NCBI RefSeq assembly: GCF_910596095.1 | Contig: NC_056545.1 | Location: 21,413,067-21,477,066, forward strand | Reading direction: 5' to 3' | Origin: Thunnus maccoyii | Lineage: Eukaryota > Chordata > Actinopteri > Scombriformes > Scombridae | Length of the DNA: 64,000 nt | Made by a program: the position numbers and the translations under genes | Shown: one piece after another, positions 1-64,000 of the stretch | Numbering within the stretch: position 1 is the stretch's first letter | Layout of the letters: the number at the start of each line of letters is the position of its first letter | The notes under the pieces: model-generated | The model's database searches: none | The model's input: only the letters and a program-made list of their open reading frames with translations | Told to the model about the DNA's origin: nothing

Positions 1-473
1 ATTGTGCATATTGGCTTACTGACACACCTAAATGGAACTAAGCCATCATTAATGTTATTAGTTACACCTGTGATTATCCTGCTCCTACAAGTTCTATCAG
101 AAATAGCTCTACTCTCATTAGTACATAGTATATGAAGGTACAACCTGAGCAGAGGGCTAACCAGCCACAATGGAAAACCCATGTTTTGGTGTGCATGGTC
201 TTTAATGTATTGTATTATGTCTGAGAAGGTGGACTAACTCAAAGAACTTAGTGTTCATTATCCACTGATGCTTTTAAAAGCAGTGGGCTTGAGTCCAGTC
301 TCTATGTCTGGCTCTGAGCTGCTTTGTGAGGTCTTTAAGAGAGTCACAAGCTTCTTTGCATTAGCTGTTGTGGTGAAAAGTAAACCTGTGCCACTCACTG
401 GGGAATATTGTCTCCCATTCTGTTCTTTCTTATATCTATGAGTGGGCCATTAAATGCCCCATCAGTGCTTTAC

Positions 474-1169
474 CTCATAGCCTTTACGTTTCTTCAGCCT
501 CTTTTTTTCCAGCTTTTTATTGGCGTACATTTTGCCCGTTGCTTTAGCCTGGCAAGCAAACACTTCCCCGAAACCTCCTTTACCCAGGACCCTGAAGTCC
601 ATGAACCACTCCTCATCAACAGGCTGGTTCTCCAACCATTTGAACTGAACATAACGCAGGAAGTACATGCTCTTCTTGAAGCCATCTACGGCCTTCTCCA
701 GGTGTTTGAGCAGTTGTTGCTCGCTCTCTTTAAACAGGTCACCACGGACATTTTTGAAGTCTTCCTTCACTCGAGTGACGGCCTTCTCCTCCAGGAAGCT
801 GCAAAAATTCTTTGATGCTGAGTCATAGTACTTATTGACGATTTTTTGGGCCTTCTGTACTCGGTCCTTTTCTTGACATATGGTGTAGTCTTCGATGTCT
901 TTCCACAGCTGCCCAGCATTCTTATGGGTTGCGTCACTCTCCAGGAACTGTTGGAACAGGCGCTTGCCAATGGGCTGTTTGACACACATGCTGTCAAAGG
1001 TCGAGTCTACAGTTGTCTTCATGTGCTCACAATTTCTGATGTGTGGGAGTTTCAGCCTGGCTCGCATCTTCTTGTCACGCATGGCGGCTGCTGCAGCTCC
1101 GTCCACGCTACCACGGGCCGAGACATAAGCAGAGTTTGCCACCACCGTCTCCAAACCACCGATGTCCAT
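474..1169 (-). CDS. grk1: Rhodopsin kinase (GRK1), first coding exon, partial gene
   Basis: Photoreceptor kinase that phosphorylates light-activated opsin in outer segments. This single exon encodes residues 1-232. The N-terminus MDIGGLETVVANSAY is the GRK1-type amphipathic helix that docks the active receptor; GRK7 starts differently. An alanine run (25-29) follows, then the RGS-homology region (about 55-180) containing QPIGKRLFQQFL and LWKDIEDY. The kinase domain opens at about 190, with the glycine loop GKGGFGEV (196-203) and the ATP-binding lysine in YANKKL (215-220). The start at 1169 was chosen because it gives the family N-terminus; an in-frame upstream Met at 1244 would add 25 hydrophobic residues with no family counterpart. 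The exon ends at GYE followed by the donor GTAAAG (473-468), in phase 0. The remaining kinase exons and the prenylated tail lie left of the window. Teleosts have grk1a and grk1b, and I cannot choose between them. Confidence 0.93.
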
Positions 1170-4100
1170 GGCTGCACCTTTTCCTAGCACACACAAGACC
1201 AGTAAATACATCAGTGAAAGTGCTGAAATATGTTTTGCATTCACCAGTTGATTTTACATTGTAACATTGTGTTGTTACAATAGTTATGAGTAAACTGGTC
1301 TGTTCCTCTAATTTCCTTCTCTTTCTATTTTAAAAGGGCCATGAATCATCTAGCCCATTTGTTCTGATTAATGGATAAAATTACTTGATTTTTACGGGAG
1401 CCTGTCCAATCATTATGACCTATGGGACTCTTTACTCAAAGATCCGATGATAACAGAGTCCCTGGGATGCAATTTGATTTAATCTGCCATTATATTCTAC
1501 CCTTAATGTTGCTTTTGCTTTATCTTTCTTTCACATTTAACATCCTGTTCCCATAATGGTTGCACCAGCACAATGTTATAATTCAGCTGTTTTCTATCTG
1601 ATTGTTAAAGTACATTTGATTACTCTGTGTGCAAAATGCCGTAAGCCTAATGACAAAGCCTGATGGATTAAATTCCAGATGAGAAAAATATTCAAAGTGG
1701 AAAGGGAATAATGTTGTAATATGCTGCACCCTGCTGTTCAAAAGACAAAAGTTACTGAAGAGGGCATTTTATTTCAGATGCGTCAGACAAGGGATTTGGA
1801 GAGCTGCAAGCCCAGGAATGAGAACATTAAGCTCAGACTGAGCAGCCCACAGTCTTTTCACTTCCTCAGCCTGGTTCCTTTCTTTGGGCCAACATATATA
1901 GAATATATATGTAATATAAAGTGGATCACTATATAACTGTTAAGTCTTTCTGGGTGCAGACGTACATTTCATGTCATAAGCTGCTCCGTCATGACCTGGT
2001 TCAGTGGTAAAGTGATACTATCGGCTGCGTATGTGCTTCCCTGTCTTAACATAATCCAATTAACACTGATTGTTGATACCAGAGATTTATGTATAGACGA
2101 CTGGCCTCCTTTTTTAATGAAGCTGCACTTTTGGACAATCTTTGAAATATGTTTAAACAGGTGGAATACGTAAACATAACTGATCTCATTGCCTGTAAAA
2201 TACAACTCTTATAATATCAAAAGAAAAATCTACAATGTGAGGAAATTTACTTAACTTATTAACTTTAACTTTAACTTAACTTCTTAACTAATTCTAAAAT
2301 ATAAAATATTAGTGTAGTGTTATATAGTGTTATATAAAGATTATGAACAAAAATCTGCAGATCTTTACTGACAGAACATTTAACCAATAAATAATATCAG
2401 CAATCTGTCGATAAATAGTTTTTCAGCTTATGTTTTATTTAAGAAAGACAAAATTTTACATCCAGATTGATACCATATATAATTAATATTGATATATAAG
2501 CACTTACCGAACTTTTTTGCTGTTGCAGTGAGTTAAATGAGGACTTGAAGGCAATAAAGTAAATCCAACTGGGTATCATCCAACATATATTTTCTTCTTT
2601 TCTTTGTTCCTTGTTCTTCCATCAACCAGGACAAATAGAAATCATCGTCCCATCAGGGTCTTGAACACACTTTCTTTAAAGTCACTGACTCTCCCCTCTT
2701 TCCCCTTGTTCGTGCAGCAGGTGTGGTGAAAAGGTTGGGGCTACAGGTCGAGGTTTAATCTGCACCTGAAATCCTACTTGGCAGTTCATTAGCTGGTGAA
2801 GATTACACCCTGATTATCGGACGGAGCAACTTGGCAGAAGCTATTAGTGTAACTAGCAGCGGGAGTGATTACTGATGAGGAATCATGTTCAGAATCACTG
2901 GGAACCATTCAATTGTTCAACTCTGAATTCATGATTGGTTTCAAGGAAAGCATGTTTCTCAAACATTTGACAACAAAAGTATGAACCTTCACTCTTAATT
3001 GATACAATTCTTTATTGACAACTATCCTACAATCCTTGTACAAGCTATTATATTTTGAACCATGAAGGCGAACATTAATGAAGGCTTATATACATAGTAA
3101 AGTAAAATCATCACCATTTTGACTTCATTCAATCTTTTGAGTGACAGTGCAGCTCAGAAGCAGGCTACAGATCGAATGTGGATTATCTGATGTAGGTGTC
3201 TAAAAGCACAAAACAGCAGCACAAGCATTTACATAATCTTTGATCCCATGAGCTTGATCGTATGAGAAAATATTGCTTGCATTCACTGAATGCTGCACGT
3301 GAACCTGGATCTTTACACATGCAGGAGCAGGGTAGAAAGATATTATGTAGGTACATTTCAGGTGAGCGGATTTAGCCTGTGTTTGAGGAAACGGAGAAGA
3401 GGGATTTAGATCATTCAGCTAAAGAGGACTAAAACTGTGCCAAACAGTGGAGAACCCGTTTCAGAGCAGTTTAGCCAATTAGTAATGAGATGGAAATTCA
3501 CAGATGTCAGTGAATGCCACTGCATTAAACTGTGGTTGTCTCTACAGTTTAACACGTTAAGACAGCTAGGAAGTCATACATGTTTTAATGTGTGCAGCTT
3601 TTAAAAAAAAAAAAAACTTGGGCATTTTTAAGATGTCTGGTCTAAATGTGAAAGAAAATACTACACTGTTATGACAGAGTGATCTAGCAAGAGGTTAATT
3701 ATTTAAGTTAAAACCAGACTGTGCAATATTTTGTGCAAAGGAAGACAAACTGATTGAATGAAGGTAAGATGTTACAAATAGGTGGCTCAATAGAGGAAAC
3801 TTAGGCCTGTTTAAGTCAATGTCCTGTACTGTGCTACATGCTGGGACTGTTCGAAAGACCCTGAGAAGAAATCCTATTTAAAGGGGTTAGGGGTGAAACA
3901 GATTCTACGTTCAAGTCTAATCCAGCTCAGTGACGGAGAACAATCCCACCCACCCAGACAAGGATTTAGGTTTTCAAAGACAGTGATATCTGATATGATC
4001 TGATCACTGTCCTGTCATCTACCAAGTCAAAGGTAAGAGCACAGAGGTGTCACTACACCTTTAATCATCTGGAAAAAAAAAAACATAATTCCTCAGTTCC

Positions 4101-6354
4101 TCTAAAAAATCCATTTCAAACATCGTCTGGGTTTACACTCATTTTTCCTCCATTGCACTGTAGTTTATCATGCTCTGATGGCTTGGCTAAATAATGACCT
4201 GTTGGTGTTTTAAAGGCAGGTGGATAAGCCTTTCCTGTTTAATTAATTCAGTGCAAAGTAAAAATCCCATTACATTTGCACACGCTCCGGAGTTGTCAAA
4301 ATGTCTGTGATCCTCGAGTTGCTGAGCTGTAAGTGCTCTTCAGCTGATTAAACAGAGATGTGGTTAAAAACAGCGCTGGAAGTCACAGTTCCCCCTCAGA
4401 CAATAATCTCTAATTGAAAGTGATGCTGCTGCTCTGCTGACCTAGTATTCACCTGAACTCACTTCACAGAGTAGAATTTTAATAGAAATACTGGGGGTTG
4501 TGTGTCAGTTGAGGCTCAATTGTCATTGTTAAATGTCTTGAAATGCATTTTTAAGTTCACTGTAAATATTCTAGATATATAAATGACCTGAGAAGTTTTT
4601 ATGTTTTGTTACACTCAATGTCTGAGTGTTTTTAACATAGGGGCTTTTTGAGCAGAGTTCTTCACAGTTTCTAGATGCCTTTTGATTAAGGCACAGTGCT
4701 AAAAGATTTTTATTTGTTTTGTCAAACTCTCACTCAGACAATGTTTCCTACACTAAAGCAATAACATGTTGCCTTTTCTGTGAGCTGACCAACACCTGTG
4801 AACTCTGATTCTATTACTGCTTTGGTAAAAGCAGCTGTAATGGCAACATCAACCTGCATGTTGCACCAAAAGTTACTTTTATTCTGATACCGGTCAGTGA
4901 ATAGAGTTATTGTTATTGGCTTGGGTTCATCAGGTACATAAAGATAGATTTCTTTATTTAGATATGAGTCTGCAGTTATAGATACCTTCTACTCAGAAAT
5001 ACGTCCATTTAATGTCACATGTACATTATATACTCGATAATCAAGAAATTTTCTGAAAGAAAGTTATGGGCATGTGGAGATTGTTGAAAGTTATCTTCAC
5101 CGTACTTTTGAGTCAGACGGGTGCAACAGTTAACAGTTAGGGTTTGAAGCAGATGTTTGAATGTTATCAGAGATGGATGGAATGAGGGAGAAACTCTAAA
5201 AAGGATTCAGCTCTGCTCATAGTCGAGCTATCTGTGCTGATAAGCCCCTCTTTAAATCATTTCTGCCTTATGTCTGTTCTAACGGACACTGCAAGTATTT
5301 TTTTTAAAACTTTTGCTTTCTCTATTCCAAAAATGACTCCTTAGAAATGTAACCTCAGGGTCTTTATTTTGCACAATTTCATGACTGGAGCTGACCCAAA
5401 GAGCAATCTTGATTTTTAGTTTATACATTTCAAAGCCTGCTCCAATATTTTCTCTTGTCCCTTGATATATAAGTCTATTTTTTATGTGTATAAATCAATT
5501 TTATAATCGTAAAATAAGTATGCTTATGTAAATTGTAAAAAATAATATATATATTATTTATTATTGTTGTTATTTAAAAGTGATGAAAAGGCATGGCAAT
5601 GTAATCCATGATTTCGCTCAATAGGATCAAGTGTGGATGTGCCTAGTTTCAGCAGCAGCCTGCGGTCAAATGGGAGAAGATCGAAACCAGTTTCTGATGA
5701 GTGTGCCGGTTCCATACACGGATGTATTAGATGAACAGGATTGGTCGTGGCAATATGCCCGCCCATTCATTTAAAACTAACTTGCTCAAGCAGCTGCCCA
5801 TCGCACTGTGAGCCAAACGCCTACAAAGAGAAGGGATTGAGGAGCTGTTTTCATTGGCTGAGAAAACGAGCGTCAAACGTACGTACGTAATATCTCCGAG
5901 AGTTAATATCTCCAAGTTACGTTTGAAGATGTTTGTACGATTCACCTAAATGTTCTTTTGTCCTCTCTAAATTACAAAATGTAAAATGCTGGTCTTTTTT
6001 CCGGTATGCCCATCACACTACTGTGGATTTTTTTTAAATGTTGGAAGATATTTTCAAACACGAGATGGACGCTTTCTTTCTACAAAGGAAAATTGAAATC
6101 GAAATTATTAGAAAACAAAAGAGATGTAATTAATCCCAACAACAGCACAATGCAAAGCAATACAACACAACTTTTAACATGTGTATAAAAAATGACACAG
6201 ACCTACATTAGAAGAAATTAATTTAATCCAAACCTGAATTCATAGACGGAACACCGCACTGTATTAACTAATCACTCAACAGTTCGTTTATGTGAATTAC
6301 GAGTTTACGAGGGGCTCGTGAAGTGCTCTTGTGTCGCACTGATGTCACTGTAGC

Positions 6355-6385
<31 letters not shown>

Positions 6386-6500
6386 TACAGTGTGTGTGGG
6401 AGGAGTAAATGGTGCTGAGCAGAAACCCCCTGATATGAAGGACGAGTCGCACTGGCATCGGGCCTGAACCCCACATCAGTCCCCGCGCCGGTCGCTCGCG
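1170..6500. other. Intergenic region between grk1 and slc25a35 (divergent)
   Basis: About 5.3 kb between the divergent grk1 (minus) and slc25a35 (plus) starts, so both promoters must lie here. The DNA is AT-rich with no open frame resembling a known protein. A GGATTA (1665-1670), an OTX/CRX-type photoreceptor core, lies 0.5 kb upstream of the grk1 start, but a six-base match is weak evidence. A (TG)n tract sits at 6355-6381. Sequence becomes GC- and CpG-richer from about 6420, suggesting a CpG promoter for slc25a35. Confidence 0.6.
6355..6381. repeat. (TG)n microsatellite near the slc25a35 start
   Basis: Thirteen or so uninterrupted GT/TG dinucleotides, about 120 bases upstream of the slc25a35 ATG. 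Purine-pyrimidine alternation of this kind can be length-variable and is often seen in fish promoters; no function is shown here. Confidence 0.95.
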
Positions 6501-9956
<3,456 letters not shown>

Positions 9957-10869
9957 CACCAGGGACGAGGAAATTGAAAAATGGGCAACTCATTAATCTC
10001 TGAGTGCATAGGTTAAATGAGTCCTCATATAATGAATTTACTATTATGAGGTAAAAGAAAAACCAGGGGATGTTCTCCTTTCTTAATGGGAAAGAGCAAA
10101 GGTAATGCTTTACACTCCAATAAGAAAACACTTTAGTAGAGTCAAAATGCAGCAGGGAGGAAATGTCTGGAGAACTGCTGCTGGGAGTTCTGAATAATTC
10201 AGATAAGATAAAACAGATATAAATGCACATGGGTTTGTCTTGTTGACATACAATATGTGCAAAGATAGGAGGAAAACCTACAACTTAGAGAATAATGTAA
10301 TAGACCTTATATTCAGTGTACTGTGTGCTCTCTTGGGTAAAAACATCAAACATCATGTCCTCTTATAGCTCTTAAACTCTTTGGTTATATACTATTCCAA
10401 AAGATATAAAAGGGTCTGCAGTGGACACAACTGTACCTTCAAATGTCAAATGTCACATCAAATGTGGCCCACAGCTTCAGAAAAATAAACAGATCATGCC
10501 AACAGCAACACGTAATGTCTAGTATGAAATTATATGTGCAAGTTGGCCAGGTGGTAGCTGCTCCTCTGTTGCTGCTCTCTTTTAATTAATGAAATTAATG
10601 AAACGCACGTAATGGTATAAACCAGTGCAATCAGATGTCCTGCAACAGCCTTTTACTAGCAGAAGGTGACGCTGAGTATGACAGAGCAAAAGAAGTAAAG
10701 AATTCTGGGGATTTCTTGTATGTAAATTTGCCTTCAAGGTGTTGTTGCTGAGAAATGTCTCCTGACTAACACTCCGGTGAGCCAGTCAGTACATGATGTG
10801 CACGCCTTAGTTTTAAAATCTGGAGGATATCCCAACATTTCCAAAGATACCTAATATGTTAGGCTGAAT

Positions 10870-11471
10870 CAGGGCTGTGCGACATGACGATATATATCGT
10901 GTGACAATAGAAAAAAGTCTATTGTTTCATATTATGCTCTATCGTTTATTTATATTATATTCTGATGCAAATCACACTCTTTACAGCAATATTTTTCATT
11001 TGGAGTCTGTCCATTTTTTGCGCAGATTACATTGATAAATTACTCCTCCTGGCTTTTTACTCCCAAAGCTTTTATTGCAATTACAAGAACATAAAAGATG
11101 TAATTGTCAACTCTCCACAGCTGTTTCTCTTTTACTGCGCTGCACACACACACACAGGGCTCAGACCTGCCTGTGCTGAGAAAGAGCAGAAATGTTATCT
11201 GCCAAAAGTATGTGCATTTGTTTAATTTCAGCTCGGTGTGAAAGTCTCTGTTGTGTTCTGCTGTCATTTAAGGTCACGTTACTCTCCTGTGCTCTCTATT
11301 GTTCACTGTGGGTGGGGCTGAGGCCTCTGTGTGTGTGCTGCACACTCAGGAGAGAAAGTGAACCAGGCAAAGCACACGAGCTGACAACAACTATACTGCA
11401 GACCAATATTTATTCACTGAAATAAAATGTGCTGTATCGGGATAGGCTTTTGGTCATATCGCCCAGCCCTC
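10870..11471. mobile_element. Non-autonomous hAT element with 8-bp target duplication
   Basis: The 602-base element begins CAGGGCTGTGCGACATGACG and ends TATCGCCCAGCCCTC, giving imperfect terminal inverted repeats of the CAGGGCTGGGCGATA type. It is flanked by an exact 8-base direct repeat GGCTGAAT (10862-10869 and 11472-11479), the hallmark target duplication of hAT transposons. No transposase frame is present, so it was mobilised by an enzyme encoded elsewhere. It lies 0.9 kb downstream of slc25a35. Confidence 0.88.
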
Positions 11472-12149
11472 GGCTGAATTTTTGGAAAATGTGTGTTAAA
11501 TAATGCAGAAGACATCTAGAATATTTCTGTTTGATGGAATGGTGCAGCCATAAAAACATGAAGGCTTGTGTTTGATGGTTTCACTCAGAAGAGCTGAAAC
11601 AAAATGATACAGAATATACTGTATGTTTATATATATAATGCTGTCAGACAGTGAAATAAGATGATTTTTCCTACCTTAATGGGGAAAACTGTATGTTAAA
11701 GGGTTAAAGCCAGCTCATGAAGGACAACCCTCCAAAGTTTCCTCTAAAATGTCCTTAACTGTTTCCTTTCCTAAACGAGACATCTGACCTTAGGACATAG
11801 GACCTCGCATATTACAACAGAGCATACTTCCCGTCCAGTAAAACTGCTAAAACAGGATGTCAAATCAAATTAAGATCAAGAGATATTTCTTGCATACGCC
11901 TTCAGTGTATTTTTTATTTTAAATGAGATTCCTCCTAGTAAAGTGAGAGAAATAGCTATACTACATGTACCTTTTTTTACACTTCCATTAACTATACTAT
12001 ATAATACACAGTACTACATAGTATACAGCACATGAAGCTTACTACACGCCTCATACTAAACTAAAACGACACAAAACCTCCTTTGACGGACGTCATATCA
12101 TCTGTGAACTCAGCCAACCAGCAAATCTGAAAATGGGAGGAGCTGCTAC

Positions 12150-12370
12150 TATCTCAATAAAGAACTTAAAAGTCAACCTCATGGTGGCGCTAGAGGAAAA
12201 ATCAAGCATTCACCAAAGTCTGTGTGATTCAGCCTGTGAGGTTGTGAATTTCTTAGCAATCCTTTGAATAGTTGTGGAGATATTTCAGTTTAGACCAAAG
12301 TGGTGCAAATGTGGACCAATCAACAGATGAAGATTGCCATCCCTAGAGCCGTGAGGTTAGCATGGCTAAA
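12150..12370. repeat. Dispersed teleost repeat, copy 1
   Basis: Carries the phrases CAACCTCATGGTGGCGCTAG, AGTTGTGGAGATATTTCAGT and GACCAAAGTGGTG that recur at about 15.4-15.7 kb and 22.2-22.7 kb. I recognise this as an abundant interspersed repeat of fish genomes but cannot name its class. Limits are approximate. Confidence 0.6.
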
Positions 12371-15139
12371 AATAAATTCTATAAAGCTAAAAATGAAAAA
12401 GGTATTATTTCAGCACACCACACTGGCAGTAAAATGCTCACTGCATCAAATGGATAGGACTACGTTCAGGATCTCTAAGAGTTTCTGCATGTTAATAGTT
12501 TGTTCTTCAGCTTTTGAATTGAGCTGCGTACTGACATGTATGTACAAATACAGTTTAGTACATCTCCATTCATTCATTCTTCAGAATGATTTATGCTTAT
12601 TTCTATAGAGACATATACATAAACCCACAAGTGAAAAGACTAATGTCATTTTTATTATGGCCTAAGCCAGTTTGCTCTCTTACCTCTTATGTCCGGGTGG
12701 GCTTTTGTAAAATAATACATATACATTTCAATGAAAATACATAATAAAAGCAAAAAAAACAGATAGTACTAATTACAATAAAAGTCCCATAAAAGTAGAT
12801 AAAATCTTAAGGAAAGACAGTTGATCACTCATGACCACATGCCTGATAACTCCTCAAAAACTGTTATTAAACTGTCTTACAACTCATCAGAGGTTTCACT
12901 GAAATCAGCTGATTTACAACTTCATGTATACATGTCTGTGTGCAACATGGCTTTGTCACATCCATTTGCTTCAAAACTGCTGAACTATTTCTCTTTTACC
13001 TCTGATCACTCATCTGTAATATGCAGCATAAAGCGTTTCTTAATTCTTTAGAAACACAAGGTGCTCGACCTTTCCAGGATCATATCAGCAACAGCTTGTT
13101 ACTGGTGTTTTCAAAATCTTTAAGTTGACTCATCTACAGTAGCAAAATCAAAATCCACATGTATTTTGAGAAACTTATGGTGATAATGTTTTTAATATTG
13201 GGATAATGTAGCTACAGTATAATGATATAGCTTTAAAAAAAACTTCTTCAGTCGACTGTTTTTACTGTACACGACAATTGTGCCAACATTTACTAAAATT
13301 TACTCCCTAACATTTAGTTTACAGCCCAGAATTGATGCAGACTTGAACCTATTATTGATCCTTTTTTATGGTTTTATTATGGCCTTTGAAAAGTTTAACA
13401 CAGAGGAGTTTGAAAATTATGTTCTATTGACTCAAACAGCTCAGTGTCTTTTCTCTCAAAAATGCCAAACCATCATTATAGTTAGTGCACCAGTACACAG
13501 TTTATTTGTGGTTTTGTGAAACCTGCACCTTCAAGCCAATAGTCAGATTACTATGACATGTACACTGTGGTTAACCCTGTCGAAATAGATGGTTAAACAC
13601 TGCTCTCTTGTGTGTGAGTCAGATTTGATGATTTCTTCATAAAGTGCACGATACTCTGCAAAGTGTCAAGGATTTTATGGTAATAACATGTAATAAATAA
13701 CAGAACAGAGGAAACAAATGTTACTTTAGTTTATTTTGTATGATGAAGTTGAAGCAAGCAAGAGTTGCCATTTTTACACTTTTAAAGGAATTTTATCTTC
13801 TTGATGTAATGACATCCATTTGTACTATAAACATTGTATATGGTTTATTATGAAGTATTCTTATGTTTGTTAGATTAACACATTTTAGATTTAACTTGTA
13901 GGTTCAAAGTAATTCAAGTGGGTTATAGTAGGACATCACACTTAACAGCAGTACCCTCTGTACTGCATATTTCATACACTGACTCAACAATTATCATATT
14001 TCATGTGGTTTAAAAGGACCAGAGTAGCCCTCCACAGACCACTCTATTAGACTATGAAAACTTTTAAATAATAGCTCTAACAATTCTAACCAGAAGTGAT
14101 TCCTGACAAACAAACTTGTGCCAAACCTTGTGCTAAAACGATCAAACTGAACTGGCAGCTGAAAACCAAACTGAAAACCAGACTGTGGCGGACTACTAAC
14201 CTCATACAATAAATACATAAGAACAGTTACACCTGATTCTTAACATGTTATACTTGTACTGTCCACTACCTTTGCCATGGCCATCTTTGTTAAGGCAATG
14301 TGAACTGTGGGTTGAATGTAAAGCTGTTAACTGTGGTCTACAATGACTACAGACTGGAAATTTACAGGTTTGTTCCTTCATTTTGTAGCTAGAGGAATTT
14401 CTAAAATGAGTGTTCAAGGAGGAACTGGTGATAAAGATACTGTTGCTTGGAAACTGCTCAACTCTTTTTCAGATGGTCTCAAATGTGAAGTCTCAGACTA
14501 CTTGTGAATGTTAAAACTTATGAAAGCTGGACAAGAGTTGAGATGTACTAATGATGAATGTTACATGCAGCAGCTTGTTTCATGAATGTGATGCAAAATG
14601 CACTTCCTGTTGTGAGCAGACATGAGGAGTAAATAAATTGCCAGACTTTTTATTGACAGCTTATCTGTGTTGCTTATCTTGTTTCCTGTTGTATGGGCTA
14701 AATTGAACACTAGAAAAAAAAAAGGACTCTTACAGTTTTATTTTAGGTTGTTGACGTTACATAGCTGTGGTGGTTATAAGGTTCACTTCCCTTCACTTTA
14801 AAAGAATTGGTCATCTTCCCACCATTACATTTAAAAATGAACAATTGATGAGTTTCCCTTCTGGCTAATAGAATTAGAGAACAGAAAGTGCAGCACTCTG
14901 TGTTTTCACATTTTGTAATGAATTTATCAAGTGATCCAAAATGGGGTCTCGACTCCAGGATTGAAACCATGTACATTGTCCTCTTGGAAGAGTATCCTCA
15001 TTGTAGGCTAATTTCATAGAAATGATCATTTTTAACAAGTGCATGATTTTAATTGACTAATTACTAGAACTAATCATAATGAAAGATTTTTAAAAATTCT
15101 GAAATATGTGTGTGATTAAATAAAAACAAGACACAGTGT

Positions 15140-15745
15140 CTATAACCATGCTAACAGCTTTGTGAGGCTGTACTGTACTTCACAGTGGTGCTTTGAGCTA
15201 AATGCTAATGCTAGTATGACAATGTTAACATGCTGATGTTAAGCAGGTTTAATGTTTACCATATTCACTATCTTAGTTTAGCATGTTAGCATGCTAAAAT
15301 TTGCTAATTAGCACTAAACAAAAAATTCAGCTGGGAATATTACTAGTTTTTCAAGTATTTGGTCATAAACCAACGTGTTCGACAAATTAAAATGTTGACC
15401 TGATGATAGCACTGGATGAAAAGTCAGGGGATCAGCAAAGTTTTACATTTCATCCTGAGGGTGCCATTAATGTCTGTACCAAATTCAACTGTTGCAACCC
15501 GTCCAACAGTGGTTGAGACATTTCAAACACTCAAAATGACAAATGTAGTGGTGGTGTTAGAGGAAGAGGTTAACACCAAAGTCATTGGAATAATGGACCA
15601 AATTGTATCATATTTCTTCGCCATTCAGTTACGATATTTCACAAGAGAAGAATGTTGACATTGTTACTCTACAGGAAAAGTCAGGGGATGATCAGTCTGA
15701 CTTTGGACCAAAGTTGTGGACAGACAGACCGACATTATCATAGTT
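15140..15745. repeat. Dispersed teleost repeat, copy 2
   Basis: Includes the GCTAATGCTAG and TAGCATGCTAAAATTTGCTA block, TATTTGGTCATAAACCAA, GGAAAAGTCAGGGGATGATC and a terminal GACAGACAGACCGAC. The same series appears in the 22.2 kb copy, in the same order. Limits are approximate. Confidence 0.6.
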
Positions 15746-17566
15746 TTAATTAATCTGTATTTTGAGAGAAAGCCATGACATGATGAGTGATCTGTCCTCC
15801 ATTAATCAACTGATTTGCAGCGAATATATTATCTATATAATAAATCATTCACAGAATCTTTTGTTTCAGCTACTGAGACCAGTTAACTGGATTTTCATTG
15901 TGTACAATACGAGGCATGTCTAGTAATACCTGGGTCATTATGGCACGGCCTCTGACATATGAATGTTACAGTTATCACTCATTGCTTTGCTTTAGATAAC
16001 TAACAAGGTCACACAAGTCAAAGTCTCCCTTAGTGAAACTTCAAACATAACAACAGAAACAGCTGAGTTGTAACATGACTCCCAAAAGGAAACATGTTGG
16101 AGTCAGAAAGTTTTATGTACACGCAGATAACATTTGACAAAGCCTAACACCTTGACGTAAAGGTGAATGAAGGTGACAGCTCTGTTAATTCACTTACAAA
16201 CACCTGTATATTGTGGCAAAATTTTATTTTATGAATTTCAGACAGGAATGTTCACTAAAAATAATTCACAGTATCATTACCATCAGGTTAATGTGTTATT
16301 GGTGCATGTGCACTTCACTGAGCAACACTGGACACTTTGTTCATGGTGCTGGAAATACGAGAAGCTCAGAGGGGCTCATTTATGAAAAGGTTCTTACACT
16401 CAACATCGGTAAGAAGAAATGTAAAAATATCAACAGGTTTAGGTATATTCTGAATCCTATATTTAGGTAAACAAGTTTTTTTTCAGTCTTAAACATGATT
16501 TACTGGAACTACCATAGAAGCTCTTCCTTAATTACCCTAAATAGATACTAATTTCAAGGTTGATGGTGACATTCAACCCCTCAGATTAAGAGGAAAATTC
16601 TGGGAAATTACTGTCTCATACTCATCCCTAAATACCTTCAGCTGAACTACCTTCAGGCTCCAGTGAACGGAAACCTGAGCCAGTTCTGGGAAGTTCCCAC
16701 ATGTAAATGTTTCTTGTGAATTTATGTGCAAGTAAGAAACAGAATGTTGCTGAGAAAAGAGCATATTCTCTGGAAATAATGTTTTAAATAGACATGCTTT
16801 AAAAAATCAAGTTGAAAAAACACTTGAAGTTGGTGTACTTAACGTTTCCATTTAGCAATTCTGCAATTTCAAAATTCAACTTTGACAACATTCATAAATT
16901 TCACTCTTTGTTGAGGCGGTTGAAATCAAACTTTTTCCTGGCAGAAGTGCTACCAGCAAATCATGAATGCATCATGAGCAGGATTTTCCTTCAACCACTG
17001 AGGAAAACTAATCAATGATATTAATCTGATCTGATGAAAGCTTATGAGTTTATACATAACTGCTGCGTGACTGTATGTCTTCCCCAGTTTTAAGGCTTGT
17101 ATGGGGGTTGCTACTGCATTACAAATTACACAGACTATTGAAACTCTTGTAAAAAAAAATGTTTGTAGACTTGTTTACCTCACTGTTCCTACCTCTGGTT
17201 ACTGAATAGATGAACTGTTAGGTTCAAGTGAAGGTGTGAAGTAATTCTCATTTCAACCACTAGAGGGAAATAAAACCATTTTATTCCCTCATCATTACTA
17301 TGATGGGAAACTGCACAAAAGATATGTAAAAATACACAAAGCTACTAAACAGCACAACGCTGAGAGTTCTCATTTACACAGATACAAAGCACATGACTTG
17401 TTTTAAGCGTGTACAAAAAGACTGTAAACATTTACTGCTATTTGAGTTATTGATATGACGACATCTGGCACAGAATCACAAAACATATCTTGCACTATAC
17501 GAAGGACTTGCATATGATGTGAAACTGTTACATTTTTGATTTGATATGTTGCCAACATTGTCACCT

Positions 17567-20500
17567 TTACTCAGTCTTCTTTTTACTGCTGCTCTTGTAG
17601 CAGAGGACCTGGGCCAGAAGGACACAGCCGAGACAGGCTGACAGGGTGTGGGACAGAGTAGTGAGAGAGCCTCCTTCCTCCTACAAGAAAAAAAAAGTTT
17701 GCACAAGCAGCAATGACAGATTAGAGAGGTGTAAAATATGTTCTTGTGCAACTTTCTATGTTTGTGTTTGTGTGTACTTCCAAACTGCGTACCTGCAGAG
17801 AAACAAAGAGAAGACCCAGAGACCCTGCGCACGATAGGAACACAGACAGAGTGGACAGTTGTCCCGTGTGGCCATTACAGTAGTTAGTTCCAGCCTGGAG
17901 AACCTGGAAAAAACAAATCCAGCAATGAAATTCACTCCCCTTGATGAATTCACATTTACCGTACATAATCACAGTTTAAGTTGTCATGTCTTATTAATCA
18001 TGACTGACAAGATAAGTGACTCAGTTGCTACCTTGCTTGCAATTAAAGCTGCCAGAGCGGAAGGCTGCATCACTGAGATGACTGCTGCAGCTGTATAGGA
18101 GCCCAGGAGGAACATTAAACCACTGTAAGTCAAGAGGAACAGCACTCCTGCCAAGTAAGAGAAAACAGAATCATATAAGATGTATAAGACGGTATTCACA
18201 AGAAAAAACACACACAGTGAAATGCCTTAAGAAGAAGTGCTGTTATCGTTGTAATTGCTCTACCAACAAAAGGTTAAATGAAAGGTTTATGGGTCAAATG
18301 GTATAACCTCAAGGTTCCAGGAAAGCTTTGAGCAAGACATGACACAGGAAGAGGTGTGATAATCATCTGAAACAGCTGTTATCTGTTAAACCCCTCTTAA
18401 CATTCAGCGTAAGACTGAATATGAATATGAATATGAATAATGAATCTATATATTTGTGACCTGTTTTTAAAGATTTACATCTTCGGTAGGAATGAATGTG
18501 AGAGCCACAGACAGGAAAAGGGCTTTTCATAGGATTTGTTGACAATTAGAAACATATAGAACAACAGCAGTCTCATCCTTTAAATATGTACATTCTTTGG
18601 AATGTGCAGGTATGTGTGCTAACCTTTGAGAGTTTCACCACGATAACGCAGGATGAGGAAGACAATCACTGCTGTCTGGGCCAACGTGAAGAGCCTCTCA
18701 CCCCAGGCACTGTGGAGCAGTTCAGGTAAAACACATGTATGATAACAGATACATACTGTCAACTGGAAAACAGAGCAAATACTCTCTATCAGAGAGTCTC
18801 AAATATTTACAATGTACTGACACTAATGAAGCCACAGTCTTTAAACTTGACATAACTTGTGACGAGGTGTAGGCTTCATCTGTTATACATTTACTGAATG
18901 GATGTACACGGATGTCTTGTGCAAACAGCTCACTTCCACTTCATACTTCACATATTCTTTAAGCATGAGCAAACATCTAGTATAACGTGATTTAAGCTGG
19001 TTTAACATTACTGTAGTTTTCCAGCATCATAGAAACAGACAACCTCCTGAGATTTTAGCCCACTGCTATGTTTACTACAACTGTGTGTTTCTACACTTTC
19101 TACATCTCAAATCATTAAACTAGGAGAGGTTTGCAACATGCATGAAACAAAGCCTGTGACACTAATGTCACTTAATGACTCTGTCTCTGATGTCAGTGAA
19201 TCAGAGAAAGCCGAGAACTGTCAGAAACGTTTCTCTCACTTGGTGACATCTGACATGAAGAGAGCACTAAGGAGTTCCTACCTGCTGTGATCTTAGAGCA
19301 CTTACATTAAGAAATCAACTACTATGTGTAAGAGTATGGTCTTTGACTTGTTTACCACCCGGCTATTAATTACGTACAAGAGTGGGAAGCTGTTGGCCAC
19401 AGCATACACAACAGGACATGAGAAGGCATAAAGCTGCAGCAGGACGGAGGGGAGACTCAGGCCCTCTGCACTTCCTCTCCACAGTATCTTCAACAGCTGA
19501 AGTAGCTGCGCTGCAGGGAGACAACAGACCAAAATCACCGAGTATCAGGATTGAAGACCCCCAGCATGTAGATTTGGTGTAGAGCTGCAACGATTAGTCG
19601 ATTAATCAATCAAAAGAAAATTAACTGGCAACAGTTTTGATAATTTATTAATTGTTTGAGTAATTTTTTCAGCAAAAATACCAAAGTTCTCTGGTTCCAG
19701 CATCTTAAATGTGACAATCTTGCCGTTTTTCTTTGGCAAATATGACAGTAAATTGAACATTGTACAGTTCAACAAGCTCACTGTGGGCTATGAGAAACTG
19801 TGAATGGCATTTTGTTCACATTTTTTTTAACATTTCATTGACTAAATGATTAATCAATGTATTCACTGATAATGAAAATAAGCATTAGTTGCACCCCTAA
19901 TTTGATAGTTGTTCAAGTTAGCGATGAATATGTAAATTATAATAAAATAAAAAAACGGGCAGTTGAACAGCTGGCTGACACTGAAACGAGGTACAGCTGC
20001 TTCTTCTTATTGTTATTATTATTATTATTATTGTTATTATCGTTAGTATGTGTATGCAAAAATAACTTCTTAATATCCATATTAAATTGTATTTTCTACA
20101 CTGTATTATGGCATGATTCTGCTATTAACTTGTGAGAAGATGTTTGTGCTTCTGCATAGACGACATGTTAATGTTGAGGTCTTGCAATATCATGTATCGA
20201 TGTTGTAATGGTTGTATGCACTACTAACCGCAGCAAGTACTGAATAGTACTGGTAGTTTATCAAAGCACTTAAAGGAATTTGGATTCTAGTTTGATCATT
20301 GTGTTGTGAAGAGATTCAATCAGTAATGATCTATTCAATCATTGCAGTGTAAAAAAACAAAGAAATAATAGGCGTTATGAGAGGTTTTGGGGTTGTTTGA
20401 TATTTTTTTCTCATTTTGTTCTAAAACAATCTCATCTGTGAGTATGTCAGGGAAGAAAACTATTGAACCAGTTAGTTGTTGATGTCCTGCTGCTGTTAGT

Positions 20501-20938
20501 CGATTAATCAATCAAAAGAAAATTAACTGGCAACAGTTTTGATAATTTAGTAATTGTTTGAGTAATTTTTACAGTAAAAATACCAAAGTTCTCTGGTTCC
20601 AGCATCTTAAATGTGACAATCTTGCCGTTTTTCTTTGGCAAATATGACAGTAAATTGAACATTGTACAGTTCAACAAGCTCACTGTGGGCTATGAGAAAC
20701 TGAATGGCATTTTGTCCACATTTTTTTAACATTTCATTGACTAAATGATTAATCAATGTATTCACTGATAGTGAAAATAAGCATTAGTTGCACCCCTAAT
20801 TTGATAGTTGTTCAAGTTAGCGATGAATATGTAAATAATAATGACATAAAAAAAGCTATTGATGACCATGTGAGTCAACGGGCAGTTGAACAGCTGGCTG
20901 ACACTGAAACGAGGTACAGCTTCTTCTTCTTCTTCTTC

Positions 20939-20978
<40 letters not shown>

Positions 20979-21937
20979 TATTATTATTATTATCGTTAGT
21001 GTGTGTATGCAAAATTGTATTTTCTACACTGTATTATGGCATGATTCTGCCATTAACTTGTGAGAAGATGTTTGTGCTTCTGCATAGACATGTTAATGAT
21101 GAGGTCTTGCAATATCATGTATCGATGTTGTAATGGTTGTATGCACTGTTAACCGCACCAAGTACTGAAAAGTACTGGTAGTAAAGCACTTAAAGGAATT
21201 TGGATTCTAGTTTGATCATTGTGTTGTGAAGAGATTCAATCAGTAATGATCTATTCAATCATTGCGGTGTAAAAAAACAAAGAAATAATAGGCGTATTGA
21301 GAGGTTTTGGGGTTGTTTGATATTTTTTTCTCATTTTGTTCTAAAACAATCTCATCTGTGAGTATGTCAGGGAAGAAAACTATTGAACCAGTTAGTTGTT
21401 GATGTCCTGCTGCTGTTGTCACGTGATTAAATCAGGTAGGTTTGGGTTGAGGAGAAGTCTTACCCAGAAATGTGTCCAGGAGGATCCAAAATCCAGCAGT
21501 TTTGTTCAGGACAAACTTAATGCACGGCACTGAAGCACACAGGAATGAAAAATGTTAAAATAATCTGTATAATGCAGATGTTCAGAGGGGTGAACGCCTG
21601 TTGCTGGTCAACACTGGTGTGAACGAATCCCTAAAACATGATTTTATGAACGAAACGTAAGGAACATCCCATATAGCTCAAATAATATCACAGTTTTGTT
21701 TAACCCAAAAAGTTTACAATGTTGACTTGTAAGTGGGAGACGCGAAACATCTCCCATAACACTCCTTTGCCTCCCGCACAACTGGAAAAGTGTTTTCGCA
21801 ACTTTTCTCCAGCTTGCTTCAAAATTTTCACAACGACGAGCCTCACCGTGAAAGTGAAAGTTGACGAAAAGCTCCTCGTAACATTTTGCTGGCATTAAAT
21901 GCGTAACCAGGAACTCTTTGACGGGAGACGTAGCCAT
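17567..21937 (-). CDS. mpdu1: Mannose-P-dolichol utilization defect 1 protein, 7 exons
   Basis: Endoplasmic-reticulum multi-pass protein needed for use of dolichol-phosphate-mannose and -glucose in glycosylation. Exons in coding order: 21847-21937, 21464-21529, 19378-19510, 18624-18709, 18032-18147, 17793-17903 and 17567-17680. The phases fit throughout and give 238 residues (human about 247). Family landmarks are [72 protein letters not shown] and a lysine-rich C-terminus (KSSSKKKTE), probably an ER retention tail. The third exon must use the donor GTACGT at 19377-19372, because the neighbouring GTAATT donor would create an early stop. Odd point: in the first PQ loop the family's KLPQ reads QLLQ (residues 54-57). 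The second intron (about 1.95 kb) is filled by duplicated repeats. Fish have mpdu1a and mpdu1b, and I cannot tell which this is. Confidence 0.93.
19579..20496. repeat. MITE plus flank, first unit of a 0.9-kb tandem duplication
   Basis: Within mpdu1 intron 2. A short inverted-repeat element begins GTAGAGCTGCAACGATTAG (19579 on) and ends GCATTAGTTGCACCCCTA near 19902, resembling an abundant fish MITE. The segment from TAGTCGATTAATC (19595) to CTGCTGCTGT (20496) is then repeated head-to-tail at 20497. This unit has its own indels relative to the second: it lacks a stretch around GATGACCATGTGAGTC and has an extra segment around AATAACTTCTTAATATCC. Confidence 0.85.
20497..21418. repeat. Second unit of the 0.9-kb tandem duplication in mpdu1 intron 2
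   Basis: Nearly identical to 19595-20496 over its whole length, again starting TAGTCGATTAATC and ending GATGTCCTGCTGCTGTT. It carries an expanded (TTC)n(TTA)n tract at 20921-20993, where the first unit has a shorter, interrupted version. It stops only about 45 bases before the exon 2 donor at 21463. Confidence 0.88.
20921..20993. repeat. Compound (TTC)n(TTA)n microsatellite
   Basis: Twenty bases of TTC units followed by about fifty bases of TTA units with one interruption. It explains a spurious leucine-rich open frame here. Confidence 0.95.
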
Positions 21938-23250
21938 TGTCGGTCAGCTGTAGCCGGGAGTGGTCCACACAGTAACGGGGGGAGGGGTTCAAAGGTTCCC
22001 CAATATTTATACAGCCAAACAGGACACAGAGCCAGGACACTTTAAACTGCTATCACCGGTGATATTTGTTGTTCTGAAGTCCATGATTACATAAAAAGTC
22101 ACTTCTTTTTTTGTTGGAAACCCAATATGTGTCCTCACTCATGTGAATTACCTTGTTAACATGGCCACTATTTTAGTACAGGCTGATTAGTTTAGCAGGT
22201 ATTTGGTCATAAACCAAAGTATTAATTGGACAAAGTTTTGACTTGATGGGGACATGAGTTTGTGTATCAAATGAAGAAGCACCTCAACCCTATCAAATGT
22301 ATCCTGGTGGCAGTGGCCTTGAAACTCTTAACCACTTGAAGGAGGAGGGCCACACACAGACTTGCTCCTTTCATCAACTTCTTTATTCAAACAACGTGAA
22401 TGTCCAACAGTAGTTGAGATATTGCACTCAAAAGAATGTCAACCTCATGGTGGCACTGGAGGAAAAGTCAGGAGGTCAGAGGGGATGCAGTGTCTGGGAA
22501 ACATGAACTTTGATCTGTTGTTGGCACAAGATAAAAAGTCAGGAGATCAAAAGTGTCAGTATAGTTTATTCATACTGAGAGAGGATATGTGCATTATTTC
22601 ATGACGAGCCATCCAGTAATTGTTGAGATATTTCTATCTTTATCAAATTGGTGGACTGACCGACTCTATCCATCACTAGCATGGCCAAAAAAAATCTACT
22701 CCTTTTCCCTCATTGAAATCCAGAATCTATGAATATGCTAATATTTTTCATTTCATAAGTCTAACCTCTAGACAAAAGATGTCTCCTACTTCACTGGAAA
22801 GTCTCTTCTCAGTGAACGCGCACTGGAGATTTCAAGTTTGCACATCACACCTCTGTAATTTGCATATTGGACCAACATTGGCTTCCAAACTAGTTGTGAT
22901 GACATAAATCATGCTAGTAGGTACACACCTTAAATCTTGTTATTGCCGAGATGTTCTGCCTCATTGTTACCTTGAGATATTATTACTAAGATACCAGGCT
23001 GTTACTTCTGTAATTACCATGATAATACTCCAGTATAGTCCTGTTTTCCCAAGATATGAGCCCCTTATTACCTTATTATTACAGAGCTGCAATATTAAGT
23101 GTTACCCTGATGGTAGATGTGTGAACAACTGCAGTCATATTTACTTCCTATACCACACTCCTCTTAACTATGCATATATGTTTCTCTCTTGAGGTTGGAT
23201 CCAAATGGAAATTCTCTTCTCTGAAACCAGGAAGGATTTGAGCAGCAGGA
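21938..23250. other. Intergenic region, mpdu1 5' side to the tm4sf cluster
   Basis: Starts with the short 5' untranslated and promoter region of mpdu1 (CCGGGAG and GGGGGGAGGGG around 21955-21987), then contains the third copy of the dispersed repeat (about 22180-22685). The remaining 500 bases hold nothing I can identify. Confidence 0.55.
22180..22685. repeat. Dispersed teleost repeat, copy 3
   Basis: Shares TATTTGGTCATAAACCAAAG, CAACCTCATGGTGGCACTGG, GGAAAAGTCAGG and AATTGTTGAGATATTTCTAT with the copies at 12.2 and 15.2 kb. Within this copy the block with AAAAGTCAGG...ATCA is itself repeated. Limits are approximate. Confidence 0.6.
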
Positions 23251-23251
23251 A

Positions 23252-23497
23252 CAACGTGTAGTAGAAAATATGAATTTCAGTGTTGGTGCTAGTCGTACAT
23301 GGCTTCAGCACTCTGAGTTAGTCACATTGAGTGTGTATTTTATGAAGATACAGTGTTTGTAGTACTGCAATTTTGTGGTGTTGGCTCAATGTTCATTTAA
23401 CTTCTGCAAATGTTCTTATTAATTGTATTTGTTATTGTGGCCTTGCTTGATTTGCATAATGGTCTCTACTGCTTTGGAGAACACATTTTTAAGATGG
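23252..23497 (+). pseudogene. Relic of a third tm4sf copy (decayed exon 3, possible exon 1)
   Basis: Bases 23410-23497 align with exon 3 of the two intact tm4sf genes. The start ATGTTCTTATTAATTGTATT matches ATGTTCTTATCAATTGTATT of the second copy. After an internal loss the match resumes at TTGCTTGATTTGCATAATGG and ends at ACACATTTTTAAGATGGGTG, the equivalent of the exon end plus donor. The acceptor CTGCAG has decayed to CTGCAA. Near 23252, ACAACGTGTAGTAGAAAAT resembles the start of exon 1 (ACAACATGTGTACTGGAAAAT) with the ATG lost. Upstream, a phrase with CTCTGAAACCAGGAAGGAT is repeated in front of the first intact gene (23547 on). No intact frame remains. The exon 3 match is strong; the exon 1 match is suggestive. 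Confidence 0.75.
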
Positions 23498-23623
23498 GTG
23501 ACACACAGAAGTAAATTTCTGATGACATAAAGTGGGACTCGCCTTCTCTGGAAACAGGAAGGATATGAGAATACATACTGAGAGGTTTTGCAGCAGTTTG
23601 CAGTTTGCTTTCATCTCAACATC

Positions 23624-25181
23624 ATGTGTACCGCAAAATGTTCCCGTTGCATTGCTGTTACTCTGTTCCCATTAGCAGCCATATCCATCATCTGTAGCAT
23701 TGTGCTGTTCTTTCCTGGTGGGGATATCAAGTATGCCAAAGAAGGACATATTACTGAGGAGGTGAAATACATGGGAGGACTCATTGGAGGGGGTATAATG
23801 GTGAGTTGTCTTTTTTATAGCCTCTGACTCTGGACTTTAAGCTGCTGCACATTCCTCTTTGAAATATAAAAATGAAAAAATATCTTCATCGAGGCAAAGT
23901 TTCAAACTTCTAATGATGAGTTTGGCGCAGTTTGAGCAGGAATTCCTCAAAACCAGAGTGAAGACTGACTCCTGCACAGTTTCTTTGCTGAATTGTTCCA
24001 ACTAAATTCATGAACTGTTGACCATGTGATATACACTGATGCTGCATCTTCCTCCCTGTCAACTCATGTGCACCATCACAGGTGTTGATATCAGCGCTTT
24101 ACATCCAATGCACTGGAGAAGAGGGATGCTGTGGAAATCGCGTCGGGGTGAGTCAGTCAGAACTACAAATTAGATGTTTCAAGTGCTCAGAAAAAGATAA
24201 AGGAAACAATTAAGCAAGCTATTAACAGGAATCCACATTAGATCAAGAAATAACAGTCAAATTCAACTAAATAAAGTGTTTAATGGAGGTCAGTCGAGCT
24301 GAGAATGACTCAGTAAAAAAAGAAAAATATGCTGCATGGTGCTGCAACATCATTGCATATCATTCAGGTCCTCTTTAGACTGAAAAGATAACACATAACC
24401 ATAGTACATTTCTCATTGTTTCTCAGAAGAACATTTATTTATAAGTTCAAACCCTGTGAAAAAGGCTTATTGGAACGGATTTTAAACTCACACATTTTGA
24501 AATAGAAAATCCAAACTGTCACTGTTTTTTAATATCTGGAGTTGGCACCAACACATATTATGTCTTGTTGATGTTGGGAAATAAAAACAGAATGCAGGTT
24601 AAAAGAAGAAGGTGAGAGGTGTCAGTGGACAGCCGAGAGTCAACAGCTCAACATAAATGTTAGTAATGTAGGTGGAGAGTGAAGAAAAAATAAGGGAAAA
24701 GAATACATTGTGAACATACTGTGTCTTACGCTGCATTAAAAATGTTTCCAACCTCTGATTGTCGTTTAACTTCTGCAGATGTTCTTTTCTATTATATTCG
24801 CTGGAGTGGCTGTGTTCGGTGCCCTGCTGAGTATGGCTTTGGCAGTGTTAGCTTTGCGTAACGGGCCCCTCTGCAAATATGAAGGGCAATGGACAACACC
24901 TTTTAACAACAGGTGGCACATGGAAGCAAATATCTCATGACATTTGTTAACATTATGAAGTCCTAGTCATTTATCGACCTCTTCTTTTACATAGCAACTT
25001 GGACTACCTGAATAATCCTGAGTTGTGGGAGAAATGCACCGAGCCTAAAAGCATTGTGCAGTTCAACACTGGATTGTTCTCCACTCTGATAGCCACAAAC
25101 TCCCTGCAGGCGTTCCTCTGCAACATTCAGATGATCAACGGCTTTTTTGGCTGCCTGTTTGGGACCTGCATCAAAAAATAG
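23624..25181 (+). CDS. Transmembrane 4 L6 family protein (tm4sf5-like), copy A, 4 coding exons
   Basis: Small tetraspan membrane protein of the L6/TM4SF1-4-5-18 family, which influences adhesion and signalling at the plasma membrane. Exons 23624-23800, 24082-24147, 24779-24912 and 24995-25181 join in phase to 187 residues, close to the roughly 200 of the family. It starts MCTAKCSRCI (family MCTGKCARC). Four membrane segments lie at about 10-29, 46-66, 82-106 and 150-172, with the CCGNR motif after TM2 and the large extracellular loop between TM3 and TM4 containing LWEKCTEPK. An N-N-S glycosylation sequon spans the exon 3/4 junction. The last codon before the donor GTAAAA is TAG, so translation ends here, whereas copy B has GGG at that place and reads on. 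Copy A's equivalent of the final exon (after TTACAG, about 25301) is therefore untranslated. Which human member is orthologous is unsure; synteny favours TM4SF5. Confidence 0.88.
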
Positions 25182-27855
25182 GTAAAACTAAGAGGTCACA
25201 ATGTCAGTAGTCCATGTTGTTAGGACATCTTATTTCTCACAGAAGATGTGTAATTTGAGAGAATTTTAACTTAAGTTTTCTTTTTTTTTTTACTTACAGT
25301 CACCATGAGGCTCATCCTTACTATGGATACTCAGTACTGCATCTGATGAGTCAACTGGTGCTCCCTGATAGTGGTCCTGGCTGAATCTGCTTAAAACATT
25401 TCCTTTTAAATTGTTGTTACAGGCTTTTAAATCTTTATGTTCTTCATGATGCTTCACGCTGTTGCAAATGTATTAGCGTATGTTGTGAAACTGGCACAGT
25501 ATTAGAACTAACGCATGCAAATTATTATTTGGACAGTTTTAAGCAAATTGGTTTTAAGTATAAGCTGCTGATCCACTGCTTTGTGTTGTATTTCATAATA
25601 TGTAGCATTTCACTATAGTATTAACTTTTTGGCTTACTGTGCCTCACAATCAAAGTACTTAAACCTTATCCATAGTGCAACATGGACCAAGGCAGAGAAC
25701 AGCAGCAAATCCAAGTCAAGCCACATCATACATCTAACATGGTTTTTATTGTTGTTTAGTTTGGCATATACATTATTTCAACAAGTATTAACATTACTGT
25801 TTTTTTTCTCATGAGCAAAGGAGGAAATAACTGATTAAATGTGCTGTTTTGGTTTAACACAAGTATACACTTTCAGTTCAATTCAATTTATACGGCGCTA
25901 AATCACAACAAAAGTTATCTCAGGGCATTTTTCACATAGAGCAGGTCTAGACCATACTCTTGAATTTACAGAGACCCGACAATTCCCCCATGAGCAAGCA
26001 CTTGGTGACAGTGGCAAGGAAAAATTCCTCTTTGACGGGAAGAGACCTCAAGCAGAACCAGACTTTAGGTGGGCAGCCATCCGCTTTGACCAGTTGGGTT
26101 GAGAGAGAACAAAAGAGGGAGGGGGAGAGAGGAGAGAGAGAGACACTGAGAAGCATAATATCAACAATAACAATAATAGAGATATGACTAGCAATAACGT
26201 CCTGTCAGCATGTCCTGTCCTTTGTCCATACACTGTATACTGTATGGACATAGGATGTTTGGGGGGTGAAAGGAAATATTTTCAGATTTTGACTTTTGTT
26301 GGTTTTTGCAATTACAACTTCAGACTGCTTTGGGAGAGAGAAGGCCAAAACTGTTAGCTTTGATTGGACCAAAGTCTATGTAAAATGAGGCAGGATTTAG
26401 GTGAGGAGAGAGGATAAAGGAAATCGTCCCAAAGGAAAATTCACAAACTGTGTTCTATATGAGATCATGTACTGCTTCTGAGTTTTCATTTGTGTTTCCT
26501 CTTCTATGTACTATCCTTATCACAGTATGTTTTCAATAAAGGAGAACCTGAGATGCACAAGGAATTTAAAAAAAGGGCATGACCTTGTAAGTGATGATGG
26601 TTGTGTGTTGCATTAAATAAATAATGAAAACACAATCCTTTTGCGTGGAAACTCCAGTTGAGTAACCAGCCTCACCCGAGTGTTGCTTGGAGACAACAAA
26701 TGTTATGGACAGCATAATACAATAAATAGCAAACAGGGTCATATACATTCATGTATCTGTGGTAACATGGCCAAAGATCACCCTGCCCATCAATCTAGAC
26801 ACACCCTGGGATTGACATGTCATGACTAAAGAGCCAATCTAAGTCCTCCTAACAAATATAACATATCCACACACACAATGTAATATAGACACTCATACTT
26901 ACATACACACATACACAAATGTAGTTGCGTTAAATCAGAACATATACAGATGTACGTGAATGGCCATAACAAGTAAACAAACAGAGAAAATGAATAAATA
27001 GATAAATAATTATATATATATAGTCATAATGGTTGTAATAATAATAAAATATGTAATAAGATAATATACAATTAGATGAATAAGTCGTCATCAGTGTACT
27101 TCTCCTTTTTTATCTTAAACAAAATTGTCTTAATTTAACCTTCAGTTCACTGATATGATGTAGAGACAGTCACCAACTAAACCAGAAAACTAAAAAATGT
27201 AGGCGGTCCTCAGTGTTTCACCATCAACAGTGTGGTCATATATCAATGTTTTGCTGTAGATGTCAATGACACATTGTTCTTGCTCCACTTAACATGCAGC
27301 CACAGGTCCAAAGTCCAACCGCGTTGTGACTCTGGCGGCACAATGTCAACACATCACCAGGATACTGGCTACAATAGGTGGAATTGAAACATGTTTCTCA
27401 AAGTAAATATCTGTCTCCTCAATAGTCCCCACCAACACACTTAATATTAGTATATTAATGCCACATACAAGAAACTCAGATTTACAAAAAATGAGCATTT
27501 TGGAGGCCTGAACACTAAACTAAACTTGATATTGATGTGACCATCAACACAGCTGACTCAGACAACAAGAATGCATAGAGGAAATGCAAAAAATATGCAT
27601 CTGCACATGATCTAACTCAACAAAACGAGGGTTATCTCTCAAAAGGCAAACAGAATGAGTCACATTTGCATCAGTAGCCTATCCCAGACTCTGTTTGTCC
27701 ATGTTATCGGCTTTTAGGTACACCTCCCACACCCCCACATCACTCATAGTATTCAGTGCTAGTTAAAATACATTTCCTTCTTTGGGTCAGTTTCGAGTAG
27801 GAAACGTACTGAACGAGAGGTTTTACAGCGGGGAGTTTGTTTTCACCCAGACAAC
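25182..27855. other. Spacer between tm4sf copies A and B
   Basis: Up to about 25660 this is the 3' part of the duplicated unit: CATGATGCTTCACGCTG, CTTTTGGCTTACTGTGCCTC and similar phrases recur after copy B. Next come a dispersed repeat (25873-26190) and about 1.6 kb of AT-rich sequence with no recognisable gene. The last 80 bases (GAGAGGTTTTACAGC and following) match the region before copy A and are the 5' part of the second unit. Confidence 0.6.
25873..26190. repeat. Common teleost interspersed repeat ending in purine-rich tracts
   Basis: Contains TTCAATTCAATTTATACGGC, CTAAATCACAACAAAAGTTA, CACATAGAGCAGGTCTAGAC, CCCATGAGCAAGCACTTGG and TGACCAGTTGGGTTGAGAGA followed by GAGA-rich sequence. 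I recognise the consensus as a very frequent fish repeat but will not assign a class from memory. Short reading frames inside it are not genes. Confidence 0.7.
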
Positions 27856-29676
27856 ATGTGTACTGGAAAATGTTCCCGTTGCATTGCTGTTACTCTGTAC
27901 CCATTAGTGGTCATATCCATCATCTGTAACATAGTGCTGTTCTTTCCTGGTGGGGAGATCAAGTATGCCAAAGATGGACATATTACTGAGGAGGTGAAAT
28001 ACATGGGAGGACTCATAGGAGGGGGTATAATGGTGAGTTTTCTTTTCTCTAGACTATGATTCTGGACTACAAGCTGCTGAAAATTTCTTTCTGAAATATT
28101 ACAGACAGCCTCAGAAAAATGTTAGTTACCTACCATATGTAGTTAAAAAATATACTGTATATACTGGATTTGTACCGTATATTGGATTTTAAATGGGGTG
28201 CAGTGGTCATGTCACCTGTTCTGAGTCCTAGTTTTGTGCTTGTGCGTCAAACTTTGACTAAAGACTGGCAACAAATCTCCCTTTCAACATATTCTGCATG
28301 GTTTGAGTTGAAAAAAATATTATTCATTTTTGTATTGAATGTAAACTACAGTCAACTCATCTGTCCCGCCACAGGTGTTGATCCCAGCACTTTACATCCA
28401 CATGACTGGACAGAAGGGCTGCTGTGGGAATCGCTGTGGGGTGAGTCAGTCAGTCTAGCTGTAGACGTTAGATGTTTCAGGACTGGATTAAAGTAAAATG
28501 ACAAAAAATGGCAAATCAGAACTTGAATTCCACAGAGACATGTTTTGTAACTCATAATAGCAAATAACACATTAAATTAAGACTTCAGAATTGTCTTTTG
28601 TGGCTGAATCATTCAACTTTTTACTACAAAGTAATATTTGAATAAAACTGAATTTATGAATTTCTACATGGTGCTTCATCACTAAACCATTGCACAGCAT
28701 TTAGGTCTTCTTCATACAAATAACACACACTTTAATTAATTATGAATTCATTAGGGTAACAGTACATCTCTCCATTTTAATCCAAAAAGACGTTACTGTT
28801 TTTGTATAGTGTATAGTTGTCGTTAGACAATAGAGACACTTGTAAACCCGCTTTACAAAAAGTTTCCAAACTTATTTCCAAAAAAATCTTTTATTTTATC
28901 AGTGTTGGGGGAAAAAACACAGATTGGCGAGTATATATGTGAGGAATGTGAGAGGTGCAACACATGTCTTATCCTTAGACGACTTGGACAAAAAATGTTA
29001 GGGCGAGGAGGGGGAAGGTAAGCGTGGGCCAGAATTCAGGAGTATTCAGTTGAGTTTTAAACTGCAACAAGAACATTTCTAACCATTTCCTTATCATTTC
29101 ACAACTGCAGATGTTCTTATCAATTGTATTCGCTGCAGTGGGTGTGGCTGGTGCCCTGTACAGCTTCATTGTGGCAGTGCTTGGTTTGCAGAATGGCCCT
29201 CTTTGCAAAGAAAGTATTATTTGGACGACACCTTTCAAGAACAGGTGACACACATGATTATCTTTCTGATGACACTTGCTCCGTTTCTTAAGTGTTGGTC
29301 ATTCATAAACCTCTTTTTTTTTTTCTTTCTTGCACAGTGACCCGAGTTACCTGACTGACAGTTCGGGGTGGGGACGATGCATAGAGCCTAAGAACATTGT
29401 GCACTTCAACATTGGATTGTTTGGTACTCTGCTGGCCACAAGCTGCCTGGAGCTGATTCTCTGCGGCATTCAGATGGTCAACGGCCTCTTTGGCTGCCTG
29501 TGTGGAGCCTGCATCAACAAAGGGGTGAGCTGAAGCTGGAGCTGTTGAACAGAAATAATAGAAAAGGAAGTCTCACTGTCAGTTTTTCTGTGTTGCTATG
29601 GTGTCTGAACCCAGACATTTCAAAGACTAGTTGTGAAATTTTACAAAAACTCTTTTTTTACTTGCAGCCACTGTGA
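27856..29676 (+). CDS. Transmembrane 4 L6 family protein (tm4sf5-like), copy B, 5 coding exons
   Basis: Tandem duplicate of the gene at 23624. Exons 27856-28032, 28375-28440, 29111-29244, 29338-29524 and 29668-29676 give 190 residues. The first four exons have exactly the same lengths as copy A, and the first exon is nearly identical (LFFPGGEIKYAKDGHITEEV). It starts MCTGKCSRCI, keeps the CCGNRCG motif and four membrane segments, and carries CIEPKNIVHFNIGLF in the large loop. Exon 4 ends AAA GGG before GTGAGC, and a tiny final exon adds Pro-Leu-stop. An AATAAA near 29889 may be the polyadenylation signal. It lacks copy A's glycosylation sequon at the exon 3/4 junction (NSD instead of NNS). 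Confidence 0.88.
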
Positions 29677-31714
29677 GTTCCTGATCTGGAGGCTTCTTGC
29701 CATTCTGCACTTAAAGCCACATCTGAGTCGGCTGGCGCTCCCTGCTGGACAACTGAGAGTAGTGCTGCATCTGCATAAAATATTCAAGTTTTTTTTGTCG
29801 CAACAGATTTTTATATTTTTTATGTGTATTTCATGATGCTTCATACTGTATAAACCATGCTGATCATTAAATTTCATGGTTAAATTTAAATAAATTGATC
29901 CCCCTGATACAGTCCTGTGTTGTGTTTCATTAAATCTAGCATCACATAATAGTATTTACCTTTTGGCTTATTGTGCTTCACAGTTAAAATAATAAAGTAG
30001 TCAAATAAAACATAGAACAAGATTTTTGTGACAGACACCTTTAATATGGATTGTATTACTACAATATATCACCCAATACTGCTGTATCAGGACTGATATC
30101 TATACAAATGTTTCAGTGTCATCTGACATTGTTGGCATTTTATGAATAAAATACCTATATTTCTAAATTAAAAGGAATATGACTGAGAATTCTGAAATGC
30201 CAACAACAATGCACAGGAACAAACTTGCACATGAAGCCCAGAGTGCAAATGGTACATTTGATGAGGCAGTAGATATTTTCTCATTGTCTTGTACATTACA
30301 ATAAAAGTTACACAACAACAACAACAAAAAAAAGGCAAAACGCAGTGATTTAAAAGGCAAATGCTAGGTCCCAAAGGAGTGGAGGCTTAGTAATAAGGAC
30401 AACAGGAGTGGAATAAAACATGTCAGAACAAAAACCATCAGTATTACACCCTCAGTTTGAGATAAACGCAAGAGCACTGATGTTTGATTCAGCCTGTGCT
30501 CATTATTTGGCCACTGAGATGAGAAAACTTAATCTCAAATTTAAAACCCTTGCTGAATATGTCTTTTGTTTCTTTCAAGGCAGATGAAATCCTTACTCTT
30601 CAAACAGCTTTGACTGAAGTGTTAAATAAGCGTGAGTAAATCTGTTAGCATATATATTTTACTACTATTGCATTTTTGTCACCTAAACACACCAAACTTA
30701 TTTTATAATTGAGAACACAAGTCACAACAACAACTTACAGTGACTTACATTAGTCTCTGCCACCTTTTCAAATAAAAACTCTATGCAGCAAGCTAAAGAT
30801 TTTGTGCTTTAAGATGATCCAATTGAGTGCTGCTCCTCCTCATGTACCTGCGTACAGAGCGAGTAAAGAAATATTTCGAAAGACTGTCAGAGAGAAACAT
30901 TTCTGTGCGGACACGCCTTTGTTGAGGTAGACATAAAATAATAAAATGGAGTGTTGATGATTCCTCTAAAAGAAGCTGGTTAAAGTCTATAATGCAGCAT
31001 TTCTGAAGTGTTAAAAACTAACAGCATTTAGATCTAAAAAATTAGTTAGTATCAGGATTTAAGATGTAAACACTATGTCAAAGGTGTTGTTCAAAAGAGA
31101 TGGAGTGTGGCAGTTTCAGTTAAGTAAAAAAAAAGAAAAAAAGAAAAGGAAATGGCAAAGACCAAATCCTACACATGATAAGATTCAAAGCTTCAGCTGG
31201 AGTTTTGATGAGGTTATATGGCTGCAATCTCAGAACCTATCAGCTATATGTCTGACAACGATTTAGCCTCTGGGGGCAACAGCCAATATTTTTCCAGTGT
31301 GGCAAAAGGATATCCAGATAACAGATATCCAGGCCAAGACTTCCTGTTCCGTGAGGCGGTTGTTGTTTACAGTCCGATTAGCAACGAGATGGTGCAGACG
31401 ACATTTTGGCTAAATTCTATAAACAGATACATGCATATAAATGCAGATGCATTTTAAAAAAGCTAAATCATAGTCAGACAATAGCTGGTGGGTTGCTCTT
31501 TTGGTCTCCATACAGACTCTTTACCTTCATGCAACCAAAGCCCGCTTAAATGTGATTGGTCAATACTACTCAGACTACAAACAGACACCAGAATGCTTCC
31601 GGTACCAAAATCTTGTTCTACAGATTCTGCATTCATATGCAGATATCAGTTTACAGAGATTAATATGGCTGTAATACTTCACTTCCAGTTCACCGCTCCT
31701 TCATATGACAAACT
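29677..31714. other. Intergenic region between tm4sf copy B and the hAT element
   Basis: The first 300 bases are the 3' end of the duplicated unit. The remainder is AT-rich with no recognisable gene. An open frame at 31218-31457 matches no family I know and has no splice or start context to support it. The last bases, GACAAACT (31707-31714), are the left target duplication of the next element. Confidence 0.55.
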
Positions 31715-32807
31715 TAGGGATGCACGATATTATCGGCACGTCATCGGTATCAGCCGATAAAAGCTCTAAAATGAAATATCGGCATCAGTGAATTCTGCAG
31801 ATTATGAGAAGCCGATATGTCACCTTCTCCAACGCTGCCTGACAGTGCTCCCCTCGATGGACTGTGTCACCCTGACGGTCCTGGTGCTTCCCACGCAGGC
31901 TTCACTTCACTCAGCTGCCCGTTTGTTATTCACATTAACGTGGGAAGAAGCAGCTGGTCTGACGGGCAGCTTGAGTGAAGTGGAGCCTGTGGAGGAAGTG
32001 CCGGGACCGTCGGGGTGAAACAGTCCGTCGAGGAGCTGTAATGTTTGGCCGCACAGATAGGAAACACTTCGGCTGACAGGATGTACCCATGGATGTATTA
32101 TAAGAGCTGGATACCGGACTAAAAATGGCACCCATTCAGTCCTATAGCTCAGCCGGTGCATACGCCAAAAAAAGTTTCTAGCTTCCAGGTTTGCTTGAGC
32201 GTGTACATTGTGATGACGTCATGGATTTTTAAATCACTTTTCTCGGCAGTTCGAGGTGTCCTGTCAACAGTTTTACAGACGTCTCTTTTACAATAGTGGT
32301 CTATGGGGAAAATGCTTTTTGGGCCATAAGGGGATTTTTTTGCTGCAATACCCCAAGTGGCCACTGGGAAAAATTGGCTGCAAGGCTGAGCAGAGGTGCC
32401 CTATCCAGCTCTTATTATACATCCATGATTGTACCACTCTGTTTTGAGCAAAAATGTCTTCTTTTTGGTTTATAATGGTGGTTGGCAACCAGCATATTAG
32501 GTGCATTACCACCACCAGAGTGTAGACCAGAGATTAAATCCTACACATTAATCCTGTCTGTCTAATAAACTCAAAGAAAACTCTATTGCTCGATCCACTT
32601 GGCAAGTTCATTAAAATTTTAACGCTGAGCTCCTGAACTCCAGTCTTCCTAAGTTCTTCCTTTATATATTGTCTTTCTATGCTTGCATACATAATAGTCT
32701 CCTCAGCCAGCTGGAAAAAAATATGTGCATATATCGGTATTGGCATCGGGAATCGGCCACAATGAGTTGGAAATATCGGCAAAAAAATCCAATATCGTGC
32801 ATCCCTA
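31715..32807. mobile_element. Non-autonomous hAT element abutting slc25a15
   Basis: Element of 1093 bases with perfect 17-base terminal inverted repeats (TAGGGATGCACGATATT at the left, its complement ending CATCCCTA at the right). It is flanked by GACAAACT (31707-31714) and GTCAAACT (32808-32815), an 8-base target duplication with one difference. Subterminal CGGCATCGG/CCGATA-like motifs repeat near both ends. It has no transposase. The final TA plus preceding C (32805-32807), read on minus, is the TAG stop codon of slc25a15. A second inverted-repeat element is nested inside at about 32089-32426. Confidence 0.9.
32089..32426. mobile_element. Inverted-repeat element nested in the hAT element
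   Basis: CATGGATGTATTATAAGAGC with following TGGATA at the left (about 32089 on) is mirrored by TATCCAGCTCTTATTATACA with following TCCATG at the right (about 32401-32426). TGTACC stands immediately outside the left arm and just beyond the right arm, a possible target duplication. No protein is encoded. Confidence 0.7.
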
Positions 32808-35365
32808 GTCAAACTGCTTCATCATGAGCTTCCGGCTGGCCTCGTAACCCAGAAACAGGGCTCCGTTAGCAGGAAAGGTGCGGACCATGGTGGGGGTGAG
32901 ACCAGAGTAAAGTGCCCTCACACCTGAACACAAGAAACAGAAAAGATGATGTTCTGACTGACATAGAAAGCTTTCAACAGCAAATCTGAACACCAAACAT
33001 CCCAGTTAAGATAATAGAAAGAAAGCAAACATCAAACCCCACTTCTGCCTACCTTCAGTGCGCGCAATGGTCATGAAGGTCTTGAAAAACCCTGCCTGTT
33101 TGCCTGTCATAGACATGACCTGGATCCGAGACTTGACACAGTCCATAGGATAGACCACCAGCCACAGGCACGCCCCTCCAAAACCACCACTGAACACGAT
33201 CGGAGCCACACCTGCAACACACACAGTAACACCTGTTAGTAACTCATTTCAAAATTACAATATGCATTATATTATAAGTAGTATAAAAACATAATAAATG
33301 GTTTATAACACACTATAATGTAGTTATAAGCAGATATGAGGATAATTTAAGTGCTTATTAATGCACAGCGTTGTAAACAATAACAACTTATCCTATGAAG
33401 ACATATTCTACATTATTACAACTGTGTTTTACTATATTGTCATGAATGTGAAATAATATTTTCTGTGGTAGTGAAGGCAGAACGTTTTGCCGGTACCTAT
33501 GTCGTCTTTGTCACATTTCATGTAGTCTGCGAAGGTGGTGCGGCAGAGCTCATAGGCACCGAAGAAGCAGAAGTAACCAGGGACCTCTCTGGCTATGGTG
33601 GTGGTCAGACCCTGGAAGAAGCCCTGTGGCCCCTCGTTCCTCATGATCGATTTCACCACCGACCACACTGTGCTTCAGACAGAGCAGAGAGAGGTACGGC
33701 TGTGTCAGTGCACACACACACACGCATGCACACACTAAAATAGTACGTGCAGACAAATTTGTCAAAGAAAAACACTTCTGCATTCTAAATTGTTTTTGTT
33801 AAATGCACTTACCAACTTGAATGAAACACTTACTCATAACAATATTAGCATGAAATAATAAATAAATAAATAATAAATTAATGTATTAATAATTGTGTTG
33901 TAGGGTATGTGAACGGTATGTTCTGGAGATAAACAGAGTAGATATGAGATGTCCAACTCACTCAATCTAAAAATGTCTGAAATCACCACAGATTACACAG
34001 AAAAAACTAAAAAATAATTGGGATTGGATTTGTTTTCCAGTTGTAAAAAATCCTGATTTGGTGAGTGCATCATTTCTGAATCTGTTGACACTTCTTTCTC
34101 TGTTTTTCATAAGCACATACCAATGTAAAAAAAACATTCAGGTAATTATTTAGATAAATATATGTGGGCAAACGACTATATAAGTCTACAGCATCAAACA
34201 AAACTGGACTTTTAGTTCTTTGAATGTCAATCTTTTAAGTTTTAGTTGTACAGTATTCACTATATCTTTTGATTAAAGTCTGTTCTAAATATATTTGAAT
34301 TTGGATGATGGTAACATCTGTATCAGCATGTTGTTATTCTATATATAAAGCAGGTAATTTTTCAGAACGACTTCTACTAATAATACACTAGATATAAGCC
34401 AAAATTGAATCATAAACTTTGTGTAATGTAAAAGTAAATGACCAATATAATATTAAAGAACTATTTAAACTACTTACTTCTGGCTCTTGGCAATCTTGCC
34501 TGATGCCTCCATTTCATACATGGCTTGCAGTCGACACTTGACAAGCTCAGTGGGGCAGAGTACCAGCGAGGAGAAGATGGACGCTACAGAGCCGGCGCAG
34601 GCTTTCTGCATGTCACTAACAGTGAGGAAAGAATAAACAGAAGACACTTAAGAGATCTTACATGTACCCTCAGGGTAAACAAGAAAGACAGCCTGGGTGA
34701 GATCTCCCTCCCTACCTCAGCGCAGCTTCACTGTGCAGTCCAGCCGTGAAGCGGACGACCTGCTGGCAGAAGCCGTAGCTCATGAAGAGCACAGAGTTCT
34801 CTGCAATGTTGGCCATCAGTGCTGGCGTGGTGCCTTGGTAGAGACCGCGCAGACCCACTTGTTTGTAGGTGGACACGACGCAGTGGATGAAACCCCGGTA
34901 CATATTGGGAAAGGTCTGCATCTTGACCTTTGCTGTGTCCAGAGGCTGCCCGCTGAAGACACATGCAGCTCCCCCTTGGAGGAAGACAGTGAAAAAACTG
35001 TCAGCAACAGAAGTGATCCGTACACAGACATGGTAGAAGAAACACAGACAAGAAAAATCAAAGATTGCACACAGCACATGCACTGCAAAGACAGATAAGA
35101 ATCAGATAGGGCTTCACAGAGGGTTGCACTCCACTGAGCAGTCAATGGAAACACAGAGAGAAATGAGCCGGAAAAAGACAGGAGTCATCAAAATGCTCGG
35201 CTACGGCAGACACAGCTAGTTAGTCGTTTGATCAAGGAGTGGAAAGCAGGAGTGAGCTGATTTCGTGGATGTGAAGTATTGTGCATGCTGTATAATGGTG
35301 CTGTGGTTACCAACGGCTCCTGCAGAGAGGTCAATGATGGCCTGGACCACTGGGTGTGGGGCCAT
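32805..35365 (-). CDS. slc25a15: Mitochondrial ornithine carrier, 6 coding exons
   Basis: Inner-membrane carrier exchanging cytosolic ornithine for mitochondrial citrulline in the urea cycle and arginine metabolism. Exons in coding order: 35311-35365, 34716-34974, 34478-34615, 33497-33672, 33053-33211 and 32805-32923. All phases fit, giving 301 residues, the same as I recall for human ORNT1. The three carrier motifs are PLDTAK (29-34), PTELVK (126-131) and PMDCVK (231-236). Family phrases include [45 protein letters not shown] and [19 protein letters not shown]. The start MAPHPVVQA fits the human MKSNPAIQA. An acceptor at about 35412 (TTTACTAG) suggests a separate upstream non-coding exon. 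The TAG stop belongs to the terminal repeat of the hAT element at 31715-32807. Teleost duplicates (a/b) cannot be separated here. Confidence 0.95.
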
Positions 35366-36390
35366 GGTGTCCAAGAAGTTGTCAGAAGAGGTTTCACTTT
35401 CTCTCGGCTACCTAGTAAAAAAAGGGACATTTTACTTTCTAATCCACTCACAACCTCGGCTACATTCCTGCATCGTATTACAGCACTTGTCTTACTAAAA
35501 AAAAAATGCAGAATATAATCAGACCAGAGTCCGGGACAGGCAGCAGCAGCTGTGTTATACAGGTCACAACAATAAAATCTGCCCTTGTAATTATTAAGGA
35601 GTTTGTATGGAGACGGAAAAACTGCCATGTTTAATGAAATGCAAGCATAGAAGTAACTTCACTACACAGCCATCAAATAGTACAAATATCAAGTTTGTAT
35701 TGACAATAATTTGACAAGTGTGGAGTCTTTCTAAAGAGCATAATCAGCCATTTAGAGTACCTTTGTTTAAGACAATCTAGAGTGACCTCTGTCCTCTCAG
35801 CCTTTTGACACCTTTAATTACAATGTTCACCTGTCTAAAAACTCAGGACATTTTAAGTGTGTGATTATGAACATTTTACAGAGGTGTTTTCAATTCTACT
35901 AAACCACACAGTACACCAGTGGCAGTATTTCTTACTTTGAATGATACTGTAGCGCTCCTTCCACTGCAGCACTGGGTTGCACCAGTTATGTGGAAGTTCT
36001 CTCCTAAGTTGGGTGTGAAGTCGACACTTGTGGTTTAGTAACAACTAGTTAGTTTGTAACTAAACCAGCTGCTAAAACTGATTGCACCACGATTATTTGG
36101 GGCATAACCCAACTAGTTCGTGTTAAGTCATAATTAAGACAAATGGCCAATCAACGATCCATCGTCTTGGTTACCGTGAGCATTAGCTTCCTGGCTGGCA
36201 TGAGAACATCGCAGTAAGTTAGCTCGATACTAAAATATTATAACAATAAATTAAATCTCTACTGGATTACTGTGTTGTAAAATGGCATGCAGTTAATGAG
36301 AAATGATGCTGTGTGGCAGAAAAACTGCTGTTCTGCTGTGAGTATAATTCTGTGATATTTTATTATTTAACCTCGGGGCATGTCTACCTT

Positions 36391-36480
36391 ACGGAGCCTC
36401 CCAAACGGTGGAACAGGTTATTATCTTGTGCATACAAGATGATTATCTTGTGGGAACAGGTTAATATTTGTACAATAAGG
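36391..36480. repeat. Partial copy of the hairpin element at 36618
   Basis: Begins ACGGAGCCTCCCAAACGGTG and continues with TTATCTTGTGCATACAAGAT and ATTATCTTGTGGGAACAGGT, the same series found in the complete hairpin 230 bases downstream. It has no mirrored second arm. Confidence 0.6.
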
Positions 36481-36617
36481 GCCCGATAGGCCTACGCCTT
36501 GAAGACCACGGGGTTAAGTAGCATTTATAGCTTTTAATAGTTTGTTGATTTCTCAAGTATGTTAGAAACATGGTGGCGTTCATTGCTTTATATGAGTAGT
36601 CAATTTGCTATGTTTTT

Positions 36618-36753
36618 TACGGAGCCCCTTTTGTCCCAAAAGGTGGTATTTTTCTTATCTTGTGCGCACAAGTTAATATCATGTGGGAACAAGTTATTAT
36701 CTTGTGCGCACAAAATAAAAAATACCACCTTTTGGGGCTTTAGGGGCTCCGTA
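36618..36753. mobile_element. 136-bp foldback (hairpin) MITE
   Basis: The left arm TACGGAGCCCCTTTTGTCCC and the following AAAAGGTGGTATTTTT are complementary to the right arm that ends GGGGCTTTAGGGGCTCCGTA, so almost the whole element folds on itself. The centre holds repeated ATCTTGTGCGCACAAG-like palindromes. No coding capacity. Confidence 0.8.
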
Positions 36754-37488
36754 CTACCAGTTTAGTTGTTACTTAAGAGTTATGTTCGTTTTCAGGCCTT
36801 TCTCAGTTTAACAGCGCTTACCAGCAGATGGTGACAAAGGCTGCTGTTTGCACCAAAATGAAACACATTTTAAGTATCAAATTGGCAAGACACGTACACT
36901 TTCACCGACTTCAAGGGAGAAAAAAGTGAGAGTAAAGTGTGAAACAACGTATCACTTTTACAAGCAAATAAAGAGCGCTAAGATATGTAGCAACCACCTC
37001 CTCCGCTCGCAAACAACCGCTAAGTTAGCAAAAAGCAGGATGAAAGTGACTGTTTTCTAGATGGCATATGTTGGCTTTGTATGTTTAAAAGCTCGACAAA
37101 CCAACGGATAATTATAATAATATCAAGATACAGACCTTACAGGAGAGCGACCAGGTCAACTCTTGGCATCAAAGTGTCGCAGCTAGTTTCTGGTATCAAC
37201 GTTAACCGAGTGAGCTGCTGACTGAAGAGAGCATCGTCCACAGGTGACTGCATGCTAACATACAACACCAGCCCAAACATACACAGTTTATCTCAATGTT
37301 ATCTCATTTGCAACGTCTACCCCCATGGTCACCCGATGAAGTCAATGAATGGGTCGACCATCTGTGATCGTGAGTAAAGGTGATGATATTGAAGAGAACG
37401 AGAGCTCCCACTCTGCTCAGATTTCCAGGTACCAAAACAGTCCACAAAGTTATTCATTCTGCTCTGAATATGCTGTACAGTGCAACTC

Positions 37489-38254
37489 TGAGTGGTGAAA
37501 AGTAGCCAAGTACGTTTACTCAAGTGTAATTTTGAGATGCTTGTACTTAACTCGAGTATTTCCATTTTATGCTACTTTAGATTTCCTCTCCACTACAATT
37601 CAGAGGGAAATATTGTAATTTCTGTATATGATGAAGACGCAGTGAATAATATAACAAGCTTTTAAAATACAACACATTGTTAAAGGTGAAATCAGTGGTT
37701 TCCAACCTTTGTGGCTTTTGACATCTTACAAATAGCAGTGTGTAGTCGGGGTCACATTAGATGTCTATGAGTTGTTAACAGCTCCACCAAATAGTGATTT
37801 TTTCCTCTGAACTTCTCATATTTCAATTTTCATTTCAATAAATGTTCAAATGATCTAATATTTCCTCAAAAATTAAAGATCGGAGAAAAAGTCCAAAAAC
37901 TGAAAACAGATTTGTGTATCAGAAATTTGTTTTTTCTTCTTTCCTCTCCCATTAATCATCTCACGACCCCTCAGATTTATCTGGTGACCCTTTTGAGGGG
38001 CCCGATCCCTGCGTTGTAAACCACTGGATACACACTGATGCTTCAGTATTAATAATCTAATGATGTCATATATAATAATATATCAGTCAAAGGGATGAAA
38101 TGAGTATTTTTACTTTAATACTTTAACTACATTTTGCTGCTAATACTTTTAATTTAGTAGGATTTTTTTATGCAGGACTTTAACTTGTAATGGAGTATTT
38201 TTACATTGCTGTATTGGTGCTTTAGTAAAGGATCTGAGTACTTCTTCCACCTCT
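37489..38254. mobile_element. Dispersed teleost element with AGTGGTGGAA-type ends, orientation 1
   Basis: Starts AGTGGTGAAAAGTAGCCAAG and ends GAGTACTTCTTCCACCTCTG, imperfect terminal inverted repeats of a very common fish repeat full of AGTACTT/AAGTACT words. The middle (about 37692-38030) contains a TGGTTTCCAACCTTTGTGG ... GTTGTAAACCACTGG block that itself has inverted ends. Confidence 0.7.
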
Positions 38255-38809
38255 GTCAACTCTACAGTGTAGAAAGGGGACGACTATTACATAGTGTTAG
38301 TGATAATGATTGATAAACACAATTAAGTGTCTTGAATTAATAAGTATTTATGCAACATTGCACATTTATTATAGCATCCTGTTATTAATAATTCAGAAAT
38401 AATTGCAGCCATAATCCATTATTCCCATTTTACCTCAGTTTAATAATAGTGTGTGTTGCATAAAATGTAAGCTACAGATACAAAGTTCAGAAACATCGAC
38501 AGGAGTGATCCTCTCAAATGTACGATCTATGATAGGAAGGGTCATGAACGCTAAAGCTTCCGGTTCATGTTATAAACTCTGTGTTGTGATGCAGCCCCCC
38601 CTGCTGGTTATTTCTGAAAAAAACAAAGTTATTCCAAAGATATTTTATTACTTCCCAACTAAGATTTTGTTGTGAATCATGTATAATAAGTCTGTGGGTT
38701 TAAATTTTTGCAACTTTTGCACACCTTTTAACACGCCTCCTACAACAATATTTAACAATACAATCTTTGGTATTTGGATGAGCCATCAGATAATCAGCAT
38801 GATTGTCTA

Positions 38810-39669
38810 CAGTGGTGGAAAAAATACTCAGATCCTTAAAGTATCAATACCATAATGTAAAAATACTTCATTACAAGTGAAAATTCTGCATTTAAAATCC
38901 TACTTAAGTAAAAGTACAGAAGTATTACCAGCTAAATGTACTTAAATTACTAAAGTAAAAGTACTCGTTTTGTAGAAAGTCAGGCTTTTATTGATATATT
39001 AAATACATTTAACAAAGCACATTATTAATACTGACGAGTCAGTGCATGAACAGCGTTTTAGTGTTGTAGCAGCTGGAGGTGGAGCCAGTTTGAACTGCTT
39101 TGTAGGGGTCATAAGATCAATCTGAGGGGTTTTGAGTTGATAGATTGGGTAGGAAAGAAGATAAAGCACAGTTGTGCAACATAAATTTGGATTAGTTTCT
39201 CTGAACATTTCTTTAATCTTTGCATTTTTGTGAAATATTGGAGAATTTCACCTCTTTTGTCCTCAAACCATTTCTTACTCGAAACCATGTGAGGAGAAAT
39301 GTCTTTTTGGTGGAACTGCAAACAACTCACAGACATCTGAAACAAAGAGACACAAATACACACAGAGTTTTTGTAAGGGGCCACAAGCCAAAAGGTTTTG
39401 TAACCACTGCTACATTCTTTAACAATGCAGTGTAATTCATAAGCTCATCATTATGTTATTTCATGTAAAATTTTCATCAGAGAAGTAACAAAGCTGTCAA
39501 ATAAATGTAGTGGAGTGAAAAGTAATATTACAATATTTACCTCTGAAACATAGAGCAGTAAAAGTATCAAGTAGCGTGAAATGACAATAATCAAGTAAAG
39601 TATAAATACCTGAAAACTGTATTTAAGCACAGTGCTTCAGTAAATGTGCTTAGTTACATTCCCTCACTG
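38810..39669. mobile_element. Same dispersed element, opposite orientation
   Basis: Starts CAGTGGTGGAAAAAATACTC followed by AGATCCTTAAAG and ends GCTTAGTTACATTCCCTCAC, the mirror image of the element at 37489. GGCCACAAGCCAAAAGG and GTAACCACTGC near 39378-39410 match the inner block of that copy. The two form a large inverted pair 0.6 kb apart. Confidence 0.7.
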
Positions 39670-41411
39670 ATTGTCACTATGTGCAGTTTGCTGCAGATTC
39701 ACAGGAAAATAAAAAGTTCAAAACATTTTCTCTTATTAAACTAACACATTTAGAGCATTGTGTATTTAGCAACTGTCAGACCTGAAAACAAAACTCTACA
39801 TTTTGGATAATTCAAACTTTCAACAGTAACAGCAGGCGTTTACACAGGTAACTTACTTCGCCTGCCAAGAACATATGATAATTTACTGCCCACCTGATTT
39901 AAAATATACACAACTTCTCTGTAGTCTAACAGGAATTAAATGAATTTACATAGTTTCTGGGCAAACAGGAGAGAGAATGAATTTTACTAAGTATCTTTAA
40001 CATCATTATGTGACAATAAGTCCTGAGGATCTTTCGACTTTTGCTCTCCACCTTCAGATCCATCTGTCCCATCTCGTAAGTGCTGACCGTTTTTTCTTTA
40101 CAAAATCATAACAAGCCTTGTTTAATATTTACAAAAAACAGGCAGAAGCACTCATGAAACATTTACCCAACAAGTACATCAGACATAATCCAAACATTTA
40201 CAAACATCTAATTTGTATAAATAGAAGAGCTTCTCACAATGTGCTGTTCTTGATCAGAGCTGCCCTGGGAGTTCTGCACTCTTAACTTCACAATCGGCTT
40301 TGTGCATAATTACCCTACCTACTGTATCATTAGGGTTGTCTGAAAGTACTTTCTCTTCCCTCCCACCTGCAGAACAGCACAGAGTCGCCATTAAACTGAA
40401 GTCTGCATTTGCTCAGTCAGTCATAGTGTCCAGTGTTTAAAACTCTTCCCTGAAACAGTGCAGTAGTTTATTCATAAGGCCTTCTGTATCTTGATGTGTA
40501 TACCTGCTTTATCATTTATCAAACAAAGAAATATAACACTTGTACATGTTTTTGTACATGTTGCCTAAAGGTTATTCATCTGGTAAATTAGACCCTGTTG
40601 AGAATCTCTATAGCTATGGTGATACAGGCAGTGTCAGCACCACAGATTGTAAACATAGACTGTATAAAAATATTTAAAAAATTAGTTTTGATTGTAAAAG
40701 ATTGTAAAAAAAAAAAAAAAACATGTGCATTTTTATTTTTTTAGTTTAGATAATGCCTGAACAAAATACTGTTGATTGTGGTCAGTTTTGAACCGTACTC
40801 ACCTACTAACCTGTCGCAGCTGAAGTTCACAGTCGATGATAGGGGCCTCGCTCTCTCGCTTAACCACTCACTCGCTTACGCTCCGCCCTATTCTTTAAAA
40901 GGAGCTACGCTACCTGGTGTTTCCCAGGCAACGACACAGACGTTAACTCACGTTTCGAAACAGCGCTGCTCAGAGGCTCCCAAACGCTATTGATTTGCGA
41001 ATGAATGGACATTTGGCGTTATTTTTGACATTTAAAAAATGATTTTTTGGCCTGGAGGGGGTACTGTCCTGTACTACTATAGGGGAAATACTGCTGTTGC
41101 TCCCCTGTTTTATTTGTTCTGGAGCCAGCCTTGAATACAGTTACATAGTTTAGTCTTTTAGGTAATTAATCTAGAAGAAACATTTTGAAAAACAAGCATT
41201 GTTTATGCTCTGCTCATGATTTTCACCATTATCTTTCTCTTCTCAAGCTGTTTAACTCCAACTGTTCTTAAATACCTTTTTTTATATAAATAAGTAATGA
41301 GTTATTGTCATTATATATTTAAACAGTCATATCAAGCCATGGCCATGTGCACAGGTGTTTTTCCAAGGTGGACCCTCTACTATCAAGAATCACCTAATGT
41401 GAGGCAGGATA

Positions 41412-41656
41412 TTAGGGATGCAACTAACAATTATTTTCATTATTGATTAATCTGATTATGAAATAACTGAAAATTGTGAAAAATGTTGATCATAGTTTCC
41501 CAAAGCCCAGGGTGACCTCCTCAAATGTCTTCATTTGTCCCGACCAACAGTCCATTACCCAAAAATATTTTGTTTACTATCAAAGAAGACTAAATAAACG
41601 ACAAAATATTCACATTTTAGAAGTTGGAATAATATTGACTAATCGTTGCAGCTCTA
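41412..41656. mobile_element. Short MITE with GCTGCAACGATTAGT-type ends
   Basis: Left end TTAGGGATGCAACTAACAAT with TTGATTAATCTG; right end TATTGACTAATCGTTGCAGC with TCTAC. The mirrored termini mark a short non-autonomous element of about 245 bases, the same general family as the repeat in mpdu1 intron 2. No target duplication is evident. Confidence 0.65.
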
Positions 41657-43643
41657 CAGAAAATAATGAGCAGGTTATTCAAAGATGCCAGTAGTGGGTC
41701 TTTTTAACAGCAGACATTGACTTATTATAATAGGAAAAGCGCAGGTGTTGCTAATAGCACTAATGATGGCTCCGTTCAATTCAAGCGTCCCAGTCAGCTA
41801 CGACAGAGTGACAGTGAGCCAGCATGCACAATACCAGAACCCTGAAACTGAAGCAGCTAAATGAAATACAGCCACCATTAATTTTATTATTTACACGTGT
41901 TTTTCCTACTGACATGTCAAATGTCTTCTGAGGAAAAGCTGTGTCGATAACAAAGTTTGAACCTGCCATAGCTAGAAGCGATAATGGTGTGTTGTTTACT
42001 AATAATTAATAATTCACTCCTTATTCTAACATGTTGTTGGTTTATTATTATATAAATTTAAGAGAGGGAACCATCACATCAAGAATTTCAAAAACAACAG
42101 CAACTTGTGTAATGTGAATGATGTGGCTACCAAAGGTCAAAACAGCTAATCAATTCTCTTGCTGTGGCTGTTTACCTCTCCCACATTATTGACATTAACA
42201 ACCTATGGAATCCTGGTAGTAACTTATATAAATATTTGCCGTGTTAACTGCTGTATATATTAATCCACATAGGAGGGTTAATTCTATTCATTCCCACAAC
42301 TTGGATATTTACTCTCTTGTTGACGTTTTTGAGGTTGTGATTTTCTTTATCCGACAGTATTAAGTTGGTTGGAAATAATTAAATCTGATTTTTCTTTTGT
42401 TCCTGCTTTGTGTTTGTAAGGAAAGCAAAGGCACCAGGGAGGAGTGTTGAGCTACTATCTACTATCCTCTTCACCATCATAGAGTGGTGATTTAATGGAA
42501 AAAGTCTGCTATAGTCAAACAACAGACTACACATAAAAAACCTCACATTGTTGTTGTTCACCTATGAACTTAAATGCTGCCAAAGTACCATCTGTTTAAA
42601 CAGAGGAGCCTGGGATTAAATACATGCGCCCTCTGTCCACAGGCTTATCCTTAAAAACTCAGACCAGTCATGGCTTACAACAGTCTAGACTCACTGAAAT
42701 ACATGTTGCAACAGCGGATCGAGTTTTTTCAGTTTGACAGACACACAGTCAATAAAAGACACACAATGTTCGTTTTTTTTCGTATCACTTTGCCTTTTAT
42801 CAAAAAAAAAAACATTGACGTTGTCTACATCACAGACAAGAATCATCAATATTCTGTTTTAAACAATTTGCCATGAACAGAATGAACCCCATGCCCGTCC
42901 CTCCCCTGGAGCAAACTCCTCTATACACAGTATACTTTACAGACCTATAGTTCCTGTTCAGTCTTTTTACATTTTACATCATTATCAAAGTAGTATCAAT
43001 AGCTTTAAAATACATACAATGCTCTTTCCATTGTAATTATAATCGCTATCCTGATTGTACATACAGTATCATTTCCCACAGTTAGAGTCTTATGAGCAAT
43101 TTTCAACGTATTGTTCCAAAATACTCTGAAAAGACAACACGAGACTCTGCATCTCACCAAACCAAAAATACTTTACAGGAATCTGATGGTCCGTAGATGA
43201 GAAGCGTTTTCATTCGACCGCCATATGTCATGAGTAGCAACACTGCAGAGAGCCTCACGCTGTTTAAGTAGTTTTGAATAAACAATACACCGAGCGATAT
43301 TCACTCAAATCGTTCCTCCTATTTGACGTCAGTAATATCCTGAACCCTTCTCAGACTCTCCAAGGGGCTTTACTACCAACTGTTACGTCTGCTTGGATTT
43401 GAGATTATGAGGTACAGTCAGAGAATCTCGCTAATCCCCAATTAGAAGAGTTACATTGAATGAATAACAAAGAGATTATAAAAGATCACTTCAACAAAAG
43501 AGTAACACAAGTGTACCAGAAGTTATAAAAGTGGAACTAGTCCGTGTATTTGTATGGATTCGTTATACAAGAGTTTGGCAATAAAGTTCTCGTTGTTGAG
43601 CACAGACTGTTGGCAGTAGTGGGCTGTGCTCGATCAAAATACA

Positions 43644-43716
43644 GTACCAGTCAAAAGTTTGGACACACCTTCCCATTCACTTCAATGAGAAAGTGTGTCC
43701 GAACTTTTGACTGGTA
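43644..43716. mobile_element. Foldback made of two Tc1-like terminal repeats
   Basis: The left arm GTACCAGTCAAAAGTTTGGA continues CACACCTT; the right arm is its complement, AAGTGTGTCC followed by GAACTTTTGACTGGTAC. Only about a dozen bases separate them. The sequence is the well-known end of a fish Tc1/mariner transposon, here reduced to the two ends with the transposase gone. Confidence 0.8.
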
Positions 43717-45946
43717 CGGCATGTTTTTTTCATCTCATAGGATTCAGATGCGACAAAGTTCCCGACAAATACCGCTCCAGCATGACGAGATTTAATCTCT
43801 CTGATAAGTCAAATTAAAAGATGTTTCGGTTCGACGGTAAAAGAACCAGATTTTCAAAAATTAAGCTTTGTTTTAGTTCAGTGTCAGAGGTCTTCAACCC
43901 TGCATGGTCACACATCTCAAGTCTGAAGCTCAGAGATCACAATTCACACAGAAAACTTCATGAGGGAAATGTCACCCAGGTGTTGCACATCTCTGAATAC
44001 TAAATAAATGTGTGGAAGACTTGGTTTTCCAGGAGCTGGTTTGAATTTCTCTCTATCTCTTTCTATCATTGAGATAACTGAAAGTGACAGAACATAACTG
44101 ATTAATAACCAGACACCGGTAATCACAGCCAGGCACTTGAGTGTCCTTTCAGATGCGAGTCGAGGGCTGGATTTTGATTTATAAATCTGTCAGTCATGTT
44201 GTCGCCGAGTGAGGAAACTATTAACTGAGTAAGTATCTGCACCCTTTTTTACCTCTAGGATTAAAAGACTCAAATCAGTTTTTATGTGGAACAGCGTGCA
44301 AGTGCAGTTATGTATATAATATCTGCAACCAGGTCAAAATGATTTGGTTAGCGAGCCTCGTGAAAAATAAAAGATTCAATCTAAATGTGGGAAAAGCTAC
44401 CAGTGTCAAAAATACATCAAGAAAGCCTTCTTCATTTGTACCCTGTATACACACAGCCAGAGCCCTGGATTGAAAGAGCTTGTTTATCGCAATTAGTTAA
44501 GTGTTTGGCATTGCAACACGATTTTTTAAAATATTTGCTTCCAACTGATTCAATGTACATTATAACTAATGTCACAAACTAGCCAAACTCCTCCAGCGGC
44601 TCTGGATACAGTACGCAACCAGTCATCAACTATAAGTCACATTACCTTAAGAAAAACACTGTTTGCTTAAAAAACGTTTGACTCCATTGAAATTTTCAAA
44701 ACATATCTTTTGGCCCAGTGGCTATCAAGTGAAAAAGGGATTTTTTTTTTCTTCTTTTAAATCAGATCTATGACTGACTTTGTGTGTCTACTCTTTACAA
44801 ATCATCTTTAGAGTAGATCTTTGAATTGTGGTCAGACTTCGTATTTTTTTCTCTTTTTTTTTTGGCAATTTGTTTGACAGCAGCAGAAATGTTATAAATG
44901 GAAGCAATGAGAAAGTAATGAGTGTGTTGTGAGCAGGAATGGCACTGTCTCATAGTTTAGACCGAGTCACACGTTTAAGTGCAGAGAGAAAAAGAGAGAG
45001 TGTGAGAAAGAGGAAGTAATATTCACACCTCTGGGAACTGGATCCACATCCAAATAATAATCACAATACACAAGCATGTTAATACTGTTTTAGCAGTCGA
45101 CCACCAGTGCCGGCTGCTCTAAGGAGTTCAAATCCCCTTCGTTCATGTTTGTTTTGAGGTACAAAATATACTGCAAACCTAAATTAGTGCATATATTTGA
45201 TTTTCTGTCCAATACGGAGTAAATCTATTTTATTAGTGGACAACTTATCTATTTATTTGTTTATTTCCTGCACTAACAATCACCTCAGATGGATGAACAA
45301 GGGGCTGGTTGGTAGTGGATAAGATTTTTAAAAAATGGACAGTAAGACCTGGTGTGGATACATCCCAGGGTGTGAAACTACAAAGAGAAAGAGAGAGACA
45401 GAGAGAAATAGATGGTCTTTTTTGTGTGTGTTTGTGTGTGTGTGTGTGGTTTTTTTGGCCAAACCTCAGCTTGACGAAGCCAAACGAAAGAGCGAGGGAG
45501 TGCTTACATCGTGGCTGAAGTGTTAGGCACCGCAAAAAAGTAAAATGAGATTTTTTTTTTCATGTTTCTGATAAAACACAGTAAGGCAATTTGATTATGA
45601 TTTACTGATAGCAATATACCGTCTGTCTTCTGAAAAGTTAAAACATATTCACAATTTAGACTCGGGAGAGAAACAACCCATTTTAAGATTACCTGTGTAA
45701 AAACAGCTACAATCAAAAATGAGGCACTTTATAAAAGAGTATATAGATATCTAGGCTATATAGTATTAATCATTATATGTATACTGTAGATCTTATATAC
45801 CATTGTAATGTGTCACTTTATATTAGAATTGTGTTAACTGTTATGCAAATGAGGAAAACAAACTACAGTATGTACTATAGTTAATGTTGTTCTACTTGTA
45901 TACTATAGTATATACTATAGTATAATATACAGTTATAATAGAAAAG

Positions 45947-47316
45947 CACAGTTGCCAAAAAAGTATTTACACTTTGACTTTTTGCACGTTTTTTTGTGCT
46001 CCACATTCACATTCATAATGCATTAAATCTTATTTGGTTGTAATCAACTCAAGTGCTAAAATTCATGTGGATATTTGAAATTCAAATAGATAAAAAATCA
46101 TTTGTATCCTGTCATCTTGCTGGCAAATCTGTCATAGGTGTGATTTCATATTTAGGCTGTAGCTACTGTATTTAAAAATGTTTGCTTTTCAAAACTGCAG
46201 TATTCTGTTTCCCTCACTAACAAGTCTGTTATCAGGCCGCTTCAGCACATCCCAGTGAGAACATTTACATACATACAATCTAATTATTGTTCTTACTGCG
46301 TTATTGAAAACAATTTGATTAAGTTGTTTACATGCACAGCAGAAGAATGTTATGTTAATTTGGCCATTTTTATGCAATGTTGCATACTGTTATTATTGAA
46401 TGAATGCATCTGGGACTGCTTTTCTACAGGATCTATGTCACATCAATCATTTCCTTAAAATACTGTCATGCTGCATAAAAAACTGTGGCTTTAATGTGAC
46501 TTTTCCTGCAGCATTTAAGCTGCAACACAAATACAGCATTGGGTACCTCCAAGGAAATGTCATTTTTTTGTTTGTTTCTTAGCTGCAGTTTGCACACACT
46601 AAATTATTAAAGTGTAAGTGTGTTAATATAATTATATATATTTCAGGATGAAAATGGCCAAATTTTGTTTAATGCAGTGCAGAAATTATTTTTAAGAAAG
46701 ATACAGGGCAGTATAAGGGAATCCTGTATAAGGGAATCCACCAAATACTCTAAAATACAGCCGAGATGCTTTGACTAAACCTTTATACTGACAACATTTG
46801 ACAATCAGCCACAGGACATGACAGGACATGCTTAGTTTATGCATAATCAAAACTGGGGCTGTATAAGCATGTATCTGGTGCAAATGCACATCTGGAGCTT
46901 TAGGGATAAAACTTAATTGTGTGTGAAAAACACAAAATTACAGCATGACCATTGTGAAAGGATAAAAAGAAAACCGTTGTTTCATCAGTTGCAACCTAAA
47001 GATCTGAGCTGACAGATGTCAACTGCAATCTGAAAATGCATATGTAGTCATATAATGTCCTGTTATAATGTCCCATTATACACTCCTATGGATTTCACAA
47101 AGATTGCATAAGCTGTGTGGGATTTTCACACAACCATTTTCTACTTGTGTGGAGAAGCTGACAGGAAACATAAAACATTATATCTAGATTTTATTTATAT
47201 AACATGATTTCAATGCCAAAGAAGTGTACTATATTACACCTCAGAAATTAAGGATTTTTTAGCAGTAGCACAAGAAAAGCGGTCAAAAAGTATAAAGGCT
47301 TTTTTGGGCAACTGTG
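45947..47316. mobile_element. 1.37-kb inverted-repeat DNA element, unclassified
   Basis: The left end CACAGTTGCCAAAAAAGTAT continues TTACACTTTGACTTTTTG. The right end, read in reverse complement, is CACAGTTGCCCAAAAAAGCC followed by TTTATACTTTTTG. The interior has no long reading frame. Flanks are AT-rich and I see no clear target duplication, so the superfamily is left open. Confidence 0.7.
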
Positions 47317-47829
47317 TATAATAAATCAAATATGTTTACAGTGACAAAGTGTATGAGTGTGTGAAACCTCTGCCAAGCTGTATTTCCTTCTTATTTTGAA
47401 TCAAAGTGACACCTGATGATCATCTAACTTAGAATACGGACAAAGGCCGATGATACAAAAATATAAACCTTGTGGATTTAAGGTTTCCACGGGACTCCAA
47501 AATGCAGCTGAGATTGTGTCAATGTACCAGCTGCCATTTTGAGCCTTGAGTTACACTTCAATAGATTTGCTCATGTACCAATCAAAATCATTTAAATTGT
47601 TCTTAGAGTATATCTTGAGAAGATGTGGCACCATCAAACATTAAGTCTAGATACAACAACATCTTGTATGATTCCCTGAAAGCCTTGTTGAACTATGACT
47701 TTTCCTGCATGATTGTTGGAGTGATTGTGTCAAATTGTCATTGTTTATCCATATTACATTAAGTTAAAAGATGGTCAAATGTCATTTTTATTCAAAACAA
47801 GGCAAAAAACAAAACCTTTTCTTTACCCT

Positions 47830-47834
<5 letters not shown>

Positions 47835-47897
<63 letters not shown>
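47835..47897. repeat. (TG)31 microsatellite
   Basis: Sixty-three uninterrupted bases of alternating TG, the longest dinucleotide tract in the window and certainly length-polymorphic. Cysteine-valine and histidine-threonine reading frames across it are artefacts. Confidence 0.98.
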
Positions 47898-47900
<3 letters not shown>

Positions 47901-50900
47901 GCACACGTTTGGTTGACAGAAAACAGCAGACGGGTTGGGATGAGTTTTCCAGGTTTCCAGTGTTCAGACTCCAGTGTACAGTTCTGTTGTGGCAACAGAT
48001 CGGGCTGCCGACCATCCACTCACAGACTGAGTGTGGAGCTGTTGCACCAGCATCACACTCAGCTCCAAGATGAGGACGCAAATCAAGAATCTGGAAGAAA
48101 AGAATCAGAGGCAGGCAGGAATTTAAGTTACTCTACTTATTATTGTAATTGACATTATATTCAATATTATACCACACAAAATGTTACAGAAGGTGATGCA
48201 GTCTAAACAAGATTATATATTCTCTAAAACATATTGCTTTTGTTGAATCTAAAGATCCTTCTTGCTGCTTGGGTAAATATCACATGACGCATGATATCTT
48301 TCTGAAAGGATTTTCTGATTGGAGTCTCATGCACACTGTTGCAGATGTCAATATTATGTGTCTTATCTTTGTGTCAGTTCCAGGGATTTTGAACCGTTTC
48401 TTCTTTTTAATGAACCACCCAAACAACATAAAGAGCTATGTCAGCAAAATAAAGGCAGTGGCAGCAAGCAAACATCTGAGCATTATAATTAACAGCTTGC
48501 AATTACAATGATTTTTTTCTCTTGTGGTTTACAGAGAAGCGGAGTTACCGTATAAAATAACTATTAAAGAATAACCTCCCCAAGCAACCACAAATAGTTT
48601 ATACATCAAGGGAAGCTCAGGCAAAAGTGCTGATAAATCAACCTGCGGTTTGAGTAGCACTGAGTCAGTCTAACCACTTGCTCCGACCACTTTGAGAGCC
48701 AAATGATTGTCTGTAACTTCATCGCTCCGGCTGTGTAAAAGAGAAATCATCTGCACTATTTCCTGGTTTTCCAACCAGCTGAGGAAGATAAGTTCACCTG
48801 TATATGTTTTTGTATTCTTTTGTGAATACTTTACTAGATATCTGTGTCTACACTCTTCTATAGAGGTCCATCTGCTCTGTTTTTCAATGCAAGTATTCAT
48901 CATTACAATTTTACACTGAACTTATCTGTCTGGTTAATATTCAATTGGAGTATATGAAGTTCACCAGCTCTGGAACAGAGGTAGGCTGTAGTGTTGTTCA
49001 CTAATAAGTATTCATATTGGTGTAAGATGAAAGATTAAACAAAGATAATAAACTATTTAAAAACATCAGGCATCACTGAACCAGACTTTGTATCTCTCCT
49101 CCAAATACGTCAGACATTAAACTGACAAACTTTTAAGTGTCTATAGAGCCAAAAAGTCTTCAGCTATGTTAACATGAACACTTTGCTCATAATGCTGCTT
49201 TGGCAATACTACAATTAAAACATGGGGCACAAATTAACATCTTAATCTAATTATGTTTTTTTAATAAACATTTCATTTGAAAGTCTAATTAAATTGTAAT
49301 TAAAACAGGTGCAGTGATGTGATATTGGCAGCATTATTTGAGTGTTGATTGGACATAAAAAACAAAAAAAACAAAACAAGCCTGTGTATTTGAAGTTTTA
49401 TAAACTGCAGTGCATGCACAGTTTTGACATTCACCATCTTCCATACATCCAGCCTTAATATATTGAGTTCCATGATTACAATATGGCTGCAGTTAATGAA
49501 AGTGGAATAAACAGTTCGTAGCTTATGGGAGAAGAGGCACATTCAATCATTAATCGCAGTGTGAAAATGACATGAAAGAGTAATTTACAGAATGTTAACA
49601 GAGCCTTCGTTTCCTTGCTATGCATGTTAAATGCATAAATAAACTATCCCCAATTACAATAATTAGGCAATTATTATGATTATACATGCACACGTAGAGA
49701 CTGAATGGCATTAGATAAATCAATCATGCAAATGTTGTACCTGCTCTGAATAAATAAGAAGCACAAGTTGTTTGTTCCATTTACATTTAGTTTGATTAAC
49801 CTTTACCTGTATATTTGTATTTTAATGTAAATATCCCTCTTAGAGCTTTTTCTTTCATTTCTTGACATGTAAAAGCAATTCATCTCTAATGTACTTCAGT
49901 ATACATCAATCAAAAATATACTTAACACTAACCGTGAAATAATTTTCATCTGCGCACAATGTGAGGGAAACCTCAGAGCTGCCATGTGAAATCCTGCAGC
50001 CGATAGCACACCCACACATAAACATAAACACCTGGTCCATGTTCTGTCCCCTCTACCTCCATTTATGTGAAATGGCTCATTACCAGCAGACAAATCAATT
50101 GGCTTTGCTCTCTGAACACCCACTTGTGATAATAAGAGACTCTACAGACAACCCACAGCCTGGAAACACAGCGCTGCCCACCAGCTAGAAGCAAAGGTAC
50201 ACATCAGTAAAGGATGAAAGGGGAAGGAGTGACTAAGAGCCAGACATGAGTTTTGTCTGTGGATTATGCACATCACATAAAACGGTTACATCCAGCCTGA
50301 CAAATATTACCAGGAATCATATAGTTTTCCCTTTCACCTTTTTGGAAATATTTATTTCACTTTAATTTGTTCTTATAACACTTAAAGACAATGCATCTTA
50401 AATAAAAAGCATAATTTTGAGTATAATTTGGCTGTCATCAGCCAGTTTTGCAATGAATACATTAAGAATACTGAAAAAAGAGTTTCTTCTACTTCTTCAG
50501 CGTCTTCTACTGACAGAGGAGGAGACATATGGTAAAATACACTGAATTCTTTTTTAAGGTCATTGACAAGTGCATGTTTCCTCCTAATATAACTATTCAA
50601 TTTTCAGTTTCAGAAATCACATCAGAAACTATTTTTTTCATTGTTTTAAAATAATTTCCATCATTGTCCTGTATTGTTTTGTTTGTTACAGTAACCACTG
50701 TGTCTTTTAGTTGTGAGGCCAGAACTGACACCAAAAACCTGATTGTCTACAAGCAGAACAAATATAGGTGCCACTACAGACAACCTTATGCAAGGTTCCT
50801 CATACTATAATATCATAAAAGATGGTGCATGTGAATATAGGGAGCTCAGCACATAAAATCCACCTTAGATGTTATGATAGATGGAAATTTTTCTTTACAC

Positions 50901-50955
50901 ACCCAAATAAATAGATGTTTAAAATGAGATGGGTTTGCAGACTAGTAGTGCTTAC

Positions 50956-53900
50956 CTTGACTGTCGTTTCTACTATTCTGGTGTGCTCTCAGTTCTTCTG
51001 ACTTATAGAAATCAATACTGGCATAAGTGTTGAGGCTGGAGCCAGCACTGCTACCCATAGCGCTTCCTCCAATGTTGTAGGCGGCAGAGGTACGCTCCAC
51101 TCCAGCTTGAGGGCTCTCCTTAATGGCCAAGTCAAGGTCAATATAGTTAAGGCCTTGTTCAGACGATGAGGTGGAGGCTTGTGGTGGAGGTGTGGCAGAC
51201 AAACTAGCTGCCTGCCCGTCCTCCCACAGTGAGCAGTCCAAACCATGCCGATGGCTCGCTGCCTGGCTGCCCTCTGGGAAGAGGGAGGTAGAAGAGGGTG
51301 GGTGGCGTGGCAGAGAGGGAGGTGAGTTAAATGTCTCTGAACGGTGGCTTCGCCGTCCCTGCGGGTCACCTCGGACCAGTCTGCTGCTCCGCTCAGGAGA
51401 CTGGAAGGACTTGACTGGAGAAAAGCCTAAACCTGTCTCCTGCTCCATGGACACGGATTGACCAGAGTGGATGGCAGGTCTTGCTGAAATGCTGGGATCT
51501 GAACCTTTGTTGTCCATAAAAGGTGTAGTGATGTCTGTTGGCATTTCTGCCATCTTTCCTTTTGATCGGTACCCGGCGTTGCCCTCTGCAGCCAGAGGAG
51601 AGGACGTGCCGTGTTCATGTCGGGCCTTGGGGGCAACAGCTGGTGGGCCCTGTGGGGTGCTGAATGTGGACCTAACAGGAGTCAGGGGGGTTGAGGACTT
51701 CCCTAAATCCATGCTGACATATTCAGCAGAGGTGGACAACGGTGCAGAGAAGCTGCGGGGAAGGTTAGCAGGATTATCGTGGCAGAGGAGTGGTTGATTC
51801 ATGGGCCTTAAGGTTCCATGGATCACAGGTTGCCTACGTTCGGACCCCGCACGTCTTCCTCCGTTATACTTATTGTCTTCCTTGAACACAATACTGACAT
51901 ACTCACCGACGTTCTGAGACACCAGTGGCGGCAGATTCTCCTTCACCCTGGGCAGGGTGTTTGCTTTAGTAATGTCTGAAGACACACTGAGGGGACGGCC
52001 CCTCCTTTGTTGCTTTGGGCTCTTACTACTTGAACCACGTTTTTGGTGGTGACGGCCATCTTTTGTGCTTGTTCCTGCACTCTTGTATTCTGCTCCAGTT
52101 CTTAATAAACTTAACCCTCTCCCTGCCGATATGGACTTGTCTTCTAGGCTTTCACTGCTGGCTGAGCTGGAGGAGAAAGAAGAAGAAGACATGGAGAGTT
52201 GGCAGCCTCCTGCAGAGCCCACTGCTATTTTGTTTCTCTTGCTGTATCCCACTCCCCCTCCCCTTCCAGCACCATCATGCCCACTGCTGTCCTTTTTTCC
52301 TTCCCCTTTGTTTAAATCCTCCTCAAAGCGAGTATAGAGAGTATGTTGATAAGCTCGTGGCAGGGAGAAGTATGAATTGAACATTTTTGGTTGCAGTTGG
52401 TGTTGCTCAGGGTGGGAAGGTGGTGTGCTGCAGGCAGAGCGGCTGCTGACAGGTGAGATGTTCATATAGTCACTGGCAGCCCGGCTCTCCATGCTCGCCC
52501 TGCTATCCCACATGCCCAGTCCATGTAGGTCTGTGGAGCTGCTACTATTGGGGGACATGACCATGTAGCCCTCTGAGCTGGGCTGGCGGATGTGTTGAGG
52601 GGGGGACACATTGTTGTTGGGGGTCATGGCCATGTATTCATCATCTGCCCCAGGTTTAGCACTGGCATCAGACATACCTATCGAGAGAGATAGTGAAACA
52701 GGAGGAGATGTCACTCCAGGCAGCATTGACATATAGCCACTATCCAAAGCTGCTCCTGCATCCACTTCTCTCCTGCTTTTGTCAGCCCTCTTCCTATTCT
52801 CCCCTACCACATCAAGCTGCCCACCCCCCACTTCCAGACTCCCTGAGCCACGGTGCAAATCAGGTCTGTCTCTGTTAGCACTCTGCGACATGATGGCATA
52901 TTCTTCATCATCCTCATCATCTTCATCTTTTCTATGTGGGGTCAGTCGTTCATGGGCTGCCAAAGGAAGGGAAGCCCTCTTACTTAGTAGTCTGCGTTCT
53001 GCCTCAGATTCCCGACTGGATGAGCGCCGCAAAATCCGTCGGCCTTTGGAGCGATGATGGGAACCAAGGAGACCTTCTCGCTGTCCCATGACTATATAGC
53101 TGGAGGAGCCTTCTCCATGTACATGATGTCCAGACAGACTAGGCACGAGCAGAGAGTGTTCCCCAGGACTGGAACCATATTCATCTGAGGAGCCGTAGTC
53201 GCTTGGTGAACCCGAAACAGAAACTCTCTGAGAAACACGAGGGTAGGAGCAGACTGTCATGCCTCCCACTGCTGCCCCCACCAGACCACACTCTGAGCCA
53301 TGACCAGAACTGGAGGACAGACTTGGTGCAGGAGAGGGAGCAGGGTTTGGTGTGTAACGTGCAAGACTGAGGGTAATCTTAGCAGGGGTTGGGGCCCTGG
53401 TGGGCTTGGGCCTCAGTGTTGGCGTAGTTGAGCAGGAACCATTAAGACTTGGGCTGGAACTGGCCCATGTTCCTTTGGCACTTGCTCCACCCTCCTCTGA
53501 CCTGGCCCCAATGCTGGCAGTTCGTGCCCTCGGGAATCCATGGCGTGACGTAGGTGATGTGCTGGTGCTGCTGCCTCCTGTTCCGGGAGTCTCTGTGCGG
53601 GCTCGTCTGGAGAAGCCCACCTGGCTGGGTGGCAGATTTGGATGATGACGACGGCTCGGGACACTGATGGGGTTTGAAGCAGTGCCGCCTCCACACGACG
53701 TTCCCACAGATTGGGATTTACTGCGCTGACGGAACTCTTCACTTAGAGCCTTCATGGCTTCCAGCAGGGTCTCATGCATGTTCTGAGCCACCACAGAGTC
53801 ATCCACCTGCATCCAGAACTCTCCAGGGCCAGTAATTGCTGAGCGACCCACCTCAATGAAGAAGAAATTCTCTGAATGGCCACACCTGCGAACATTCATC

Positions 53901-55977
53901 AACTGCAACACCACCGCGGCCACATCAGAGTTGATTTTGACAAAGTTGACTGTCTTGTCAGTTAGGCACAGCCGGTAGATGCCCACTAAGTTCCTGGCAT
54001 GTCCAAGACCTTTAGGCCAAACCTTAACCTGCCATACTTCTTTGAAGGTTGGAACAGGAGACGGAGAGCTACACTCTCCACTACTGCCATAGTCCTCAGG
54101 AGTTTTACCTAGGAAAAAAATAAAGAATTTTAAAAAATGAAGCCACAGAATGAATAAACACATCATGTATACATTATGAAATACCTTAAAAACTCAAGAT
54201 TTACATGAAACACATAACCTGTTGAACTTTTGATCAAAGCCAAAATGACAAACAAACATAATGACACTAATAGGTCATAAGTAATATTCCTTTCTTTAAA
54301 TCATTACTAAATTGCTATATGCAAAGATGTCTGCTCTTGTGTCAGCCAAGCAGCTGTGCTGCAGCTAATTCATCACCTTCACTTTTAACCTACAGCTCTA
54401 TAATTAATTAAGTGTTAGGAGGTATAGAATACATCTACTGAAAAGCAGCATGCTCGATTGTCAACAATACACTGTAGATCAGATCAATGCCAATGACATG
54501 ACATGAATTACAGAATTATAATTTTGTTTTTGTTTTTCCTTGCCACACAGCAGTCACTGTTATCTTCACTGAGCAACTGACAGCTACACTGGTTTGCTCC
54601 CACCCTCAAGAAAAATATTTAATTTATTAGATATGATGCGCATAGAAATCATTATAACTATATATTAATATGTGTCACTCTCCATTTGTATGTTCATATG
54701 CACATTATGGACAGGTATGCACTACAAATTAAATTAACAAAAGTGTTTTTATTGTGGCTGTCCCTGAGACATAATCTTAACAAAATGGGGGTCTGTACTC
54801 TAATGTGCATTTATTAATCAACGTTGGTTTTCCAGCATTAATCAACATTAGAGCCGGGCAAGCCCATCAGTGACTGAAATGCAAAGGATAACAGGGAGGG
54901 TGGATGGTGGTGTTCAGCTCCTGCATAAGGATAACAACGTAAACACGAGGATAACCAACAGAAACACATTTTACAGTGCGAGCGCACTGACGATGCCATC
55001 TCCTCCCTACCAGCAGCACCGTGCAACAGAAATGTAGGTTAGGCGAACGGCAGTCAGAGCTGTGCAGAAAAACAAAAACACAGGCACCAGCGGAGTGCAC
55101 CACGATAGGCTACTACTATATGATGCATCCCTTGGATGGTTGCTATATGCCCACTGCGCCATGCAAAAATACACCGTCGTATGAAATGGGCTGCATTTCA
55201 TTCAGAAAAGACGATCATCTGAATATTACTACATGTCGATGCTATTCTGTGCATCATATTTCATTATGCTGACATAAAATAATCCGGAGGTTATAACTGC
55301 ATTAAACCAATGCTTATTAAGACTGTGCTGCACAAACACAGCACATGCCGCCCATAACGTGTTGGTCTACCCCGTTCAGTCGGATCCACCTGCCTCTTGG
55401 TGAAAAACACACCGTTCAAATTGCATTATTCAGACTAATTTATTCACATTAAATGACTAAGCTGGACCCGCAGCAAAAAAGATCCAAACAATTCGAGCCA
55501 GTGATCTGCAATGAACAATCAGGAATGGCCGAGCCAAATAGTGTATATGGAGAACAAACAGCCTACGGCAGGATAGGCCTGATGCAGAAACAGACAGTAG
55601 AAATCACATCACACTTTTCATATCTTACAGTTGCACTGGAGATCCAGCATTGCTTGGTACCACTCATTTTGGACCTCCTCGCTGTCTGCAGCGATGGCAA
55701 AGCTCTCGCTGCGGGTATAAAGGACTATCATGTGCTTGTTCTTGGAATCTGCCCGCTTGTTGATGTTGAAGCAAGTCTCCAGGTTCAGGACTTTTTTGGG
55801 CACAGGTGATTTACTGCGGAATTTCTTCTCGTTCTCATAATACTCAAGCCGAGCAGGACCTTGCTCCGAGGCCGCCCTCAGCACGAAGAATCGCCGGTGC
55901 ATTGATTTATGCTTGCGGAGATAGCCGCTTTTCTGTACATCTTCATAATTCTGCTGCTCGGCTGCTTGGTTCTCCAT
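50956..55977 (-). CDS. irs4: Insulin receptor substrate family adaptor (irs4-type by local context), 2 coding exons seen
   Basis: Cytoplasmic docking protein phosphorylated by insulin/IGF1 receptors that recruits PI3-kinase, GRB2 and SHP2. Exon 1 is 55629-55977 (residues 1-116 plus one base) and exon 2 is 50956-54108, together at least 1167 residues. The PH domain is at about 16-114 (GYLRKHKSMHRRFFVLRAAS, CFNINKRADSKNKH) and the PTB domain at about 139-245 (NFFFIEVGRSAITGPGEFW, QVDDSVVAQNMHE). A long serine-rich tail carries YxxM-type PI3K sites (YMSM, YMAM, YMVM, YIVM, YAIM) plus YMNI and YVSM, and ends in NYIDLDL and TYASIDF, the SHP2-type sites. The ATG has a strong GCCATGG context. Exon 2 ends at a good donor (CAAG|GTAAGC), implying a short final exon; without splicing it ends GKHY-stop at 50942. 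The family is certain. PH and tail look IRS1-like, but GLGH, CLTD and YFSLP match IRS4, and human IRS4 lies next to GUCY2F as here. irs1 or irs2 is not excluded. Confidence 0.9.
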
Positions 55978-56330
55978 GGCCAAAGCAGGGTGATGAATAT
56001 TATAAGCCAATAATCTCAAGGAAAAAATCGAAGTCCATGTGTACTCCTCATTAATCCATTGCAACTACATCCCTCGTCCTCCTCCCCGTGTCCACATTTA
56101 AGTGTCCAGCATGTGTGCGAATGCTCAGGATGGGAAAAACAGCCAAAGCATGTTTTGGATCTGGTCTCATACTGTGAATCCAGCAGCTGCAGGAGGATCC
56201 GCGCACCGAGCGCGCACAGCGTGCACCGCTGCTCGTCCTGCAGCCCAGCCCAGTCCTGCCCGACCAGGTCCAACCACGGTGCATTCAGCTGCTTAAGGAC
56301 GTCTCCTCCACCTGTCTGAGGTTGCCCAGT
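55978..56330 (-). promoter_or_regulatory. CpG-rich 5' untranslated/promoter region of the IRS gene
   Basis: Directly upstream of the IRS start (minus strand) the sequence turns GC- and CpG-rich, with GCGCACCGAGCGCGCACAGC at about 56201-56220 and several CTGCAG/CAGCCCAG words, in contrast to its AT-rich surroundings. This fits a CpG-island promoter and 5' leader. The transcription start cannot be placed from sequence alone. Confidence 0.5.
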
Positions 56331-56949
56331 CTATACCCACAGCTGTCAAGTTAGAGGTAATAAAAACAGAACTTCCGGTAGATTTTTTCCAAATAAAATC
56401 CATACAGAGTTGAATCAGGCCTGTCTGCTTTTCCATCCTGCATGGGTTTCATCACTTATCCTGGTCAGGGACGATGCTCAAAATGGCCCGGAGGACATGG
56501 TTTGGCTGATTTTCCCATATTCTACTTCTTTGTGGAGTTGAATATCCAAAGCTAAAGAATCAATTGTCCATTTCAGACACATCAGACATCACGTGGCTCT
56601 ACGTTGGATGTAAGAGAGGATTGTTAACCTTCTTCAAAAACTCTCTTTCTCAGTCACCTGTTGACTCAATCTTTTGACCTTTTCTTTTATCTACTGGCTC
56701 CACATCCCGTCAGTGAGGGACAGAAACAGACAGAAACATAATCCTGTAAACATCTATTCAAACATTATTGAAATGAAACAGAAGACTCAACAAATCACGA
56801 CGAAGAAGTCAATGAGCATTTTAAACCTACATATCTAAACAAGCAAATTCTTATTGCTGCCTTCAGGATGACACTATCCTCCACCTGCATGTAAAAGTCA
56901 TTGTTATAAGTCTTTTATCCCCCCCTGCTCTCTGTCTTCTCAGTTCCTC

Positions 56950-57290
56950 ATAGGTATTTTTATGCTTTATGTTTTATTTTATTCTATTTTATTTTTATTA
57001 ACATTTACCTATTTTACTAATCTATTTATTTTGTGGAGTATTTCACAATTTTATTTATTTTTTTAGTTATTTTTATTGCTTATATTATCTTTTATTATTT
57101 ATATTTTATTACCATCTTTTAATGTTGTCTTATTTATTTAATCTTTTTTGCTTTTTTAATTTCTTTGGTGTGCATTACTCTTTAAATCCGTTTTTAACAT
57201 CCTATATTTTGTCCATCGCTTGTAAAGCACTTTGAATTGCATTTGATTTGTTTGAAAGGTGCTATATAAATAAATTTTGATTGACTGATT
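56950..57290. repeat. LINE-like 3' tail
   Basis: A TTTTATTTTATT-rich stretch leads into TGTAAAGCACTTTGAATTGC, AAAGGTGCTATATAAATAAA and a terminal TTGATTGACTGATTGAT. This arrangement is the usual 3' end of truncated fish L2/CR1-like retrotransposons. Only the tail is present, with no reverse transcriptase. Confidence 0.6.
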
Positions 57291-60223
57291 GATATTACTT
57301 CCATTACTTTGTGTGATTTTTTTTTAGATATTCATATTTATTTATTAATGTATTCATTGCCAATTCCACTTTTTTTAAGATTTAGCATTTTATTGTTTGA
57401 TTGTTTTTTTTTAGCTTTGTTATTAACAGTGAGTTGTTGTTTATTTATTTATTTATTTTTATTCTGTCTGTTGTGTGTGTATCTGGGTGTTGAGCTGCTG
57501 CAGGGATAAATAAACGTGCAGTTATTTCAGAATAGCGTCTACATATCGGCTACAGCTTTATAAGACCATGAGTTACAAAGTCTGTGTTGGTGCGACTAAA
57601 AACAACAATCTGAACAGTTTTTATTATGAAAGCCAGCCTGTTGTGTTTCCGTCTCCCTCTGGCTGACTTTACGCAGCTTCAGCTAGACTGGCACCTCCAA
57701 GCCGGTGCCAGTCAAAAGCCAGGGGGGCTTCAGGACTGATGATGTCCACAGAGGAACACGATGTTCAGCCGGGAAAGATTTCGTTTATGATCATGTGGAC
57801 GAACAGTCAGTTGAGTGCATTCAGCATTTATTTGGGGGTATTTTACCCCGCTGACAAAAGACAGGAGGAAAACAACTGCAGAACATGCTGTTTGAGAGGT
57901 CAGGGCTGATGCAGCTAAAATAAAGGAGGCCCGATATACTTTTCGGTTGGTACTGTTGAATCTCATACAGCCATTATGTGCGAGAAAAAAGTAGCCTATG
58001 GCCCTGGAACTTACACAGATACATGGACATACTGTCACTCCATAGAGAGACTATTAGATAAATTTAGGAATATCCATGTTATAGTAATAATATAGTTTTA
58101 CCAATTCCTTTTTAGTTCTTTGATTTAAATCTAAATTAAACGTAAACATATTTCAACAACAGCTAGGACAGCTGAAATTCACTGCCTTGACCATCGTTTG
58201 CAAGAAAAAAACAGTCTGAGTCGATTCCAATTAACTTTGTGGTGATAAACACAAGTAGAATATACTCAACAGTAGGCCATATCCTGACAGTCTGAGTAAA
58301 TTGTCATTTTTAATGGGCTTACCTGGATGGTAAGCACCAGTGACAGTAAAGGGGACCAGGATGCCCAAACCAGAATTCCCCAGAGCACACAATATAGCAG
58401 GGTTGGCTGTTGACTTTGGACTTGGGTGTTTTTTATGTCTACATACACTAATCACTGAATAGAGTAATGCCACATATCACAACATTTATGGCCTGAATTA
58501 ATGTATATCCTATGCAGCAAAAAACTATTCAACATGGACTAAGAGTTCAGAAGAAAAGTCTCATACTGTAGATGATACCAAGTGGTTATTGCATCACCAC
58601 TGTGCCATAAAAGGTTTGGCATTGCAACCTGTCAAACTGATCAAATTGTCCTCATAGAAAACCCTGTTAGTGGGAGAAATAGGAATTGCTTTTGAGTTTA
58701 CGTTGTCCTCGAGGCTTTGATATATATATTCCTGGTAGCAGTGCAGACATGATCGGTCCATGCTCTGATTTAGGTAATAACACTGGAATCATTTCAAAGT
58801 CAGCTTTAGAAAAAGTTATAATATATTGTATGGAAGGAGAAATTTGTGACAGCATTTAAAATTCTTTTAAGATCTCATGACTTAAAGCAACACTGAAAAA
58901 AAGCAGGAAATCCACCCCATAATCATATATTGGGTTTACCATCATTTACATTGTTCAGTTGAAGTCTGTGACACTTTATTTTTGACCATGTGCAGCATAT
59001 TGCACAGCAGTTGCATTATGTAAAGCCATCCTCTCACTTCCATTGGATTGTTTCACTACAGAATAAAGCAGAGTCACACCAGCCCAACGCTTGTTAGAAT
59101 AACTGTAACTTGCTTGGGGATTCATGGTGAAATGATGAGGTAAGACTTTCATTGCTTTACTGTCTCTTCTTTATAACTGAGTGCTGTGCCTGTTTTCAAG
59201 TCTGCTATTTCATAACCTAAACCTTGTTCTATTCAAAGGGATTCAATCAAATTTGATAGATAAAGGCCATTAATTAGAAAAAAAGAGCTTTAAATGGCTT
59301 ATTTGTCATTTATCAATATTTAATTATTTACTGGCCTTTATTGAGCTTATGATTTATTGGTCCTCTTGTTGTGAATCATAATTTAGCATAGTATCATGGC
59401 ACCATTTGGGAAAAAAGATCACGTATCAACCCAAGAACAGACAATAGGACAAACATATGAAAACACGATCTTCACTAAAACCATCATTTATTTACAGACA
59501 CACATTGAGATCACTTTCAAAATGAACAACACAGTCCATTTAATTTTGATGAAATCTATCTATTTGGCAAATTGAAAGTCTAGAAAAAGTAGATCCTACC
59601 TATGCAATAAGATAACTCATTTTGTTCTTTAGATATCCGTCAGAGTGAAAGATTCAGACCAGCTTCCCCCATGTTCTTCATTTTGACTCAGAATTCTGCA
59701 TTTCCTCTTCCTTGGGGGGTTTAATCATGCTTGAAGAGCCAGTTCTAAACACTTAATGGTGTGAAAGACTACACCACAAGCAACTTGTTAATCAAGTCAT
59801 CAGATGTCCGTTCTTTATCTATACGCTGAGCCACTGTGACAAGTCAGCATGTGTTAGAAGTGGTCAGCAGTGGGCTCCCAAGAAAAAAAAATGTCCGCAG
59901 CCTGAAACTGTTGTCACATCTTGACATTGCCTGCCTATTGTTGCTTCAATATCAGTGCTACGAATCACATTTAGCGAGCGAACAGAGTAAGTGAACAATG
60001 TGGTCACTTGCTTTTTGATTGCACTGTAATTAAACCCTTGTGTTTTGCTGATAGCTTCTGTTTGTGTCAGGCGTTTAGGGAACCCAAGTGGGACAAAAAA
60101 AGCCCCACTAAAAAGTCCCTAACTCTGCAGGACACAAAGACAAACTAACTATGTACAAATTTACAGTATATACACATCCCCAGGCCAAAGATAAGTGACT
60201 CAGAAGACTCTGTCCTCCCTTTT

Positions 60224-60376
60224 TCATGCATGCCCCCCCACATATGTTCTGTAAAATTCAACTAGAATCCCCTGGGGGCGGGCACGGGAGAGGGACTTGG
60301 TGAACATTTGTTCTCGGAGGACCTTCAGATACAGCCGCTGTTTGGGGTCCCGGAGAGCCCAAACAGAAGATAATGG
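60224..60376 (-). other. Orphan GC-rich open segment, possible terminal exon
   Basis: On minus, a good acceptor (nine T followed by CAG, 60388-60377) is followed by an open frame of 50 codons ending in TGA at 60224. The product contains ALRDPKQRLYLKVL, REQMFTKSLSRARPQG and VEFYRTYVGG, charged and coding-like, in a GC-rich island surrounded by AT-rich DNA. It lies 1.6 kb past the cyclase stop, and its phase does not fit a splice from the exon ending PPDLQ. I do not recognise it. It may be a terminal exon of an unseen transcript, an alternative cyclase 3' exon from another donor, a conserved untranslated element, or chance; all frames on both strands are fairly open here. Confidence 0.25.
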
Positions 60377-61969
60377 CTGAAAAAAAAACTCAGACACAGA
60401 CAGACATTTTCCTCTAGAAGATGGCGATACACATGAAAAGGCTCAATCTGCGGAAGCACATTATTGGAGATGATTGTTTCAGTCAATTGACTCAGACATT
60501 CTGCATATCAGCGCAGAGCAGATACACTGTATGTTGTAGAAATGAGGTCTTCCTATTGCTACCCTATTAAGACCCTGTTGAACACACAGTATGCTGTGCA
60601 GTACATTCAGCCATGCATGCAGCACATTTCAGTAATAGGCTACAAGTGCATGAAACTACAGTCAGACTGCATTGTTGTTAGTGAGCAATAGTTTGGATCT
60701 TGTTTGCATGTATGTCTTCTACCGTATGTTTTTGTAGAAAATGACAGTATAATGTTAAAAGCAATATACACATCATTAAAAAAAACAATACATACTGTTG
60801 TATCTTAACATCATTAGTGAGAGAGAAACATATTGTAGATGCACAGTAGAAGTGAATCTTTTAAAGAATAATATCAGATATTAGAACAACTGATCTGAAC
60901 TAAATTTTAAAGCACATTTTTGTCTTGAGATAAACATTTACAGTAGATACACTTTATGGAACTGATAATGAGACAGATCTATCAGTCAAATCAACTCAAA
61001 TAGGCCTATTACAATAATGGAATAAAATGTTGATTGGTGTTATATAATAGAATATAACCCTGTGGTCAAAAATATTTTTTTTAATTTTTAATCTATATTA
61101 ATAACGAAATCAATATTAAATAAACAATCTGATGCTTTGTTTTACCATTTTGGGACAATAGGGCTTTATTCATGAAATGTGTGAATAATCGTAGTAAAGC
61201 TGCTACAAAAACAAAATCGAAGCCATGTCTGACCTGAGTTCTCAGTCCTGATTGGCCTATCCAGTGCTTTCCAGTTTAAATTACTGTGAAAATGTATTAA
61301 TTCTGTGTAGTTTTAAAAGGCTAATGCCTCTAAAGTGAGTACAACACAGACTCTATTATATCCGAGATGAATAGTCATGCAGTAATGGCTTCCACCCTTG
61401 GGGTGTTCATGAAAAAATCTCTACAAAGTACAGAGATCAGTATAAATACAGTATGTGAAGTATTACACATGAGACAGTGATCCATTTTTGTAGACACAAT
61501 CCCCTTTTGTTTGGCGATTCCTGTCCTCTAAACTAACACATTTTAGACCTGTGATTCAACCTTGGTATACATATTGTGTGATTATGTACGCTCTATTTTC
61601 AGTATAAATCCACTGTTGAACAAGTACAATAAGGACAGCTGCCTCATTTTTGGCTCGTTTCTGCAACTTGGGGCTGGGGTTTATCATAGTACTGATGTGG
61701 TAAAACTATAATGAAGAAAATGATAATCTCCAAGAAAGATTACTTTAGTATTGAGAATGATTTTGGCAAATCCAAAAAGTGTGAACGACCATGTCACTGG
61801 TGCAGGATTTCATTTTGAGTGTAGCACAAATTACAGTAGGTTGTGGCTGATAATTTAAAAATGTTGCATGTTCCACTTTCACACATCTCCTGTGTATTAA
61901 TTCACTGACAGTTGTTTGAGAAAAAATCACTTCATATCAATTTTTGGGGATCAGTCAAAAAAAATCCAG

Positions 61970-64000
<2,031 letters not shown>

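Follow-up and report, generated by a model that had tools for sequence, protein, structure and literature searches.

The stop codon of slc25a15 in Thunnus maccoyii is probably the first triplet of a hAT-type transposon

Analysis of a 64,000-nucleotide stretch of Thunnus maccoyii DNA (the window) indicated that the gene taken here to be slc25a15 now ends at a stop codon supplied by the first triplet of a hAT-type element, for which insertion of the transposon is the best explanation, with a probability of about 0.88. On the minus strand the end of the gene reads ...CTC ATG ATG AAG CAG TTT GAC TAG GGA TGC ACG ATA TTG..., where the TAG at 32805..32807 comprises the first three bases of the element, as established from the junction sequence, the inverted repeat and the splicing of the gene. 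Ends of this transposon family begin with T in 57 of the 58 cases read (29 copies), the remaining end beginning with C, and the TAG is consequently assigned to the transposon and not to the host. It is a clean case, in which the element gives slc25a15 its stop and adds no residue.

The gene and its junction with the element

Splicing of six minus-strand exons in a script (35365-35311, 34974-34716, 34615-34478, 33672-33497, 33211-33053 and the last coding exon at 32805..32923, TAG included) produced 906 bases that are in frame and encode 301 residues followed by TAG. The intron borders are canonical, with AG before exons 2–6 and GT after exons 1–5. Exons 1–5 (33053..35365 as a block) are defined by the splicing together with the Pfam family Mito_carr, which matches the protein in three stretches (E = 1.4e-65), so that both the three carrier repeats and the intact frame expected of an slc25a15 orthologue are present. 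The third repeat, in its best stretch, stops at residue 299 of 301, and matches to solved carrier structures, obtained with a query of 302 residues (one extra), likewise stop at or before residue 299. The carrier domain is thus intact, and the tail of the protein lies outside the conserved domain. The gene name follows the call made in the sequence-only reading and a presumed similarity to the human protein; the product is a putative ornithine carrier, for which ornithine/citrulline transport is predicted.

Outside the exons of slc25a15 itself, the best carrier matches in the genome share at most 39% identity with the protein, which leaves the modified gene as the only clear copy. A search of the genome for a second slc25a15, or a retrocopy with an empty site, returned only these weaker carriers. 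The gene is presumably essential as well as single-copy. A further mitochondrial carrier exon lies in the window at 6468-6917 on the plus strand (Mito_carr, E = 2.4e-20; one stretch scanned).

Several claims of the sequence-only reading are borne out at this junction: that TAG GGA TGC after CAG TTT GAC is the start of a hAT terminal repeat, in agreement with the minus-strand sequence and the 17-bp repeats; that 17-base inverted repeats, which proved to be perfect, bound 31715-32807; and that the gene is otherwise intact at 301 residues. Past the TAG, the next 33 codons contain no in-frame stop; readthrough was considered, and nothing was found in its support. Insertion of the window's element in phase 0 adds no residue in a scripted translation, whichever end is met, as TAG stands at both ends of this copy, and the other two phases would extend the host protein by 15 to 91 residues, the hybrid codon counted.

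A composite element and its family

The element (31715..32807) is a composite, non-autonomous hAT-type element of 1,093 bp, delimited by its repeats, its target duplication and its copies elsewhere in the genome. Its perfect terminal inverted repeats of 17 bp occupy 32791..32807 on the gene side (minus strand) and 31715..31731 on the far side (plus strand). Four matches to the end motif were found within the window at up to three mismatches, and the only exact ones are the two ends of the element. hAT ends as a rule start with C/TAG, and the T-first ends of this family are of that type. Nested within the element is a second MITE with 26-bp inverted ends (32088..32427), recognized by repeat search and by its genome copies; many copies of the hAT element run from arm to arm where the window copy carries this insert. 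The nested MITE occurs in at least 39 other places (40 scored of 1,595 first-look candidates), most of the scored copies being 88–93% identical to its second half (positions 159–340). Moreover, the left junction of the composite (cagagtggtac) was also found at three other loci (L002, L003 and L047) and the right junction (gacaggatgt) at two (L003 and L005). Because the same junctions recur at other loci, the data suggest that copying of a pre-existing composite, and not assembly inside slc25a15, produced the window's element. The composite nature of the element and the recurrence of its junctions extend the sequence-only reading.

The genome searched comprises 782 Mb in 54 contigs, with the window on contig 13. 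When the element was used as a DNA query, 40 of 2,898 first-look candidates were scored and yielded 175 matching pieces, and the exact 17-bp end was counted 392 times in the genome (200 forward and 192 reverse), as compared with 0 for a control read backward. A sample of 40 fetched copies, including the window's own, was used to characterize the family, the best-scoring pair being taken where a copy offered several possible end pairs. Both ends were present, with flanking octamers that agree in at least 6 of 8 bases, in 29 of the 40 copies (17 at 8/8, 9 at 7/8 and 3 at 6/8); the other 11 were dropped, 10 because they had no recognized end pair and one because its octamers matched at 1/8. Control octamer pairs taken further out reached at least six matches in 6 of 435 cases and at least seven in 1 of 435. 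The 8-bp target-site duplication of the hAT superfamily is therefore found both across the family and in the window, where 7 of 8 positions match.

In the 17 perfect duplications, read in both orientations, T at position 2 (equivalently A at position 7) was found in 26 of 34 octamers, with A at position 2 in six and T at position 4 in 14 of 34. Members of the Ac family follow the target rule nTnnnnAn, and the octamers of this family show that preference rather than the Buster-type nnnTAnnn. The element that gives the stop can therefore be placed in a hAT-type family whose target preference resembles that of Ac. Dimer_Tnp_hAT gave 150 scored matches in the genome, and a search of 1.5 kb on each side of 30 of these loci for the same 17-bp end, at up to three mismatches, revealed no convincing transposase locus, with a single three-mismatch site (L092).

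PMC3517528 describes Mar of Drosophila willistoni as a non-autonomous hAT element (a MITE) of the Buster type, with target duplications of the form nnnTAnnn and ends beginning CAG, and gives 5–27 bp as the range of inverted ends in the hAT superfamily. Mar and the slc25a15 element are alike in having 8-bp duplications, short inverted ends and a length of less than 4 kb with no room for a transposase. They differ in that the present family favors T at position 2, equivalently A at position 7 on the other strand (26/34), does not have positions 4–5 fixed as TA and has ends that begin with TAG. The same source notes that one predicted coding sequence in Drosophila contains a short stretch of Mar.

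The former end of the protein and the origin of the stop

The element is flanked by the octamers GTCAAACT on the gene side (32808..32815), which spans the last bases of the Gln codon and then Phe and Asp, and GACAAACT on the far side (31707..31714). Comparison of the two shows 7 of 8 positions to be identical, and the chance of seven or more matches is ∼5e-4 at the local base composition. The far-side octamer is followed by ATATGA and not by TAG. When the flanks were joined in a script, the empty site read ...MMKQFDI-stop with the gene-side octamer and ...MMKQFVI-stop with the far-side octamer, both ending at a TGA (31701..31703, minus strand) that is the putative former native stop. If it has drifted like the element, the far-side ATATGA has a chance of roughly 64–71% of being unchanged.

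The gene-side octamer GTCAAACT is more likely to be the ancestral form, because position 2 is most often T in the family (26/34, against A in six) and because coding constraint on the gene side favors the same copy; its position 2 fits the family preference, and its position 7 is C and not the preferred A. The old end of slc25a15, as reconstructed from one genome, was therefore probably Phe-Asp-Ile-stop rather than Phe-Val-Ile-stop, and the insertion probably removed about one residue from the end of the protein. In human SLC25A15, two residues follow the equivalent acid residue. An element-free animal slc25a15 orthologue, sought as contaminant animal DNA in viral contigs and in one-per-species prokaryote genomes, was not found there. 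With respect to the sequence-only reading, the hAT-type insertion in the last codons, the TAG as current stop and the intact remainder of the coding sequence all hold. Its 8-base target duplication is present and spans the Phe-Asp codons, with one mismatch between its copies, and its far-side continuation through Val-Ile to a TGA reads as described, although Phe-Asp-Ile-stop is the likelier ancestral end.

Taken together, these observations are consistent with a mechanism in which a non-autonomous hAT element would have entered the last codons of slc25a15 by cut-and-paste transposition, duplicating AGTTTGAC (in the sense of the gene). Its terminal inverted repeat starts with TAG, and the phase of the insertion would have set this triplet in frame, so that translation would stop exactly at the host-transposon junction without a transposon-coded residue. 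The displaced end of slc25a15 would have been probably one further residue and TGA (Ile-stop), and the element would have become about 1.1 kb of the 3' UTR. The change was presumably harmless.

The stop could instead be the native one, the element having inserted behind an original Phe-Asp-TAG and the far side having later lost those bases, so that the TAG at the start of the element would be a coincidence. The two copies of the duplication do already differ by one base, but the far-side copy is followed by ATATGA, members of this transposon family usually start with TAG, and a deletion would be needed at exactly that place; a native TAG is accordingly considered very unlikely. A similarly improbable explanation is that the functional transcript skips the TAG end altogether, because another last exon is used or the transcript is processed early, which would give a different C terminus, with the TAG form being minor or present in annotation only. 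It would accord with the position of the first AATAAA or ATTAAA on the minus strand, which lies 2.8 kb downstream of the stop. Against it, the third carrier repeat has its conserved end, to residue 299, in this last exon, and the genome search gave no other high-identity last exon resembling that of slc25a15.

The transcript likely carries the element inside a 3' UTR of ∼2.8 kb. The first hexamer past the stop, in a search for AATAAA and ATTAAA, is an ATTAAA at 30040..30045 (minus strand), a candidate poly(A) signal; no AATAAA is found on the minus strand for 3.9 kb past the stop (to 28895). Weaker hexamers within the element (TATAAA at 32666 and 32474, and AATATA at 32670) could end the transcript earlier. 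The presumed 3' UTR also includes another dispersed repeat (31224..31665), ∼440 bp long and with inverted ends, which is more diverged and shows ∼70–80% identity to other copies, and the TGA of the empty site falls between this repeat and the hAT element. Junction-dependent decay ordinarily does not apply to a stop in the last exon, and, as there is no splice junction downstream of the TAG, nonsense-mediated decay would not be expected.

Compared with the majority of the 39 other copies, the window copy differs at 53 of 749 sites (K2P 0.075), or at 38 of 677 outside CpG, with 4.0 to 10.6% divergence between it and the individual copies. The nested MITE differs at 17 of 337 sites from the majority of nine of its loci. 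These figures are upper bounds on the change since the insertion into slc25a15, since part of the divergence may predate it. Divergence of this extent suggests an insertion that is probably old and no longer polymorphic.

Comparable insertions and neighboring sequence

For sixty TAG ends among the 40 fetched loci, the sequence upstream was read in the phase of the TAG. Four, found at L008, L037, L043 and L051, had open runs longer than the 66 codons of slc25a15 (100, 98, 81 and 69 codons, in no given order of locus), the longest of which, at L051, extended to the limit of the fetched DNA, and none of the four gave a Pfam match above the curated cut-off. By eye, the L051 run looks transposon-coded. 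At L008 a family copy (2298-3385) sits, again by eye, just after the transmembrane exon of a receptor with Ig-type domains. A GT donor precedes the element, which is therefore probably intronic there. The slc25a15 end is the only one of the 60 shown to end a recognized host exon.

Transposon insertions in coding sequences are known, and the slc25a15 case is a further example of them. In PMC6824096, the miniature element Mariam lies in exon 6 of a wheat gene, with a predicted stop at position 41 of the 307-base insert. Mariam resembles the slc25a15 element in that a miniature element, flanked by a target duplication, lies within a coding exon and is predicted to shorten the protein through a stop of its own and to alter the C terminus. 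Mariam lacks terminal inverted repeats and damages a domain, whereas the slc25a15 element provides its stop in the first triplet, adds no residue and spares the domain. In Brassica rapa, according to PMC3991616, coding sequences contain 89 of the 5,761 members counted across 20 MITE families; passages of PMC2008291 describe no comparable case. Among the titles and abstract openings listed from the open-licence literature, none reports this insertion or an slc25a15 with a transposon stop.

The slc25a15 end neatly illustrates a host stop codon that a DNA transposon appears to have replaced, with little change to the protein itself. More generally, whichever way round they insert, hAT families that begin with TAG would present a stop as their first triplet, so that phase 0 insertion ends a host protein cleanly, and such families might form a recurrent, unusually gentle source of new protein ends and 3' UTRs; this generalization is speculative and, at present, rather unlikely. 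The slc25a15 case gives a rule that can be tested across the genome, by which tolerated coding insertions should be enriched in TAG-ended hAT elements in phase 0.

An L6-type tetraspan membrane gene (24770-29533, plus strand) is convergent with slc25a15 and ends near 29.5 kb, Pfam confirming two of its exon pieces between 27.8 and 29.5 kb. Similar L6-type exons near 24.8–25.2 kb, seen by eye, suggest a tandem pair. Across the window, the two strands together contain 154 AATAAA hexamers, as compared with 85 expected from shuffles (largest shuffle, 117).
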